64,000 nucleotides of DNA from Rhodothermales bacterium. Its GTDB lineage: Bacteria; Bacteroidota; Rhodothermia; Rhodothermales; VXPQ01. Below the pieces are notes generated by a model that did not search any database, was not told where the DNA came from, and saw nothing but the letters and a program-made list of their open reading frames with translations. Numbering within the stretch: position 1 is the stretch's first letter; every line of letters starts with the position of its first letter. Made by a program: the position numbers and the translations under genes. This document shows positions 1-64,000 of this stretch, one piece after another. The DNA is taken from NCBI GenBank assembly GCA_951812335.1, contig OX638293.1, positions 1,286,731 to 1,350,730 on the forward strand, in the 5' to 3' direction.

Positions 1-1804
1 ACAGGCGGAAGGCATGTTTGGGATTACTGTCTCTGCGACTCACTCCTCCGCGGATGCGCACGCCCGCGTTGACCGCGAATCCGTCCCGCCCGCCGTGCCT
101 CGCGCGCGGGCCGGTCTCGGGCGGGAAGTCCGGGGGATAGATGAGTTCGATGGAGGCGGGGCGCTCCCAGTCCCGTCCGTAGTTGAGCGCGTTGGCGTAT
201 ATCCCCCGTGCGCCGTCGAAGAGGGAGTCGAACGGGAGAACGATAGAGAAGGAGGGGGCGGCCGTCAGCGCCGCCATCACGTCGTCTTCCTGTCCTTCGA
301 CGACATCCGGGTCCATCCCCATATCCACGTCGTTGCCGCCCCAGTACCCAGGCCATCCCTTTGCCACCATGTTCGCCCGCGATTGCCGGATCACGTCTTC
401 CGGGAAGACATACGTGCGCGTCACGCTGGACGAGGGTTCCAAACCTTCCATGAAGGCGGCGGCGCGCACCACGGTCGTTTCGTCTATGTAGAGCGGTCCG
501 GCATAGGGCGTCCCGTTCTCTTCCGAGGGGTCCGAATGGTCCAGCGTATAGCGGACGATGCTGCCGGGGGTTTCGGGAAACAGGTACAGCGAGAACGGTT
601 CCTTGAGAATAGCCCCCGCCGCGCTGAACGTGGGTGGCTCGAGGACATCGCTCATGCCCGGCACGTTGGGCCCGCCCGGCGTGGGCAGTTCGAACCAGGT
701 ATACCCTCCGTCGATCAGGCCGTAGGAAACGTCGGGGCGCTGCTCCGGGTATTCCGGCGCGAACTCGGATGCGGGTTGCCCGGACGGGTCGATGAGCCCA
801 AGGTATTCGCCGCCGCGGGAAAGGCGGAAGTTGGTATGAAACTCGGTCCGGGAAGCGAACGTGATTTCCGGGGCCGGCCCCCGGTACGCTGCCGGTTGCG
901 CCTCCGTTTGCAGGGAAAGGAACGGGATGAGCGTAAGGTCCGAGGAGGTGGCGTTTGCATTGTGCACCTCGACGGCCAGCACGTTCGCGCCTGCCCGCAG
1001 CAGGTCTTGCGGATTCGATATGGCGAACGGCTCCGGGGCGCCGCCCCGGTAGATTGTCGCCTCGTGCAGGCCCGAAGCCGGGGTGTCGAAGGAGGGGACG
1101 CCCGGGCTCATGAAACTGCGGGCGATTTCCTGCCCGTTCAGGTACGCCACGAACCCGTCGTCGTAGTCCATGTGCAACACGGCCTGGAGTACGTCGTCCG
1201 GGTTGTCCACCGTAAACTCGATGCGCGCGTACAGGGAGAGCAGGCTTGCAATGTCCACTTCCGTCTGAATATCCGCGCCCGCAGCATCTCGTTCGTATCC
1301 GAGCGCACTCATTCCCTCGTCCCATTCGCTTGCGTCGAATTCCGGCTCGTTCCAGTTGGCGGGGGGCTGTTCTGTCCCCGGAAAATAGCGAAACAGGTCG
1401 CCGCGCCGCACCACGCTGTTCCAGACGCCTGCCCTTGGGCTCCGGTCCTTTCCGGAAGCGAACACGACGAAGTATTCGCCGGCGTCGAGCGTTTTCCCCG
1501 AAAATATCCATTTGTCCGGCTCATCCTCGTTATCGGTGAGCGCCCATCCGCCGAGGTCGATGGCCTGTCCGGTCGGGTTATGCAGTTCGATCCAGTCCGA
1601 AGCGTCGCCGTCCTCGTCGTACAGCGTGGTCGAGTTCGACGCCATGAATTCGTTCACGACCGGCGCCGCATCCTGCGCGGCAGCGGTTCCGAAAACGAGC
1701 GGGAGCAGCGCGATCGGCGCCGGGAATGCCGCCCTGAAGAACCGTCTGCCGAGGGACCGCGACGACGAGTTTTCGACAGACCCCAACAAATTGATCGCAT
1801 TCAT
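1..1804 (-). CDS. Secreted lamin-tail-domain / CotH-kinase-type surface protein (3' end outside window)
   Basis: The frame is open from an ATG at 1804 (GGAG about 6 bases upstream) to the window edge, so about 601 residues are visible and the C-terminus is missing. An N-terminal hydrophobic stretch ending near AAAAQDA looks like a signal peptide. It is followed by a lamin-tail domain (VVNEFMASNSTTLYDEDGD, then WIELHNPT and GGWALTDN), a jelly-roll-like region, and a chitobiase C-terminal-type motif (VRYTLDHSDP, with YTLD and DPSEENG). The last visible residues (GVRIRGGVSR, then NPKHAFRL) match the opening of the CotH kinase family, which in known members phosphorylates proteins or acts in spore or surface assembly. 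The combination is common in large secreted proteins of Bacteroidota and Planctomycetota. It is convergent with nothing and divergent from the next gene. The specific substrate is unknown. Confidence 0.8.
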   Translation of the reverse strand, partial: MNAINLLGSVENSSSRSLGRRFFRAAFPAPIALLPLVFGTAAAQDAAPVVNEFMASNSTTLYDEDGDASDWIELHNPTGQAIDLGGWALTDNEDEPDKWIFSGKTLDAGEYFVVFASGKDRSPRAGVWNSVVRRGDLFRYFPGTEQPPANWNEPEFDASEWDEGMSALGYERDAAGADIQTEVDIASLLSLYARIEFTVDNPDDVLQAVLHMDYDDGFVAYLNGQEIARSFMSPGVPSFDTPASGLHEATIYRGGAPEPFAISNPQDLLRAGANVLAVEVHNANATSSDLTLIPFLSLQTEAQPAAYRGPAPEITFASRTEFHTNFRLSRGGEYLGLIDPSGQPASEFAPEYPEQRPDVSYGLIDGGYTWFELPTPGGPNVPGMSDVLEPPTFSAAGAILKEPFSLYLFPETPGSIVRYTLDHSDPSEENGTPYAGPLYIDETTVVRAAAFMEGLEPSSSVTRTYVFPEDVIRQSRANMVAKGWPGYWGGNDVDMGMDPDVVEGQEDDVMAALTAAPSFSIVLPFDSLFDGARGIYANALNYGRDWERPASIELIYPPDFPPETGPRARHGGRDGFAVNAGVRIRGGVSRRDSNPKHAFRL

Positions 1805-1917
1805 CGTATAACTCCAGGGGGTATTTGTGCACTATAAACAGGAAACTCGGCCCGGCAAGGCGGCAGGATCCCCCATGCCCCTCCAAAGATACGGGTCTTC
1901 ATTCACTCCATGATCCT

Positions 1918-4653
1918 ATGCCGCGACGCCTTCGCCTTCTTCTCTATATCATCATACCGCTCATCGTACTGAGCCTTTTTTCCTCGACCATTTTCGAATG
2001 GCTGTGGATGCGCCATATGGGGTACGAGGGCGTTTTCTGGACGCTCAAACTGGCCAAGATAAGTCTCGGCGTCCTGGCGTTTGCGATCGCCGGCGTTTTC
2101 CTGGTCGCCAATGCGCGGATGCTGGCCCGGGAGCTGCGTTGGGCGACTTTCGCCGGCACGCCGCTCCAGGACATCGAGCTGAACCTGGGCGAGCCGAAAC
2201 AATACGGTCGCGTGAAGAAAATACTGACCGGCGTGGCATTGTTTTTTGCCCTGCTGTTCGCCCTCACCTTTTACCTCGGATGGGACGAATCGCTCCGGTT
2301 TTTGTGGAACGAGCCCTTTGCGCAGGTCGATCCCATTTTCGGGAAGGACCTCGGCTTTTACATGTTCCAGCTCCCTTTCTGGGAGATGATCCAAACGTCC
2401 TTTGCGCTGCTTGTTTTCATTACGCTTCTTTTTCTGCTGGGAATCTACTCGACGCTTCGCCTTCTCGTGTTCGAAGGCATACGGCAGGGGGTGCATGCCC
2501 GGAAAAATGTTCGCACGCATCTTAAACTGAACGCCGCGCTCTGGCTTCTTCTGCTCGCGTTCGGTCTTTTTCTGGATCGCTACGAAATTCTCTTTTCCTC
2601 GCAGGGGATTGTCTTCGGGGCTGGATACACCGATGTGAATATCGTGCTGCCCGCGCTGTGGATTGCGTTCGTCATGGTCGCGTTGCTTGCTGTTTTCCTT
2701 GTGGTGAGCACGAGGCAGCGAGTCAGCCGCAGGATGATGGGGGGCGCGATTGGCGTAGCCGTTCTTGCGTGGGTGCTGGGTCGCATGGTGCTTCCCGGCC
2801 TGGTGCAGCAGTTCATCGTAGAGCCGAACGAACTCGAACTGGAGATGCCATATCTGGAACACAATATCGCCATGACCCGACTGGCGTATAATCTCCATGA
2901 TATCACGGAGGTCGAGTACGAGGCCAGCGACACGCTCAGTATCGACGATATTCAAAAGAACCGGGACGCCGTGGACAACATCCGGCTTTGGGATCCCCGG
3001 TTGCTGATCCAGACCTACAAGCAGCTCCAGGAAATTCGCAGTTACTACGAATTTTTCTCCGTAGATAACGACCGGTACGAGTACGGCGGCGACGTGAAGC
3101 AGGTGATGGTGTCGGCGCGCGAGATTTCGACGGACCTGCCCGGAGAGGCCAATTGGGTAAATCGCCGCTTGCAGTTCACGCACGGCTACGGTCTGGCCAT
3201 GAGTCCTGTTACGGAAATGGATCGTCAGGGCGAGCCGAGACTTGTCGTCAAGGACTTGCCCCCTGATTTCGGGTACGAGGAACTGACGGTGGACAACCCG
3301 GCCATTTATTACGGGGAAGCGGGCGGCGGTCACTACATCGTCAACACGGGGATACAGGAGCTGCATTATCCCAGCGGCGACGAGAACGTGTACAATTCGT
3401 ACGAGGGGCAGGGGGGCTTGCCCTTCAGCAGCCTGTTCCATCGCCTGTTGTACGCCTGGGAGCTCAGCGACATAAACATTCTCCTCTCGGACTATATTCA
3501 TTCCGAAAGCAGGCTGCAGATCTGGCGCGGCGTACAGGAACGCATCGAGCAGATTACGCCGTTTCTGGAACTCGATCGCGATCCGTATCTCGTGCTCGGC
3601 AGCGGGCGGTTGTACTGGGTGCAGGATGCCTACACGACCTCACGGAATTTTCCGTATTCCCAGCCATTCCGGGAGTTCAACTATATCCGGAATTCGGTAA
3701 AGATTATGGTGGACGCGTACGATGGTGCGGTCGATTACTATGTCGTGGACGACCAGGATCCCGTATTGCAGGTGTACCGGTCCATCTTCCCGAATCTGTT
3801 CAAGGCGCGCGAAGAGATGCCTCCGGAACTGGAGAGCCATTTCCGCTATCCGCAGGACCTTTTCGAGATACAACTCGAACGGTTCAATCGCTATCACATG
3901 ACCAACCCGCAGGTCTTCTACAACAACGAGGACCTGTGGACGCGCCCCTTCGAGAAGTACGGAGGTCAGCAGCTCATCATGGAGCCGTATTATGTGCTGG
4001 CCCGGCTTCCCGCAGAACCGGACGACACGGGTGCGGAAGGCGCCCGCGGCGCACTCGAATTCATGCTGATCAGCCCGCTCACGCCCGAAAACAGGGATAA
4101 CATGATCTCATGGATGGCGGCGAAATCGGATCCGGAGGAGTATGGGCGTCTCGTAGTGTACAAGCTGCCCAAGCAGCGTCTTATCTACGGACCGGCCCAG
4201 ATCGAGGCCCGCATCGACCAGGATCCGGAGATTTCCCAGCAATTGGCGTTGTGGGATCAGCGCGGTTCGCGGGTTATCCGGGGCAATCTCATGGTTATTC
4301 CCGTCGAGAATTCGTTCCTGTACGTCGAGCCGGTTTTTCTGTTGGCCGAAGGCGTAGACATCCCGCAGCTGCAACGGGTCATCGTAGCGTTCGGGGACGA
4401 TATCGCCATGGAGCCGACCCTGGACGAGTCGCTGGCCGAATTGTTTGGCGTGGGGGCCGCGCCTGCGGCTGTTGTCTCCGTGGAAGAGGGGCCGGACTCC
4501 GAAGAAGCCGCTGGCGCCGCTTCGGTTGTGTCGGCGGATGACCTGGAGCGTGTGCGCGCGCTGTGGAGTCGGTTGCGCGAAGCGTTCGAATCCGGCGACT
4601 GGGCGCAGTACGGCGAGGTGATGGAAGAAATCGACCGGGCGATTACGGAATAG
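1918..4653 (+). CDS. UPF0182 family integral membrane protein
   Basis: This 911-residue protein matches UPF0182 (COG1615) in architecture: seven predicted transmembrane helices in the first ~300 residues (about 6-28, 46-66, 101-121, 153-175, 204-222, 245-265, 280-300), then a long extracytoplasmic domain with conserved-looking segments such as PYLEHNIAMTRLAY and WVNRRLQFTHGYG. The family length is usually 900-1000 residues, so it is complete. The start at 1918 (MPRRLRLLLYIII) is preferred over an in-frame ATG at 1825 because it places the first helix at the N-terminus. The last ~60 residues are acidic and Ala-rich. The biochemical role of the family is unknown. It ends 5 bases before the convergent alkyltransferase gene. 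Confidence 0.88.
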   Translation: MPRRLRLLLYIIIPLIVLSLFSSTIFEWLWMRHMGYEGVFWTLKLAKISLGVLAFAIAGVFLVANARMLARELRWATFAGTPLQDIELNLGEPKQYGRVKKILTGVALFFALLFALTFYLGWDESLRFLWNEPFAQVDPIFGKDLGFYMFQLPFWEMIQTSFALLVFITLLFLLGIYSTLRLLVFEGIRQGVHARKNVRTHLKLNAALWLLLLAFGLFLDRYEILFSSQGIVFGAGYTDVNIVLPALWIAFVMVALLAVFLVVSTRQRVSRRMMGGAIGVAVLAWVLGRMVLPGLVQQFIVEPNELELEMPYLEHNIAMTRLAYNLHDITEVEYEASDTLSIDDIQKNRDAVDNIRLWDPRLLIQTYKQLQEIRSYYEFFSVDNDRYEYGGDVKQVMVSAREISTDLPGEANWVNRRLQFTHGYGLAMSPVTEMDRQGEPRLVVKDLPPDFGYEELTVDNPAIYYGEAGGGHYIVNTGIQELHYPSGDENVYNSYEGQGGLPFSSLFHRLLYAWELSDINILLSDYIHSESRLQIWRGVQERIEQITPFLELDRDPYLVLGSGRLYWVQDAYTTSRNFPYSQPFREFNYIRNSVKIMVDAYDGAVDYYVVDDQDPVLQVYRSIFPNLFKAREEMPPELESHFRYPQDLFEIQLERFNRYHMTNPQVFYNNEDLWTRPFEKYGGQQLIMEPYYVLARLPAEPDDTGAEGARGALEFMLISPLTPENRDNMISWMAAKSDPEEYGRLVVYKLPKQRLIYGPAQIEARIDQDPEISQQLALWDQRGSRVIRGNLMVIPVENSFLYVEPVFLLAEGVDIPQLQRVIVAFGDDIAMEPTLDESLAELFGVGAAPAAVVSVEEGPDSEEAAGAASVVSADDLERVRALWSRLREAFESGDWAQYGEVMEEIDRAITE

Positions 4654-4657
4654 GGGG

Positions 4658-5392
4658 TTACCCGAATAATTCCCCCTGTGCTTTCTGCGCCTCGCTCTTT
4701 TCCAGGGCAAGCAGGACGCGTTTGCGTTCCAGACCGCCCGCATAGCCGGTCAGGGAGCCGTTTGCGCCGATCACCCGGTGGCACGGTACGATGATGGAGA
4801 CCGGGTTGCGTCCGTTTGCGGCGCCTACGGCTCGGACCGCTTCGGGCTTTCCGAGCGATTTCGCCAGTTCCCCGTAGGATTGCACGGCTCCGTACGGTAT
4901 TGTGCGGAGCGCCTCCCATACGCTTCGCTGGAATGGTGTTCCGTGCAGAGCAAGCGGTATGTCGAACTCCCGGCGCTCTCCGACGAACCACTCGGTCAGT
5001 TCCCGTTCCAGTTGCCGTGCCAGCGGGTTAGTTGCAGGGATACCGTTTTCCGGCTCGCCGACGCAGGAAACGGGCAGGCCGAATCGCCGCTCGAGTCTCG
5101 TCGGATATGTGCAAAGGGAATCGGTTTCCCGGAGCGCTTCTTCGGGTGGAAACGTGAGCAGGCACAGACCGCCTGCCTTGCCGGATCCGCCGGTGCGCCC
5201 GGCCAGCACAGGCCCAAGCGGCGTATCCAGAAACCACAGGCGCACGGATTCCGGAGTATCCCGGCGCCTGCCCGAACCGTATCCGTTACCGGAAGAGGCA
5301 TATCCGGCGTTCCGCTCCAGCGCCTCGCGAAATTTCTTGTTCAGTACGGCGGTCGTATGGATTTTCCGGTCCGTTTTCTGGTGGATTCCCAT
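4658..5392 (-). CDS. ogt: Methylated-DNA-protein-cysteine S-methyltransferase
   Basis: Suicide DNA-repair protein that takes alkyl groups from O6-alkylguanine. The C-terminal ~90 residues carry the family core: [18 protein letters not shown] (DNA-binding helix region), the active-site PCHRV with acceptor Cys, and the following [20 protein letters not shown]. The segment [12 protein letters not shown] before it is the ribonuclease-H-like N-terminal subdomain. The first ~50 residues ([20 protein letters not shown]) resemble the linker that joins an AraC-type domain to the transferase in Ada-like fusions, so this may be a shortened Ada. An in-frame upstream start at 5467 is possible; 5392 has AGAG about 9 bases upstream. 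It is divergent from the next gene by about 100 bases. Confidence 0.88.
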
Positions 5393-5493
5393 GCAATATT
5401 TCTCTATTCTTACGTTTCTGTAGCGTGCCCTGCCGCATCGACTGGCATACTGCTTGCGCGGTCTCAAAGTTCACTCTTCTTTGTAATTCGCCG

Positions 5494-8400
5494 ATGCCCC
5501 GTCCTGTCTGTCGTTTTCGCCTGTTTGCTCCGGCGCTTGTCGTATTGTCCTTTGGCGTGTTTTGCGCATGTGGTCCCGCACAGGGTACCGGCGGGCGGGC
5601 CGTCGCCCCCCCGGATACGCTGCCCTTCGTTTTTCCCTCCGAACCCGCCATCGAGTTGGATCCCGCCGAAGCCGCAAAAGCGGCTCGCGACAAGGAAGCC
5701 TCCCTCGAGGCGTCTGCCGCACCGGGCCTGGTTCTTTCCATGTACGCCACCGAGGACCTGATCCAGGACCCTGTCGCCATCGACGTGGCGGATACCGGCG
5801 AGATCCTCGTTACCAGGTCGAGCCGGAAGATGAGCCTGCTGGACATACGACAGCACCCGGATTGGCGGCTCGACGCGCTCGCGATGAAAACGACCCATGA
5901 CTTTGAAGCGTTTCTGATGGAGATCATGGCTCCGGAGTTGAGCGACGAGAACGAATGGATACCCGATCTTAACGAAGACGGGGTGCGGGACTGGCGCGAT
6001 CTGACGGTGGTCAAAGAGCGGCTCTATCGCATTGAGGATACCGACGAAGACGGCGTAGCCGACCGGGCGCACACGCTCGTTGCCGGTTTCAATACGCCGG
6101 TTTCGGATATTCTGGGGGGCCTGCTGGTTCACGAAGAGGATATCTATCTGTCTGCAGCGCCGGGCGTGTACCGGCTGGAAGATGTATTGGGAAATGCGGC
6201 ACCGGACGCCTCCGACGTAACCACCTTGAGTTGGGGATACAATGTCCACCCCGGATTTTCCGGCCATGGGGTGTCCGGCATCACCGTAGGACCGGAAGGA
6301 CGTATTTACTGGGGCGTCGGCGATATGGGGCTGAGTCTTGTCTCCAGGGAAGGGGAAAACATCCATTATCCCCAGCAGGGCGCGATTCTCCGGGCCTTTC
6401 CCGACGGCTCCGGGCTGGAGCTCTTTGCCCGCGGGCTGCGCAATACGCATGAGTTTGCGTTCGATACGCACGGCAATCTGATCAGCGTCGACAACGACGG
6501 GGATCACCCGAACGAGAGCGAGCGGCTCGTATACCTCGTCGAGGGGTCCGACAGCGGTTGGCGAACCCACTGGCAATTCGGCAAATACCACGAAGAAACG
6601 AACAACTCTTATAAGCCCTGGATGGACGAGGGGATGTATTTGCCGCACTTCGAAGGGCAGGCGGCCTTTATTACCCCCCCGATCATAAACTATCATGACG
6701 GCCCGACGGGGATCGTGTACAATCCCGGCACGGCCCTGAACGAAGATTGGAACGGTCGGTTTTTCATGTCCGAGTACACCGGTTCCGCATTCACTTCGGA
6801 TATTCATGCGTTTCGCCTTGCGCCCAGGGGGGCGGGTTTCGAACTGGCGGAAGAAGATGTCGTCGTGAAGAGTGTACTCGGCGTGGGGTTGGCGTTCGGC
6901 CCGGACGGCGCGCTGTACTTTGCCGACTGGATCGAAGGATGGCGCACCAAGGGAGCCGGGCGCGTCTGGAAACTCGACGCCGCCGAGCCGGATGAGGCCG
7001 TACGAAGCGAGGTGCGCGCGCAACTGGCTGCGGACTTCGGAGAGGCGGAGTCGGATGCGCTGTACGATCTGCTGCATAGCCCGGATATGCGGGTGCGGCG
7101 GAAGGCGCAATTCGAACTGGCGCGTCGGGGGGACGCGGAAACGCTTCTGCGAGCCGTCGGGCAGGCCGAAACGACCTATGCTCGCATTCATGGCATATGG
7201 GGGATATGGCAACTGGCCTTGCGAGATGTCGAGGAAGCCGCGCCGTTGGTCGCCTTGCTTGAAGATGCGGATGCCGACATGCGTGCGCAGACCGCAAAGG
7301 TGCTTGGAGACGTACGCTATGCGGCCGCAGGCGAAGCACTCGTCCCGCTTCTTGCCGACGATTCCGATCGGGTCCGTTTCTTTGCGGCAGAGGCCCTCGG
7401 ACGCATTGCGCACCGCCCCGCGCTGGACAGGTTGGTGACTATGCTCGAGGAGGCCGGGGGCCAGGACGTATACCTGCGCCACGCGGGTTCTCTGGCCCTG
7501 AGCCGGCTTGGCGATGCAGAGGCGCTCATGGCGCTTACCGGTCATGCCTCTGCGGCGGTGCGTATAGGGGGCGTGCTTGCGCTGCGTCGAATGGAGCACG
7601 AGGGGGTTTCGGCCTTTCTTGCCGACGCCGACGAGTTCGTTGTTACGGAGGCTGCCCGAGCCATCAACGACGACGGCGGCATCCCGGCGGCCCTGCCTTC
7701 CCTGGCCGCCCTGCTGGACGTTACCTCTTTCGAGAACGAGGCTCTTTTACGCCGGGCGATCAGCGCGAACCTGCGGGCGGGCGGCGATGCCGACGCCGGT
7801 CGCCTGGCGGTCTATGCCGCACAGATCGGTGCACCTGCAGCAATGCGCGCGGAAGCTATTGCTGCGCTGAGCGTGTGGGCAGAGCCCTCTACGCTTAATC
7901 GGGTAGACGGCGCATATGTGGGCCCCGTACACCGCGCTGCGACGGCTGCGCAGGAAGCGGTTGCGCCCCTCACTGAAATGCTATTGGCCGACGAGGAGGC
8001 GGCGGTGCGCGAAGCGGCGGTTGTTGCGACCGCCCGCCTGCATATCGACGGGGCTGGCGCCTACCTCGCGGATCGGCTGCACATGGACGATTCGGAGGAA
8101 GTCCGCGCAGCGGCGTTGCAAGCGCTCCTGAATATACCGGAAGCGGATCATGCAGGAGCCGTGCGCCGGGCCCTTATGGACGAAAGCGCCGATATACGCA
8201 TGCTTGCGCTCGAATTGGTGACAGAAGCCGATTTGAGTAATGACGAGATTGCGTCCGTGCTTGGCGAAGCCCTGCGTCAGGGCGGTGTGCCGGAACGGCA
8301 AAGTGCATTGGCCACGCTGAGCGGGTTGCCCTCCCCGCAGACGACCGAAGTACTGGGCGAGTTGCTGGATCGCCTCGAAAACGGAGAAGCCGTGCCGGAA

Positions 8401-8814
8401 ATCCGCCTGGATATTCTGGAAGCGGTGGAAGCAGCCGGCTCCGATGCCTTGAAGACCCGGGCGGAAGCCTGGCGAGCGGCGAACCCGCCGTTTGCCGCTG
8501 CGCTATACGGCGGCAACCGGAGGCGCGGCGTGCAGATTTTCATGGGAAGTTCTGCGGGAGAGTGCACTCGCTGTCATGCGATTCGCGGAGAGGACGGCGT
8601 AGGCCCTTCCCTTGCCGGGATCGGGGACCGGCTGGACCGAATGCAGTTGCTCGAGTCTCTCGTGGCTCCGGCGGCTCGCATTGCGCCGGGTTTCGGCACG
8701 GAAGGCGGTCCTTCCGCCATGCCCGACATGTCCGGTTTGCTTTCGGAAAGAGAGATACGGGACCTTGTGGAATTTATGGCTTCGGTACGTGCGGACCGGG
8801 CAGGCAGGAGATGA
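5494..8814 (+). CDS. Beta-propeller / HEAT-repeat / cytochrome c fusion, exported (PVC-type dehydrogenase-like)
   Basis: A 1106-residue exported protein. The N-terminus (LFAPALVVLSFGVFCACG) is a signal sequence, probably of lipoprotein type. Residues ~70-500 look like the membrane-bound dehydrogenase / glucose-sorbosone dehydrogenase propeller found in PVC-type proteins (DEDGVADRAHTLVAGF, GLRNTHEFAFDTHGN, DWIEGWRTKGAGRVWKLD). Residues ~510-1000 are Ala-rich HEAT/PBS-lyase-type repeats (for example VRFFAAEALGRIA). The C-terminus is a mono-haem cytochrome c: CTRCH at about residue 1023, with MPDM as the likely distal methionine. This predicts a periplasmic or surface redox enzyme oxidising a sugar or alcohol. 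An in-frame ATG at 5425 is less likely because it would put 23 residues before the signal. Substrate unknown. Confidence 0.85.
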   Translation: MPRPVCRFRLFAPALVVLSFGVFCACGPAQGTGGRAVAPPDTLPFVFPSEPAIELDPAEAAKAARDKEASLEASAAPGLVLSMYATEDLIQDPVAIDVADTGEILVTRSSRKMSLLDIRQHPDWRLDALAMKTTHDFEAFLMEIMAPELSDENEWIPDLNEDGVRDWRDLTVVKERLYRIEDTDEDGVADRAHTLVAGFNTPVSDILGGLLVHEEDIYLSAAPGVYRLEDVLGNAAPDASDVTTLSWGYNVHPGFSGHGVSGITVGPEGRIYWGVGDMGLSLVSREGENIHYPQQGAILRAFPDGSGLELFARGLRNTHEFAFDTHGNLISVDNDGDHPNESERLVYLVEGSDSGWRTHWQFGKYHEETNNSYKPWMDEGMYLPHFEGQAAFITPPIINYHDGPTGIVYNPGTALNEDWNGRFFMSEYTGSAFTSDIHAFRLAPRGAGFELAEEDVVVKSVLGVGLAFGPDGALYFADWIEGWRTKGAGRVWKLDAAEPDEAVRSEVRAQLAADFGEAESDALYDLLHSPDMRVRRKAQFELARRGDAETLLRAVGQAETTYARIHGIWGIWQLALRDVEEAAPLVALLEDADADMRAQTAKVLGDVRYAAAGEALVPLLADDSDRVRFFAAEALGRIAHRPALDRLVTMLEEAGGQDVYLRHAGSLALSRLGDAEALMALTGHASAAVRIGGVLALRRMEHEGVSAFLADADEFVVTEAARAINDDGGIPAALPSLAALLDVTSFENEALLRRAISANLRAGGDADAGRLAVYAAQIGAPAAMRAEAIAALSVWAEPSTLNRVDGAYVGPVHRAATAAQEAVAPLTEMLLADEEAAVREAAVVATARLHIDGAGAYLADRLHMDDSEEVRAAALQALLNIPEADHAGAVRRALMDESADIRMLALELVTEADLSNDEIASVLGEALRQGGVPERQSALATLSGLPSPQTTEVLGELLDRLENGEAVPEIRLDILEAVEAAGSDALKTRAEAWRAANPPFAAALYGGNRRRGVQIFMGSSAGECTRCHAIRGEDGVGPSLAGIGDRLDRMQLLESLVAPAARIAPGFGTEGGPSAMPDMSGLLSEREIRDLVEFMASVRADRAGRR

Positions 8815-8891
8815 TGGATAAGAAGGAACTGGCGTAGAAGTTTTTTCGGGCCATACTCCCGGTTTACCGGTATAACAATATGGTATGAAAC

Positions 8892-9581
8892 ATGAAGCGT
8901 ACAGCCATGAAGCCTGTGAAAGCTCCCCTGTATCTGGCCCTCTTTGCCGGTATCCTGATGTTTACCGTAGTGCGGGAACCGGCTCTTGCACAAGAGCAGT
9001 GGGAGGAAGCTATACAGGCCTTCGAGCAAATGGACGAGACGGATCCGCCGCCTGAGGGCGCCATTCTTTTTACAGGTAGTTCGTCCATTCGCATGTGGAC
9101 CACCCTGGCGCAAGATTTTCCCGACGCACGGGTCGTCAATCGGGGGTTCGGGGGCTCGCAAATGTCGGACCTGATCCACTTTGCGGACCGGATCGTTACG
9201 CCGTACGCCCCGCGTCTTATACTGATTTACGAGGGCGACAACGACGTGGCCGCCGGCAAGACCGCCGAACAAGTCTTTACGGACTATCGGCAGTTCGTTT
9301 CCCTGGTGCACGACCAGCTGCCGGACACACGTATCGCATTCATCGCCATCAAGCCGAGTCTGGCCCGCCGGGCGCTCATGGACGAGATGCAAAAAGCCAA
9401 CGAGCTTGTCGAGGAGTATGCCAGCACCCGCGATCGCCTCGGCTACATCGATATCTTCACCCCCATGCTGGGCGAAGACGGCGAGCCGCTTTCGGACATT
9501 TTTCTGGAAGACGGACTGCACTTGAACGCGGCAGGCTACGCCATCTGGGTGGAAGCCGTCCGTCCGTATCTCGCAAGATAG
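8892..9581 (+). CDS. Secreted SGNH/GDSL-family hydrolase
   Basis: A 229-residue esterase/lipase-fold protein with a signal peptide (LALFAGILMFTVVREPALA). All four SGNH blocks are visible: block I GSSSIR with nucleophile Ser near residue 62, block II GFGGSQ with oxyanion Gly, block III EGDND with oxyanion Asn, and block V DGLHLN carrying the catalytic Asp-His pair. The size fits single-domain family members that deacetylate polysaccharides or cleave small esters. It follows the cytochrome fusion by 77 bases on the same strand and may be cotranscribed. The actual substrate cannot be read from the sequence. Confidence 0.9.
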   Translation: MKRTAMKPVKAPLYLALFAGILMFTVVREPALAQEQWEEAIQAFEQMDETDPPPEGAILFTGSSSIRMWTTLAQDFPDARVVNRGFGGSQMSDLIHFADRIVTPYAPRLILIYEGDNDVAAGKTAEQVFTDYRQFVSLVHDQLPDTRIAFIAIKPSLARRALMDEMQKANELVEEYASTRDRLGYIDIFTPMLGEDGEPLSDIFLEDGLHLNAAGYAIWVEAVRPYLAR

Positions 9582-9598
9582 CAGACCGCGCCCGCCTT

Positions 9599-9988
9599 TT
9601 ACGACCCGGCGAAGTGGGCGAACGTCACCACGTTTCCGGCGGGTTCGCGTACAATGATCTCGTCCGCTCCGTAGAAGGTCTTTCTGCGGGGAATGATCCG
9701 GACCGCATCGGACAGCGCCTTGTCTATCGCATCGAGCTCTTCCAGGGTCGCCACCTTGACGAACAGCGCATTTCCCCGCAAGGGGATATCGACCAGCTCC
9801 GGCACGTCGTTCCGGACGCTCTCCAGGGTCTGATACATCACCTCGACCGGGCCGTGCGTCAGAATGACGAAACCGAGACGATTCCCTTCGTTGACTTTGT
9901 CGGTGACGGCGAATCCGAGACGGTCCACCCAGAAGGGGAGTACCGGTTCGATGGCTTCGACGATGACGTTCGGCGTGAGCGATTGCAT
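9599..9988 (-). CDS. VOC-superfamily (glyoxalase/bleomycin-resistance-like) protein
   Basis: About 129 residues from the ATG at 9988, with the paired beta-alpha-beta-beta-beta layout of VOC proteins: an opening VIVEAIEPVLPFWVDRLGF strand-helix, FVILTHGPVEVMYQTLES, and the C-terminal IIVREPAGNVVTFAHF, where the Glu of REPAGN is the usual metal ligand. A GTG at 10069 in the same frame would add 27 residues without a recognisable domain, so the shorter form is preferred; neither start has a clear Shine-Dalgarno. Stand-alone VOC proteins act as lyases, isomerases or drug-binding proteins; no specific activity is assigned. It is convergent with the SGNH hydrolase, 17 bases away. Confidence 0.78.
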   Translation of the reverse strand: MQSLTPNVIVEAIEPVLPFWVDRLGFAVTDKVNEGNRLGFVILTHGPVEVMYQTLESVRNDVPELVDIPLRGNALFVKVATLEELDAIDKALSDAVRIIPRRKTFYGADEIIVREPAGNVVTFAHFAGS

Positions 9989-10301
9989 GACGTAGGTAGC
10001 GTGTGCGTACGGATCGGATAGGGATACAGGGGTACGTGGTGAGATGTGCGGCGTAGTCGGATAAGGCACAGATCCGTTCTGCCTCGATCACGGACAATAT
10101 ACGCCGGCGGGAATATTGACGCCTGCGAAAAAAAATTGCGCAGCGAGGTCATGTTCGGGGGGTGTGCGGTGTCTTATGGCGCGGAAGCGGGGAACGACCC
10201 CGTAACGGGCCGGCTGTGAAGGGGCAAATCCGTGTCAGGTAGTTTGCGCCGGATCGGGAGCCGGTTTCGCTTATCTCAAACCCTGTTTGTGAGGTGGAAT
10301 T

Positions 10302-10490
10302 ATGAGGACTCTTTCATTAGAAGAAATGCAGCATCTGGGCGGCGTGTCGCGTTGCGGCAAGCTGACATCGTATATCGTGACCGGCTGCGCAGTGGTCGGC
10401 GCGGTGGTCGGGTTCAGCCGGTTGGGTTGGGGAGGTATCGTGGGCACTTCCCGCCGGTATGCCAGGGCCTGCCGGAGATTCTGCAGTTAG
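10302..10490 (+). CDS. Double-glycine leader precursor peptide 1 (bacteriocin-like)
   Basis: A 62-residue peptide with a strong Shine-Dalgarno (GAGGTGG, 5 bases before ATG). The leader MRTLSLEEMQHLGG has the pattern recognised by C39 peptidases: hydrophobic residues at -12, -7 and -4 and a Gly-Gly cleavage site. The predicted mature peptide (48 residues, starting VSRCGK) has four Cys (mature positions 4, 15, 43, 47), a glycine-rich hydrophobic middle (AVVGAVVGFSRLGWGGIVG) and a strongly basic tail (RRYARACRRFCS). Such features are typical of membrane-active class II bacteriocins or glycocins. It is the first gene of a locus with its own peptidase-containing exporter and thioredoxin. No lantibiotic, radical-SAM or YcaO modification enzyme is present. 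Family assignment is inference from leader plus context. Confidence 0.82.
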   Translation: MRTLSLEEMQHLGGVSRCGKLTSYIVTGCAVVGAVVGFSRLGWGGIVGTSRRYARACRRFCS

Positions 10491-10620
10491 CGACCGGGGC
10501 GTATGTGTTCTTGTTGCAAAAGCAAACAAGGCAAACGCGCAGTGTCGAAGCGGAGCAGTTTCTGAGGAATAGTTCGTGAGAAAAGGAAGCCGGGCGTCCG
10601 GTCGCATCAGTGAGGATAGT
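10491..10620 (+). promoter_or_regulatory. Short intergenic spacer with imperfect hairpin after precursor 1
   Basis: The 130 bases between precursor 1 and the glycosyltransferase-like gene contain an imperfect stem, TTGTTGC-AAAA-GCAAACAA (about 10513-10530), which could attenuate read-through from the precursor. There is no T-run, so termination efficiency is uncertain. Confidence 0.3.
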
Positions 10621-11478
10621 ATGGATCCGCAACGTGTCAGGCGGGCATTCGCTCGCGCCATGGAAGAACCGTCGGGAGAAAGGGTGTGTGTGGCGGCGCT
10701 GCTGAATCATCACGGCGTCGATAGCGATGGAATCCATGTATGCGGCGAATCCATGCTGGACCTGTACGAGGCGCTTTCGGACTCGGTGGATTCCGGAACG
10801 TGGCGCGGGTGGATCGACGACGGCATACCGACCTCGGAAAGCGCTGTCCGGGAAGAGGTGGCGCGTTATGGGGCGGACACTGCAGCGTTTCCCGATAAGC
10901 GCGGCGGGATATCGGCGATCGGTATTCCGACCCGTAATCGTGCGGGAAGCGTGCTTGCAGCGCTTCGGTCCTATCATACGAATGCGTCCATGCACGGGCG
11001 TCGTGTACGTTTCGTTGTTGCGGACAGCTCGTCCGCACCGGATCGGGAGCGGCTCGCATCTGCTTTGGATGTCTTGCGAAAAGATATCGATATCGAGGTG
11101 GAGCATCTCGACGAGGCTTGGCGGGCGAACCCGATACGCACGCTGGCGGACGAAACCGATTGTAGCCCCGACGTATTGCGTTTCGCACTCTACGGGTGCG
11201 AAACGTGCGGTACGAATTACGGGGCGAATCGGAATGCGCTCCTGCTGGCTACTGCGGGCGAGCTTTCCGTGCATGTCGATGACGATACGACCCTTCCTCT
11301 GTTCGAGGCGCCGGATACCCTGTCCGGCATAGCCTTTTCCTCGCAACCCGCTCCCAACGAGTACTGGTTCGGCGCTTGCGGTTGGGGGCCGACGGCGGCG
11401 AGCTTTATCGAAGTGCACGAAAGGCTTCCTGGGCGTCCGGTTGCGCGGCTGCCGGAGGAATCCGGTCGGGGCTTTTAG
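10621..11478 (+). CDS. GT2-type glycosyltransferase-like protein, short C-terminus
   Basis: 285 residues from an ATG with GAGG 5 bases upstream; an in-frame GTG at 10576 is a weaker alternative. Residues ~97-225 have the GT-A nucleotide-binding signature of family 2 glycosyltransferases: IGIPTRNRAG, FVVADSSSAPDR, the donor-helix segment YGANRNALLLATAG, and an acidic metal-binding motif VHVDDDTTLP (D-x-D). Only ~60 residues follow the D-x-D, fewer than most GT-A enzymes need for the acceptor site, so the protein may be truncated or the acceptor domain minimal. The N-terminal ~95 residues are unrecognised. It sits between two GG-leader peptides, as the glycosyltransferase does in glycocin clusters, so glycosylation of one or both precursors is the natural hypothesis. 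Confidence 0.68.
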   Translation: MDPQRVRRAFARAMEEPSGERVCVAALLNHHGVDSDGIHVCGESMLDLYEALSDSVDSGTWRGWIDDGIPTSESAVREEVARYGADTAAFPDKRGGISAIGIPTRNRAGSVLAALRSYHTNASMHGRRVRFVVADSSSAPDRERLASALDVLRKDIDIEVEHLDEAWRANPIRTLADETDCSPDVLRFALYGCETCGTNYGANRNALLLATAGELSVHVDDDTTLPLFEAPDTLSGIAFSSQPAPNEYWFGACGWGPTAASFIEVHERLPGRPVARLPEESGRGF

Positions 11479-11529
11479 ACGCTGCGCGGGTCGTTGCTAT
11501 TTCAAAATTCTTTTAACAAGGTTAAAGCC

Positions 11530-11703
11530 ATGAAAACTCTTGATGCTATCCGAATGGCCGCCATATCCGGCGGCATCGGGATCCCGTGCGACGGGAAATC
11601 CCCGCGATACCTTCTGGCCTGGTTTATATGCACGAGTACCGGCCCATTCAATCCAATGGGATTGGCAGGGAACGGCCTGTGCTATGCCCTCTGCGGAAGT
11701 TGA
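11530..11703 (+). CDS. Double-glycine leader precursor peptide 2 (bacteriocin-like)
   Basis: A 57-residue peptide whose leader MKTLDAIRMAAISGG ends in Gly-Gly. AAGG lies about 10 bases before the ATG at 11530; an in-frame upstream ATG at 11494 would extend the leader beyond the usual length. The predicted mature peptide (42 residues, starting IGIPCDGK) has four Cys at mature positions 5, 19, 36 and 40. It ends CYALCGS, so like precursor 1 it closes with a Cys-x3-Cys pair next to a terminal Ser. The middle is hydrophobic and aromatic (YLLAWFICTSTGPFNPMG). With precursor 1 it could form a two-peptide bacteriocin, or they may be independent products of one exporter. Confidence 0.82.
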   Translation: MKTLDAIRMAAISGGIGIPCDGKSPRYLLAWFICTSTGPFNPMGLAGNGLCYALCGS

Positions 11704-11711
11704 CGGGCGGT

Positions 11712-11740
11712 GGGGGCGGATACCGAATGTATCCGCCCCC
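11712..11740 (+). terminator. Perfect 12-bp stem-loop after precursor 2 (attenuator/terminator)
   Basis: GGGGGCGGATAC, loop CGAAT, GTATCCGCCCCC: a perfect 12-bp stem 8 bases after the precursor 2 stop codon, with a T-rich tract (TCTTTTCCCCTTTTAC) starting about 14 bases further on. Placed between the precursors and the transporter genes, it could act as a partial terminator that favours precursor mRNA, or as a 3' stabiliser. Confidence 0.75.
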
Positions 11741-11805
11741 GAATCCCTGATGGTCTTTTCCCCTTTTACAAATAGGTCCCACGAGATACAGGAAAGGAAT
11801 CTGCA

Positions 11806-12480
11806 ATGACATTCGGAAACGATACGGCGCGTGCTGCGCTACCTTCCAGCGGGTGGGCTTTGCCCGCCGACAGTACGGCGAAAAAAAGCCCTGACAAATG
11901 GTTGTTCTGGTTGCTTCCGTTCTGCTACGCGGTGCTGTACGCTATGATCAATTGGATAAGCGACGAATACGTGCAGGCGCCGCCAGCCGAAACGGGTATT
12001 CCGCAACTTCCTCGGGCAAGCGGATCGCTCCGCTGGATAGGGTATGCGTTTACGCCGCTGTACGTGTTCATGAAGATCGGTTTTACGACGGTGTGCCTTG
12101 CCCTGGGCGCTGCCGTTATAACATGGAACGTGCGTTTTTCCAGTCTTTTCCATGCTGCCTCCCTGGCCGAGGTCGTATGGATTGCAGCCGCGCTTACACA
12201 TCTTGCCTGGGCGCTCGTTTTTCCGGATACAAGCACGTTTTTTTATCCGCTTTCCGCCGTGAATCTCGTGGAAATCGACCAGGGCAATATGTGGGCTGTG
12301 TATCTCTTGCGAACCCTGAACCTGTTTGAGGTTGCGTACGCAGCGGCGCTGGTGTACGCGATTCGCCTCGTTACCGACAGACCCCCGCATAACGTCACGC
12401 TGCTGGTTGTGGTCTCCTATGGCGGCGGCACGGCGCTCCTTGTCGCCGGATTCACGTTTTTCCTTCTTTCCGTTTTTTGA
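11806..12480 (+). CDS. Five-helix membrane protein of the peptide locus, function unknown
   Basis: 224 residues with a good Shine-Dalgarno (AGGAAAGGAA) and about five predicted transmembrane helices (around residues 32-50, 82-104, 116-136, 165-187, 198-222). I do not recognise the family with certainty; the arrangement is reminiscent of Yip1-like polytopic proteins. Its place between the precursor genes and the thioredoxin/exporter pair, ending 12 bases before the thioredoxin gene, makes it part of the operon. The likely roles are immunity (many bacteriocin immunity proteins are small polytopic membrane proteins) or export accessory. No catalytic motif is visible. Confidence 0.6.
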   Translation: MTFGNDTARAALPSSGWALPADSTAKKSPDKWLFWLLPFCYAVLYAMINWISDEYVQAPPAETGIPQLPRASGSLRWIGYAFTPLYVFMKIGFTTVCLALGAAVITWNVRFSSLFHAASLAEVVWIAAALTHLAWALVFPDTSTFFYPLSAVNLVEIDQGNMWAVYLLRTLNLFEVAYAAALVYAIRLVTDRPPHNVTLLVVVSYGGGTALLVAGFTFFLLSVF

Positions 12481-12492
12481 GGGTAGTGCGCG

Positions 12493-13020
12493 ATGAAGAA
12501 GATCGGAGCCGTTTTGGCTATAGCGGCGATGCTCGGCGTTGTGGCGTGGCTTGGAGTGCAGGCCCGCGATATAAGGAACGAACGTCTCGAAGCAGCAGAA
12601 CGTCGCCTCCAGCTTCCGGAAGTGTATCTCGTGAATCTGCAAGGGGTGCTTGTACCCTTGCGCTCCGTCGGGGGGCAAAGCGTCGTGCTCGTATTCTTTA
12701 CGACCACCTGCGAGTACTGCCGTGCGGAATTGCACGCGTTCCGCGAAAAGGCGGCGCTTCTGAAAGGACATGACGTGTTTTTCGTGGCTTGGGAGGAGCG
12801 CAACGCGGTAGGGGGGTTTGCCCGGGAAACAGGAATCGACGCGGTGCCCTGGTTCAACGTGCTCCGGGATACGGCCTCGGTGCTTGGCGAAGAACTGGGC
12901 ATCGATGTGGTGCCGACAACACTCGTATACGGTCCGGATGGGCGCCTGCGCAAGGCGTTCGAGGGTCTTGCGGCGGTCGGGAAAATTGCGGAAGCCGCTG
13001 CGGGGGAAGACAGGCCATGA
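12493..13020 (+). CDS. Membrane-anchored thioredoxin-fold protein (TlpA/BdbA-like)
   Basis: 175 residues: one N-terminal anchor helix (IGAVLAIAAMLGVVAWLGV), then a periplasmic thioredoxin/redoxin domain with VVLVFFTTTCEYC (CEYC active site, Cys73 and Cys76) and the cis-proline region IDVVPTTLVYG. In a locus whose two precursors each carry four Cys, it is well placed to form or isomerise their disulfides after export, as BdbA does for sublancin. Its stop overlaps the exporter start (ATGA at 13017-13020), so the two are translationally coupled. Confidence 0.85.
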   Translation: MKKIGAVLAIAAMLGVVAWLGVQARDIRNERLEAAERRLQLPEVYLVNLQGVLVPLRSVGGQSVVLVFFTTTCEYCRAELHAFREKAALLKGHDVFFVAWEERNAVGGFARETGIDAVPWFNVLRDTASVLGEELGIDVVPTTLVYGPDGRLRKAFEGLAAVGKIAEAAAGEDRP

Positions 13021-15179
13021 TTCGGAGCGACAACCTCCGCAGAGAAACGATAAAGCGGGTGACAAAGTCGATCGTCCGGCAACTCGACCAGTCCGATTGC
13101 GGGGTGGCTTGCCTTGCCTGGATCGTCCGTTTTTTCGGAGGCGAGGAAACCATGGAGAGGCTGCGTAGCCTCAGCGGCACCATGTCGCAGGGCGCCACCC
13201 TACTGGGTCTGCACCAGGCGGCGGGTAAAATCGGTCTTAGGTCGGAGCCCTACGAGGCGGGGATGGACGACCTTGCCGCGCTGGAGGCGCCGGCGGTGCT
13301 GCATGTAGTGCTGAACGGTGTTCGCCAGCATTACGTGATTCTCTTCGGGTGTTTCGGGGATGGCTTTCTGATTGGCGACCCGGAGGCTGGTCTTGTCTGG
13401 TATGACGCCGGGGAACTCGAAAAAATATGGGAGAGCAGAGCGCTCCTGCTGTTGCGTCCGGGCAACGGATTCGTGACTCGAAAGCGCCGGGCATCGGCCA
13501 AGCGGAAATGGTTGCGGGACGCTATCCGGGAAGACATGCGTCCCCTTGCTCTGTCGGTTGCGCTTGGCGGTCTTGTGTCTGTATTCGGTCTCGCGATAGC
13601 CTTCTTTTCCAAGACGCTCATCGACGACATACTCCCGCAACGGAACGTGGAGCAGCTTGCGGCCGGGCTGGCGCTTCTTTTCCTGGTGCTGACGGCGCAG
13701 GCGGGTATGGGCATCGTCCGGCAATTGCTTCTTCTGGGGCAGGCTCGCGCGTTCAATAACCGTATCACGAGGCGATTTCTCGACGATTTGCTTCGTCTTC
13801 CCTACACCTTTTTCAGTTCTCGGAAGACGGGAGACCTGATTGCCCGCCTGAACGACACCGAACGGCTTCAACAAACCGTAACGCATGTGCTGGGCGGCGT
13901 AGTCATCGAGGCGCTGGTCCTCGTTGCAGGGATGGCATTCATCTTTGCCCACAGCCCGGAGATTGCCGGAGCGGTAGCTCTTGCGCTCCTGTTTTTCATT
14001 CTGGTGTCCCGGCATTTTCACCGGCCTATCGCGAAGGGGCAGCAGCGCATCATGACGGCGCACTCGTTGAACAAGAGCGGGTATGTCGAAGCCATCCGGG
14101 GTATCGAGGCGATCAAGTCGGCCAATGCCGAATCGGTGTTTACCCGGCTGATGCGCGATACGTACACCCACCTGCAGGAAGAAATTTTCCGCTTGGGCCG
14201 GGTTGCCGTACGGTTCGGCGGTGTGCTGGCGATAGCCGGCGCCCTGATTGTTACTGGCGTACTTGCGTGGGCATCGCTGCTTGTGCTCGGCGACGCCATG
14301 GGCATGGGAGCGATGGTCGCCATCCTGCAAATGATCGGGATGATCGTACCGAGCGCCCAGGCACTGGCCACGGCGAACGTGGATTTTCAGGAGGCTAAGG
14401 TGGCATTCGACCGGATCTATCAGTTTACCTCGCTCAGTCCCGAATACGACATTGCGGAAGAGGCCGAAAAGAGTCCTGTCGATTTTGTACGCCGTCTTGA
14501 GGCGCGCCGCGTTACCTTCAGCTACCCCGGTCAGCTGACCTTGCTCGGCGATGTTTCGTTTACCTGCCATTCCGGGGAGCTCGTGTTGATTGTCGGGAGC
14601 ACGGGATCCGGCAAATCTTCGCTATTGCGCATGTTGCAGCGCCTTGCCGTACCCGAATCGGGAGAGGTGCTGGTTAACGGGTGCGACTGGAACGAATTTT
14701 CCGTTACCGGATGGCGGGATATTCTTGGTGTCGTGCCTCAGAATGTCCGGATATTCAGCGGTACGCTGGTCGACAATATCCGGCTGGGTCTTGCGCTCGA
14801 TCCGAAGGAAGCCATACGGAAATGCGAGGAGCTCGGACTTTCCGATTTTTTCGAGATGTTGCCCGGTGGGTACCTGACCCTTGTGGGAGAAGGGGGCGCT
14901 GCGCTTTCCGGCGGACAGCAGCAGCTGGTAGGTATGGCGCGGGCGCTGGTGCGCGATTCGCAAGTGCTCCTTCTCGACGAGCCTACTTCCGCCATGGACA
15001 GCACTACGGCGCAGCAGGCAATGGATGTGCTGGATCGCTATCGAAAGGACTGCATTGCGATCGTGGCTTCGCATTCGGCTGCGTTCCTGCCTCGGGCAGA
15101 TCGCGTATATCGCATCGAGCAGGGGGTATTCCGTCCGGATTTCGCGCCGCTTGACCGGTTCCGGCCGGCCGGGAGCTGA
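13017..15179 (+). CDS. Peptidase-containing ABC exporter (C39 bacteriocin-processing transporter)
   Basis: 720 residues with the full PCAT layout. (1) An N-terminal C39 peptidase: QLDQSDCGVACLAW with catalytic Cys28, His105 in QHYVILFG, Asp near 121 in IGDPEAG. (2) A six-helix type-I ABC membrane domain, residues ~165-450. (3) A nucleotide-binding domain with Walker A GSTGSGKSS (~526), signature LSGGQQQ (~630) and Walker B LLLDEPTSAMD (~652). Such proteins cleave Gly-Gly leaders and export the mature peptide with ATP. The start at 13017 is set by the ATGA overlap with the thioredoxin gene. No HlyD-type adaptor is in the window. This gene makes the assignment of the two small upstream ORFs as exported peptides strong. 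Confidence 0.95.
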   Translation: MIRSDNLRRETIKRVTKSIVRQLDQSDCGVACLAWIVRFFGGEETMERLRSLSGTMSQGATLLGLHQAAGKIGLRSEPYEAGMDDLAALEAPAVLHVVLNGVRQHYVILFGCFGDGFLIGDPEAGLVWYDAGELEKIWESRALLLLRPGNGFVTRKRRASAKRKWLRDAIREDMRPLALSVALGGLVSVFGLAIAFFSKTLIDDILPQRNVEQLAAGLALLFLVLTAQAGMGIVRQLLLLGQARAFNNRITRRFLDDLLRLPYTFFSSRKTGDLIARLNDTERLQQTVTHVLGGVVIEALVLVAGMAFIFAHSPEIAGAVALALLFFILVSRHFHRPIAKGQQRIMTAHSLNKSGYVEAIRGIEAIKSANAESVFTRLMRDTYTHLQEEIFRLGRVAVRFGGVLAIAGALIVTGVLAWASLLVLGDAMGMGAMVAILQMIGMIVPSAQALATANVDFQEAKVAFDRIYQFTSLSPEYDIAEEAEKSPVDFVRRLEARRVTFSYPGQLTLLGDVSFTCHSGELVLIVGSTGSGKSSLLRMLQRLAVPESGEVLVNGCDWNEFSVTGWRDILGVVPQNVRIFSGTLVDNIRLGLALDPKEAIRKCEELGLSDFFEMLPGGYLTLVGEGGAALSGGQQQLVGMARALVRDSQVLLLDEPTSAMDSTTAQQAMDVLDRYRKDCIAIVASHSAAFLPRADRVYRIEQGVFRPDFAPLDRFRPAGS

Positions 15180-15196
15180 CCTGCGCGCCGTGCCCC

Positions 15197-17095
15197 TTAC
15201 CCCCGAATCAGGATCATGGCCGTTCGTGGAGGCAGCTCCAGCGTGAGCTGGCCGTTCTCCGACTGCACGGAGGTTTCCGGCGCCAGCGCATCCGTGAAGC
15301 TTCCTTTGATCGCGATATCCGCCGTGTGCGCTTCTTCCGAGGCGTTGAACACCACCAGAGCGGCTTCGTCTTCCCAGGTTCGGACATAGGCGAGCAGTCG
15401 CTGGGCGTCGTCGGCCAGCGCATAATCGAGTTCCCCGCGCACGAACAGGTCCATGTGCGCCTTGCGGATGCGCGCAAGGTCCTGGTAGAACGCATACAAG
15501 TCCATGTCCGGCGCGACCTGGTCCGTCCGTCGGGGCGTTTCGTGGGGCATCGTGCGTTCGTCCTCATAGGTAAGATCGTCCCACACCAGCGGTTTGCGGC
15601 AGTCGGGATCGTCCGCGCCCCACATGCCCACTTCGTCGCCGTTCCAGATATGCGGCGCGCCGTAATACGTAAACTGCTGGGTCAGCAGCAGGCGCCGCAC
15701 GGCGTCGGTCCGTTCGTCCGGACGGTCGATCTTGTATTCGGGATTGCCTCGGGGGTGGGCCTGGTATTTGTACTTCGTCTGGTTGTTGTAGAGCGAGGTT
15801 CCGAGGCGCGGGGCATCGTGGCTGGCGCCGAGATTCATCATGGCCTCGAGATGCGCCCGGTCGATCCCGCTTTCCACGGAATCGAGGTGGGCGATATACC
15901 CGGTTGCCGTAAGGTGGGGCGGCGCTTCGGCGAAGAAGCTCCGGGTGGGCATGTACCAGCGGTAATTCATCACCGCATCGAACACATCGCCCTTGATGTA
16001 GGGGCGGGGGTTGGCCATGTGATCCGGCCAGTCCTCCCACCATACCTCGCCCACGAGATAGGCGTCCGGATTGATGTCGTGCACGAAGGCCCGGTAGTCG
16101 CGCCAGAACCCCATGGGCACCTGCTCCGCCACGTCCAGGCGGAAGCCGTCTATGCCGTCGCTTGGATCGCCGTCCCCGTTCGGGTCCATCCAGCGCCTCG
16201 TCACATGATATACATGCTGTTTCACGGCGGGGTGGAGGTTGCCCCCGTCGTGGCCTTTCGTCTCCACATCGACTTTTTTCAGGTTAGGAAGCGTGGATAC
16301 GCCGGCCCAGCCCTGGTATTCGAATTCGTTTTCCTCGGTGTCCGGGTCGTCGAATTGTACGATTTCATACCAGTCCGCGTAGGGCGAGGCGGCCTGGTTC
16401 TCCAGGATGTCCTTCCAGGCCCAGAACGTAATCCCCGTGTGATTCCACGAGTAATCGAGGATGATGCGTATGCCCCGCTCGTGCAAGGCGTCGACGAGTT
16501 CCAGGAAAAGCAGGTCCGCCGAGGTCCATTGCCAGGTGTCGGGATCGACCGGGTTTTCCTCCGCCATGATGGCGGCGTCCCCTTCGGGGTCCGGCCCGAA
16601 GTTGCGGTCGATATGCCGGTAGTTCCGGGCGTCGTACTTGTGCAGCGACGGCGCATCGTTGATCGGATTGATATACAGCGCCGTCACGCCCAGCTCCTCC
16701 AGATAGTCGAGCCGGTCCAGCACGCCTTGCAGGTCGCCTCCGTACCGCCTTGCCTGCACGGTCCGGTAGAACTCCTCCCCGGAGGCTATGGCCCAGTCCT
16801 CCTGCTGGTACCAGTCATGCGTCCACGGAGTGGGGCGCCATCCTTCGAACGGCCTGTTGGGATACGACCCCAGCGTGTTCTCGAAGACGGGATCGTTGGA
16901 CGGGTCGCCGTTGCGGAATCGCTCCATGAAAATCTGATACCAGATCGCCTCGCGGCTCCATTCGGGCACGCTGGCCAGGTCGTCGGAGGCCGTCACGGAT
17001 TCGTCCGTGCTGTTTCCTCCGGCCTCCGCCTGGCAGGACAGCCCGGTGATGGCAAGCAATACAGCGAGTAAGACGGTCAGGGTGCGGGTTTCCAT
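15197..17095 (-). CDS. GH13 alpha-amylase-family lipoprotein (neopullulanase/cyclomaltodextrinase-like)
   Basis: About 632 residues from the ATG at 17095, chosen because it puts the lipoprotein signal at the N-terminus (LLAVLLAITGLSCQAEAGG, lipobox LSC); in-frame ATGs at 17125 and 17170 are possible. The (beta/alpha)8 barrel opens with WYQIFMERFRNGDPSND. The catalytic triad is visible: nucleophile Asp in GFRLDVAEQ (~318), acid/base Glu in LVGEVWWEDW (~347), and the third Asp in GASHDAPRL (~427). The product would be an outer-surface or periplasmic enzyme hydrolysing maltodextrins or pullulan. It is convergent with the exporter gene 17 bases away, and its promoter region carries a 24-bp palindrome. 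Confidence 0.9.
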   Translation of the reverse strand: METRTLTVLLAVLLAITGLSCQAEAGGNSTDESVTASDDLASVPEWSREAIWYQIFMERFRNGDPSNDPVFENTLGSYPNRPFEGWRPTPWTHDWYQQEDWAIASGEEFYRTVQARRYGGDLQGVLDRLDYLEELGVTALYINPINDAPSLHKYDARNYRHIDRNFGPDPEGDAAIMAEENPVDPDTWQWTSADLLFLELVDALHERGIRIILDYSWNHTGITFWAWKDILENQAASPYADWYEIVQFDDPDTEENEFEYQGWAGVSTLPNLKKVDVETKGHDGGNLHPAVKQHVYHVTRRWMDPNGDGDPSDGIDGFRLDVAEQVPMGFWRDYRAFVHDINPDAYLVGEVWWEDWPDHMANPRPYIKGDVFDAVMNYRWYMPTRSFFAEAPPHLTATGYIAHLDSVESGIDRAHLEAMMNLGASHDAPRLGTSLYNNQTKYKYQAHPRGNPEYKIDRPDERTDAVRRLLLTQQFTYYGAPHIWNGDEVGMWGADDPDCRKPLVWDDLTYEDERTMPHETPRRTDQVAPDMDLYAFYQDLARIRKAHMDLFVRGELDYALADDAQRLLAYVRTWEDEAALVVFNASEEAHTADIAIKGSFTDALAPETSVQSENGQLTLELPPRTAMILIRG

Positions 17096-17174
17096 AGTGC
17101 TACAGGGCGTGGTGGGGTGTTTCATAGCGATGCGCCGGTCATGGTTCCCGGAGGTACGGGGGGACGACATGATA

Positions 17175-17198
17175 ATCTACCATATGCATATGGTAGAT
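17175..17198. promoter_or_regulatory. Perfect 24-bp palindrome upstream of GH13 lipoprotein gene
   Basis: Half-site ATCTACCATATG followed directly by its exact reverse complement CATATGGTAGAT, centred at 17186/17187. It lies 50-80 bases upstream of the candidate start codons of the GH13 gene, the position expected for an operator of a LacI- or GntR-type sugar regulator. No regulator gene is in the window. Confidence 0.6.
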
Positions 17199-17255
17199 AC
17201 CATACATCATGGCTCCGTGCGATGTGGCGAGATGGCGCATTTATAAATATTCATA

Positions 17256-17460
17256 GGATGCTCTGATTAAATCCGCAAAGATTCAGAGGCTGAAAGGGGC
17301 GTGCTGGCAAGGAATGACGAAGCAATGTGGTAGGCCCCACATAATGAGGAATGACGCGGTCAGCGCGTCTCTGTCTGCCTCCCGAAGGGCGCTTCACGGC
17401 CGAGACGACCCGAATCCGCCGTGTTTTTCGCTGATTCCGACGATGCAAGCATACCATTAT
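17256..17460 (+). repeat. 254-bp TIR repeat, copy a (right end missing)
   Basis: Starts GGATGCTCTGATTAA and follows the left and central parts of the repeat (GCTGGCAAGGAATGACGAAG, then CCCCACATAATGAGGAATGA). The right end is replaced by unrelated sequence just before copy b begins. Confidence 0.8.
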
Positions 17461-17714
17461 GGATACTCTGATTAAGTCCGCAAAGCTCAGAGGCTTGCGA
17501 GGGGCGGGCTGGCAAGGAGTGACGAAGCAGTGTGGCAGGCCCCACACAATGAGGAATGACGCGGCCAGCGTTCTTCTCGCAGCCTCCCGGAGGGCGCGTC
17601 ACGTCTGCGATGCCCCGAATTCGCAGTGCTTCCTCTGATTCCGACGGTGGAATCATGACAACCTGTACTTGCGAACGTGACGCGCTGAGCGAAGCGGTTT
17701 TGGTCAGAGTATCC
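17461..17714 (+). repeat. 254-bp TIR repeat, copy b (full length)
   Basis: Full-length copy of exactly 254 bases. The left terminus is GGATACTCTGATTAAG and the right terminus TTTTGGTCAGAGTATCC, which are inverted repeats of each other with a few mismatches. The centre contains the imperfect palindrome TGTGGCAGGCCCCACACA. There is no transposase gene, so it behaves like a non-autonomous miniature element. Confidence 0.85.
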
Positions 17715-17771
17715 ATAGTCTTTACGCGTGAAAGTGAAGCGCTGAGCAAAGTGGTTTTGATCAGAGCATCC
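17715..17771 (+). repeat. 254-bp TIR repeat, copy c (right end only)
   Basis: Only the terminal ~57 bases are present (GTGAAAGTGAAGCGCTGAG, then GTGGTTTTGATCAGAGCATC), directly abutting copy b. Confidence 0.7.
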
Positions 17772-17789
17772 CATAATACACCGGTTCGA

Positions 17790-17939
17790 CCAGTGCGCCC
17801 CTCGCAGTCTCCCGAAGGGCGCGTCACGCCCGCACTGCTCCGAATCCGCAGTGTTTTTTGCATATTTCGACGATGGAGTCATAATGTCTGTATTTGTGAA
17901 CGTGACGCGCTGATCGAGGCGGTTTTGATCGGAGTATCC
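17790..17939 (+). repeat. 254-bp TIR repeat, copy d (right half)
   Basis: The right ~150 bases of the repeat, from CTCGCAGTCTCCCGAAGGGC to the terminus TTTTGATCGGAGTATCC. Confidence 0.75.
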
Positions 17940-18192
17940 TTTACATTCTTGTATATTTCGCCTTCCGGTCCCCCAATCGAGATACCGTGCAATACCTCGC
18001 AGATATTGTACATATTTTGCACACATTTTTAGTAAAAATTGTGCCAAAAAGGTGTAAAAAATATACAAAAAAGGTATAAAAAATACTCACTATCGTTCGA
18101 TTGCGCATGCCCGGACCGACGCATTCGCCGGACGATACGGTATCCAGTCGCGTATTGCGCCCTCCGTTTAGACCCCTTCATGCCCGGCTATC

Positions 18193-18327
18193 CCAGCCTC
18201 CGAAGGGCGCTTCACATCCGCGATGCCGGAAACCTCAGCGTTTCCTTAAATTCCGACGATGGAATCATGACATTCTTTACGCACGAACGTGAAGCGCTGA
18301 ACGAAGCGGCTTTGATCAGAGTACCCT
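18193..18327 (+). repeat. 254-bp TIR repeat, copy e, overlapping the parvulin gene start
   Basis: The right ~135 bases (AGCCTCCGAAGGGCGCTTCA to TTTGATCAGAGTACCC). The first ~20 codons of the downstream parvulin lipoprotein, including its ATG at 18267, lie inside this copy. Confidence 0.78.
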
Positions 18328-19697
18328 TATATATCTGCGTTTTCGCTGCGATCCTGCTGTCCGCCTGCGGCCGGACACCGGAAAGCGAGCCTGTCGCCGT
18401 CGTGGCGGGCAAAACGATCGGCGCCGAGGAATACCGGACGCGCTACGTGGATTTCCTGCTCGACAGCGGCTTGCCGGACGAGGCTGCCCGCCGCGCCGCC
18501 TACCTGGAACGACTGATCACCATGAAACTCATGGCCCGCGATGCGCTCGAAAGCGGCCTTGCGGAAGAGCCGGCCTACCTGTTCGCAGAGGAACGCATGC
18601 GCCAAAAGCTTCTCATAGACGCCTATGTGCACCGGGCCGTGTACGACACGATTACGGTTTCGGAGGAGGACCTCCAGGACATGTTCGTCCGGGTCAACAC
18701 GACCGTCACGGCCCGCCACCTGTACGCCCCCACCCGCGAGGCTGCCGATACGCTCTACGAACGGCTCCGGCGCGGCGCCTCGTTCGAGGAACTGGCGAAA
18801 GAAGCGTTCGCCGACACGGCCCTGGCCCGCAGCGGCGGACATCTCGGCTCCTTCGGTTTCGACGAGATGGATCCCGCCTTCGAGGACGTCGCGTTCGCCC
18901 TTGCGCCGGGCGCGGTAAGCCGGCCCGTCCGCACCGCCCAGGGCTATTCGATCGTGCAGGTGGAGGACCGCTTCACGAAGCCCATCCTGACCGAAACCGA
19001 ATTTGCGGCGCAAAAGAACAAGATGGAATCGTATGTCCTCGACCGGAAACGGCGCCGGGCCCGCACGGCGCTCTCCATGCGGCTCCGCGAGGAGGCGGCC
19101 CTGTCGTATCATGCCCCAGCGTTCGAACGCCTGCTGGCGCAGGTTACCGGGGAAGCTGCAATGCCGGAAGACGCCTCATCGACCGGGGCGGAAGGGGAGG
19201 ACCCCGCCTGGCTGGACGCCCCGCTTGCGACGTTCGGACCGCCCGAGGACCGCCGGACCTGGACCGTCTCCGAATTCCGGGACCAGGCCCGGTTTACCGA
19301 TCCTCGGCAGCGTGCGCGGGTCCGTACCGCCGAGGAGCTCCGGCGCTTCATCGACGGGCTGATCGTGCAGGAGGCCTTGCTCGAAGTCGCCCGCCTTGCC
19401 CGCGTCGATCGCGCGCCCGAGTTTACCCAGGCCCTGGACCGCGCCATGGAAGACTGGGCCTTCGAGCAGGCCTGGGACCGCCTCGCCCGCGACGTATCCG
19501 TGCCGGAAGATTCCATCCGCGCCTGGTACGAAGCGCATGACGAACCCTCCACGCCGCCGAGCATGATCCAGGCCCGTTTCCACGAAAGCATGATGGACGA
19601 GGCGCTTCGGGAACATGCCCGCGATCTTCGCGAACGATACAATGTCAGGACGTATCCCCAACTTGTATCCGAATTGCATATTTTAAGGCCACCTTGA
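18267..19697 (+). CDS. Parvulin-type peptidyl-prolyl isomerase lipoprotein (SurA/PrsA-like)
   Basis: 476 residues. After an unusually long charged n-region (MTFFTHEREALNEAALIRV) comes a lipoprotein signal (VFAAILLSACG). An N-terminal SurA-like helical region is followed by a PpiC/parvulin domain (about residues 135-240: VTARHLYAPTREAADTLYER, GGHLGSFGFDEMDPAFEDVA, VRTAQGYSIVQVED). A second helical region completes the chaperone. The product would act in the periplasm on outer-membrane or secreted protein folding, consistent with the many TonB and T9SS clients nearby. The start codon and n-region lie in repeat copy e, and the TGA stop lies at the edge of inverted copy f, so both ends of the reading frame seem to have been shaped by repeat insertion. 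Confidence 0.88.
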   Translation: MTFFTHEREALNEAALIRVPLYICVFAAILLSACGRTPESEPVAVVAGKTIGAEEYRTRYVDFLLDSGLPDEAARRAAYLERLITMKLMARDALESGLAEEPAYLFAEERMRQKLLIDAYVHRAVYDTITVSEEDLQDMFVRVNTTVTARHLYAPTREAADTLYERLRRGASFEELAKEAFADTALARSGGHLGSFGFDEMDPAFEDVAFALAPGAVSRPVRTAQGYSIVQVEDRFTKPILTETEFAAQKNKMESYVLDRKRRRARTALSMRLREEAALSYHAPAFERLLAQVTGEAAMPEDASSTGAEGEDPAWLDAPLATFGPPEDRRTWTVSEFRDQARFTDPRQRARVRTAEELRRFIDGLIVQEALLEVARLARVDRAPEFTQALDRAMEDWAFEQAWDRLARDVSVPEDSIRAWYEAHDEPSTPPSMIQARFHESMMDEALREHARDLRERYNVRTYPQLVSELHILRPP

Positions 19698-19774
19698 TCA
19701 AGTTCGCCTCGATCAGTGCTTCGCGTTCGTGCGTGAAGCGCACTTCGGGAGGTTGCGGACTTAATCAGGGTATC
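19694..19774 (-). repeat. 254-bp TIR repeat, copy f (inverted, internally deleted)
   Basis: Read on the minus strand it begins GATACCCTGATTAAGTCCGC and ends GGCGAACTTGATCA, keeping both termini with most of the centre deleted. It begins inside the last codons of the parvulin gene and supplies its TGA stop. Confidence 0.7.
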
Positions 19775-19882
19775 GCTTTAAGCGACGCTTGCTGATCCGG
19801 TTTTAATCCTCTTCCGCCCCCAAACGATGTTTCTTTCCGGCAACTCCGAACGCCGGTTTATTCTTCCGCTGCTTCTCCGCAG

Positions 19883-22714
19883 ATGATGTCCCGACGCCTG
19901 ATTCCGGTCCTGTTGTTCCTGTTCGCCGCCGGTTCCGCCAGCGCGCAGACCGGCAAGATGGCGGGGACGGTGACGGATAGCGCCACCGGCGAGCCCCTGC
20001 CCGGCGTCAATGTGGTCATAGAGGGCACTACGCAAGGCACCGCCACCGACGGCAACGGCAGGTACGTCATTATCGGCGTGCGCCCCGGCGTATACGATGT
20101 GGTGGCCTCGTTCATCGGTTTCTCCCGGCAGCGGCAGGAAGGCGTACAGGTGAACGTGGACCTGACCACGACGGTCGATTTCCGGATGGCGGAAGAGATT
20201 ATCGAGGGCGAAGAGATCGTCGTCACCGCCGAGGCCGTGGCCGTTCGCAAGGACCTTACCAGTTCCGAAGCCCGCGTCACCGCCGAAACCATCGACAAAC
20301 TGCCCGTGACCGAGCTTTCCCAGGTGCTCGACGTGCAGGCGGGCGTCACCACGCGGGACGGCATACATATCCGGGGCGGGCGCAGCAGCGAAGTGGTTTT
20401 CATGGTGGATGGCGTGCCGGTCAGCGATAGCTACGACGGCTCGTCCGTCATCCAGCTCGAAAACGACGGCATCGAGGAATTACAGGTTATTTCGGGCACG
20501 TTCAACGCCGAATACGGCAACGCCATGTCGGGCGTCGTGAATGTGGTTACGAAAGAAGGACGCAGCGACCGCTTTTCCGGATCGGCGCAGGTGTATGCCG
20601 GGGGATACGCGGTCGCCGGCGAAGGCGGCGACAATTTTTTGCGGGGCGTCCGCGTCGAGGAATACACCGAAGCGGGCATCCAGTACCGCGACGTCGATCC
20701 CTATTCCTATCTGCCGTTCCAGGCTAATCATTTCCGGAACGCCACGGTGTCTCTCGAAGGCCCCATATGGAAGGACCGCATCACGTTTTTCGCCCTGGGG
20801 CGCAACTTCAAAAACGACGGCTGGCTCTACGGCGCCCGCCTTTTCGGGATCGACGGTTCGGCAGGGGATTCCTCGCTGGTCCCCATGAACAATTTCGAAA
20901 AGACGAGCTGGCAGGGGAATCTCAAAATCCGCCTGAGCCGCAAGCTTATCCTCAACGTCATCGGGCTCGGTTCGTTTTCCAGCAGCCGCCCGTACAATCT
21001 GGTCCGCCGGTGGGCTCCCGACGGGCGGTATCGCAGTTTCGACGAGGGCTACGACGCCAAAATGAAGCTCACCCACCTCATAGGCCCCCGTACGTTCTAT
21101 ACGTTCAATGTGGGCATTTTCAACCGCGAGGCGAAAGGCTACCTCTATGAAGACCCGTTCGATTCCCGGTACAACGATTTCGACCTCGTTGCGCGGGATT
21201 CCGTCGAATACCTGCCGGGCCAGTACGTCGAAGTGCTCAGCGGCGGCCAGCGGTATGCGCGCGGGGGAACCAACCTGTCCCATTTCAACCGTACCTCCCG
21301 GTCGTACTTCGTCAAGGGCGATCTGTCCAGCCAGATCACCGATCATCACCTGATCAAGACCGGCTTCCAGGTGCGGATCGACGAGCTTGCGCTGACCGCG
21401 TTCAACCTGATTCCGGGGATCGACGAGACGGGGCAGCGGATCGAGCCGTTCCAGCCCGCCATTCCCGTGGAATCCAGCGTGGCCTACAGCACGTTCAGCG
21501 ACCTTTCCCCGCGCACGATAAGCACCTATGCCCAGGACAAGATGGAGTTCGACGACTTCATCGTGAATGCCGGCATCCGGTTGGATTATTTCGATGCGCG
21601 CGCCCGCGTACCCGCGGACCCCGAGGACCCCAATATCTTCAATCCCCTCAAGCTCGCGAACCGGTTCCGCGACACGAACGGGGACGGTGTGATCCAGCCG
21701 GAGGAGGAGCTTCCCGAAAACGCCCTGACGATGGCGGATCGGGAGGCGTACTGGTGGGAGGACAGCAGTCCCAAATTGCAGATTTCGCCCCGGTTAGGCG
21801 CCGCCTGGCCCATCACGGAACAGGGCGTGATCCACTTTTCCTACGGCATCTTCTTCCAGATTCCCACGCAGAACAGACTGTTCGAGAACTTCGGCTTCAA
21901 GATGCCGGCGCTTTCCGGGTCGTACGGGCCTTTCGGCAACCCGGACCTCGACGCGCAGAAAACGACCATGTACGAGATCGGCCTGCGGCAGGGATTCGGC
22001 GGTATCGTGGCCGACATTACCGGGTATTACCGGGATGTGCGAAGCTGGGTGTCCACCTCGCAGCCCATCATCGCCGCGCTGCCCGGCATCAGCTACGTCA
22101 TCTACACGAACCGCGATTATGCGAACACGCGCGGGCTGACCGTCCACCTGTCCCGCGCGTTCGCAAACTACTACGGATTCGACGCCAGCTACACGTATCA
22201 GGTGGTGGAAGGCTCCAACTCGAACCCTGCGGACGAGTTTTTCGCCCTTCTCAACAACAACCAGCCCACCCTGGCGCTTCTGCCTCTGAGCTGGGATCAG
22301 CGGCATAAACTGGCGGGCGCGTTTTACGCGGGCGCGGATACGTACGGCGGGTCGATCCGGGTCCGGTACGAATCGGGGTTCCCGTATACGCCCACCTTCG
22401 CTTCGGCGGCGCTGACCGGCAACGACGTGCAGCCCGAATTTCCTTCCAATTCGCGGCGCGCGTACACCACCTTCGAGGTGGACCTGAACCTGTACAAGGA
22501 ATTCGTGATGGGAAGCGTGCGCCCCCGCGTCTTTCTGGAAGTGTTCAATCTCCTCGACGCCCGCAATGTGGCCACCGTGTTTCCCGACACGGGCGAGCCG
22601 GACGTAACGCTGGATCAGTTGCACACCGGACAGTTCGATCCGGGATGGTTCGTGCGCCCCGAACACTACCGCGAGCCGAGGAGAGTGCAGCTTGGCGTCG
22701 AGGTGCGGTTCTGA
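19883..22714 (+). CDS. TonB-dependent receptor with carboxypeptidase-regulatory-like domain
   Basis: 943 residues with a signal peptide ending SASAQ. Residues ~25-105 form the CarboxypepD_reg-like beta sandwich (GTVTDSATGEPLPGVNVVIE, then GRYVIIGVRPGVYDV). Residues ~130-240 form the plug (LDVQAGVTTRDGIHIRGGR, VVFMVDGVPVSD, FNAEYGNAMSGVVNVVTKEG). The rest is a ~22-strand outer-membrane barrel ending in the aromatic VQLGVEVRF. It is the first gene of a triad with a large secreted protein (22 bases downstream) and a PorV-like protein, an arrangement repeated at 57-64 kb. The transported ligand is unknown. The start MM at 19883/19886 is ambiguous by one codon. Confidence 0.92.
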   Translation: MMSRRLIPVLLFLFAAGSASAQTGKMAGTVTDSATGEPLPGVNVVIEGTTQGTATDGNGRYVIIGVRPGVYDVVASFIGFSRQRQEGVQVNVDLTTTVDFRMAEEIIEGEEIVVTAEAVAVRKDLTSSEARVTAETIDKLPVTELSQVLDVQAGVTTRDGIHIRGGRSSEVVFMVDGVPVSDSYDGSSVIQLENDGIEELQVISGTFNAEYGNAMSGVVNVVTKEGRSDRFSGSAQVYAGGYAVAGEGGDNFLRGVRVEEYTEAGIQYRDVDPYSYLPFQANHFRNATVSLEGPIWKDRITFFALGRNFKNDGWLYGARLFGIDGSAGDSSLVPMNNFEKTSWQGNLKIRLSRKLILNVIGLGSFSSSRPYNLVRRWAPDGRYRSFDEGYDAKMKLTHLIGPRTFYTFNVGIFNREAKGYLYEDPFDSRYNDFDLVARDSVEYLPGQYVEVLSGGQRYARGGTNLSHFNRTSRSYFVKGDLSSQITDHHLIKTGFQVRIDELALTAFNLIPGIDETGQRIEPFQPAIPVESSVAYSTFSDLSPRTISTYAQDKMEFDDFIVNAGIRLDYFDARARVPADPEDPNIFNPLKLANRFRDTNGDGVIQPEEELPENALTMADREAYWWEDSSPKLQISPRLGAAWPITEQGVIHFSYGIFFQIPTQNRLFENFGFKMPALSGSYGPFGNPDLDAQKTTMYEIGLRQGFGGIVADITGYYRDVRSWVSTSQPIIAALPGISYVIYTNRDYANTRGLTVHLSRAFANYYGFDASYTYQVVEGSNSNPADEFFALLNNNQPTLALLPLSWDQRHKLAGAFYAGADTYGGSIRVRYESGFPYTPTFASAALTGNDVQPEFPSNSRRAYTTFEVDLNLYKEFVMGSVRPRVFLEVFNLLDARNVATVFPDTGEPDVTLDQLHTGQFDPGWFVRPEHYREPRRVQLGVEVRF

Positions 22715-22736
22715 TGCGGCGAGGCCTGCAATCCCC

Positions 22737-25700
22737 ATGAAATATCTCCGCTTCATACGACAGGCTGTTCCGGCGCGTCCCCTTTCGGGACGGGCGCTTC
22801 TGCGCATGCTTGGCGCGCTCGCCGTCCTGGGTCTTGCGCCGCTGCCTGAAGCATTTGTCGGCACGGCCCGCGCGCAGGGCGTCATCGACCGGAATCACGT
22901 GCCGAGCACGGAGCGCGTCGATCCGTTCGAGCGCCGCCGCGACAACATCGACGCCAACAACGTCCGGACCACCATTACCAACTGGGCGCAATCGGGTCAG
23001 TCCGGAAGCCCGGGCGATTTCTGGTACGAGTGGCCCAAGAACACGGGCCGGCGCTATGTGGCGCTTACCCAGTTGTGGGTGGGGGCCGAGGTGGAGGACG
23101 AAAACAACGATACGTTGTGGGTCGTGGATGTGGCCGATTTTCGCAGCAACCCTGTCAACGACAACATTTCGTGGACCTTCGAGCCGATCAAGGGCTACGT
23201 GAATCCGGCGGGGGGAGAGTACGGCATCGCCCAGTCGGACGAGCCGACCTCCTGGCCGGCCGCCTGGCCGGACAAACTTACCGACGTACAGGACCCGGGG
23301 TGGAGCAATTCGTGGAACGGCTTTTTCGGCAAGGATGTGTTCAACGCCGACCAGGAATTTTTCTACAAGATCGGCGACGACCAGTACGACCGGTATCCCA
23401 CGTATTTTCCCGACTCGACCGACTTCAGCCGCCGGGGCATGGGTCTGCTTGCCGAGGTGCGGGTGCTGGCGTGGAGCCAGATTCTCATCCAGGACGTGGT
23501 CTTTTTCATCCACGGGGCGAAGAACGACGGTACGCGAGACCTCCGCAAGGCGGGCATGTCCATGTGGCTGGCGGACTGCGTAGGCGGCGACTGCGGCGAC
23601 GACATTCCCTATTTCGATCTTCTGGAGGACGTGGCCTTCATGACGGACCTGGACGGAGTGGGCAACGAATTTTTCGGAGCGGATCCGGTGGGGGTAGCCA
23701 CCTTCGCCTTTCTTGAATCTCCCGGCAACGCGGAGGACCGCATCGACAACGACGGCGACGGCTCCACGTCCGACCTCTGCGATCCTCTGATCGGCGAATG
23801 CAACAGCCCGGTGATTCCCGGCTCCTTTCTGCAGGGCGAGAATCCCACCAATGCGCTGGACGACAACGGCAACGGGCTGATCGACGAGAACCAGACGCAC
23901 ATCCCGTTCGTCACGGCCAGCGGCATACCGCAGACGGGGGTAGGCTATGCGGATTATATCGACAACGACGGGGACGGGGAAGCGGGCAGCCCGGTCGTCA
24001 CCGAAGAGATGGCGGCGCTCGCCTCGACCGATCACTGGCGCAGGTGGCCGCCCGCGCTTGCCACGGACCGGGACGTGACGGTGCATCTTGTGGGCGTGGA
24101 AGAGGACGATGTGGGCCGTGCGTTCAAGGACGGGATCGACAACAACGATACGTATCTCGAAGAGGGCAACTATCTCGCCGAACCCGAATCGCCCACGGTT
24201 ACTCAGGAGATGGTGGATGCCGCCGCATCCGATAGCTACCGGCGGTACCGCGTGCCCGGCACGGATATCGTGTTGTACGACGTGGGTCCGGAAGATATCG
24301 GCAAGGCCTATGCGGACGGCCTCGACAACGACGGCGACGGCGCCACGGACGAGGGCATCGACGAGGAAATCGACGAAATGACCGACGAGAGCCGCGCCGA
24401 CGGGATAGACAACGACAAGGACTGGAACCGTTTTCTCAACGACACCGGGCTGGACGGCGTGCCGTTCAACGGCGATCCCGGGGACAACGACGCGATGCCC
24501 ACTTCGGGCGCCGGCACGGGCTTCCCCGGAGAGCGCAACATCGACGTGACGGACATTTCCGAGTCGGACCAGATCGGCATCACGAACGTGCGCATTTTCG
24601 GGGCCGGGACCCTCGGCATCGGCAGTTCTTCCGATCGTTTCCTGTTCCGCCGCTTCATGCTTCCGGGGAATTTCGATACGGAACTCCCCGATCCCGGCGA
24701 CACCGACATCACCGTGTCCAGCGGCATCTTCCCGCTCAAGGCCGGCCAGACCGAGCGCATCTCGCTGGCGGTCGTGATGGGGAACACGCAGGAGGAGGCG
24801 CTCCAGTCCAGAGACTATGCGCTGCAGGCATACCATGAGGATTACCAGTTTGCCCAGGCGCCCATTACGCCCAAGCTGCGCGCCGTACCCGGCGACGGCA
24901 AGGTGACCCTCTACTGGGATTCGATCTCGGAGCAGTCGTACGATCAGTTTTTTGCGGGCCTTGGGCGTGATCCGAACGACTTCGAGGGCTACCGCATCTA
25001 TCGTTCGACGGATCCCGCCTTCCTCGATCCGCAGATCATTACCGACGGGTTCGGCAACCGGCTTCTGCGCAAGCCGATCGCGCAGTTCGATCTCATCAAC
25101 GGGTTCGAGGGGTTCCACCCCGTGGATATCAACGGCATCCAGTTCTACCTCGGAGACAACAAAGTGAGTCCGGGGGAGGGGAGCAACGGGCTGGCGCACC
25201 TTTTCGTGGACGAGGACGTTACGAACGGCGTCACCTACTTCTACGCCGTCTCCGCCTACGACTTCGGTTCCACGCAGGATAATATCCCGCCCACCGAAAC
25301 CCCCATCCGCATCCAGCGCCTCGCGGACGGTTCCATCAGGACGGGCCCCAATGTGGTGGAAGTCACGCCCTCCGCGCCGGTGGCCGGCTATGTGGACCCC
25401 ACGCTTGGCGAAGTGGAGCGCGTGGCGGGCACGACCAGCAGCCGCATTCTCTACGAGATCGTCGATCCGATCTCCATTGCCGACGGGCGCCGGTTCCGCG
25501 TCGTGTTCGAGGACACGCTCGTCTCCGGTGGACGCTTCAGTCCCGACACCCTGACGACCAAAAACTTCTCGCTCGTGGACATTACGGAAAACGACACGCT
25601 GCTCCGGCGCTCCACGACGTTCCGCGCAGGCCGGGAATTTCCCCTGCTGTCCGACGACGGCGATCCCATCGGGTTTTCTCTGGCGTTCTTCCCCGAGCCG

Positions 25701-26603
25701 TTCATCCTCTTGAACAAGGTGGAAACGGCCTGGAACAGCGAAGAAATCTACCCCATATCTCTGGACCCGCATTCGTCGGCCGGGTTCGTGCGCGGGTTGC
25801 GCAATCCGTTCGATTACCGGGTGAATGTCGTGGGTCCGGGGCAAGGACAGTCTATCGAAATGCAGGTGACCCGGCGGCTTACGTTGCCCGCCCGTCCCAC
25901 TAACGTGGAAGTATACCGCCTGCTTCCGGACGGTACCGAGGTGCCTGTAGAATATGCCTTCTGGGATATTACAGGGGATGATTTCGTTTCGTCCGTTTCG
26001 ACGGAGCCGGCTTCCTGGACCGCCGATCCGAGCATTGGCGAGAGCGACTTTATCATCCTCCGTGAGACCAAGGTGGGCGATGACGACGGCGAGCCCGTGA
26101 TTACCTGGCGTATCGGCCTCAATTTCGTGTTCAGGGACAACCGCGACCCGCAGGAAGGCGACGTAGTGACGATTGTTACGCGGAAGCCGTTTCTTGCCAC
26201 CGACGCGTTCGAATTCACCGCCACCGGGCCCAAGGTAGACCTCGACGCCGCCCGCGAGATGCTGGACGCGATCCGTGTCGTGCCGAATCCCTATGTGGCG
26301 ACCAACCGGTTCGAGGGGCTCAATCCGTTCAGTACGGGCCGCGGTCCCCGCGTCATCAAGTTTATTCACCTGCCTCCGCAAGCGACCGTCCGTATCTATA
26401 CGGTGAGCGGACGCCTCGTGCGAACCCTGCAGCTTTCCGAAGGGAGCAACGAGGGGCTCACTCCCACGGCCTTGCTCGACGGCACGCTGGACTGGGATCT
26501 GGAAAGCGAGGAGGGGCTGTCCGCTTCCTACGGGGTGTATTTGTACCATGTGGAAGCGCCCGGCGTCGGCGAGCGGACCGGCACATTCGCGATCATCAAG
26601 TGA
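22737..26603 (+). CDS. Large secreted protein with DNDGDG calcium-type repeats and T9SS-like C-terminus
   Basis: 1288 residues from the ATG at 22737, with a signal peptide ending GTARAQG. The first ~300 residues are an uncharacterised domain (NWAQSGQSGSPGDFWYEW and following). Residues ~330-600 contain many Asp/Asn-Gly repeats (RIDNDGDGSTSD, LDDNGNGLIDENQ, IDNDGDGEAGS, LDNDGDGATDEG), typical of thrombospondin-3/dockerin-like calcium sites. Fibronectin-III-like segments follow (KVTLYWDSISEQSYD). The last ~85 residues (VVPNPYVATNRFEG, then VRIYTVSGRLVRTL) resemble a T9SS type A sorting domain. It is cotranscribed with the TonB receptor before it and the PorV-like gene one base after it. An outer-surface role coupled to the receptor is likely; no enzyme motif was seen. 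Confidence 0.85.
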   Translation: MKYLRFIRQAVPARPLSGRALLRMLGALAVLGLAPLPEAFVGTARAQGVIDRNHVPSTERVDPFERRRDNIDANNVRTTITNWAQSGQSGSPGDFWYEWPKNTGRRYVALTQLWVGAEVEDENNDTLWVVDVADFRSNPVNDNISWTFEPIKGYVNPAGGEYGIAQSDEPTSWPAAWPDKLTDVQDPGWSNSWNGFFGKDVFNADQEFFYKIGDDQYDRYPTYFPDSTDFSRRGMGLLAEVRVLAWSQILIQDVVFFIHGAKNDGTRDLRKAGMSMWLADCVGGDCGDDIPYFDLLEDVAFMTDLDGVGNEFFGADPVGVATFAFLESPGNAEDRIDNDGDGSTSDLCDPLIGECNSPVIPGSFLQGENPTNALDDNGNGLIDENQTHIPFVTASGIPQTGVGYADYIDNDGDGEAGSPVVTEEMAALASTDHWRRWPPALATDRDVTVHLVGVEEDDVGRAFKDGIDNNDTYLEEGNYLAEPESPTVTQEMVDAAASDSYRRYRVPGTDIVLYDVGPEDIGKAYADGLDNDGDGATDEGIDEEIDEMTDESRADGIDNDKDWNRFLNDTGLDGVPFNGDPGDNDAMPTSGAGTGFPGERNIDVTDISESDQIGITNVRIFGAGTLGIGSSSDRFLFRRFMLPGNFDTELPDPGDTDITVSSGIFPLKAGQTERISLAVVMGNTQEEALQSRDYALQAYHEDYQFAQAPITPKLRAVPGDGKVTLYWDSISEQSYDQFFAGLGRDPNDFEGYRIYRSTDPAFLDPQIITDGFGNRLLRKPIAQFDLINGFEGFHPVDINGIQFYLGDNKVSPGEGSNGLAHLFVDEDVTNGVTYFYAVSAYDFGSTQDNIPPTETPIRIQRLADGSIRTGPNVVEVTPSAPVAGYVDPTLGEVERVAGTTSSRILYEIVDPISIADGRRFRVVFEDTLVSGGRFSPDTLTTKNFSLVDITENDTLLRRSTTFRAGREFPLLSDDGDPIGFSLAFFPEPFILLNKVETAWNSEEIYPISLDPHSSAGFVRGLRNPFDYRVNVVGPGQGQSIEMQVTRRLTLPARPTNVEVYRLLPDGTEVPVEYAFWDITGDDFVSSVSTEPASWTADPSIGESDFIILRETKVGDDDGEPVITWRIGLNFVFRDNRDPQEGDVVTIVTRKPFLATDAFEFTATGPKVDLDAAREMLDAIRVVPNPYVATNRFEGLNPFSTGRGPRVIKFIHLPPQATVRIYTVSGRLVRTLQLSEGSNEGLTPTALLDGTLDWDLESEEGLSASYGVYLYHVEAPGVGERTGTFAIIK

Positions 26604-26604
26604 T

Positions 26605-27654
26605 ATGAAGGGGAAAAAGAACATAGCGCTCCTGTTGCTCGCGGCGTGCCTTCTGCCGGTATCTTCCGCGTTCGCGCAGCAGGGCTTCGACAGCCAGACC
26701 CGCACCGTGAACAAGCGGGGCACCACGGCAGCCGACTTTCTCGGGATTCCCGTGGGCGCCCGCGCCACGGCCCTTGGCGGGGCCATCACGGCTGCCGTCT
26801 CCGACCCCATAGCGATCTACTGGAATCCCGCCGGGATCGCCGGGATCGAGGACGTGAGTTTCACGGGCGAATACGCCAACTGGCTCGCCGCCATCGACTT
26901 CAATTTCCTTGCGGTTGTGATCCCCAGCCGGTTCGGAGTGGTGGGCGTGGGCATCACCTCCATGCGCACGCCGGACATGGAAGTGACGACCGTGGCTATG
27001 CAGGACGGCACCGGCGAAACGTTCGACGCTTCCTCCTACGCCGTTGCGCTCACGTACGCCCGCGCGCTCACGGACCGCTTCTCCATCGGAGGCTCCGTCA
27101 AGTTGGTTCAGGAGCGCATCTGGAATTCGTCTTCCGGCGGTCTGGCCTTCGATGTCGGCACGCAGTTCGAGACGCCCTTGCGGGGGGTCCGTCTGGGGGC
27201 TTCCATCAGCAACTTCGGCACGAAACTGCAAATAGGAGGGGACGACCTGCTTGCCCGCGTGGATGTGGACCCCAACAACCGGGGCAACAACGAGAGCAAC
27301 CGCGCGCTGCTCAAGACCGACCGCTTCGATCTGCCGCTCATCATGCGCATCGGGTTGGCCGGGGAGGTGTTCCAGCGCGACGGCAACCGCCTCACGCTAT
27401 CCATCGACGCGCTCAACCCCAACAACAGCGAGCAGTACCTGAATGCGGGCGCGGAGATCGGGTTGCTCGGAGACCTGATCATGTTCCGGGGCGGGTACAG
27501 CGAATTGCTGCTGGAAAACAGCGTGCGTTCCTTTACGGTCGGCGGCGGACTGCGGTACGAGTTCGCCCCCATTCATTTCGGCGTGGATTACGCCTTCGAG
27601 CAGCACGAGTACTTCAACGCCGTCAACCGGTTCACGGTGACGATGCGGTTTTAG
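26605..27654 (+). CDS. PorV/PorQ-type outer-membrane beta-barrel protein
   Basis: 349 residues with a signal peptide (LLLLAACLLPVSSAFAQQ). The N-terminal motif RGTTAADFLGIPVGARATALGGA followed by YWNPAGIAGI is the hallmark of the PorV/UPF0164 family in the FadL-like barrel group, and the protein ends in the barrel-type aromatic FTVTMRF. PorV proteins shuttle T9SS cargo to the attachment complex. The start at 26605 lies one base after the stop of the large secreted protein, which implies coupling with that likely T9SS substrate. Confidence 0.87.
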   Translation: MKGKKNIALLLLAACLLPVSSAFAQQGFDSQTRTVNKRGTTAADFLGIPVGARATALGGAITAAVSDPIAIYWNPAGIAGIEDVSFTGEYANWLAAIDFNFLAVVIPSRFGVVGVGITSMRTPDMEVTTVAMQDGTGETFDASSYAVALTYARALTDRFSIGGSVKLVQERIWNSSSGGLAFDVGTQFETPLRGVRLGASISNFGTKLQIGGDDLLARVDVDPNNRGNNESNRALLKTDRFDLPLIMRIGLAGEVFQRDGNRLTLSIDALNPNNSEQYLNAGAEIGLLGDLIMFRGGYSELLLENSVRSFTVGGGLRYEFAPIHFGVDYAFEQHEYFNAVNRFTVTMRF

Positions 27655-27698
27655 GGGGAGGGGCGGTTCCTTTTCCCGGAATCTCCTGTTAAGACACG

Positions 27699-28205
27699 CT
27701 AAGGCAGCCGCTTAACCGAGCAACCCGGCAGGGCTTTGTCCAGATCCTCGATACCTACGACGATACAGGAGGACATATATTCGCGTTTCCATGCTTCGCC
27801 TGTTTCGTTTCTGAGACGCGCTGTCAAGCGGTCGGTCAGGTTCATGAGCAGCGGCGGTTCGATGGACAAGCGTTCGATACCGATGACCACCACGTACCGC
27901 ATGGGTTTTGTATCTCGCTCCATCAGGTGAAGGAAGCTGTAGGTGGTTCGCGCCTTGGGTACGAGATGCTCATGCACCCAGGGCTTCGTCCGCATTTTTT
28001 CAATAAACTCCTGTCGTTCGTTGTCAGGTGCTTTCGAGTGTGACGGATCTTTGACTTCTACCAGTACGATATCTTTCTTCCCCTCGGCGATAAAATCCAC
28101 CGGATTCATTTGATGCGGCCAACTGGCTCCTTTACGGTCAAACTCTTCGGCCTCCCATGCATCGCCGAATGTGAACTCGAGTTCACCCTCTTGCAGAACA
28201 CTCAT
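27699..28205 (-). CDS. Putative PD-(D/E)XK nuclease partner of the AAA ATPase
   Basis: 168 residues. The segment VDFIAEGKKDIVLVEVKD fits the PD-(D/E)XK core (Asp37, Glu50, Lys52), with a possible extra Glu near residue 21. The remainder is mixed alpha/beta and not recognised. Its start overlaps the end of the ATPase gene by four bases (ATGA type), so the two are translationally coupled and probably form one complex. ATPase plus small nuclease is the layout of several antiphage systems (for example Septu-like pairs), but no named system is matched. The nuclease call rests on a short motif and needs a structure prediction. Confidence 0.55.
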   Translation of the reverse strand: MSVLQEGELEFTFGDAWEAEEFDRKGASWPHQMNPVDFIAEGKKDIVLVEVKDPSHSKAPDNERQEFIEKMRTKPWVHEHLVPKARTTYSFLHLMERDTKPMRYVVVIGIERLSIEPPLLMNLTDRLTARLRNETGEAWKREYMSSCIVVGIEDLDKALPGCSVKRLP

Positions 28206-29287
28206 TCATTTCCTCCCAGCGAGCGCTCGATGGAGCGGTCGTACAACGATGTGAACGCCTCGGAGATAGCGCTGTGTTCGAGACGGAACGGTTCCTCGGC
28301 CACTTCGCACTGTATCTCGTCGTCCGAATCGCTCCGGTAAAGCGCATAGAAACGCGCCTGATCGTCCTTCTTCATGCGAATATCCAGTTCCTTGAGGATC
28401 GCATAATCGTGCGTGGCGATGAAAATCTGAACGCCCATCCTTTGCAACTGCAACAGAATATCGACGAGCACGCCAACCACTTTAGGATTCAGATTCGCCT
28501 CGGGCTCGTCCCAGAAGAGGACAGAGCCGTTTAGTAGCGTACCGTTCTGAAGAAGAAGCCACAGGAGTCCCAGTTTACGCATACCTTCGGCAAGCAAGGT
28601 GAACTCAAGGTTGCCTCGCGTGTTTTTGAGGAAGAATTCCTCGTTTTTGACGATTACTTTGCCCGCAATCGCTTTCTGCAGGGAGTTCATGATTTGTTTA
28701 CGCGGTTTATCCATTGCTCCGCGCAAGGGCGGTCGGTAGGCGCGGTCGAGAATATCTGCGTAGACTTCCTCGAAGTGGATATCGCGTTGCGCATAGAGCG
28801 AACGGAAACCAGGCCCATTCGAGAGCATCTCTTTAACAGGTATAAAGACACTCTCGATGGGTTTTTCTAACCATCCGGCATAACCGGTGATGTGGGCGGA
28901 CGAGGGTTTCGACGAATGATTGGAAAAGGAAGCGCGGAGTTTCTGGTTCCCCCGCCAGACTTCGATGGCGCCTCGCACGCTTCCCTGTTGGCGCTTGACC
29001 AGACGTCCTATGGCGCGTCCGGACGGCAGAAAAACACTTGTGAGTTTTTCCGCAAGGTTTTTCTTCGTTTGGGCGATGTCGCAGGCAGCGTACGCCACTT
29101 TCAGCAAATGGGTCTTACCCGTGCCGTTGGCCCCAATGAACACATTGACGCCCGAACTCAAATTCAGATCGAGATGTTTAAAGGCAGTGAATCGCTCAAG
29201 GCGTATGCGCGTCAGCGTTTCGACTTCGTTTACTGACGAACCGGGGGCCGAGTCGGAGACTTGCGGCATTTCAGAAATTTCGTTCAT
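28202..29287 (-). CDS. AAA-family ATPase (AAA_21/RecF-like)
   Basis: 361 residues with an SMC/ABC-type ATPase core. N-terminal ITRIRLERF-type strand is seen here as TRIRLERFTAFKHLDLNL. Walker A is IGANGTGKTH (residues ~51-60), a signature-like segment is LLAEGMRKLGLLW, Walker B is LFWDEPEANLNPK, and the H-loop is IFIATHDYAILK. This matches the single-polypeptide ATPases that pair with nucleases in defence or abortive-infection modules. Upstream (29355-29413) lies an IS end fragment that separates it from the MNT gene. Confidence 0.85.
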   Translation of the reverse strand: MNEISEMPQVSDSAPGSSVNEVETLTRIRLERFTAFKHLDLNLSSGVNVFIGANGTGKTHLLKVAYAACDIAQTKKNLAEKLTSVFLPSGRAIGRLVKRQQGSVRGAIEVWRGNQKLRASFSNHSSKPSSAHITGYAGWLEKPIESVFIPVKEMLSNGPGFRSLYAQRDIHFEEVYADILDRAYRPPLRGAMDKPRKQIMNSLQKAIAGKVIVKNEEFFLKNTRGNLEFTLLAEGMRKLGLLWLLLQNGTLLNGSVLFWDEPEANLNPKVVGVLVDILLQLQRMGVQIFIATHDYAILKELDIRMKKDDQARFYALYRSDSDDEIQCEVAEEPFRLEHSAISEAFTSLYDRSIERSLGGNE

Positions 29288-29354
29288 TGGCTGTGGCGCA
29301 GAATATCCGTGTGCGTCTTGACATGGACTCTCGTCGGGTTAATTGTATTAGGAG

Positions 29355-29413
29355 TAAGGTCGCAAAAGTACACCTTAATTTCTGCAAAAATCTGTCCAAT
29401 CAATCCGAACCGC
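29355..29413 (-). mobile_element. Solo end of the IS3-type element seen at 46.8 kb
   Basis: On the minus strand this reads GGTTCGGATTGATTGGACAG, then TTAAGGTGTACTTTTGCGAC, closely matching 46821-46880 (GGTTCGGTTTGATTGGACAG, then GTAAGGTGTACTGTTGCGAC) at the left end of the IS3 remnant. No transposase follows, so it is a leftover end or deletion scar. Confidence 0.7.
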
Positions 29414-29442
29414 CCCTGAGAGACATATCGAGCAAGTTCGCT

Positions 29443-29763
29443 TCAGTATCCCGCCTGCTCATACTGCACCTCGTACGACGCCAGGATATCTTTCCTGCGA
29501 ATGTGATTTCGGCTTGCTTCGATTCCCCTGAAGGTATGTATGTCCGCCTGTTTGCGGAGCAGTTTGCTCAATTCTCGTTCCATGCGGGCGACGCCGAAAA
29601 AACCGATGGATTTTTCCGGTGCAAACTCCACCAGCACATCCACGTCGCTTTCGGGGGTGAAGTCTTCTCGCAAGACCGATCCGAAGAGCGCCAGACGCAG
29701 GATATGGTTGCGTCGGCAAAAGGAGGCGATTTCGTCGCACGGTATGTCGATTCGTGCAGGCAT
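29443..29763 (-). CDS. Minimal nucleotidyltransferase (MntA-type antitoxin), orphan
   Basis: 106 residues with the polymerase-beta minimal nucleotidyltransferase motif LALFGSVLREDFTPESDVDV (GS-x10-DVD) and a downstream third acidic site region ADIHTFRG. In HEPN-MNT toxin-antitoxin pairs this protein AMPylates and neutralises a HEPN RNase. No HEPN gene is found on either side: the downstream side ends in the IS scar at 29355-29413, and upstream there is no ORF of the right type. It is therefore an orphan, probably left after loss of the toxin gene. Confidence 0.85.
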   Translation of the reverse strand: MPARIDIPCDEIASFCRRNHILRLALFGSVLREDFTPESDVDVLVEFAPEKSIGFFGVARMERELSKLLRKQADIHTFRGIEASRNHIRRKDILASYEVQYEQAGY

Positions 29764-30061
29764 GGGTCCAAATTCGCCGGATGGTTATTGGTTATGGTAC
29801 GATGAAAAAATGCGATGTTCCGTCCTTTTTGAGGTGCTTCCGCGTCGGGAAGCGCCTGGACGGCAGGTAAAAAATACCCCCTGCGCATACTTCGTTTGCA
29901 CACCTCGACATGGAAAAAATCCGGTGAGGCCGTATATCGCCGTACCCGTATCGACGCCGTGCCGCATCGACATCATGCCGCATGTGGCGTCACGCCCAAT
30001 CCCCATGACCCCCTCCACCGCCCCTAGTACGTATTTTAACTTGCATATTCCGTTATGAAAT
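29764..30061. other. Gene-free interval before the first T9SS CBM-like gene
   Basis: About 300 bases with no convincing reading frame on either strand and no recognised RNA. A small palindrome starts just after it. Confidence 0.6.
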
Positions 30062-30076
30062 TGTAAAGTATTTACA
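30062..30076. promoter_or_regulatory. TGTAAA-GTA-TTTACA inverted repeat upstream of CBM-like gene
   Basis: Perfect 6-bp arms around a 3-base spacer, overlapping a second small palindrome TACATTGTA at 30073-30081. The same TACATTGTA followed by AAG occurs at 32434-32442, just before the GH53 gene, so a shared operator or promoter element is possible. Confidence 0.4.
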
Positions 30077-30155
30077 TTGTACCTTGCGGGAGGCACCGTG
30101 CGCGGCGCTCCTCATTCATCATATTCACTTGCTCATTCTCTCAGCACACAAGATT

Positions 30156-32231
30156 ATGCAGGTTTTTACGACAACGAAAGCTCGGATCGTACGCGGCTCC
30201 GCGCTTTTTCTTATGCTCGCTTTCGCTGCGGGCTTCGGCGCGCAGGATGCGCTTGCGCAGCGTACCGTTACGCTGCACCTGAATACGGCCTCGGCGCCGG
30301 ACACGCTTACCGCCGTGAATGACATCCAGGTTCGCGGTTCGCTCACGGACGCGAATGGGCATGTCGAGGGCGCGGACACGTTGCCCGACGGCAATGTCAT
30401 CGACTGGAACGACGACACCACGCTCCGGCCCATGAACATTGGGGGCGACTACTGGTCCGTTTCCTTCCAGCTTCCGAACGACAACGGCCTCGAGTTCAAG
30501 TTCTGGGCTACGCTGGTCAACCCGGACCATAACATGGGCGTGGAATGGGAAGACGGCGACAACCACATCATCGAGGCGGGCGCGGACGATATCGAAATGG
30601 CCCTGCACTTTTTCAACAAGAGCGGCGGTAATCAAGAAGGCGGCTACGAGTGGCGCCCCTATGAGCCGGCAGGCGCGGACAGCATTGCGGTCTGGTTCCG
30701 CGTGTTCGCGTACACTGACGGCGGCGTCACCGCCGGATACGATCGCGCCGACGCGGCGCAGACCGCGGAAGTCCGTGGCACTCCCGATACGGGCGGCCCG
30801 CTTACCTGGGACGCCATGACGGGCGTGAAACTCGCCAAAGAGCGCGACGACGACACGATGCCGGGCTACGATCTGTACTCGGGCGTGGGCTACTTCCCGG
30901 TTTCTGCGGCAGGCATGGAGCAGGAGTACAAATTCGTCGTAGGAACGGACGGATGGGAATCCTCCGAAAACCGGAAATTCGTTATCCCGACGGCGGACAC
31001 GACGCTGCACTGGGCTTCTTTTGCCGACACCGATCCGATCACGGAGGCGCTTGTCGAAGGCTCCGTCATCTTCGCCGTGGACACCAAGCCGCTGGAAGAC
31101 ATCAATGTGTACAATGTGGCCCGGGGCGATTCGCTCGAAGTGCGGGGCGATTTCAACGGCTGGGGGTGCGAAGACCCGACCTTGTGCGAACTCCTGCGCG
31201 AGCCCGGTTCGACGACCTTCGAAAACTCGGTCGTGCTTACGCTGGTCTCCGGCGCCGAGTTGAGCTACAAGTTCTTCATCAATTTCCACGATACGAACTT
31301 CATGAATGAGTTCGGCGTGGAGCCGGTTTCCGGCTGGGAGGAACCCATTACCCGGACGGGTGCGAACCGACTGTTCACTTTCGAAGGCGCCGCAGATCAG
31401 GACCTTGGGGTGCAGTATTTCAACGACATTGCGGACGGAAACATCCTTTTCCCCGGCACCTCCGTGAAACTCACGATGAGCGTGGACATGAACTCGGCGC
31501 TGAATCCCGTAACGGCCGATCCGTTCGATCCCGCCCGGGATTCCGTGGTGGTGAGTTTCAATGACGAAATCTGGAAATTCACTATGGATCTGCCCCGCAC
31601 CGGCGACGACGCCTGGCGGAACGACGGCCGGCTGTATCTGCTTGACGACGACGGGGACATGGTCTATGAGGCCACCGTAGAGATCGGGGGCGTTACCCGT
31701 AACGGCATTGCGCTCGGCACGTACAGCGGCCTCCAGTACAAGTACCAGTACATCAATCCGGACGCCATGACGGAGAGCGGCGAACAGGGCGGCGGCTTCG
31801 GCGATCTGGGCCGGAACCGGGTCCGGTACATCGTGCCGAACGACGACGGATCCTGGCCCGCCTCGTTCACGTTCGAAACGGATATGTACCAGGAGGAGGG
31901 ACTTCTTCCGTTCGAGGAGAATCCCGCCATCGTGACTTCCGTGGAGCCGGTCGGCGCCGAACTGCCCACGCAGGTGACGCTTGGGGCGAACTACCCGAAT
32001 CCGTTCAACCCCGTCACCACGTTCGAGTACGCCATCGACCAGGCGCTCCATGTGACGCTCAAGGTCTACGACACGCTGGGCCGCGAAGTGGCCACCCTCG
32101 TGGACGGCGTGCAGCAGGCGGCGAACTACCAGGTGCGGTTCGACGGCGCAGGGCTGGCGAGCGGCATGTATCTGTACCGCCTCGAAACGCCCGGCCAGGT
32201 GTTGACGCGGCGCATGATCCTGATGAAGTAA
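30156..32231 (+). CDS. Secreted multi-domain carbohydrate-binding-like protein with T9SS sorting domain
   Basis: 691 residues from the ATG at 30156 (MQVFTTTKARIVRG), with a signal peptide ending ALAQR. The body consists of repeated beta-sandwich modules resembling starch-binding CBM20/CBM48-like folds (LEFKFWATLVNPDHNMGVEW, EYKFVVGTDGWESSENRKF, LEVRGDFNGWG then LSYKFFINF). The last ~85 residues are a T9SS type A domain (NYPNPFNPVTTFEYAID, YDTLGREVATLVDGV, SGMYLYRLETP). No catalytic domain was found, so a binding role on the cell surface next to GH53 and GH13 enzymes is inferred. An in-frame ATG at 30084 would add 24 residues ahead of the signal peptide and is disfavoured. Confidence 0.83.
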   Translation: MQVFTTTKARIVRGSALFLMLAFAAGFGAQDALAQRTVTLHLNTASAPDTLTAVNDIQVRGSLTDANGHVEGADTLPDGNVIDWNDDTTLRPMNIGGDYWSVSFQLPNDNGLEFKFWATLVNPDHNMGVEWEDGDNHIIEAGADDIEMALHFFNKSGGNQEGGYEWRPYEPAGADSIAVWFRVFAYTDGGVTAGYDRADAAQTAEVRGTPDTGGPLTWDAMTGVKLAKERDDDTMPGYDLYSGVGYFPVSAAGMEQEYKFVVGTDGWESSENRKFVIPTADTTLHWASFADTDPITEALVEGSVIFAVDTKPLEDINVYNVARGDSLEVRGDFNGWGCEDPTLCELLREPGSTTFENSVVLTLVSGAELSYKFFINFHDTNFMNEFGVEPVSGWEEPITRTGANRLFTFEGAADQDLGVQYFNDIADGNILFPGTSVKLTMSVDMNSALNPVTADPFDPARDSVVVSFNDEIWKFTMDLPRTGDDAWRNDGRLYLLDDDGDMVYEATVEIGGVTRNGIALGTYSGLQYKYQYINPDAMTESGEQGGGFGDLGRNRVRYIVPNDDGSWPASFTFETDMYQEEGLLPFEENPAIVTSVEPVGAELPTQVTLGANYPNPFNPVTTFEYAIDQALHVTLKVYDTLGREVATLVDGVQQAANYQVRFDGAGLASGMYLYRLETPGQVLTRRMILMK

Positions 32232-32234
32232 TTC

Positions 32235-32336
32235 GATAAGTAACGAGTTACGCACACATCTCACCGATGTGAACCGGCGCGGGTGGTGCGGTCAGGTTGC
32301 CGAAAGGCAGCCTCCGCGTCATCCGCGTTTCGGGTT
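32235..32336 (+). repeat. 3' repeat with CACATC/GATGTG hairpin, copy 1
   Basis: About 100 bases directly after the CBM-like gene: GATAAGTAAC, hairpin CACATC-TCACC-GATGTG, then TGGTGCGGTCAGGTTGCCG and CCGCGTTTCG. The same block follows the GH53 gene at 34056-34158. Either a shared 3'-UTR element or part of a duplicated segment. Confidence 0.7.
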
Positions 32337-32468
32337 TAAGGGGGATGTAAAGACAAAAGTCGCCAAAGGGATTCTCGGTCGGTCGCTGTTAATCCTCAAT
32401 GACCATGCAGTGTATTCAATGGTTTGCATATAATACATTGTAAAGACCTTGCCAACCCACCGACCGCC

Positions 32469-34058
32469 ATGTCTCCGCTTGCCAGAAAGGTCCGGTTTTT
32501 TCCAGCGCTGTGCGCCTTGTTTGCGGCGAGCGCGCTGGCGTCCCCGGATGCGGAGGATCGCTTTCGGCAGGACATATTTATACAGGGCAGCCCCCGGCAG
32601 GACCGACCTGCCCGGCACAATATTTTCTGGCAGGACCGGAACGGGCGCGACCCGGATTCCTTGCGCGGCGAGGCGGACAGCCGCCGCGCGGGGCATTCCG
32701 CCGCCGAGCCGGTGTTTATAGGCGCCGATCTCTCCTACGTCAACGAAATGGAAGAATGCGGCGGGGTCTACCGCGAAAACGGGTGGAGGGTGGACCCCTT
32801 TGTCCTTTTTGCCGAGCGGGGCGCCAATCTCGCGCGCGTTCGTTTGTGGCACACGCCTCCCAGCGAGTACAGCGCGTTCCCCGACGCGCAGCGCACGATT
32901 CGGCGCGCCAAAGACGCCGGCATGCAGGTGCTGCTGGACTTTCATTATTCCGATCACTGGGCCGATCCCGGCAAACAGGTTCCCCCTGCCGCCTGGGATG
33001 GGTTGACCGTAGACGGGATGCGGGATTCGGTCTATGCCTATACCCGCCGTGTGCTGGACCATCTCGCAGACGAAGACCTGCTCCCCGAAATGGTGCAGAT
33101 CGGCAATGAAATCAACCCCGGTTTTCTCTTGCCCCACGGCAGCCGTAGCCGCTGGGCGCAGTTGCGCAAATTGCTGGAGGCCGGCATCCGGGCGGTGCGC
33201 GACGCAGCCGAGGAGCGCGAAACCCACATCGACGTGATGCTGCATGTGGCGCAGCCCGAACACGCCATGAGCTGGTTTGCCGAAGCCGCGCGGGCGGGTC
33301 TGGAAGATTACGACGTGGTGGGCATTTCCTACTACAGCCTATGGTCCACCGTCCCGCTGGCGGAATTGTCCGACCATATCGAGGCGCTTATGTCTTCTTT
33401 CGCGCCCCGAGACCTGCTGGTGGTGGAGACGGGCTACCCCTGGACCTTGTCCGGCGCCGATCCTGCGAACAACATTCTGGGGAGGGATGCGCTGGTATCC
33501 GGCTATCCCGCCACGCCCGCAGGGCAGAAAGCGTACCTTACAGACATGACGCAGGAGGTATTCGACGGCGGCGGCGGGGGCGTGGCGTACTGGGAGCCGG
33601 GCTGGATTACCACCCGTTGCTCCACCCCCTGGGGGAGGGGTTCGCACTGGGAGAACGCAACCTTTTTCGATTTCAGCGAAGGCAACGAAGTGCTGCCGGG
33701 CATCGACTTTATAAAGCATCCCTACGATTTTCCCGAAGGGCGCACCGGCCCGGTCCCTTCCGATCCCACGTCTGCGGAGCATGAAGAACTGCCTGTTTCC
33801 GTGGAGCTTTCAGGGAATTACCCGAACCCCTTCAATCCGGAAACGACGATCGAGTATGCGCTGCCTCGGGCGGCGGAGGTGCGGCTTGCCGTATACGACC
33901 TGCTGGGCAGGGAAGTAGCGCTTCTTGTGGACGGCGTCCGGCAGGCCGCAACCCACCGGGTGCGGTTCGACGCTTCCGGGCTGCCAAGCGGCATGTATAT
34001 TTATCGTATAAAAAATTTCGATCAGGTATTGACAAGGCGCATGATTTTTCTTAGATAA
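32469..34058 (+). CDS. Secreted GH53 arabinogalactan endo-beta-1,4-galactanase with T9SS domain
   Basis: 529 residues; signal peptide FFPALCALFAASALAS from the ATG at 32469. The GH53 barrel spans about residues 80-400: FIGADLSYVNEMEECGGVY, ARVRLWHTP, VLLDFHYSDHWADPGKQ, acid/base Glu in QIGNEINPG (~212), nucleophile Glu in VVETGYPW (~318). Enzymes of this family cut beta-1,4-galactan side chains of pectin. The C-terminus is a T9SS type A domain (NYPNPFNPETTIEYALP, YDLLGREVALLVDGV). A partial, broken duplicate of this gene lies downstream (34199-34390 and 35150-35235). Confidence 0.93.
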   Translation: MSPLARKVRFFPALCALFAASALASPDAEDRFRQDIFIQGSPRQDRPARHNIFWQDRNGRDPDSLRGEADSRRAGHSAAEPVFIGADLSYVNEMEECGGVYRENGWRVDPFVLFAERGANLARVRLWHTPPSEYSAFPDAQRTIRRAKDAGMQVLLDFHYSDHWADPGKQVPPAAWDGLTVDGMRDSVYAYTRRVLDHLADEDLLPEMVQIGNEINPGFLLPHGSRSRWAQLRKLLEAGIRAVRDAAEERETHIDVMLHVAQPEHAMSWFAEAARAGLEDYDVVGISYYSLWSTVPLAELSDHIEALMSSFAPRDLLVVETGYPWTLSGADPANNILGRDALVSGYPATPAGQKAYLTDMTQEVFDGGGGGVAYWEPGWITTRCSTPWGRGSHWENATFFDFSEGNEVLPGIDFIKHPYDFPEGRTGPVPSDPTSAEHEELPVSVELSGNYPNPFNPETTIEYALPRAAEVRLAVYDLLGREVALLVDGVRQAATHRVRFDASGLPSGMYIYRIKNFDQVLTRRMIFLR

Positions 34059-34158
34059 GCAACTACGGACACATCTCATAGATGTGAATCGAGTGCGGTT
34101 GGTGCGGTCAGGTTGCCGGAAGGCGGTCTCCGTGTCAGCCGCGTTTCGATTTTCAGGA
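34056..34158 (+). repeat. 3' repeat with CACATC/GATGTG hairpin, copy 2
   Basis: Copy of the block at 32235-32336 with hairpin CACATC-TCATA-GATGTG and the shared GGTGCGGTCAGGTTGCCG. It sits directly after the GH53 stop codon and before the GH53 5' pseudogene, so the two copies bracket the GH53 gene. Confidence 0.7.
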
Positions 34159-34198
34159 TGTTTCTGCGCGCCTCAGATTCGCCCGTTCGCCGGTCGCC

Positions 34199-34390
34199 AT
34201 GTCCTCGTTCGTCAGGAAAGGCCGGTTTCTTCTCGCCCCGTGTGTCTTGCTGGCGGTATGCGGCGTGATGCTCCAGCGACCCGCTCCCGGACCGTGCGTG
34301 GTGACAGGGGAGCGGTGTTTTTGTGCCGGAGGAGGCTATCCGGACCGGGGAAACAGGCCTAATCCTGCGAAACCAGTATATACGGGTTGA
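34199..34390 (+). pseudogene. GH53 5' fragment (duplicated signal peptide region)
   Basis: An ORF of 63 codons starting MSSFVRKGRFLLAPCVLLAV that parallels the GH53 N-terminus (MSPLARKVRFFPALCALFAA) at both protein and DNA level. It ends PAKPVYTG then stop where GH53 has AEPVFIG. The catalytic domain is missing. It is the left part of a decayed tandem copy. Confidence 0.65.
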
Positions 34391-34673
34391 CGATCGCCCG
34401 TTCGCCGAAACGCTTGAGGAGCATGTGTTGGATTTCGTTTTCCTCCCGGAGGTTCTCGTCGCGGATTAATCGCTGAACCCTGGGTTGTCCCATGCCGGGA
34501 ATGCGCGCTACGAAAAACGGCCAAAGCGCCCTGGATTCGTAGTGTTCCTCAAGCTGCGGAAAGTTTACGACAGGGCGGACATCGGCCCGGCGTCGATAAG
34601 CGTCGGAGTACTCGAAATGCCATGTTCCATTGTGTAGCCACAGGCGCCCTATATCCAGATCGCGATCTTTCAA
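34359..34673 (-). CDS. HipA N-terminal-subdomain (HipS-like) protein, start degraded
   Basis: About 104 residues. WHFEYSDAYRRRADVRPVVN and YESRALWPFFVARIPGMGQ match the N-terminal subdomain of HipA kinases, which exists as a separate small protein (HipS) in HipBST toxin-antitoxin systems. No ATG exists in frame: upstream codons read REEKACFLL then the TTG at 34673, and a stop lies ~20 codons further up, so the start is TTG or the gene is broken. No HipT kinase follows; the downstream side runs into the GH53 fragment. Likely a stranded remnant. Confidence 0.55.
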   Translation of the reverse strand: MKDRDLDIGRLWLHNGTWHFEYSDAYRRRADVRPVVNFPQLEEHYESRALWPFFVARIPGMGQPRVQRLIRDENLREENEIQHMLLKRFGERAIVNPYILVSQD

Positions 34674-34842
34674 CAGGAAGCAGGCTTTTTCTTCTCGGGA
34701 TTTCGGGCGTTTGCTGGCGCCTGCGAGGGATCATATTTTTTTCAGCATTGCGATCATGGGGCGGTTCGGGTTTGCAGGGCACTGGATAACCGTTCCATAC
34801 GCTGTTGCAGGCAATTCAGGATCATTTCCCGGCGCAAGTTGC

Positions 34843-35088
34843 TCATGAGCGGGCTTGCCCGGTCATTCCGGGAGGGCGCATGCGTATAAAGTCCTTGGGC
34901 GCATCCCCGGTAATGCCTCGATCTTCCACGGTATAATCCTTGCCGGGCAAGACAGATAGTGCCCCGGGAGCAATCTCGAAGCCCGAGAACTTGCGAATTT
35001 TCTCATGTGCCAGTCGGTGGGCCAATGCAATCAGGGTAGAGATGAATCGGGACAACGAAAATACGCGAAGGCCTCTGCTACGTTGCAC
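34843..35088 (-). CDS. Small hypothetical protein upstream of HipS-like gene
   Basis: 81 codons (MQRSRGLRVFSLSRFISTL at the start, DAPKDFIRMRPPG near the end), unrecognised. Its stop overlaps an ATG that opens a 30-codon frame (MSNLRREMILNCLQQRMERL), in ATGA configuration on the same strand, leading toward the HipS-like ORF. The three could be the remains of one small toxin-antitoxin operon. It may also be the 3' part of a longer lost gene. Confidence 0.35.
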   Translation of the reverse strand: MQRSRGLRVFSLSRFISTLIALAHRLAHEKIRKFSGFEIAPGALSVLPGKDYTVEDRGITGDAPKDFIRMRPPGMTGQARS

Positions 35089-35149
35089 GGAACAAACATG
35101 ATCTGATGAATCTCGACGATGTTTTCACGGTTAATGCATTGTCCTTTGG

Positions 35150-35235
35150 CGTACGCCAACGAAGTGCTGCCGGGTATCGACTTCATGAATTATGCCTACG
35201 ATCTTCCCTAAGGGCGCAGCCGCCCGTCCCCGGAT
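35150..35235 (+). pseudogene. GH53 3' fragment overlapping the GH13 gene start
   Basis: AACGAAGTGCTGCCGGGTAT and TACGATCTTCCC...GGGCGCA parallel 33686-33760 of the GH53 gene (AACGAAGTGCTGCCGGGCAT; protein NEVLPGIDF). A stop interrupts the GH53 frame. The fragment provides the DNA in which the following GH13 gene begins. Confidence 0.65.
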
Positions 35236-38200
35236 CGTGCGCGGGAATCCGGATACACGCCGCCCCCTTTCCCGGGCGGGCTGCCGGCTCCATCCCCCCA
35301 TCCTCTGCTTCCTTGCCTTCTTGTGGGCAGGCTCCTGGCCGCATCCCGCCGCCGCCCAAACCCTTCCCGTCACCTTCCGCTACATCCCCGAACAGGTTTT
35401 CGCGGAGCGGGCCTTTCTTCCCGGCGTATTCAACGGGTGGGGGACTCCGTACCGGGCGAACACGCCTTCCTGCATCCAGGAAGACCACGCCTCGGCCATG
35501 TCGTTCGTCCGGTTCGAGCGCTACTGGCTCTACACGATCCCCCTTGAAACAGGCAGCACCTACGAGTACAAGGTGCAGGTACACCTGAATATCGCGGGCA
35601 CGGACTGTTCCTGGCTCACCGATCCGCTGAACCCCCGGTCCAACCCGGCGGCCAACAACAATTCGGTGCTCACCGTCACCGACCCCATGATCTTCCAGCC
35701 CGCCCAGGAGATCGACAACGGGGCCTTTTCCGCCGGACTGTTCTCCACCGAGCCGTTCGTTTCCATCGCGTACCATATCAACGGGGTCGAATATACCGAC
35801 GGCCTGGACCAATACGACGCCGACACGGGCGTTTTCCGGGTCAAGACCGCCCGCCGCATTCCTCCCGGCGCGCAGTTCCGCATCGTAGCCACCGACCAGG
35901 CGGGCCGCAGCGTCGAAGCGGAAATAGGCCGCATCCTCGCTCCGGTCGAGTGGGTAGGTCCCGCCTTTTCCACGGTCAAGGAGGAAGTCTCCCTCCGCGC
36001 CCACGTCACGGGCCTCGACGGCGCCGTAGACCCGAACATCACGCAGGCCACGCTCCTGCGCAACGGGGAGGAGGTGGGTACGGTCCCCGTAACCGACGGG
36101 GAAGCGCGCGTCACCGCGCCGCTCGAACTGGGCGACAATACATTCCGGCTCCGCCTCGAGCCCGACGGGGGCGCCGTCCCGAGCCCGCTCGTCTCCGATC
36201 CGATCGTGATAAACCGCCGCCTGCACCCGCTGGACCGCAAACTGGTCGACGTGTCCGTAACCGGCTCCGGAAACCGGTTCGACATTGCCGTTACCCCCGT
36301 GCTTCCCGCGACTCCCCCGGATTCCGGCGCCGTGACTGTGCAGATTGAAGTCATCGTCGATTTCGACGATCCGTTCAACACCACCGGGGCCACGCTGCTT
36401 TCTTCCGGCGCGTCCGACATAAGCGGCCTGGCCGCCGGTCCCGGAGAAGTGTACGTGAATCTGCACATCACCCGCTCCGACGGCGAAACGGAGCGCCGCC
36501 GCGTGGCCATTATAATAGAGGAGGACGGCGCGGCGCGCGAAATGCGCTACGAGGAAACCGCCTCCTGGGTCCACAACGCGGTGGTCTACGAGATATTCCC
36601 CTTCAGTTTCGGGCCGGAAGCCTTCGGCACGCCCGCGAATCCGGGCCGCCGCCTGCGCGAAATAACCGGCGAACTGGATTACATCGCGCAGATGGGCTTC
36701 AACGCCATCTGGTTCATGCCGATCATGCACAATCAGGTAATGAACCAGGTTTCCGGGGGCTACAACATTATCGACTTTTACACGGTCGATCCCCGCCTGG
36801 GCACGAACGCGGATTTCAAGGCCCTCGTAGCGCGGGCGCACGAGCTCGGCATACGGATCATCCTCGATATTACGCCCAGCCATGTATCCCCGGCGCACCC
36901 GTGGGTCGCCAGCCTGCGCAACGGCGGTCCGTTCGGGAGTTATTTGCAGACGGAGCCCAGCCCCCACAGCCTCGGACTCGACAACCGGGGCGCGAACCTT
37001 CCCGAAGTCCGGCAGGCCGGCGCCGATTATTACAAATACCAGGGATTCGGGGATTTGGCGAACCTGGACTGGAACAACGACGACCTGCAAGCCGAAATGC
37101 TCGACGTGCTGGCGTTCTGGGTCAACGAATTCGACATCGACGGCTGGCGGCTGGACGTGTACTGGGGGCCGTGGCGGCGCTACGGGCCGGATCGCTTCGG
37201 GCGACCCATCCGCACGCTCATGAAACGCCTGAAGCCGGACGCCTGGCTGCTTGGCGAGATCGTGGGGACGGGCAGCGGCACGGAGGTCTACTACGCCGAC
37301 GCCCTGCACGGCGCCCGTTTCGAGGGGGGCATCGACGCGGGCTACGACTGGCCGTTTTACCATAATGTCGTGCGCGGCGCATACGGACGCCTTGCCACGT
37401 ACGACAGCCATGCGCGCAACAACGATTTTTATCCCGGCCCGAACGCCCGCTATTTCCGTTTTCTGGAGAATCACGACGAGCCGCGCATCGCCTCGCTGCA
37501 TGCTTCCAGCCCCGACCGCCTGTTCCCGCTCGCGGGATTCCTGCTTACGACCACGGGCGTGCCGATGGTATACCAGGGGCAGGAGGTGGCTTTCCATGCG
37601 GGGGCGGACCCGCGCCGCGCGCCGGTGAACTGGAATACCCCCCGCAACGGCGACTTCGCCCGCCATTACCAGCGCCTGGCGCATGCCCGCGCCCGGTTCC
37701 CGGCTTTCGGTTCCCAGCAGCTCCATACGCTGACGACCCGGGGCGTGTATGGCTACGTACGCCCCTATTTGGACGAAAACGCGGTGGTTCTTGTCAATTT
37801 TTCGTCCGTTTCCCGCACCGTGACGATAGATCCGAGCGCGCATGTCGCGATGTCGAATACCGGGCCCATCCCGTATTACGACATTTTTGCGGATACTTCG
37901 GCGGCCTATGCGGGGGCGTTCGAGGTCACGGCGCCCCCTTACGAGACCGTTATATATATAACGAGTGCGGATCCCGGCTTTGAACCCCCTTCGCTTCCGC
38001 CCCTGCCGTACGGGGCGGTCTACACGGCTGCAGAGCGTGAGGAGTTGCCTGTTTCTGTGAAACTTTCAAGGAATTACCCGAATCCGTTCAACCCGGAGAC
38101 GACTATCGAGTATACGTTGGCTCGAACGGGAACGGTGCGCCTGGTCGTATATGATCTGCTGGGGAGGGAAGTAGCCCGCCTCGTGGACGGTATACGTGCT

Positions 38201-38314
38201 GCAGGCCGTCACCGGGTACGTTTCAGAGCGGGGGAACTCTCCAGCGGAACGTATGTATACCGGCTCGAAACGGCCGGGAAAAGGCATACGCAGACGATGG
38301 TTCTGGCGAAATAA
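35192..38314 (+). CDS. Secreted GH13 alpha-amylase-family enzyme with T9SS domain
   Basis: 1040 residues if the ATG at 35192 is used; a GTG at 35238 would shorten the odd N-terminal extension. The signal peptide is LCFLAFLWAGSWPHPAAAQT (residues ~35-56). A CBM48/E-set-like module follows (FAERAFLPGVFNGWG), then further beta-sandwich modules, then the GH13 barrel from about residue 465: VVYEIFPFSFGPEAFG, nucleophile Asp in GWRLDVYWG (~650), acid/base Glu in LLGEIVG (~687), third Asp in FLENHDEPR (~759). The end is a T9SS type A domain (NYPNPFNPETTIEYTLA). The enzyme would cleave alpha-1,4-glucans at the cell surface. The first ~15 codons lie in a GH53 duplicate fragment read in another frame. 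Confidence 0.92.
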   Translation: MPTIFPKGAAARPRIVRGNPDTRRPLSRAGCRLHPPILCFLAFLWAGSWPHPAAAQTLPVTFRYIPEQVFAERAFLPGVFNGWGTPYRANTPSCIQEDHASAMSFVRFERYWLYTIPLETGSTYEYKVQVHLNIAGTDCSWLTDPLNPRSNPAANNNSVLTVTDPMIFQPAQEIDNGAFSAGLFSTEPFVSIAYHINGVEYTDGLDQYDADTGVFRVKTARRIPPGAQFRIVATDQAGRSVEAEIGRILAPVEWVGPAFSTVKEEVSLRAHVTGLDGAVDPNITQATLLRNGEEVGTVPVTDGEARVTAPLELGDNTFRLRLEPDGGAVPSPLVSDPIVINRRLHPLDRKLVDVSVTGSGNRFDIAVTPVLPATPPDSGAVTVQIEVIVDFDDPFNTTGATLLSSGASDISGLAAGPGEVYVNLHITRSDGETERRRVAIIIEEDGAAREMRYEETASWVHNAVVYEIFPFSFGPEAFGTPANPGRRLREITGELDYIAQMGFNAIWFMPIMHNQVMNQVSGGYNIIDFYTVDPRLGTNADFKALVARAHELGIRIILDITPSHVSPAHPWVASLRNGGPFGSYLQTEPSPHSLGLDNRGANLPEVRQAGADYYKYQGFGDLANLDWNNDDLQAEMLDVLAFWVNEFDIDGWRLDVYWGPWRRYGPDRFGRPIRTLMKRLKPDAWLLGEIVGTGSGTEVYYADALHGARFEGGIDAGYDWPFYHNVVRGAYGRLATYDSHARNNDFYPGPNARYFRFLENHDEPRIASLHASSPDRLFPLAGFLLTTTGVPMVYQGQEVAFHAGADPRRAPVNWNTPRNGDFARHYQRLAHARARFPAFGSQQLHTLTTRGVYGYVRPYLDENAVVLVNFSSVSRTVTIDPSAHVAMSNTGPIPYYDIFADTSAAYAGAFEVTAPPYETVIYITSADPGFEPPSLPPLPYGAVYTAAEREELPVSVKLSRNYPNPFNPETTIEYTLARTGTVRLVVYDLLGREVARLVDGIRAAGRHRVRFRAGELSSGTYVYRLETAGKRHTQTMVLAK

Positions 38315-38410
38315 AGGAGTGGGGAGAGTCGGAACCCTGCCTATGGCCTCCGGTTGAAAAAAATATGGAACAGGGGTTGACTCTGTTTGTTCAGACGACG
38401 AACTTTCCAC

Positions 38411-38439
38411 TTGACACTGGAAAAAGCATTGCCTATACT
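38411..38439 (+). promoter_or_regulatory. Consensus-like sigma-70 promoter for the 812-residue T9SS gene
   Basis: TTGACA at 38411-38416, a 17-base spacer and TATACT at 38434-38439. Transcription would start near 38446, leaving a 5' leader of about 145 bases before the ATG at 38593. Confidence 0.7.
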
Positions 38440-38472
38440 TGACAAGTATGAGTGCGACACCGTACATTGCCG

Positions 38473-38496
38473 GTATGTGTCCTTATGGATACATAC
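38473..38496 (+). other. Leader hairpin in the 5' UTR of the 812-residue T9SS gene
   Basis: GTATGTGTCC, loop TTAT, GGATACATAC: a 10-bp stem with one G-T pair, ~30 bases after the predicted transcription start. It could stabilise the mRNA or control translation. Confidence 0.45.
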
Positions 38497-38592
38497 TGAG
38501 CGTGTACGCCTGCCTGGACACACCCACCCATACCCCAATGATCACTCTCTGTGAGGGTGGCACGTCATTTTAACAAACATTGAGCATAAGTC

Positions 38593-41031
38593 ATGACGTT
38601 CTTGCTTCAGAAATTCAATGCGATCAACCGCACTCGCGCCGAAGCGCGGGCGCGGAACGGCTTGCGGTCTTCCGTAAGCGGTATCGCTTTCACCGGCCGC
38701 TTTGCGGTTTGCCTGTTGCTTGCGGGCTTCCTGGGTGTGGGGTCCGCAATGGCGCAGTCCAAGATCCTCCGCGTGGGAGACGGTCATGTAACAATTGAGC
38801 ATAGCACCGAACTCCAGGTGCATCACTATCAGATCGGAACGGCAGATGCCGTCAATAATCCCACTGGAATAGGTGGGACGGTGACGAACACGTTTCTCAT
38901 CGGAGGAATGGCCTTGGTTACCGCTTACGCGGACGACGATTTGAACGACAGTTTGCACGTTGCTCCGATTAGCCCGGGCGCTTTCAAGATCGTCTTGTCT
39001 CCGAGTGCTGATGCTGATCTTACGGATGCAGATGATACTCCTAATGACAATCCGGGCACGCCCGTGCTGTTCGAAGTCATGTCGTCCGATGCGCCCAGGC
39101 TTGCGGGGATCACGACCAATGCGGACGTGCAGAGCGATATGATAGATATTGGGCTGATCCCTAGGGATGACAAGTCCAAAACCTACGAGAGCGTGAGTTC
39201 ATGGTTCAGCGACCCGAATGATATTTTCCTTCAGTATAGCGCAAAGGCGGATACTGTTGGTAGAGGAAAGGCTGACGGGTCTGATGGTGAAAAGATCGTA
39301 ACCGCAGTTATAAGTGGCGATGAACTGACGATTACGCTTACCGAAAAGGCAATGATGGGCGACGTAACCGATGTTTGGGTGTTTGCGCACGACAAAGACG
39401 GCGAATACGCCAGAAAGCGGATCCAAGTGGAGGTAGGCACAGCCACCAATCCGTATGTTGATACTGAGCTTGCGGAAGAGTTCCTACGCGAGGACAGCGA
39501 TCAAACAACGTACTCCCTGAGTAACGGATTTATGGATCCTGATGTGGCTTCTGCTACCAGGGATGCGAGCACTGGCGATGCAACGACATTGAGTTACAAA
39601 GTCACCAGCAATGCGGATGCGCAGAAAGTATCGACGAGCGACAGCACTTTCACCTTGGTGGCAACGTACATGCTCGCGGAGGTGACAGAGGGCTCATCTG
39701 CCTCCGTATCCATCTTCCCGCGTAAGGCGGGCATTGTCACGTTCACGGTGGAAGCCACGGATAAGGGTGTGTTTTGCCGGGATGCAGGTACCGATGAGAC
39801 GGTCAATATCGTCGCTGACGATGTTGATGCTTCCGTCAGCCATGATACGGATGGGGCCAGGTGTCAGCGCATAGACACCTCAGTCACCCCGAATGACACC
39901 ACGTATACGGACCCGTTCCCTGACAGCAAGTCTGTTACGGATACCTTCGTCTTGACTATCATAACCGCAAGTACGCCGACCGTAGACAATGCGATTCCTC
40001 CTCAGGAAGTGGATTCTCCTCAGGAAGTGGGCTCAGGAAGCGATGCCGCCATAATGATTGATCTAGAGGATTTGAACGGCGACAAAGACGGCGCACCGGC
40101 TGCGTTTCAAGCTTTGGACGGCGACTCGCTGACATATTCGGCGGTTATTAAGGCGGAGGATGACGAGGAGGAGGACATCGTCACGGTAAGTGTTGAAGGC
40201 TCCGTTATAACGATTACGCCGATGTGGCGGAAGGGCGATAAATCCACTACCGTTACGGTTACGGCCGAAAATAACCGTCCTGAAAAGGAAACCGCTTCGC
40301 AGGACTTTACCGTAACGGTCAAGAGCGCCACGGTGCCGATCGTCAATCCTAAATTGCAACCGCTCCTTGCCGCTGGTATTACGCTGAATACGGGCGACGG
40401 TGCATCGGTTTGGGATCTGGAGGACTTGCGGAATCCGCTGGATCCGGAGGAATCCCTCGGGGCGCTCTTCATCGATCCGAATGCGAGTTCCAACGATCAG
40501 CTTCCGGGTGGGTTGTCTTTGGAAATGCGGCTAGATAGCGTGGAAGCCGATCATCGCTACGATAATCTGAGCACGGATAACGACGTGTACACGTCTGCCA
40601 TGCGTATCACGTTGGATCCGTCCGAGGCTACGCTGACGATTATTCCTATCGCGCCTAACTGGGCGAAAGTGATGATATCGGCAACAGATCGTGAACTTAA
40701 CGTAAAGTCGGTTACAGTGATGGTGACTGTCGTTTCGGGCGTTGGCATCGAAGGCGAGGAACTGCCGAAGGAAGTCGAGCTTTCGCAGAACTATCCGAAC
40801 CCGTTCAATCCTCAGACGACCATCGACTACGCTTTGCCGCAGGCGAGCGACGTGAGCCTGATCGTGTACGACATGCTCGGTCGTGAAGTGGATGTGTTGC
40901 TTGACGGTCCGCAGGTCGCAGGTCGGCACACGGTGCGCTTCGGTGCGAACCACTTGCCGAACGGCGCCTACGTGTACCGCCTCGTGGCTGGCGACAAGAC
41001 CATTACGCGCACAATGGTTCTTGTCAAATAA
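38593..41031 (+). CDS. Large secreted T9SS protein with cadherin/Ig-like repeats
   Basis: 812 residues; the signal peptide core is VCLLLAGFLGVGSAMAQS after a ~35-residue charged n-region, which is long. The body is a series of beta-sandwich modules, Asp/Thr-rich, with recurring VTFTVEATDKG / TVTVTAENN / FTVTVKSA strands resembling cadherin- or BIg-like domains. The C-terminal T9SS domain is NYPNPFNPQTTIDYALP, YDMLGREVDVLLDGP, NGAYVYRLV. No enzyme motif is seen. The last ~180 residues are nearly identical to those of the convergent 1376-residue protein at 42519-46649. A surface adhesin or matrix role is inferred. Confidence 0.82.
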   Translation: MTFLLQKFNAINRTRAEARARNGLRSSVSGIAFTGRFAVCLLLAGFLGVGSAMAQSKILRVGDGHVTIEHSTELQVHHYQIGTADAVNNPTGIGGTVTNTFLIGGMALVTAYADDDLNDSLHVAPISPGAFKIVLSPSADADLTDADDTPNDNPGTPVLFEVMSSDAPRLAGITTNADVQSDMIDIGLIPRDDKSKTYESVSSWFSDPNDIFLQYSAKADTVGRGKADGSDGEKIVTAVISGDELTITLTEKAMMGDVTDVWVFAHDKDGEYARKRIQVEVGTATNPYVDTELAEEFLREDSDQTTYSLSNGFMDPDVASATRDASTGDATTLSYKVTSNADAQKVSTSDSTFTLVATYMLAEVTEGSSASVSIFPRKAGIVTFTVEATDKGVFCRDAGTDETVNIVADDVDASVSHDTDGARCQRIDTSVTPNDTTYTDPFPDSKSVTDTFVLTIITASTPTVDNAIPPQEVDSPQEVGSGSDAAIMIDLEDLNGDKDGAPAAFQALDGDSLTYSAVIKAEDDEEEDIVTVSVEGSVITITPMWRKGDKSTTVTVTAENNRPEKETASQDFTVTVKSATVPIVNPKLQPLLAAGITLNTGDGASVWDLEDLRNPLDPEESLGALFIDPNASSNDQLPGGLSLEMRLDSVEADHRYDNLSTDNDVYTSAMRITLDPSEATLTIIPIAPNWAKVMISATDRELNVKSVTVMVTVVSGVGIEGEELPKEVELSQNYPNPFNPQTTIDYALPQASDVSLIVYDMLGREVDVLLDGPQVAGRHTVRFGANHLPNGAYVYRLVAGDKTITRTMVLVK

Positions 41032-41065
41032 GCGACAAGAGAGAATTATCACCTCTCGGCTTATG
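40470..41065 (+). repeat. Inverted repeat arm 1: shared 3' end of two convergent T9SS genes
   Basis: The 3' ~550 bases of the 812-residue gene plus the sequence just after its stop (AATAAGCGACAAGAGA...CCTCTCGGCTTATG) recur almost unchanged in opposite orientation at about 42486-43095. Arm boundaries are approximate. Confidence 0.85.
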
Positions 41066-41071
41066 CTCAAC

Positions 41072-41105
41072 AAGGTCCCCGTTGCCGCAAGGCAGCGGGG
41101 ACCTT
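41072..41105 (+). terminator. Stem-loop terminator after the 812-residue T9SS gene
   Basis: AAGGTCCCCG(T)TGC pairs with GCAGCGGGGACCTT across a short CGCAAG loop: a stem of about 13 pairs, 40 bases after the stop codon. It lacks a long T-run but its counterpart exists after the convergent paralogue. Confidence 0.7.
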
Positions 41106-41302
41106 GTGTGTTTGGAGGGATGTCAAGATAAATTCAGCCGGCGAACGTGCAAGCCGCAGGACACGCCCTTTGAAAAAATCGGGGTTATATTTGGCCGGAC
41201 CATGAATCTATATGTATGGGGATCGGGCTTCTGAATGATTCTGAGCATTGATCCACCATTTTTAAGGCACTTCTATTGACAATCGTACATAAAGGTGCGA
41301 AT

Positions 41303-41563
41303 TTGACGGACACTGAATTTCTAAAGAGAGCCAGACGCTATGCCAAACGACGTGGTAAAGGGTATCGCTATGGCTCGCGGCCCGGAAGGGGAGCCATAGC
41401 ATCCTGTACGTTGGCAACCATCGCACGACGATCAAGCGAGGTGAACTGGCGGTGGGCACGTTTCGCAACATGCTGAAGCAACTTGATATCCGGAACTGTC
41501 CTGTTCCGCATGACCCCCGGCACTACCCATCATTACCTCCGGCACTACCCATCATTACCTTGA
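41303..41563 (+). pseudogene. hicA: Frameshifted hicA (mRNA interferase toxin)
   Basis: The first part (TTG start at 41303, AAAGGTG upstream) reads LTDTEFLKRARRYAKRRGKG. After a G4 run at 41388-41391 the homologous continuation SHSILYVGNHRTTIKRGE, then GTFRNMLKQLDI, is in another frame. One extra G would restore GRGSHS, the substrate-binding Gly-Ser-His of HicA toxins. The original stop was probably at 41561 before the adjacent 22-bp duplication. No hicB antitoxin gene follows. As written the toxin cannot be made without frameshifting. Confidence 0.7.
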
Positions 41564-42323
41564 GCGGCTCGTTCGCCATTTCGAACGGCCAGCCTTTATT
41601 GACAGGGACCCTGTTTCTATCCCTCACGGATTCGACGATCCGCGTGACCGGGAAGTCATCGGTCTGTATGCCGCTTTGCTGGCCTGGGGCCGCAGGGAAA
41701 CCGTGCTGGCGAAAATGAACGATCTCTGCGAGCGCATGCGTTTTCGCCCCTATGCATTCGTCCGCGGGTTCGATGGGGAACGAGATGCCGACCGGCTGCA
41801 CGGGTTCAAGCACCGGACATTTCAGCCGGAGGATCTTTTCTGGTTCACGCACAACGTAGGCATCCTGCTGCACCGGTACGAAACGATGGAGGAGCTCTTT
41901 GCACGGCATTTGCCGGTCTCCGCCTCCCATGTCGGCCCTGCCATACAGGGATTCAGCGAAGCGGTCCTGTCCGCGCATCCGGATACCCCTGTGCGTCTGG
42001 GGAAACACCTTGCACGTCCTGCGACGGGAAGCGCCTGCAAACGGCTGAACATGTATCTGCGATGGATGGTTCGGCCAGGACCCGTGGACATGAACCTGTG
42101 GCAACGCATTACGCCAAAGCAACTCATGCTCCCGCTGGATGTGCATTCGGGGCGGGAGGCGCGTCGCCTGGGTATGCTCACCCGTAAGAGCAACGACTGG
42201 AAAGCCTGTATCGAGTTGACGGACAATTGCCGACGCCTGTGTGTTCAGGATCCTGCGCGCTATGATTTCGCCTTCTTCGGCATAGGCGCTTACGGCCCGC
42301 CCGACTTCAGCAAAACCGATTGA
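41510..42323 (+). pseudogene. TIGR02757/DUF2400 family gene disrupted by a 22-bp tandem duplication
   Basis: The encoded protein (FIDRDPVSIPHGFDDPRDRE, GLYAALLAWGRRETVL, AIQGFSEAVLSAHP, LNMYLRWMVRPGPVDM) matches the TIGR02757/DUF2400 family of unknown function, about 263 residues if intact. The ATG at 41510 leads into an exact duplication of 22 bases (41517-41538 and 41539-41560). Since 22 is not a multiple of three, the frame ends at TGA 41561. Removing one copy restores MTPGTTHHYLERLVRHFE joined to the rest. The gene is therefore off in this sequence and could be switched by repeat contraction. Confidence 0.8.
41517..41560. repeat. Exact 22-bp tandem duplication at a gene start
   Basis: Two adjacent identical 22-base units, each beginning CCGGCACTACCCATC and ending ATTACCT. 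They lie seven bases after the ATG of the TIGR02757 gene and inside the 3' end of hicA, changing the frame of both. Confidence 0.92.
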
Positions 42324-42440
42324 CCGGTTGGCATTATTGTACATCAAAAGCACCGCTACCCTTTCCGGCAACGGGGCTTACGCACTGCCTTCGGCGGTAA
42401 GCATGCCGTCGCCTTTCCTTCACCGCCCCATCGAATACGC

Positions 42441-42474
42441 AAGGCCCCCGTCGTCGCAAGACAACGGGGGCCTT
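42441..42474 (-). terminator. Stem-loop terminator after the 1376-residue T9SS gene
   Basis: AAGGCCCCCGTCGTC pairs with the downstream arm ending AACGGGGGCCTT around a GCAAG-containing loop. It lies ~45 bases after the stop codon of the minus-strand gene and corresponds to the terminator at 41072-41105. Confidence 0.7.
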
Positions 42475-42485
42475 TTCCCAGGCAT

Positions 42486-43095
42486 AAGCCGAGAGGCGCC
42501 TGCCCTTTCTCTTGTCGCTTATTTGAGAAGGACCATTATCCGCGTAATGGCCTTGTCTGCCGCCACGAGGCGGTACACGTAGGCGCCGTTCGGCAAGTGG
42601 TTCGCACCGAAGCGCACGGTGTGCCGACCTGCGGCCTGCGGACCGTCAAGCAACACATCCACTTCACGACCGAGCATGTCGTACACGATCAGGCTCACGT
42701 CGCTCGCCTGCGGCAAAGCGTAGTCGATGGTCGTTTGAGGATTGAACGGGTTCGGATAGTTCTGCGAAAGCTCAACTTCCTTCGGCAGTTCCTCGCCTTC
42801 GATGCCAGTTATAACGCCCTCGCATGGAGCACTCATATCCACGCCATCACAAGACACCACCGTGATCATCACCGTAGCCGGAATCCCGGTAAGTTCACGG
42901 TCTGTTGCTATTATCGTCACTTTCGCCGAGTTAGCAGCGATAGGAATGACCGTCAGCGTAGCCTTGGACGGATCCAACGTGATACGCATGGCAGACGTGT
43001 ACACGTCGTTATCCGTGCTCAGATTATCGTAGCGATGATCGGCTTCCACCCTATCTAGCGGCATTTCCAAAAACAACCCACCCGGAAGCTGATCG
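42486..43095 (-). repeat. Inverted repeat arm 2: shared 3' end of two convergent T9SS genes
   Basis: Reverse-complement copy of about 40470-41065. The encoded VEADHRYDNLSTDNDVYT and the whole sorting domain match, with a 13-residue insertion (CDGVDMSAPCEGV region) in this copy. Boundaries are approximate. Confidence 0.85.
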
Positions 43096-46000
43096 CTTGA
43101 TCTGGCATTCGGATCGATGAATAGAGGCACATAATCCTCTTTCTTATCCGCGTCCCCGAGATTCATCAGATTCCAGATCTTCGCCTCTTCGCTCGTACTC
43201 AGCACGATGCCGGCGGCAAGGATGGACTTCGCACCCGGATTGATGATCGGCTTTGTGGCCTCCTTGACGGTCACTTTGAAGGTCTGCGAGAAGGTTTCGC
43301 CTTTGGCGTCCGTGGCCGATACCGTAACGTACGTGTGCCCGCCGGAGCCCCAAATCGGCGTAAGCGTTAATGCGAAACCCCTCGCACCGGCTCGTACAAC
43401 GCTGGCGTTTTTCGAGGTCGCCGCATACGTCAATGCGCCCCCGTCGGGATCTTCGAACGCGGGCTGCTCGCCCTCCGTTGTGGGATCCACATCCGTCAGG
43501 TCTATTCTGACAGGCCCGCCATCGGCGTCTATTACCTGGTCAGGAATCTGCGTCTTGATCTTCGGCGCATTCCTGGATACGATCGTCAATCTGAAGACAT
43601 CCTCCACGGATTCACCCCCGGCCGAGGCTTTCACCGTAAAGGTAACGCTCCCTGTTTTGAGCGGACGGATCGTGATTTCGCCTGTGGAATTGGGCCCGAC
43701 GTTCCTCAGGTCGATCTCCGTTCGCATGTACGACGTAATAATTACTTTGGGATTTTCGCCTATTTCCACCTTCGAGTCGTCGTGCACGATGACCTCGTAT
43801 GTCAGGGCCTCGCCATCGCCGTCTCCAAAGGCGCCAAACAGGTACACTTTCGCGTCGGTTGTGGCGTCCTCACGTATGACTACGTCATCGAGCGCGTTGG
43901 CCACATAGGGTCCGGTTGCACTGGATACGTTTACGCCAATGCGCAATCGGGCGTATTCGTTGTCGCTATCCACTGCATAAATCCATATATCCGACGCATC
44001 GCCGCCTCTTGCCTGATCCGTAAGGGCGATGGTAAGTATGGAACCGGACAACGTCGCGGTCACCACATCCGGATTGGTGACTACAGGCCGGAGGTCGACA
44101 TGCTCGTCGCTGTGATTATACGACAGGGTAATGTCGTTGGGGTCGTGGAATTTGCCGACCAGTTCCAGTTTTTTCGACGTTTCTCTGCCCAGCGCCAGGT
44201 TCAGGGTCTCTACGTAGCCGTTCGATTGCGCGTTGTAGTGCGCCCCGGAAGATACACCCTGCACCATGGGCGCATCGTCCGACATGATTTCCACTTTGAG
44301 GGGCAGAGGGGTATCGGTCCCGGGTTGCACGGCGATCTTGAAGACGCCGGGTCCTGTCGGGTTAATGGTCAGCATACCCGCCTCGAGTTGTACCCAGCCC
44401 AGCGATGGCACCACAAACAAGGAGTCGGGGGTATTCACCGTGGCTCCGCCGTCTACCACATAGTGATGCACGGTCCAGTCCGCATCGTTTTTCGCAAAGG
44501 CCGCATCGAGGTCCACCGTGAGCGGTCCGCCGTCCACGCGAAGAATCTTCGTTTGCGCCGGGGGTATGCCTTCCGGCTCCGCTTGGGGCGCATCCGCTAC
44601 GTAGTTGCGCCCGACCATCGCTACGGTTTGCCACTCGCCCGGGTTTTTCCAGGCGCTGTCCCCTGCCTCCAGGGCACGGAGGCTCCAGGTGATTTGGTGA
44701 CCGCGATTGCCCCCGTCCCGGTCGTTTATGGTGAGCGTCATGGGGGAATAGCGGATCTCGTTGGCGCCGGGAAAGGCATTCTCCCGGTCGATCGGGTCTT
44801 TGAACTCGGCCACAGGCAAAACTATCAGTATCTTGTAACCGCCGTCCATGGGCGCGTATACCCCGCTTCCTGAATTCAGTTTGGCCCCACTGCCGCCGGG
44901 CAGGTCGGAGATACTTCTGACGACTGCCGACGCCGCGGTGCCGTGTGCGGATATGCGCACCTGGTAATCGGGGTAATCGCCGCGTTTCCTGTCGTCGCTA
45001 TCTTTATTGCCGTCGTTGTGCGGACTACTGACCATGATCGACCCCCCGGCCTCCCGCACATCGTAGTTGCCCCAGTTGAGTTCTATGGTGTCGTCCTGCC
45101 AGGTGTCCCCCTGATTCCTGTCGGCCGGGGAGATTTCCACCTGATCGTCGGTGACCTCGGCATAGATAAAGATTTCATTGGCGTCCGAGTACCCCACCAG
45201 GAAAGATCCGGAGATGTCGCTGTCGGCGGGAGAGTCGCCCCCCACGGTGCGTACCGAATGCGCCTGGTTGACCGTGAACGGCACGGTCCCGGAAGGAAAG
45301 CCTGAGCCCACTACGTTCTCTGCCGCAATGTTGGCCTTGATGGTCGCGGCCTGACCTTCGGTCAATTGCACCACCACCGGCGAATACGAAGTAGCAGCGA
45401 GCATAGCGGAACTGTTCGATATGTCCTTGTTCTCCAGTCCTGAGGCGTCCGCGGTCGTTACCGCATAGTAGATGGCGTTGCCGACAGAGGCATGGGGCAG
45501 GTCGCCCTGCGCCCGCACCGTGTGCACTCCGCCATTTGCGGTGAGGTCCCCTGTTATCGTCGAGATCAGTGCTACACCCTGCGCCGTTACATCCGTAATC
45601 GGGTTGTGGCTGGAGTATACCTTGTATTGCGCGATATCGGTTGCAGCGGCATTGTGGGTCCAGGAAATGACATGCCGGTTGCCGTCGACGCTGAAGTTCA
45701 CGCCGGACACGGCCGGAGCCGCCTCCTCAGGCGGAAGGAGGCCCGTAAGGTCCAAGTCGGCCGGGCCGATATACACGTCGTCCAGGTAAATCGGAGCGCC
45801 TTCGGCTCCAGCCTCGTTCCAGTCCCATTGGATGCCCACAGACTCTACATTGTCCCATTCGAATTCTGTCCACAGATCATTACCATTAACAAGCCTTTGC
45901 TGCGAAGCTGGCCCCAGCAGATCAAGCGAAATCGCGAATCCCGCCCACGAGCCGGCGTATATCCAGTTTTCCTCCGGTTCCCCTTCGAATTGGCCGCCGG

Positions 46001-46649
46001 TATCCTTGGCGGCTTCGAGATTGTCCCAGGTCGCGGGCGGGAGCGTTAGCGTCACGTCGTGCCATTTCCCGTCGCGCATGCTGTCCGGTATGGCCCAGCG
46101 CAGGCGGAAGGGATTATTGTGAGCTGGCGTGTTTCCCTCTTCCGGCCCATAATCCTCGAACTGGATCGCAAGGCGGTTCCTGACTACTATGTCGGTGCTT
46201 TGGCCGTCGGTGGTCGGGTTGTTCGTATCCACCAGGATGCGAAAGTGGAGGACATCCCCGCGATTCCGATTGGCCGTCATGTCGCGGGGGGCGCCATCAC
46301 TGTCCCCATCTGCGAAGAAAAACCTCCGATATTCAAATTGCCCATGTGGAAGCTTCGCCACCCTGTTGTCGCTGTCTTCCGGATCGTTAACCACCTCGAT
46401 TCCATTGACCTTGAGAATTTCGGGGTTTATGCTGTCCACAAAGAAGACGAAACTGTCTCCGAGGGGCACAGCCGCCACTCCCTGACTCTGCCCCCGCGCG
46501 TCATGCGTAACCATTCCACCGACAAGCAGAAGCAGCACCGGGACGATGCCTCCTGCAAGGCGGGCGATGAGCGGGTAATAAGAAGAGTGAAAATAGCCAG
46601 GGATACTTCTTGCACGATATTTTTCCGGGTAAATCATGGGGGATCCCAT
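42519..46649 (-). CDS. Very large secreted T9SS protein with CBM9-like domain
   Basis: 1376 residues (ATG at 46649, or 46637 four codons in). Signal peptide LAGGIVPVLLLLVGGMVTHDARGQ. Residues ~65-290 form a jelly-roll binding-like domain (GKWHDVTLTLPPATWDNLEA, IYLDDVYIGPADLDL). Residues ~310-410 are fibronectin-III-like. Residues ~480-640 resemble a CBM9/DOMON carbohydrate-binding domain (FLVGYSDANEIFIYAEVTDD, WQDDTIELNWGNYD). Cadherin-like repeats follow, and the T9SS type A domain (NYPNPFNPQTTIDYALP) closes the protein. No catalytic residues recognised. The last half parallels the 812-residue protein on the other strand. A cell-surface polysaccharide-binding role is inferred. Confidence 0.82.
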   Translation of the reverse strand: MGSPMIYPEKYRARSIPGYFHSSYYPLIARLAGGIVPVLLLLVGGMVTHDARGQSQGVAAVPLGDSFVFFVDSINPEILKVNGIEVVNDPEDSDNRVAKLPHGQFEYRRFFFADGDSDGAPRDMTANRNRGDVLHFRILVDTNNPTTDGQSTDIVVRNRLAIQFEDYGPEEGNTPAHNNPFRLRWAIPDSMRDGKWHDVTLTLPPATWDNLEAAKDTGGQFEGEPEENWIYAGSWAGFAISLDLLGPASQQRLVNGNDLWTEFEWDNVESVGIQWDWNEAGAEGAPIYLDDVYIGPADLDLTGLLPPEEAAPAVSGVNFSVDGNRHVISWTHNAAATDIAQYKVYSSHNPITDVTAQGVALISTITGDLTANGGVHTVRAQGDLPHASVGNAIYYAVTTADASGLENKDISNSSAMLAATSYSPVVVQLTEGQAATIKANIAAENVVGSGFPSGTVPFTVNQAHSVRTVGGDSPADSDISGSFLVGYSDANEIFIYAEVTDDQVEISPADRNQGDTWQDDTIELNWGNYDVREAGGSIMVSSPHNDGNKDSDDRKRGDYPDYQVRISAHGTAASAVVRSISDLPGGSGAKLNSGSGVYAPMDGGYKILIVLPVAEFKDPIDRENAFPGANEIRYSPMTLTINDRDGGNRGHQITWSLRALEAGDSAWKNPGEWQTVAMVGRNYVADAPQAEPEGIPPAQTKILRVDGGPLTVDLDAAFAKNDADWTVHHYVVDGGATVNTPDSLFVVPSLGWVQLEAGMLTINPTGPGVFKIAVQPGTDTPLPLKVEIMSDDAPMVQGVSSGAHYNAQSNGYVETLNLALGRETSKKLELVGKFHDPNDITLSYNHSDEHVDLRPVVTNPDVVTATLSGSILTIALTDQARGGDASDIWIYAVDSDNEYARLRIGVNVSSATGPYVANALDDVVIREDATTDAKVYLFGAFGDGDGEALTYEVIVHDDSKVEIGENPKVIITSYMRTEIDLRNVGPNSTGEITIRPLKTGSVTFTVKASAGGESVEDVFRLTIVSRNAPKIKTQIPDQVIDADGGPVRIDLTDVDPTTEGEQPAFEDPDGGALTYAATSKNASVVRAGARGFALTLTPIWGSGGHTYVTVSATDAKGETFSQTFKVTVKEATKPIINPGAKSILAAGIVLSTSEEAKIWNLMNLGDADKKEDYVPLFIDPNARSSDQLPGGLFLEMPLDRVEADHRYDNLSTDNDVYTSAMRITLDPSKATLTVIPIAANSAKVTIIATDRELTGIPATVMITVVSCDGVDMSAPCEGVITGIEGEELPKEVELSQNYPNPFNPQTTIDYALPQASDVSLIVYDMLGREVDVLLDGPQAAGRHTVRFGANHLPNGAYVYRLVAADKAITRIMVLLK

Positions 46650-46773
46650 TTAGAAATATGAAGAAAGATGCCTATGTAGCTTGCACAAACGCCTGTATAG
46701 TTTACATACATGCCCTCGGTATACATACGAAATATTTTTGTTTTTTCAAAAAAAATTCAAATATATATATACA

Positions 46774-46817
46774 GGAAACTCTGATTAAATCTGCAAAGCT
46801 CAGAGGCTGAGAAGGGG
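46774..46817 (+). repeat. 254-bp TIR repeat, copy g (left end only)
   Basis: GGAAACTCTGATTAAATCTG, then AAGCTCAGAGGCTGAGAAGG, matching the left terminus of copies b and h. The rest is replaced by the IS3-family remnant, as if the IS had inserted in or recombined with the repeat. Confidence 0.72.
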
Positions 46818-46820
46818 AGA

Positions 46821-47400
46821 GCCGGTTCGGTTTGATTGGACAGATTTCGGCGGAATGTAAGGTGTACTGTTGCGACCTTGTTCCGACCCAATCGACCAGA
46901 GGAGACCCATGTCAAGACGCACACGCAGAACCCACAGTCCTTCGTTCGAGGCGGAGGTAGCCCTTGCCGCCGCGCGAGGCGATAGCACACTGGCCGAACT
47001 CGCAGAACGTTTCGAGGTGCACCCGAACCGGATACAGTCCTAAAAGAAACAGCTTGTGGAGAGCGCCGAGGAGGCGTTCACCGGAGCGCTCAAGGCGCAC
47101 GGGGTGCGTATCTCCATGGACGGCAAGGGCCGCTGGCTGGACAATGTGTACGTGGAGCGCCTCTGGCGCAGCCTCAAGCAGGAAGAAGTCTACCGGCATG
47201 CGTACGAGACGGTGGTCGAGACTAGGAAAGGGAATCGCCGATTACCTGTGCTACTTCAACGAAGAGCGCCCCCACCAGGGGCTTGACAACCGAACGCCCG
47301 ACGGCGTATTCTACAAACGAAAACCGCTGCTTAGGGCGACGTAACCCGACGCAGCGCTACACGTAAAAACGCCTGAAAAACTGTCCGGTTTTTTCGGACC
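46821..47400 (+). mobile_element. Internally deleted IS3-family insertion sequence
   Basis: The left end TTGATTGGACAGATTTCGGC and the right end (minus strand TGGTCCGAAAAAACCGGACA) share an imperfect inverted GGACAG-TTT core. Between them only the start of orfA and the end of orfB remain, ~0.55 kb instead of the ~1.2-1.5 kb usual for IS3. A solo copy of the left end lies at 29355-29413. Confidence 0.72.
46909..47344 (+). pseudogene. IS3-family transposase, orfA/orfB remnant
   Basis: orfA begins [19 protein letters not shown], then [20 protein letters not shown] (the IS3 helix-turn-helix), and hits an in-frame TAA where related proteins have Trp (QS*KKQLVE). It then jumps to the end of the orfB DDE domain: GVRISMDGKGRWLDNVYVER, LWRSLKQEEVYRHAYE, and after a +1 shift YFNEERPHQGLDNRTPD. 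The first ~200 residues of orfB with two catalytic acids are deleted, so it is inactive. Confidence 0.85.
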
Positions 47401-47428
47401 ACTTCTGGTTTCCGGAGGCATTCCTGCG

Positions 47429-48214
47429 ATGAAGGTCGGCCTGTTTGTGCCCTGTTATATCGACCAGTTCTATCCGCAGGTGGCTGTGGCGACGCTCGAA
47501 CTGCTGGAGCGTCTCGGATGCGAGGTGGCGTATCCCCGCGAGCAGACGTGCTGCGGTCAGCCGATGGCGAATGCCGGGTGTGCGGAGGACGCCGAGGCGA
47601 CGCACCGGCATACGGCGGCCTGCTTCCGGGAATTCGACTATGCGGTGGGACCTTCGGGAAGTTGTGTGTTGCATCTCCGGGAGCATGTCGAACAGACGGC
47701 AACCGTCCGGTATTACGAATTGTGCCAGTTCCTTGTGGACGTGTTGCAGGTGGACCGCCTGGATGCGTCTTTTTCTTGCAAGGTGGGTCTGCATGCCTCC
47801 TGCCATGGGCTCCGGGGGTTGCGTCTGGCAAGTTCGTCGGAGCGCCGCGAGCCGCCGTTCGATCATGTGGCGCATCTTCTGGGCATGATAGACGGGCTGG
47901 AACTGGTTGGCTTAAGTCGCCCGGACGAATGTTGCGGATTCGGAGGGATATTCGCGGTACAGGAAGAAGCGGTTTCGGTCCGGATGGGCGCCGATCGTCT
48001 CGACGACCACTTGCAGCATGGCGTGGAGGTCGTCACAGGGACCGATATGTCCTGTCTGATGCATCTCGACGGGCTCATTCGTCGCCGGGACATGCCGCTT
48101 CGGGTGCTGCATGTGGCCGAGATTCTGAACGGAAGTGCGGAGGCGTCTTGTGGAATACCCCCATCAAAACCACTTCGCTCAGCGCGTCACGTTCGCAAGT
48201 ACAGGACATTATGA
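47429..48214 (+). CDS. lutA: L-lactate oxidation complex Fe-S subunit LutA
   Basis: 261 residues. MKVGLFVPCYIDQFYPQVA is typical of LutA/YkgE. Two cysteine-rich CCG domains are present (QTCCGQPMANAGC near residue 41 and DECCGFGG near 168), which bind an Fe-S cluster in the heterodisulfide-reductase-like superfamily. With LutB and LutC it oxidises L-lactate to pyruvate at the membrane. The natural end is probably near VAEILNG; the last ~20 residues (GIPPSKPLRSARHVRKY) are encoded by the inverted repeat copy h, which also supplies the stop codon. Confidence 0.92.
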   Translation: MKVGLFVPCYIDQFYPQVAVATLELLERLGCEVAYPREQTCCGQPMANAGCAEDAEATHRHTAACFREFDYAVGPSGSCVLHLREHVEQTATVRYYELCQFLVDVLQVDRLDASFSCKVGLHASCHGLRGLRLASSSERREPPFDHVAHLLGMIDGLELVGLSRPDECCGFGGIFAVQEEAVSVRMGADRLDDHLQHGVEVVTGTDMSCLMHLDGLIRRRDMPLRVLHVAEILNGSAEASCGIPPSKPLRSARHVRKYRTL

Positions 48215-48405
48215 TTCCACCGTCGAAATCAGGGAAAGCACTGCGGATTTGCGACAGTGCGGACGTGACGCGCCCTTCGGAAGGCTGCGAGAGGCACGCT
48301 GGCTGCATCATTCCTCATTGTGTGGGGCCTGCCACACTGCTTCGTCATTCCTTGCCAGCCTACCTTTCTCAGCCTCTGAGTTTTGCGGGCTTAATCGGAG
48401 TATCC
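48152..48405 (-). repeat. 254-bp TIR repeat, copy h (full length, inverted)
   Basis: On the minus strand it starts GGATACTCCGATTAAGCCCG and ends TTTTGATGGGGGTATTCC, 254 bases, the same length as copy b. It begins inside the 3' end of lutA and stops four bases before the ATG of lutB, splitting the lut operon. Confidence 0.88.
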
Positions 48406-48409
48406 CACC

Positions 48410-49807
48410 ATGCATGACGCTGCACAGAACGCCGTGCCCGTCGATCATTCCGACCGGGCTGCGCGCTTCATTGCCAAGGGCGAGCAGACCACCTGGCACG
48501 ATTCCGTGCTCTGGCGCATCCGCGAAAAGCGCGATGCGGTTTCCGGGAGCGTGGAAGGGTGGGAGCGGCTGCGCGACCTGGCCTCGCAGATCAAGGAACA
48601 TACGCTGTCGAAGCTGGACGAATACCTGATCGAATTCGAAGAGAGCGCCACGGCGAACGGAGTGCAGGTCCACTGGGCTGTGGACGCGGAGGCGCACAAC
48701 CGTATCGTGTACGATTTGCTGAAAGTGCGGGGTGTCCGCCGCGTGGTCAAGAGCAAGTCCATGCTGACGGAGGAATGCGGTCTGAACCCGTATCTCGAAG
48801 CGCGCGGCTTCGATGTCGTGGATACGGATCTGGGCGAACGCATCGTGCAACTCAGGGGAGAGCCTCCCAGTCATCTCGTGGCGCCGGCGATACATATCCG
48901 GAGAGAGGAAATTTCCGTACTGTTCCACGAGAAATTGGGTACGCCTGCGGGATCGTCCGATCCGCAGTTTCTGGCCGGAGCCATGCGCCAGGATCTGCGC
49001 GCCCGCTTTCTGGCCGCCGACGCCGCGATCACGGGCGTCAATTTCGCCGTGGCCGCTACCGGCGGGCTGGTGGTGGTGACCAACGAGGGAAATGCGGACC
49101 TGGGGGTGCATCTGGCGCCGGTGCACATTGCTTGCATGGGCATCGAGAAACTCATTCCGAAACCGGAGCATCTCGGCGTTTTTTTGCGTCTGCTGGCTCG
49201 CAGCGCAACAGGTCAGCCCCTGTCCATCTACACGTCGCATTTTCACCGTCCGGCGCCAGGCCGAGAACTCCACATCGTGCTCGTGGATAACGGGCGCACA
49301 CGCCACCTGAGTCGGGAGGATTTTCGCGCTTCGCTCAAGTGCATACGGTGCGGAGCGTGTCTGAATACGTGTCCCGTGTACCGGCGCAGCGGGGGCCATA
49401 GCTACGGCGCCACGCCATCCGGTCCGATCGGGGCGATTCTGGCGCCCGGCAGGGATATGGAAAAATACGCTGCGCTGCCGTTTGCCTCGTCCCTGTGCGG
49501 CTCGTGCAGCGACGTATGCCCGGTCAAGATCGATATCCATGCCCAGCTATACCGGTGGCGGCAGGTTGCCGTGCGCGAGGGTCATATTTCCGGGAAAAAG
49601 CGCCTGGGGATGCAAATGGTCGGATGGATTACCCGTCGGCCGGCCCGGTATCGGCTGGCAGGTCGGTTGGCCCGGAGCCTGCTGAGGTATGCGCCGCGCC
49701 GCCTTCTTTACGGGCGCTGGAATGCCTGGGGACGGGCGCGGGAGCTTCCGGAACGTCCCGCCCGGTCGTTTGGCGAATGGTATGCCGCTGAGCGGGAGAA
49801 GGAATGA
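48410..49807 (+). CDS. lutB: L-lactate oxidation complex ferredoxin-type subunit LutB
   Basis: 465 residues. An N-terminal LUD domain (about 60-300: RRVVKSKSMLTEECGLNPYL, AITGVNFAVAATGGLVVVTN) is followed by two 4Fe-4S sites: CIRCGACLNTCPVYRRSGG (~310) and CGSCSDVCPVKID (~361). The C-terminal LutB tail ends SFGEWYAAERE. The start is the ATG at 48410 just after repeat copy h. Translation of lutB may depend on sequence within that repeat, because no good Shine-Dalgarno lies in the four bases between. It overlaps lutC by four bases. Confidence 0.94.
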   Translation: MHDAAQNAVPVDHSDRAARFIAKGEQTTWHDSVLWRIREKRDAVSGSVEGWERLRDLASQIKEHTLSKLDEYLIEFEESATANGVQVHWAVDAEAHNRIVYDLLKVRGVRRVVKSKSMLTEECGLNPYLEARGFDVVDTDLGERIVQLRGEPPSHLVAPAIHIRREEISVLFHEKLGTPAGSSDPQFLAGAMRQDLRARFLAADAAITGVNFAVAATGGLVVVTNEGNADLGVHLAPVHIACMGIEKLIPKPEHLGVFLRLLARSATGQPLSIYTSHFHRPAPGRELHIVLVDNGRTRHLSREDFRASLKCIRCGACLNTCPVYRRSGGHSYGATPSGPIGAILAPGRDMEKYAALPFASSLCGSCSDVCPVKIDIHAQLYRWRQVAVREGHISGKKRLGMQMVGWITRRPARYRLAGRLARSLLRYAPRRLLYGRWNAWGRARELPERPARSFGEWYAAEREKE

Positions 49808-50469
49808 AGCAAGAGAACCGTCATAATACCGGGGGCGGCGCAGGGAACGGAACGCAAAACGGATCCCATGCCCGCGAAGCCATCCTTGAAGCGGTGCGTC
49901 GCGCGAGATTGCCTGCTGTGCCCCTTCCGGCCATCGCCGGCGTCCGGGATGCCTGTACCGGCGATCCGGTTTCCCGGTTCATGGTGTCGGCGAAGGTTGC
50001 TGCCGCGGCAGTACAGATCGTGGAAACGGGGAGTGTAGAAACTGCTGTGCGGGAGCGCTTTCCGGAGGGCGCCTCTATCGCGACGACGAGTGCGGCGTGG
50101 TCCTTCGACCGGATGGATGCCCGCACCGATGCGCACACCATGGCCCAACTCGATGTGCTGGTGTGCCCGGGCGAACTCGGCGTTGCGGAGAACGGGGCCG
50201 TATGGCTGGGCGAATCCGGGATGGGGCCGCGGGCTGCCCCGTTTCTGACGCAGCATCTGGTGCTTGTGCTGGACCGGAGCGCCATCGTGTCGGACATGCA
50301 CGCAGCATACGATCGCCTCGATGTGGCCCGGGAAGGCTACGGGGTGTTTGTGGCCGGCCCGTCCAAAACCGCCGACATCGAACAAACCCTGGTTATCGGG
50401 GCGCACGGCCCTCGCAGTCTCACCGTGCTGCTTACGCAGGCGGCTCGGTTCAAATCAGTTACAATCTGA
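49804..50469 (+). CDS. lutC: L-lactate oxidation complex subunit LutC (LUD domain)
   Basis: 221 residues with the LUD domain visible in VETGSVETAVRERFPEG, DVLVCPGELGVAENGAVWLG and HLVLVLDRSAIVSDMHAAYD, closing with AGPSKTADIEQTLVIGAHGP. The start overlaps the lutB stop (ATGA), so it is coupled. Its last codons and stop lie in the first unit of a 22-bp tandem repeat. It completes lutABC; no lactate permease is in the window. Confidence 0.92.
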   Translation: MKQENRHNTGGGAGNGTQNGSHAREAILEAVRRARLPAVPLPAIAGVRDACTGDPVSRFMVSAKVAAAAVQIVETGSVETAVRERFPEGASIATTSAAWSFDRMDARTDAHTMAQLDVLVCPGELGVAENGAVWLGESGMGPRAAPFLTQHLVLVLDRSAIVSDMHAAYDRLDVAREGYGVFVAGPSKTADIEQTLVIGAHGPRSLTVLLTQAARFKSVTI

Positions 50470-50536
50470 CCTGATATCAGTTATGATACGATCTGAGATC
50501 AGTTACAATACGATCTGATATCAGATATATACTGAC
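50454..50536. repeat. Three-and-a-half 22-bp tandem repeats at the lutC 3' end
   Basis: Units at 50454-50475, 50476-50497 and 50498-50519 begin ATCAGTTA and end CTGAT, CTGAG or CTGAT; a partial fourth runs to about 50536. TGATATCA palindromes form at junctions. It lies between convergent lutC and the uxaE-like gene. Could be operator-like or a simple tandem repeat. Confidence 0.85.
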
Positions 50537-50650
50537 TTGGTCATGGGATTGGCGTGTCCCGCTCCGGACGATGGGAAAAATCCGGCAGGCCCGCATATAT
50601 CCATGGCGCCGGCCGTGCGGATGTGCGCCGGCGTGTCAGAGGGGCGGGCA

Positions 50651-52048
50651 TTATGCCCGGAAAGGCGCCAGATGCTTTTCGAAATGTCGCCGGACGCCTT
50701 CCCGGTGTGCGTCGTCGTGTTCGGCGAGCGCGGCATATATCTCGTCGTAGTATTTTTCGAGCACCGCGCCGAACGCCACATGAACGACCTGCCGGGAGTG
50801 ACGGTCGTCGAGCAGGGTGGGCAGAGCGCCTTCGTCCACGTCCGGGATCCGTTCGATGCGCCCGTCCAGATGGTAACTCTGGCGGTTCGTTGCGTAGCCG
50901 TCCACGGCCAGATCCAGAATGCGGCGGAACAGGCCGGGCGCATACTTCGCGATGACACGCAATGCCTCCAGCCAACTGGTGCCGGATGTTTTGACGTGTA
51001 CGTAGTCCGGCGTGCGTTGCTGGATGGCTGGGTAGATGGCCAGTTTGTCGCTGCCGGAATGCACACTCAGCTTGTAGGGGCCGAGTTCTTCGGCAATAGC
51101 GGCATGCGTGGCGTAGTCCTTGTCGAAAGCATCCACATCGCCCACATAGTCCACGCCCTTGTAAAAATCTCCGACAAATCGGGGGGCAAGGCCGATGAAG
51201 TCGATTCCGAGGCGGTGCAGTTCCAGCGCAATGAAGCGGTGTTGTTCGGGGGTTGTAGGCGTATCCGTTTCATCGACCGAGATCTCGAGATCGAAGGAGG
51301 CTATGCCGAATCGGCTGCGCAGGTGCGCATGGAGCCGGGCCGTTTGCGCAAGAGCCGAACCGTACTTGACGGTGGCCCGCAGGTAGGCCTCTTCAGAGAA
51401 TGCATCCCCCGACGTTTGTCCGGTTACATAGCGCCGGCGATGATCCTTCGGGTTGCTTTGCAGGATATCCCAGGGCAGTTCGGCAAGGTGTTTTTGGAGT
51501 ACGACGGCGTCCTCCGTATCGGCCGTGGCGTACACATATTGCCCCGGGTCGAGCGTGAAGCCGATAAAGCCTGCGTCGATGCACCGGTCGATTTCCTCCT
51601 CGGTCTTGACATGGTCCGCGTCGCAGCCGAACCCGCCCCGGTATCCGGTTTCGAGCACGGCCCAGGCGACATCGTCCATCACCTGTTGGGGGCTGCGCCG
51701 GGCCCGCGCCATTTCACGCATGGATTGCTGCGCGAGAACAGGAAAGAAGCCGCTTTCCGGCAGGTTTTCGAGCGCATCGAGGTGCCCAGGCGTGGCGATA
51801 CCCAGCCGGTCTCCGAACCCGAAGGATTTGCGCAGGCCCACGATTTCCGGCGCCGTCCATGGGAGTGCTTTCCGAAGGGCCCCGGCATTGTGCGCATTGA
51901 GGGGGCAGTGCAGTCCGCCTGCGGCTTGTTCGCCCTGGAATCCGCCTGCGGCGGTATTGTCTTCGAATCCGTCCGGTGGATCCCCGGCAATGTGCAGCAA
52001 GCGCCCGGCGCCGTGCCGGACGATAGTGAAGGGATTTTGCGTCGCCAT
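50651..52048 (-). CDS. uxaE: Tagaturonate/fructuronate epimerase family protein (UxaE-like)
   Basis: 465 residues from ATG 52048 (MATQNPFTIVRHGAGRLLHI). It matches the UxaE family, TIM-barrel epimerases that interconvert D-tagaturonate and D-fructuronate: FGFGDRLGIATPGHLDAL, GFGCDADHVKTEEEID, FTLDPGQYV, LEISVDETDTPTTPEQH, YKLSVHSGSDKLAIYPAI with plausible metal-binding Asp/Glu/His. It is the last gene of a minus-strand run with an aldolase, an IolC-type kinase and IolA. A uronate enzyme in an inositol-type cluster suggests either a broader pathway or a changed substrate. A 185-base gap without a gene separates it from the aldolase. Confidence 0.75.
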   Translation of the reverse strand: MATQNPFTIVRHGAGRLLHIAGDPPDGFEDNTAAGGFQGEQAAGGLHCPLNAHNAGALRKALPWTAPEIVGLRKSFGFGDRLGIATPGHLDALENLPESGFFPVLAQQSMREMARARRSPQQVMDDVAWAVLETGYRGGFGCDADHVKTEEEIDRCIDAGFIGFTLDPGQYVYATADTEDAVVLQKHLAELPWDILQSNPKDHRRRYVTGQTSGDAFSEEAYLRATVKYGSALAQTARLHAHLRSRFGIASFDLEISVDETDTPTTPEQHRFIALELHRLGIDFIGLAPRFVGDFYKGVDYVGDVDAFDKDYATHAAIAEELGPYKLSVHSGSDKLAIYPAIQQRTPDYVHVKTSGTSWLEALRVIAKYAPGLFRRILDLAVDGYATNRQSYHLDGRIERIPDVDEGALPTLLDDRHSRQVVHVAFGAVLEKYYDEIYAALAEHDDAHREGVRRHFEKHLAPFRA

Positions 52049-52233
52049 CCGATTATCGATTGATTTGCAGAATGAAGTATGAAAAATGAGCGCAAGGCCG
52101 ATGTTTTGCCAATCGCTTGCTCCGATGCAACGCGCCTGAGCGTGCCGGATAACCCTCGTCGAGGGACCCTTTACCTGTCGAAACATGCTCGCGTGCGCGT
52201 CGGGTTTCCATTGTACTGTCCGTTTTTCGTTGC

Positions 52234-53283
52234 TTATCTACCGGAAGCATACCATGTTGCAGGCAGTTCGGGGCGTTGCGACCGACCATGCCACGGGGTC
52301 CCGTACCGGTTGCACAGCGCAGCGAGGGTTTCCATACGTTGGCGAGCGGTGGTCTTCATAAAAGCATTCAGGGCATCACCTTCCAATGCCACCCCCTCGC
52401 CCCAGACGGCCCGTCCCGCGATGACTCCGCTGGCGCCCGCCCGGCACGCTGCCTCCGCCTGTTTGGAGAACAATTCGAACGATACGCCCCCGCTCAATAG
52501 CGTCCACGGGATCGCGCATGCCTCGTCAAGGTCCCGCAGCGCCGGTTCCCAGGTGTCCGGGTCCGCATCGGGATTCAGCGGGAACGGCATCTTCAGCACA
52601 TCCACGCTGCGCTGCGAGAAATGCCGCGCGGTTTCCACCGTGACCTGCGTGCGTTCCTCGTTCGAAAGCGGTTGGTCGGGATCGAGCGGGCAGACCACCG
52701 GTTCCAGAAAGAAGGGCAGGCCCCAGGCGCGGCACTGCGCTCCGATCCGGTCGACCCCTTCCGTTTGCGCGGCGGCGCGCGCGGACTCCGGGTGAAAAAA
52801 GAGCAGCAATTTTGCGCCATTGCCCCCGGAACGGACGATGCCTTCTACACCCCAGTTTTCGATGAATACCGTTTCCCGCCGGCTTGGGTGCGCGCTGTAG
52901 TCGGTGACCTCCAGGGGGGCAAGGAGGCCGGATTCGCGTTCGGGGTTGCCGGGATTGTTCGTTAGTGCAGGGTCCGCCAGTGCGGGGAAGCCGTACTCCG
53001 GATCGGCCAGTACGGCATCGTATGAACCGGCAAGTCCGTGGATCGCCGCTCGCTTGAACGCCAACATGTCTTGCTTGCTTGTCGGTCGGCCCCGCGCCTT
53101 CGCCATATCCTCTGCAAGATTGGCCCGGTGATCGATGGCGAGCACGGCAAACTTGCCTGACGCCCCCGCGCATCGGCTCAAATGCCGCTGGATCGCAAAG
53201 TGCGCCGCCGGATAATCCTTAGGGCTTCCGTCCTTACGGTCTGTCCGGTCTGTCCGATCTGCCCGAATCGGTGCGATCCCCAT
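52234..53283 (-). CDS. Class I aldolase of the LacD/YihT type
   Basis: 349 residues from ATG 53283, which has an excellent AGGAGG 6 bases upstream inside the end of iolC. The sequence KFAVLAIDHRANLAEDMAK, DAVLADPEYGFPAL, GNGAKLLLFFHPE, PFFLEPVVCPLDPDQP, VDVLKMPFP (Schiff-base Lys), WTLLSGGVSFELF, GASGVIAGRAVW follows the LacD/YihT aldolase family. These cleave ketose phosphates or sulfofructose phosphate to triose units. Next to an IolC-type kinase it probably cleaves 5-dehydro-2-deoxygluconate 6-phosphate or a similar keto-acid phosphate, replacing IolJ. Its start overlaps the iolC stop by one base (TGATG). Confidence 0.8.
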   Translation of the reverse strand: MGIAPIRADRTDRTDRKDGSPKDYPAAHFAIQRHLSRCAGASGKFAVLAIDHRANLAEDMAKARGRPTSKQDMLAFKRAAIHGLAGSYDAVLADPEYGFPALADPALTNNPGNPERESGLLAPLEVTDYSAHPSRRETVFIENWGVEGIVRSGGNGAKLLLFFHPESARAAAQTEGVDRIGAQCRAWGLPFFLEPVVCPLDPDQPLSNEERTQVTVETARHFSQRSVDVLKMPFPLNPDADPDTWEPALRDLDEACAIPWTLLSGGVSFELFSKQAEAACRAGASGVIAGRAVWGEGVALEGDALNAFMKTTARQRMETLAALCNRYGTPWHGRSQRPELPATWYASGR

Positions 53284-54242
53284 CAGAATCCTCCTTTGTC
53301 TTCGATAAAGCAAGTCACCTCATCGTACTTGGGCATATCGTTCGCGCAGGCGTGGCGCGTCACGATGATTGCGCCGGTGGCGTTGCCGAACCGGGCGCAT
53401 TTTTCCCAGGTCCATCCCTGCAAAAAGGCATAGACGAATCCGGCTGCCCAGGCGTCCCCGGCGCCAAGCACATTGAGCACCTCCACGGAAAACGGGGAAG
53501 CGCGGTGTACCCCTCCGTCTTTCGCATACACCTCCGAGCCGTTTTGACCGCGCTTGACGGCGACGGCGCGTTGCACGAGGTCGAGCAGTACGGGCACGGC
53601 TTCCTCGACGCTTGGCCGGTCGGCGGCGGCGGTGATTTCGTCCTCGGTCCCGATGGCGATATCCACAAGAGGGAGGGCGTTGCGAAGGTGGCTGCCGAAA
53701 GCGTCAAGGTCCGCCCAGAGCGTGGGCCGTCTGTCTATATCGAGGATGATTTCGGCGCCTGCCGCACGGGCGCGTTTCATGGCGTCCAGCGTGGCGCTGC
53801 GGGCGGGCTCGCCACTGAACCGGGTCCCGGCCACGAACAGCGCGTTCGCATCGTCGAAAGCGATGGGGGCGATATCCTCCGCCGTCATGTGCATGTCGGC
53901 CGGATCGGGACGGTAGTAAACGAGCGGGAACGTGTCGGGGGGGAGGATGCTCAGAAAAGCCAGCCCCGTCAGGTGCTCCGAATCGCGCACTATATATCGG
54001 GTATCGATACCTTCTTTCGTCAGAAAGTCGACCAGACCGTCGCTCAAGCCGTCTGTACCGATCCGGGACGCCATCGCTACGCGCAGACCCAGTCGCGCCG
54101 CGCCAGTGGCGAAGTTGGTCGGGCATCCCCCCGCATAGACGCTGAAATGTCGTACGCGGGACAGTTCCACGCCGATCTCGTCGGCGTACAGGTCGATCGC
54201 CAGCCGTCCCAGGCTGATGACGTCAAACGTTCGTTCGGACAT
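53283..54242 (-). CDS. iolC: 5-Dehydro-2-deoxygluconokinase (PfkB family)
   Basis: 319 residues typical of IolC: FDVISLGRLAIDLYADEIG, YAGGCPTNFATGAARLGLRV (PfkB motif 1), FPLVYYRPDPADMHM, VFDID-like EIILDIDRRPTLW, and the C-terminal VLGAGDAWAAGFVYAF (PfkB motif 2 with catalytic Asp). It phosphorylates 5-dehydro-2-deoxy-D-gluconate in inositol breakdown, or a related keto sugar acid. The gene lies 27 bases after iolA and overlaps the aldolase, so the three are one operon. Confidence 0.85.
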   Translation of the reverse strand: MSERTFDVISLGRLAIDLYADEIGVELSRVRHFSVYAGGCPTNFATGAARLGLRVAMASRIGTDGLSDGLVDFLTKEGIDTRYIVRDSEHLTGLAFLSILPPDTFPLVYYRPDPADMHMTAEDIAPIAFDDANALFVAGTRFSGEPARSATLDAMKRARAAGAEIILDIDRRPTLWADLDAFGSHLRNALPLVDIAIGTEDEITAAADRPSVEEAVPVLLDLVQRAVAVKRGQNGSEVYAKDGGVHRASPFSVEVLNVLGAGDAWAAGFVYAFLQGWTWEKCARFGNATGAIIVTRHACANDMPKYDEVTCFIEDKGGF

Positions 54243-54269
54243 GCCCTGACCGGGGAGATCGGAAAAAAA

Positions 54270-55745
54270 TCAGAAGGTGCGGGTCCATTCGCTCGGCCAG
54301 CGTTCCACGACCACTTTCGTTTGCGTGTAGAACTCCACGCCGTGCCGGGACTGCGCATGCAAGTCCCCGAAGAAACTTTCGTTCCATCCGCTGAACGGAA
54401 AAAAGGCCATCGGGGCGGCTACGCCGATGTTGACGCCGATGTTGCCGGCGTCCGCTTCATAGCGGAACTGCCGCGCGCTTGCGCCGCTGCTTGTGAAGAT
54501 GCAGGCCATGTTCCCGTAGGGACGGTCGTTTACGAACCGGATCGCCTCGTCGAGGGTATCGACATGGGATAGACTCAGCACCGGGCCGAAGACTTCGATC
54601 CGGGACAGCGTGCCTGCCGGGGGAATATCCGAAAGCACGGAGGGGAAGAGAAAATATCCGTCTTCGTAGCCCCCGACTTGTTGGCCCCGTCCGTCTACTA
54701 CGAGCCGGGCGCCCTCTTTTGCGCCCGTTTCGATGAGTCCCTCGATGCGTTGCCGGCTTTGTTCGGAAATCACAGGCCCCATTTGTACGTCTTCATCCAG
54801 ACCGTAGCCCACTCGGCGGGATGCGGCGGCCTCCGCAATCCGTTCGGTAAATGCCTTGCCTGCGCTGCCTACCGTTACGGCTACGGAAGCGGCGAGGCAG
54901 CGCTGTCCGGCGCAGCCAAACGCGGAATCGGTCATGATCTGCGTGGTCATGTCCATGTCCGCATCCGGCATGATCACTACCGGGTTTTTGGCGCCTCCCT
55001 GGCACTGGGCGCGTTTCCCTGAAGCGGACGCCCTGCCGTAGACATACCGCGCCACCGGCGTCGAGCCTACGAAACTCACGGCGCGCACCAACGGATGATC
55101 GAGGAGCGCATCCACCGTGTCCTTACCCCCGTGGACAAGTTGCAGTACGCCCGGCGGAAAGCCGCAGGCGTCGATCAGGTCGAATAGCCGGGTGCTGGTC
55201 ATGGGGACGCGCTCGCTCGGCTTCAGGATGAAGCAATTGCCGGTGGCGACGGCGTAGGGCAGGAACCACAAGGGGATCATGCCCGGAAAATTGAACGGGG
55301 TGATGGCCGTGGTCACGCCCAGCGGTTGCCGGATCATGTGCTCGTCGATGCCGCGCGCAATGTCCTCGTTGTTCACGCCCTGCATGAGTATGGGCGTTCC
55401 GATGGCCACCTCCACGTTTTCGATGCCGCGCCGGAGCTCGCCCAGGCTTTCCCGGAAGGTCTTGCCGCATTCGTTCGTGATGGTTCGGGCAAGGTCTTCG
55501 ACGTGTTCTTCCAGCAGTTGCTTGAGCCGGAAAAGGTATTGTATGCGTTCCGTGATCGGCGTGGCCCGCCATGCGGGGAATGCCTTGTGCGCAGCCTGTA
55601 CGGCGCGATCCACTTCTTCCTTCGAGGAGAACGGAACCCGCGCCAGCGGCACAGCGGTGGCCGGGTTGATCACATCCAGCAGGCGACTTTCCCGGCGAAG
55701 GCGCCAGTCGCCTTCGATATAATGGTGGAGCGGGGCGGGAGGCAT
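54270..55745 (-). CDS. iolA: CoA-acylating malonate/methylmalonate-semialdehyde dehydrogenase
   Basis: 491 residues of the ALDH superfamily MmsA/IolA branch: [75 protein letters not shown], catalytic Cys in [14 protein letters not shown], and the closing [18 protein letters not shown]. It turns malonate or methylmalonate semialdehyde into acetyl- or propanoyl-CoA, the last step of inositol or valine breakdown. It is first in the minus-strand operon, with an 18-bp palindrome 12 bases upstream of the ATG. Confidence 0.92.
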
Positions 55746-55756
55746 GATTTTCCGTG

Positions 55757-55774
55757 AATATTTTACAAAATATT
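55757..55774. promoter_or_regulatory. 18-bp palindrome in the divergent iolA/ADH promoter region
   Basis: AATATTTT-AC-AAAATATT, a perfect 8-bp inverted repeat 12 bases upstream of the iolA start, in the 239-base interval before the divergent dehydrogenase gene. Suitable as a repressor operator for the catabolic operon. Confidence 0.55.
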
Positions 55775-55984
55775 ACGCGCCGCAGAATGCATTGCGCATC
55801 GGCAGGCCCGCAGCGCGTAACCGGCGCCGCAAAGGGTAAATCCGGCGAATGGCTTCTGTGTTCCTGCATAAATGCGCCATTGTTGGCCCGGACAGGAACC
55901 CGGTTTTCGGGCGCTATGTACAGGGAGGGCTAATGCGCTTGGGGGAAATCGCCCTGCAGACAGACATCGAACGAAACGGTTGCC

Positions 55985-57019
55985 ATGAGAGCCGTAATGA
56001 AAGTGGCGCCGGGCGTGGGGCATATCGAACTCCGCGATATCCCCGAACCCGACCCGGCTCCCGGACAGGTCAAGATTCGCGTGCAGGCTGCCGGCATCTG
56101 CGGCACGGACCTGCATATATATAACGACGAATTTGCATCGCGGCCTCCCGTTGTGCTCGGACACGAGGTGGCGGGGGAAATTGCGGACGCCGGAGACGAT
56201 GTGGATCATCTGGCACCGGGCCTTCGCGTAACGACCGAGACCTACTTTTCCACGTGCGACGCATGCCGGTATTGCCGCGCGGGGCGCGCCAACCTGTGTC
56301 TTGATCGCCTGTCGATCGGCTCTGCGGTCAACGGGGGATTCACCCGGTACGTGATCGTGCCGGCTTCCAACATCCATGTCTTGCCGGACAATGTGGATTT
56401 CCGCGCCGGCGCCTTGACCGAGCCGCTTGCATGCGTTGTCCACGGCGTTTCGAGCACCCCGACGGTGTCCCCTGGCGATGTAGCGGTCGTGGCGGGCCCC
56501 GGAGCCATCGGTCTGCTCACGTTGCAGGTGGTCAAGGCAGCCGGTGCGACCGTAGTCATGCTTGGTACGGACAGCGACGGGCGCCGCCTGGAAATGGCCC
56601 GTTCGTTCGGGGCCGACCATATCGTAAATGTGGAGCGCGATAATGCTTTGGAACTCGTAGCCGGCATCACGCCTGAAAGAATGGGGGCCGACGTGGTGTA
56701 CGAATGCTCGGGCGCAGGACCTGCCGCTGCGGGGTTGCTGGACCTTGTTCGCCGAGGGGGGCGGTATGTGCAGATCGGCCTTTTCGGCAAACCGGTCGCA
56801 TGGGACCTTGATCAGGTGTGCTACAAGGAACTTGTCGTTACCGGAAGCAACGCGAGCGTACGCGCTGCCTGGCTGCGCGCGTTGCAGTTGCTGCAAACCG
56901 GGCAGGTGCGTACGAAGCCGCTCATCACCGATATCCGTGAAGTAACGGAGTGGGAGCAGGCCTTCGAAGGGTTTGAGCGCCGGCGCGGTGTCAAAACGTT
57001 GTTAATCCCTGTGGATTGA
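55985..57019 (+). CDS. Zinc-dependent medium-chain alcohol/polyol dehydrogenase
   Basis: 344 residues of the MDR family closest in look to sorbitol/L-threonine/L-iditol dehydrogenases. Catalytic zinc region [12 protein letters not shown] and GHEVAGE; structural zinc cysteines [18 protein letters not shown]-binding [19 protein letters not shown]; and late [20 protein letters not shown]. It would oxidise a sugar alcohol or secondary alcohol to a ketone, feeding the divergent iolA-iolC-aldolase-uxaE operon. The in-frame ATG at 55985 is close behind GAAACGG; no clear Shine-Dalgarno. Confidence 0.88.
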
Positions 57020-57364
57020 CGGTGTTTTCGTTTGGGGCAAGGGGGGAGCAGAGAAAAAAAACTTCTATTCTTGCTTTATTGTTTATGCTATCGTATCCTG
57101 TGCGCCGTAGTTGTATTTCCCCGCAATTACTTCGGGTAGATACCTGACGCGCAGGACATGTACCATGCACGAGTTGCTCTGCATCGGGATCATTACATAA
57201 ACGGACGCGAAAGCGCTTTTTATATTATGGTAACGTGATTAAACGGCGAAATCCGCGACCTTTCTTCGGGCGCTAACGCGAGTGCACGAACGCCACGGTA
57301 TGCGATACCGTGGCGTACTTTTGAAATGTTACAGCCACCAACATCAATCCAGAGGGTTATGCAA
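57020..57364. other. Gene-free leader region of the second TonB triad
   Basis: About 345 bases without a reading frame. It contains a strong hairpin (listed separately) and AT-rich stretches (TTGCTTTATTGTTTATGC near 57071; TTTTATATTATGG near 57219) that could be promoter parts, though no clear -35/-10 pair with standard spacing was found. Confidence 0.5.
57291..57315 (+). promoter_or_regulatory. Strong hairpin in the leader of the TonB receptor gene
   Basis: CGCCACGGTAT, loop GCG, ATACCGTGGCG: a perfect 11-bp stem followed by TACTTTTG, 50 bases before the receptor start. It could be an attenuator or an mRNA-stabilising leader hairpin. Confidence 0.65.
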
Positions 57365-60300
57365 ATGAGACTGGCAAAGCTACTGTTTACGCTTGCTCTG
57401 CTTATTCCGGTTACTGCCTGGGCGCAGCAAGGCAAGATCGCTGGTCAGGTAACCGATGCGAGCACCGGGGAATCGCTTCCTGGCGTGAACGTTGCGATCG
57501 CGGGAACGACGCAAGGCGCCGTTACCGACGGGGACGGGTTCTATCACATTCTGAATGTGCGCCCCGGCACGTACAATCTTCGTGCATCGTTCATCGGATA
57601 CACGGCGGCGGTACAGGAGGGAATCCACGTAAGCACGGATCTCACCACCACGGTTAACTTTGCGATAGAAGAGGAAACCGTGGGTCTCGACGAAGTGGTC
57701 GTCGTGGCCGAGCAGCCTATCGTGCAGGCCGACGTGTCGGCAAACGTGGCGAATCTCAGCGCCCAGGATTTTCAGGACTTGCCCGTAGCGGGCGTTTCGG
57801 AAGTGCTGGACTTGCAGGCGGGCATCGAGCCCGGGATGAGAGTGCGCGGCGGCGGACTGAACGAGGTTGCTTTTATCCTGGACGGATTGCAGATGCGTAC
57901 GGGCCGCCACAACGATCCCATGACGAGCGTCAGTTATACGTCGCTTGAAGAAGTGCAGGTGCAGACGGGCGGGTTCAGTGCGGAGTACGGAAACGTGCGT
58001 TCCGGCGTCGTGAACGTCGCCACGAAAGAACCTTCTCGCACGGAATACACGGTGGATGCGCTCATTCGTTTTGCGCCGGCCCAGGACAAGACGTTCGACG
58101 CCTACCATCAGTTGCCGTCTAGTTGCAACTATTCCGCCTCGTCCATTCCCATCGAATGCGACACATGGTATGCGCGCCCGGTGCTGGACCCGGATGTTCG
58201 GTTGACTGGTCCGGGGGCCGACTCGTCGCCTTGGGATGAGTACCAGGCTCGGCAGTACTATGCATTTCCGGGCTGGCAAGGAATTCTCGACCGTCTTCAT
58301 TCCGAGAATTTCGACATGACCGAATCGGACCTGATCGAGTACTGGCAATACATGTGGCGCAAGAGCAACGAGATCACGATGCCGGATTACGACGCCGACA
58401 TTACGATCGGCGGTCCGATTCCCGGCATCAGCCAGTATCTGGGTGGCTTGCGCTTCCTCGCTTCGTATCGCGGCAGCCAGACGGCCTATCTGTATCCGCA
58501 GGACCGCGAGGCGTACACAAACAATACCTATCAGGTGAAGCTGATTTCCAACGTGGCTCCCGGCATGAAGATTACGGCGCACGCTCTCGGCACCCGGGAG
58601 CGCGGCCAGCTTTGGCAGGAAGCGGCGGCCGGGACCGAGCTTTGGACAGGCGATATTCCGGCGTATCCGTGGTGGCAGAACGAAGGACGCAACGTAGGCA
58701 AACAGATATGGGCGATCGACGTTCGCGCCGACGAGTTGTTCACGGATGGGCAATGGCCGATCGGCGACATCGATCACGACATGCTGGGTTTGCAGCTTAC
58801 GCATACGCTGAATCAGAACACGTTCTATGAGGTAGGCCTTCAGCGAATGGCGTCGAATTACCAGACCCATCTTCCGACGTTGCGGGACGGATCGTACGTA
58901 TGTCCCTCGGGTGGCGCGGGCCCCGACGGTGAATCTTGCCAGCCGGGCGAACTCGTTCGCGTTCCCTGGACGGACAACTTCGGACGCATCAACCCTGGCT
59001 TTGAGAATCTGGTCGGACAGGAAAACGGCATCGTGTGTTTCGGCGGCGGATCCGACGTCACCGGCGACGGCGAGGTTACGCCGTATTGCTCCGGCCAGGA
59101 ACCCATGGGCTTCGCCGCCATCGGCGGGAATCTTCTCACGAACGAATCCACGGGCGGCCACTGGGTCAAGACCCGCGACACCTCGTCTGTAACGGTGTAC
59201 ACCGGTCGCTTCGATCTTACGAGCCAGCTTAATCGTTTTCTGTTGCTCAAGACCGGCGCCGAGCTGATTTTCAGCGATTACGCAATGAACTACGCGAGCA
59301 TCAACGTCGCGCTGGAAGGTCCAAAGTCTGGCGCCCGCTGGCCGTGGGACGGTTCCCCGGTACAGGGTGCCGCCTATGTGCAAGGCAAGCTCGAGTTTCA
59401 GGGCATGATCGCGAATCTCGGCGTCCGCCTCGATTATTTCGACCCGAATACGGAATGGTGGCAGTACGGATTCTACGATGGCGTCTTGCGTTTCGACAGA
59501 GACAGACTGGACGAGGTGCTAGAGAAAGAATCCGTTGCTTCCCAGTTGGGTGTTAGTCCTCGCGTCGGTATTTCCTTCCCGATCACGACGAATAGCAAGT
59601 TGTACTTCAACTATGGGCATTTCCGCCAGATGATGGATGCGTACGACGTACTGGGCATTCAGCAGTCCACCACGAGTGGGATAGATCAGTTGGCGAACCC
59701 GAATCATCCGTTGCCCAAGACGGTGGCGTACGAACTCGGCTTCGACCAGAACGTGCTGGATCTGTTTCTGGTGCGGGTTTCCGGCTACTACCGAGACAAC
59801 AAGCAAGAAACCCGGAACGTCAATTTCCAGAGCCTTGGCAACGTCGTGGGTTATACAACGAAGATGCCCTGGCATTACTCGGACACGCGGGGAGCGGAGT
59901 TAAGCATCTCCAAGAACCGGGGCAAGTGGGTCCAGGGTTTCGCGAATTTCACGTACCAGCAGCGCAAGTCGGGCAACTTCGGGTACTCGAACTTTTTCGA
60001 AAACTCCTTCCAGATGGTGAACTGGTTGCGTACCACCACGGATTACAGGCAGCAGGCCCCGGTGGCCGAGCCGTTCGCCCGTGCGAATCTGCGGGTACTT
60101 ACCCCGCAGGGCTTCGGCCCCGAGATCGCCGGCGGGAATCCCTTGGCGAATTTCCGCATCAGTCTCCTCGGCGAATGGCGCAAGGGTCTTGCTTTAAGTT
60201 GGACGGGCTCTGTGAGCGGGAGCATTCCGGAAGTGCGCAACAACGTCCGCTACCGCGATTACTGGAATTTCGATCTCCGGTTCACGAAGCACTTCGCCGC

Positions 60301-60778
60301 CGGGCCCACGCAGTTGCAGTTGTTTGCAGACATCGACAATGTCTTCAATTTGCGGCATTTGAACTGGGGCGGCTCCTTCCTAGAAGGTCAGGGGAGCGAT
60401 GTCGATGACTACATGCGGTCGTTGCATCTGGACGAGGATATTTTCCACCAGCTACCTGACGGCACGTCCGATCCCTACGTATGGGTTCCGGGCGACGACA
60501 AGCCAGGCACCTTTCGCGACTGGGATGTCAAGTGGCAGCCGATCGAGGCCAAGGCCACCCTGCCGGATGCGCCCGATTCAGGCTTCGAGCGCGGTTGGGT
60601 CTGGGCCCAGGATACGGAAACGTACCATCGGTGGACGGGCAGCGCTTGGGAGGACGTACCCCCGGGCAAAGTGGATCAGGTCCTGAAGGACAAGGCCTAC
60701 ATCGACATGCCGAACCACCGGTTCAACACCTTCCTGAACCCGCGCAGGGTCACGCTCGGTCTGCGAGTAAGCTTTTAG
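57365..60778 (+). CDS. TonB-dependent receptor with carboxypeptidase-regulatory-like domain (second triad)
   Basis: About 1137 residues. The start at 57365 is chosen because AGAGGG lies 8 bases upstream; an ATG at 57359 is too close. Signal peptide LLFTLALLIPVTAWAQQ. Domain order: CarboxypepD_reg-like (GQVTDASTGESLPGVNVAIA, GFYHILNVRPGTYNL), plug (LDLQAGIEPGMRVRGGG, AFILDGLQMRTG, FSAEYGNVRSGVVNVATKEP), then a large barrel ending VTLGLRVSF. It is a clear paralogue of the receptor at 19883. The predicted extracellular regions contain Cys pairs (PSSCNYSASSIPIECD), suggesting disulfides. Ligand unknown. Confidence 0.92.
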   Translation: MRLAKLLFTLALLIPVTAWAQQGKIAGQVTDASTGESLPGVNVAIAGTTQGAVTDGDGFYHILNVRPGTYNLRASFIGYTAAVQEGIHVSTDLTTTVNFAIEEETVGLDEVVVVAEQPIVQADVSANVANLSAQDFQDLPVAGVSEVLDLQAGIEPGMRVRGGGLNEVAFILDGLQMRTGRHNDPMTSVSYTSLEEVQVQTGGFSAEYGNVRSGVVNVATKEPSRTEYTVDALIRFAPAQDKTFDAYHQLPSSCNYSASSIPIECDTWYARPVLDPDVRLTGPGADSSPWDEYQARQYYAFPGWQGILDRLHSENFDMTESDLIEYWQYMWRKSNEITMPDYDADITIGGPIPGISQYLGGLRFLASYRGSQTAYLYPQDREAYTNNTYQVKLISNVAPGMKITAHALGTRERGQLWQEAAAGTELWTGDIPAYPWWQNEGRNVGKQIWAIDVRADELFTDGQWPIGDIDHDMLGLQLTHTLNQNTFYEVGLQRMASNYQTHLPTLRDGSYVCPSGGAGPDGESCQPGELVRVPWTDNFGRINPGFENLVGQENGIVCFGGGSDVTGDGEVTPYCSGQEPMGFAAIGGNLLTNESTGGHWVKTRDTSSVTVYTGRFDLTSQLNRFLLLKTGAELIFSDYAMNYASINVALEGPKSGARWPWDGSPVQGAAYVQGKLEFQGMIANLGVRLDYFDPNTEWWQYGFYDGVLRFDRDRLDEVLEKESVASQLGVSPRVGISFPITTNSKLYFNYGHFRQMMDAYDVLGIQQSTTSGIDQLANPNHPLPKTVAYELGFDQNVLDLFLVRVSGYYRDNKQETRNVNFQSLGNVVGYTTKMPWHYSDTRGAELSISKNRGKWVQGFANFTYQQRKSGNFGYSNFFENSFQMVNWLRTTTDYRQQAPVAEPFARANLRVLTPQGFGPEIAGGNPLANFRISLLGEWRKGLALSWTGSVSGSIPEVRNNVRYRDYWNFDLRFTKHFAAGPTQLQLFADIDNVFNLRHLNWGGSFLEGQGSDVDDYMRSLHLDEDIFHQLPDGTSDPYVWVPGDDKPGTFRDWDVKWQPIEAKATLPDAPDSGFERGWVWAQDTETYHRWTGSAWEDVPPGKVDQVLKDKAYIDMPNHRFNTFLNPRRVTLGLRVSF

Positions 60779-60887
60779 GAAAAATTGATTCGTTCGGGGG
60801 TCGGCGGCCATTGCGCCCGTCGGCCTCCGGCCGATTCATCCAGAGATGAAAATCGACGGCAGTTATTATGCACATTCGAACGAGATC

Positions 60888-63248
60888 ATGATGAAAGCCA
60901 GTTACAAACTTTTTACCGGCACTGTTCTTGCGTTCACGTTAGGGGTACTGGACGCCGGTACGGCCGTGGCTCAGTTCACCACGACATGGCTCGACATCGG
61001 GGATTATCAGGACTCGTATACCCAGGTTGGGGTCAGGAACGAAGTCTCGAGTCTTGGCGCCCCGATGTCCTATCCGGCCATTCTCCGGGGATCTGAACAT
61101 GAACGCGCCGCGGCCTTCTGGATCGGCGCTAAGGACTGGACGGGTCCCGACGGGCTGAACTATCCCTATTACACGTCCCGCATCGGCCCCCGCGAGCCTG
61201 GCGTCGAGTTCGCCTTTCCGGTGGAGGACAAGTTGATCGCCAAGTGGGAAGACACGGAAGTCACGGTGGATGGTGTGGCTTCGTTCGATCGGATAGCTGT
61301 CGTGAACGAGGTCGATCCGAACCTGCCGGCCGACCGGGTCCATGAGGCCGTATGGAACATGAGCGTCGGCGTTACCGTTCGCAAGCGCGCCTACGCCTGG
61401 AGCAGCGCGTTTCATGACGAATATCATATTGTCGAGTATCTCTTCACGAATACGGGCAATACGGACGACGACCCCGAAATCGAGCTGGATGGCCAGACGC
61501 TGAACGAAACCTATTTTTACTGGATCCATCGCTGGCGCGGAACGGACAACGGCGCGTGGATCGGCGACGGCGGTCAGGTATGGGGCAAGTACAGCATGGT
61601 GGACGCAGTGGGCGATGGCCATGCCGATTATCCCCTCGATATTACGGCCTATTACCTTTGGAAGGGGTACGAGCCGGATTATTCCGCGTCCAACTGGGAC
61701 AACCTGGGCGCGCCCATTCTCGAGGCGCACTGGTCCCAGGCCACGGGGGATACGGTCGGTCGTCTTTACGGAGCCTTCTTCGACGGGGAGATGCCGCTGT
61801 ACGCTCCGAATTCCATGAGCGACGCCTCGTTCGATCGCCTGGTGCAGCCGCACACGATCGGCTTCATGGATCAGGACGAGAAACTGACGGCGGCGGGGGC
61901 TGCGCACATCGAGTATTACGAGGACGGTATCCTGACACGCGAGGATCACACGCCGGCGCCGGCAGGATGCTCATCGGACGTGCCCCGTACGCGCATGTGC
62001 CCGATGTGGGCGGATCGCATCGAATCCGACGGCAATTTCTGGGAGCCGTCGAACAATCCGAGTCAGGGTCGCCAGGGCGGCCATGCTCCTACGGTGGCGT
62101 ATGGTCCCTACGACATGGAATTCGGCGACGAGGTGCGCATCGTATTCGTTCGTTCGGTGGGTGGCCTGGACTTCGATGCATCGCTTGTGATCGGTCGAGA
62201 GTACAAGTTGACTGGCAGGGACAGGGACGCGATCATTCGCTACGACGCCAACGGCGACGGGGTGATCAAGGACGGTGTGGAGTACAGCTACCACGATGTG
62301 TACGATCTGGGCCTCGAAGCCATGACGAAGAACCAGTGGACGCTTACGGCCAGGGATTCGCTTTTCAAGAATTTTCTCAAGGGTCGAGCCGTTTATGAAG
62401 CGATGAACGATTTCACGACGTATCCGATCGCGCAACCGCCGCTTCCGCCGAGGACGTTCGCGGTGAACGGCAGGCCCGGCCAGATCGAACTCTCGTGGGA
62501 GCCGTTGTCGGGCGGTCCAAGCCGCGTCGGATGGGAAGTGTACCGTACGGAGCGAAATGTATGGTGGAGTCCAGCCTACGACTATGTCCGCGAGGCGGGC
62601 GATTTGCTGGGGGCGCTGAGCAGCACGGACGAGGAGGTGATGAAGCAGCGGCTTCGCCGGAGGGAAGACGAATTGCCGTATACGTGCCTGCGTGGCATGC
62701 GTCCCGACTGCGAAGGCCCCATGCTGGACGTGGGCTCGACCGCGTTCAACGATGAAACGGCTGTTCGCGGTACGGATTACTACTATTATCTCGTTGCGGT
62801 GGGCGAGGAACTTCCGAACAATGAGTACGAAGAACTTGGATTTGGGCTTACAGGGGTGCCTGGTGGGGGCGTAAGGTTGCGCAGCAGCCGGTATTTTACG
62901 CAGACCTACCAGCCTGCCAACCTAAAGCGCCCGCCGTTCGGCGCTACCGGGACGATCGAGGATGTACGCGTAGTGCCGAATCCGGTAAATCTCGGCTCCG
63001 ATCAGTCCATTCGGTTCACGAAGGAAGACGAAGTAGCTTTCTTCAATATTCCGGGAGAGTGCACGATCAAGATTTACTCGGAGATCGGCGAACTCATCCA
63101 GACCATCGAACACACCGACGGGAGTGGCGACGAGAAGTGGAATCTCACCACGAGCGCCCGGCAGCTCCTCGTGAGCGGTATATATATTGCGTTGGTCGAG
63201 ACGCCGGAAGGTGATCGCGTATTCCGGAAATTCACGGTTATTCGGTAA
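60888..63248 (+). CDS. Secreted protein with T9SS-like C-terminus (second triad)
   Basis: 786 residues from the ATG pair at 60888, which places the signal peptide (LFTGTVLAFTLGVLDAGTAVAQ) correctly; an ATG at 60846 in frame is less likely. The N-terminal ~450 residues are an uncharacterised domain (TTWLDIGDYQDSYTQVGVRN, AAAFWIGAKDWTGPDGLNYP). A Fn3-like segment follows (PGQIELSWEPLSGGPSRVGW) and then a sorting-type C-terminus (VRVVPNPVNLGSDQSIRFTK, CTIKIYSEIGELIQTI). It takes the same place in the triad as the 1288-residue protein at 22737, and N-terminal motifs are comparable, so the two are probably functional counterparts. A calcium-type loop DANGDGVIKDG is present. Confidence 0.83.
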   Translation: MMKASYKLFTGTVLAFTLGVLDAGTAVAQFTTTWLDIGDYQDSYTQVGVRNEVSSLGAPMSYPAILRGSEHERAAAFWIGAKDWTGPDGLNYPYYTSRIGPREPGVEFAFPVEDKLIAKWEDTEVTVDGVASFDRIAVVNEVDPNLPADRVHEAVWNMSVGVTVRKRAYAWSSAFHDEYHIVEYLFTNTGNTDDDPEIELDGQTLNETYFYWIHRWRGTDNGAWIGDGGQVWGKYSMVDAVGDGHADYPLDITAYYLWKGYEPDYSASNWDNLGAPILEAHWSQATGDTVGRLYGAFFDGEMPLYAPNSMSDASFDRLVQPHTIGFMDQDEKLTAAGAAHIEYYEDGILTREDHTPAPAGCSSDVPRTRMCPMWADRIESDGNFWEPSNNPSQGRQGGHAPTVAYGPYDMEFGDEVRIVFVRSVGGLDFDASLVIGREYKLTGRDRDAIIRYDANGDGVIKDGVEYSYHDVYDLGLEAMTKNQWTLTARDSLFKNFLKGRAVYEAMNDFTTYPIAQPPLPPRTFAVNGRPGQIELSWEPLSGGPSRVGWEVYRTERNVWWSPAYDYVREAGDLLGALSSTDEEVMKQRLRRREDELPYTCLRGMRPDCEGPMLDVGSTAFNDETAVRGTDYYYYLVAVGEELPNNEYEELGFGLTGVPGGGVRLRSSRYFTQTYQPANLKRPPFGATGTIEDVRVVPNPVNLGSDQSIRFTKEDEVAFFNIPGECTIKIYSEIGELIQTIEHTDGSGDEKWNLTTSARQLLVSGIYIALVETPEGDRVFRKFTVIR

Positions 63249-63335
63249 CCCGGTTAAGGGGGCGGACCGTTCGTCGGTTCGCTCCCGAGGCCTCGACACA
63301 CGAGATCCTTTATCGACATTCAATCAGGCTTGATT

Positions 63336-64000
63336 ATGAAAAGGGGTATTTTTACTACGTGCTTCCTCGTAGCCATCGGGTTACTGACGGCTCCGTCGGC
63401 ATTTTCGCAGACGTTTATTCCCGGTCCGGAAGATGAGGTGGAAACGGTGAAGCGGGGCCAGACCGGCTTCAAGTTTCTCTCGGCGTCCGTGGATGCGAGG
63501 GCGACCGCCATGGGCGGTGCGGTGACGTCGTCCGGGACAGGTTCGTCGTCGGCGATGTTTTATAATCCCGCGTCCATGGCTCGCATGGACGGCAATTTCA
63601 GCGCGGGATTCGGCATCATGAACTACCTCGTGGACATCCAGTACAATGCCGCCAGCGTGGCGTACCGCCCGGGTGGAGGAAATTACGGGGTGGTCGGCCT
63701 CTCCCTGGTGAACGTGGATTACGGAGATTTTCTGGGGACCGTTCGCGCGGAGAACGAGCAGGGCTTTCTCGATACGGGCGTATATAACCCGACCGCGCTT
63801 GCGGTAGGTGTAGGGTATGCTCGGTCGTTCACGGACCGCTTTTCCGTGGGCGCCCACATCAAGTACGCCAAGCAGGACCTGGGTTCGCACGCCAAGGCAC
63901 GTTCGGACGAGGGAACCACGGATCTTGGCGATGGCACATCCGCCACCCTCGAGGATTATGGGTTGAATACCATCGCATTCGATTTCGGCGTGCTGTACGA
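63336..64000 (+). CDS. PorV/PorQ-type outer-membrane protein (3' end outside window)
   Basis: The frame opens at ATG 63336 and runs off the window after ~221 residues. Signal peptide TTCFLVAIGLLTAPSAFSQ; then VKRGQTGFKFLSASVDARA and TAMGGAVTSSGTGSSSAMFY followed by NPASMARM, the PorV/UPF0164 signature also seen in the protein at 26605. It closes the second TonB/secreted/PorV-like triad, 87 bases after the secreted protein gene. Confidence 0.86.
   Translation, partial: MKRGIFTTCFLVAIGLLTAPSAFSQTFIPGPEDEVETVKRGQTGFKFLSASVDARATAMGGAVTSSGTGSSSAMFYNPASMARMDGNFSAGFGIMNYLVDIQYNAASVAYRPGGGNYGVVGLSLVNVDYGDFLGTVRAENEQGFLDTGVYNPTALAVGVGYARSFTDRFSVGAHIKYAKQDLGSHAKARSDEGTTDLGDGTSATLEDYGLNTIAFDFGVLY

Follow-up and report, generated by a model that had tools for sequence, protein, structure and literature searches.

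A double-glycine peptide export operon of Rhodothermales with a decayed glycosyltransferase gene, and the intact congener enzyme predicted to modify its peptides

The window, a stretch of 64,000 nucleotides from the 2.69 Mb single-contig genome of a Rhodothermales bacterium, holds an operon for the export of small cysteine-containing peptides with Gly-Gly (GG) leaders. With moderate confidence, we propose that an enzyme preserved in congeneric genomes glycosylated the cores of such peptides by holding their precursors through two leader-binding modules, and that this step has been lost in the window. The operon is composed of the following features:

10302–10490, forward strand: pepA, a GG-leader precursor of 62 aa (MRTLSLEEMQHLGG, then a core with four Cys)
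10624–11478, forward strand: decayed glycosyltransferase (GT) gene, 284 aa from the ATG at 10624 (about 54 aa of the start of a C39-like domain, the nucleotide-binding half of GT-A with the DDD motif kept, then a premature end)
11530–11703, forward strand: pepB, a GG-leader precursor of 57 aa (MKTLDAIRMAAISGG, then a core with four Cys)
11806–12480, forward strand: membrane protein (P0004) of 224 aa with about five helices
12493–13020, forward strand: membrane-anchored TlpA/ResA-like thioredoxin of 175 aa with a CEYC motif (Pfam AhpC-TSA, E = 2e-10)
13017–15179, forward strand: PCAT, a C39 peptidase and ABC exporter of 720 aa (Pfam C39, ABC_membrane, ABC_tran)
13068–13451, forward strand: C39 peptidase domain of the PCAT, residues 18–145 (Pfam E = 1.4e-26)

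These features agree with most of the anatomy described in an earlier note on this DNA. The two short GG-leader ORFs with four Cys each are present and recur in congeners, and Pfam matches and coordinates bear out the five-helix membrane protein, the CEYC thioredoxin and the 720-residue C39 ABC exporter coupled to it by ATGA; the proposed Rhodothermales operon of GG peptides, thioredoxin and C39 exporter is thus supported. The PCAT begins inside the stop of the thioredoxin gene (ATGA overlap, 13017–13020), and its C39 domain, fused to the ABC exporter, has the catalytic Gln, Cys, His and Asp all intact. This domain would recognise the leader and cut at the GG, and the ABC part would export the core. 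The thioredoxin has Pfam AhpC-TSA/redoxin matches and an N-terminal hydrophobic anchor; perhaps with the adjacent membrane protein, it probably forms or reshuffles disulfides. The membrane protein has no match in Pfam, NCBIfam or the PDB, and a paralogue of it occupies the equivalent position in a second cassette of the same genome. A relationship to MauE, DsbB or DoxX was considered for it and rejected, as there was no match and its Cys are not conserved. No HlyD or immunity gene was identified in the operon.

Synteny was compared with five other genomes of the genus, all Rhodothermales MAGs. The six-gene order, whose conservation in relatives the earlier note had proposed to look for, recurs at the corresponding site in four of the five: it is complete in G002, G003 and G005, and in G004 the contig ends inside the GT gene. 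The precursors, the five-TM protein, the thioredoxin and the PCAT are all intact and evolve mostly under purifying selection. In the sixth genome, G001, the cassette site retains its flanks and a 529-bp piece from the 3' end of the exporter gene; the genes that lie between them look like those of an N-6 DNA methylase and a specificity subunit (L073 6912–9830). Thus, the site is fixed, and the cassette there has been gained, lost or replaced.

Both small precursor genes hold syntenic places in the congeners and show dN/dS below 1 in most pairs, thus they are real genes and not chance ORFs. The pepA product is 85% identical in G005 and 62–65% identical in G002 and G003, with all four Cys conserved wherever the gene is present. 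pepB is conserved in G002–G005; two of its Cys are kept everywhere, and Cys 2 and Cys 3 either both occur or are both missing. The complete retention in pepA and the all-or-none pair in pepB indirectly support disulfides in the cores. A third precursor gene, missed by the earlier note, lies between the GT gene and pepB in the congeners and is deleted in the window; it encodes MKTLTLEQMQLAGG-NCKN... with two Cys. Similarity to known bacteriocins is below threshold for this middle peptide (MccV and cerein class IIb) and for pepA (Bacteriocin_IIc, E = 0.05 only). Between the close genomes carrying L024 and L025, pepB (12095–12265 in both) has 10 nonsynonymous changes and 1 synonymous change, against about 20:74 for the exporter in the same comparison (P = 9×10−6). 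In this single genome pair, the pepB core is possibly under diversifying selection, as would be expected for an antagonistic peptide. The peptides of the operon are probably antagonistic and bacteriocin-like.

The GT gene of the window is a remnant. In the congeners the protein has 730–739 aa and consists of a C39-like domain, then a predicted RRE (PqqD-fold), then a predicted GT-A domain with a helical C-terminus, about 735 aa in all. The window protein has 300 aa as listed by the ORF program from a GTG at 10576, or 284 aa from the conserved start, the ATG at 10624, which agrees with the congeners and is the likely one. Three deletions, called from one assembly, were measured by DNA alignment against the congener copy L026 (G005, OX638295), the flanks of which are 88% identical:

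10780–10786: deletion 1 junction, an in-frame loss of 459 bp that took the second half of the C39-like domain and almost the whole RRE
11460–11466: deletion 2 junction, a loss of 887 bp with its end at the former stop codon, which took the C-terminal catalytic half of the GT
11530–11537: deletion 3 junction, a loss of 266 bp within the ATGAAAA start common to two leaders, which took the middle precursor gene

The roughly 300 C-terminal residues missing from the window GT include most of the family invariants (GD.G, GLDNR.LLPP, R.ED, a His and a Trp). Because deletion 3 falls within the shared ATGAAAA start, pepB now lies 3' of the upstream region of the middle peptide, the gene of which was apparently lost by recombination between the leader repeats.

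Substitutions were assigned to branches using L024 and L025 for polarisation. On the window branch, the remnant has 17 synonymous and 31 nonsynonymous changes, which is not below the neutral expectation (P = 0.10–0.25, depending on the transition bias). On the L026 branch, the GT has 21 synonymous and 18 nonsynonymous changes and is constrained (P = 0.0002–0.0016), the direct comparison of synonymous and nonsynonymous changes between the two branches being not significant (P = 0.13). The overall dN/dS of the remnant between the window and L026 is 0.285, which is below 1, and the exporter has 52 synonymous and 22 nonsynonymous changes on the window branch. We read these counts as relaxed constraint after the deletion, with part of the window branch predating it. 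A residual role of the remnant is possible, because the 284-codon frame is open and deletion 1 is in frame. The deletions and the near-neutral remnant point, as the likeliest reading, to a disulfide-peptide export system that has naturally lost its modification step at the window locus, and not to a working glycocin cluster: a precursor with a GG-type leader and a PCAT are present, but the putative peptide glycosyltransferase of this locus is found at full length only in the congeners. The window genome would have lost glycosylation, through two large deletions in the GT gene, and one of three precursor genes, with the peptides, redox proteins and exporter remaining. The earlier note had placed a GT-A-like protein between the small ORFs, and had allowed that it might be a decayed neighbour without synteny. 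The window copy is indeed decayed, a 300-aa remnant of a protein of about 735 aa, but the gene is syntenic and intact in the congeners; therefore, the GT belonged to the peptide system.

The intact enzyme was modelled from the L026 copy with AF2, and folds were searched with Foldseek against the PDB. The GT-A region is modelled mostly at pLDDT of about 90 or more, and its top PDB matches are glycosyltransferases (GlfT2, mannosyl- and glucosyl-3-phosphoglycerate synthases, AvpGT and GalNAc-T1); these matches and an invariant Asp-rich DDD metal motif identify a predicted GT-A fold. The fold that the earlier note had suggested predicting is thus present in the model of the congener protein, but the window copy keeps only the nucleotide-binding half of it. 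The middle domain, which takes up the roughly 90 residues following the C39-like domain, is modelled at pLDDT 91.5 as a three-stranded sheet followed by helices. All 14 of its top 14 PDB matches are RREs of RiPP enzymes (CteB, TbiB1, TigE, PqqD, TruD, MibB and a cyanobactin-type heterocyclase), the single E-values being weak (0.025 to 0.8). The assignment is by fold comparison only, as no PqqD match was found in Pfam at E ≤ 10, and a profile search that started from this domain and covered PDB and Pfam sequences gave nothing meaningful. The N-terminus matches Pfam C39 at E = 1.3e-11 in the congener enzyme and at 1.6e-24 in its paralogue from the second cassette. In the GT-fused C39 domains the catalytic Cys is replaced by Ser or Gly and the catalytic His by Glu or Arg, both residues being intact in the exporters; with these residues lost, the fused domain should bind leaders and not cut them.

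In the ancestral operon, kept in the congeners, glycosylation of the cores most likely fell to this one enzyme and preceded export. Two leader-binding modules, an RRE and a dead C39 domain similar to that of the partner exporter, would stand in front of the GT-A domain, which would transfer a sugar to putative acceptor residues in the cores. We judge the intact enzyme to be a RiPP peptide-glycosyltransferase of a new variety, with sugar transfer and leader binding as predicted activities. We are evenly divided on the fuller proposal that it is a new peptide glycosyltransferase which recruits precursors by RRE and dead C39 together, so that the leader is read by the enzyme and later by the exporter, and that the window is a natural knock-out of it. 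The possible glycosylation raised in the earlier note is plausible for the peptides of the congeners but does not make the window a working glycocin system. The earlier note had drawn on sublancin-type clusters for comparison. No SunS-family model was among the NCBIfam matches at E ≤ 1, and no SunS structure was found by profile search or among the 50 fold matches listed. No resemblance to SunS can be detected in the sequence of the intact enzyme.

An alignment of 28 members of the GT family takes in Latescibacterota, Cyanobacteria, Ktedonobacter, Planctomycetota and Gammaproteobacteria, among others. Within the class of the window, the family occurs in 13 of 245 genomes (E ≤ 1e-40). Scores mostly fall below the cut-offs of Pfam PF00535 and PF19787. 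The latter label, DUF6271, was rejected: it is a poor handle for the family, because the window copy is barely over the cut-off, the intact copies are below it, and only 1 of 296 genomes of the phylum was found with it; a literature search on DUF6271 found nothing. In Ktedonobacter, a family GT has as its neighbours a PCAT and an array of tandem precursors whose leader is of mersacidin type (TIGR03898 over cut-off in the one precursor run), and a planctomycete contig has two GT copies after a PCAT and HlyD. Fusions of the GT with a carrier-protein domain occur in Oscillatoria, where the context is non-ribosomal, and in another genome from the order to which the window belongs (domain by eye). 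The occurrence in NRPS-type loci indicates that the family is broader than RiPPs. Among the members examined, the dead-C39 fusion is found only in the genus of the window. A plasmid search returned only the C39 stretch of a Flammeovirga exporter.

The window genome also carries a second cassette:

L005 9227–17136 (G000:C1, about 1504226–1512135): an 807-aa dead-C39/RRE/GT protein, a GG peptide (11833–12060), a five-TM protein, a TlpA-like protein and a C39 exporter, 31–43% identical to the window parts

The C39 domain fused to its GT is 43% identical to the C39 domains of both exporters.

Several other explanations could account for these observations. The peptides may be unmodified, disulfide-bonded bacteriocins or microcins of class II type, with the GT acting elsewhere even in the congeners, e.g., on a surface glycan. 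The sub-threshold similarity of the middle peptide to MccV and cerein class IIb, the dispensability of the GT while the rest of the operon stays, and the NRPS contexts of some family members are in keeping with this explanation, which we nevertheless consider unlikely, since the dead C39 and RRE carried by the enzyme and the position of its gene between precursors point to peptide substrates. The window peptides might instead be modified in trans by the intact 807-aa GT of L005, so that loss of the local GT is of little effect. That enzyme is complete, and its dead C39 shares 43% identity with the C39 of P0006, but its cassette, at a distance of about 206 kb, has a peptide and an exporter of its own, and the GT regions of L005 and the window locus are only 31–33% identical; modification in trans is quite improbable. 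It is highly improbable that the cluster is a working glycocin-like one in which the 300-aa window protein is itself the glycosyltransferase. A weak GT2/DUF6271 match, the DDD motif and the open frame are what it retains, against the absence of about 300 C-terminal residues with most family invariants and of nearly all of the RRE, and against near-neutral evolution on the window branch. Thus, glycosylation by the congener enzyme, followed by its loss in the window, is the explanation that we prefer.

The operon resembles the glycocin clusters (sublancin, glycocin F and thermoglycocin, with SunS, GccA and ThgS) in its precursors with GG-type leaders, PCAT, expected disulfides and, in the congeners, a GT-A enzyme in the cluster. 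It differs in the dead C39 and RRE of that enzyme, the lack of a SunS-type match, the Gram-negative Rhodothermales host and the decay of the window GT. We do not file the window system as a glycocin, because it has no intact GT and the family has no SunS-type match. As in other RRE-containing RiPP enzymes (PqqD, TbiB1, CteB, LynD), the middle domain of the congener enzyme has a predicted RRE fold, here fused to a glycosyltransferase. RREs fused to PF00535 glycosyltransferases have been noted bioinformatically in a survey (PMC12710340), so that this half of the architecture is known in outline. The congener enzyme differs in its additional N-terminal dead C39; a literature search for a C39-like domain with a glycosyltransferase found no report matching this fusion. 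Protease-inactive C39-like domains are present in exporters of type I secretion, HlyB among them, where they are presumed to bind substrate. The congener domain shares the C39 fold and the loss of catalytic residues, but sits on a biosynthetic enzyme and not on a transporter. GG peptides, a C39 exporter and Cys pairs are also common to the PCAT systems of class II bacteriocins and microcin V, from which the window operon is set apart by its TlpA-like protein and uncharacterised membrane protein and by the lack of an identified HlyD or immunity gene.

The interest of the locus lies in the congener enzyme and in its natural loss in the window genome. If the proposal is correct, a modifying enzyme would have gained leader specificity by adopting and disarming an exporter-type protease domain alongside an RRE, which would offer a modular route to direct glycosylation to any peptide with a double-glycine leader. 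The window genome and its congeners would make a natural before-and-after comparison of the contribution of glycosylation. The locus also shows that the decay of a large putative tailoring gene need not release the precursors and the exporter from selection, and that an ORF that reads as a glycosyltransferase in a cluster can be a remnant.

Some minor observations were made on the family and the genome. In L028–L031 and L069, a phosphopantetheine carrier domain is joined to the GT domain, with an FkbH-like N-terminus by eye, and the Oscillatoria copy adjoins an NRPS. In class-level relatives (L075–L078), RRE-GT genes lie beside short secreted Cys peptides and sulfotransferase-like or beta-propeller-like ORFs (by eye). 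IMG/VR holds one distant family member, L047, on contig IMGVR_UViG_3300015263_001238. The window genome encodes a third GT of the family, without the C39-like domain (L004 9075–10868; G000:C1, about 795074–796867), and a further C-terminal GT fragment (G000:C1:226813–227043). Interspersed repeats of about 140–240 bp, 75–87% identical and in direct and inverted copies, are found at 17256–18329 and 48155–48405 of the window, and ORFs resembling them occur elsewhere in the genome (L071, L005).
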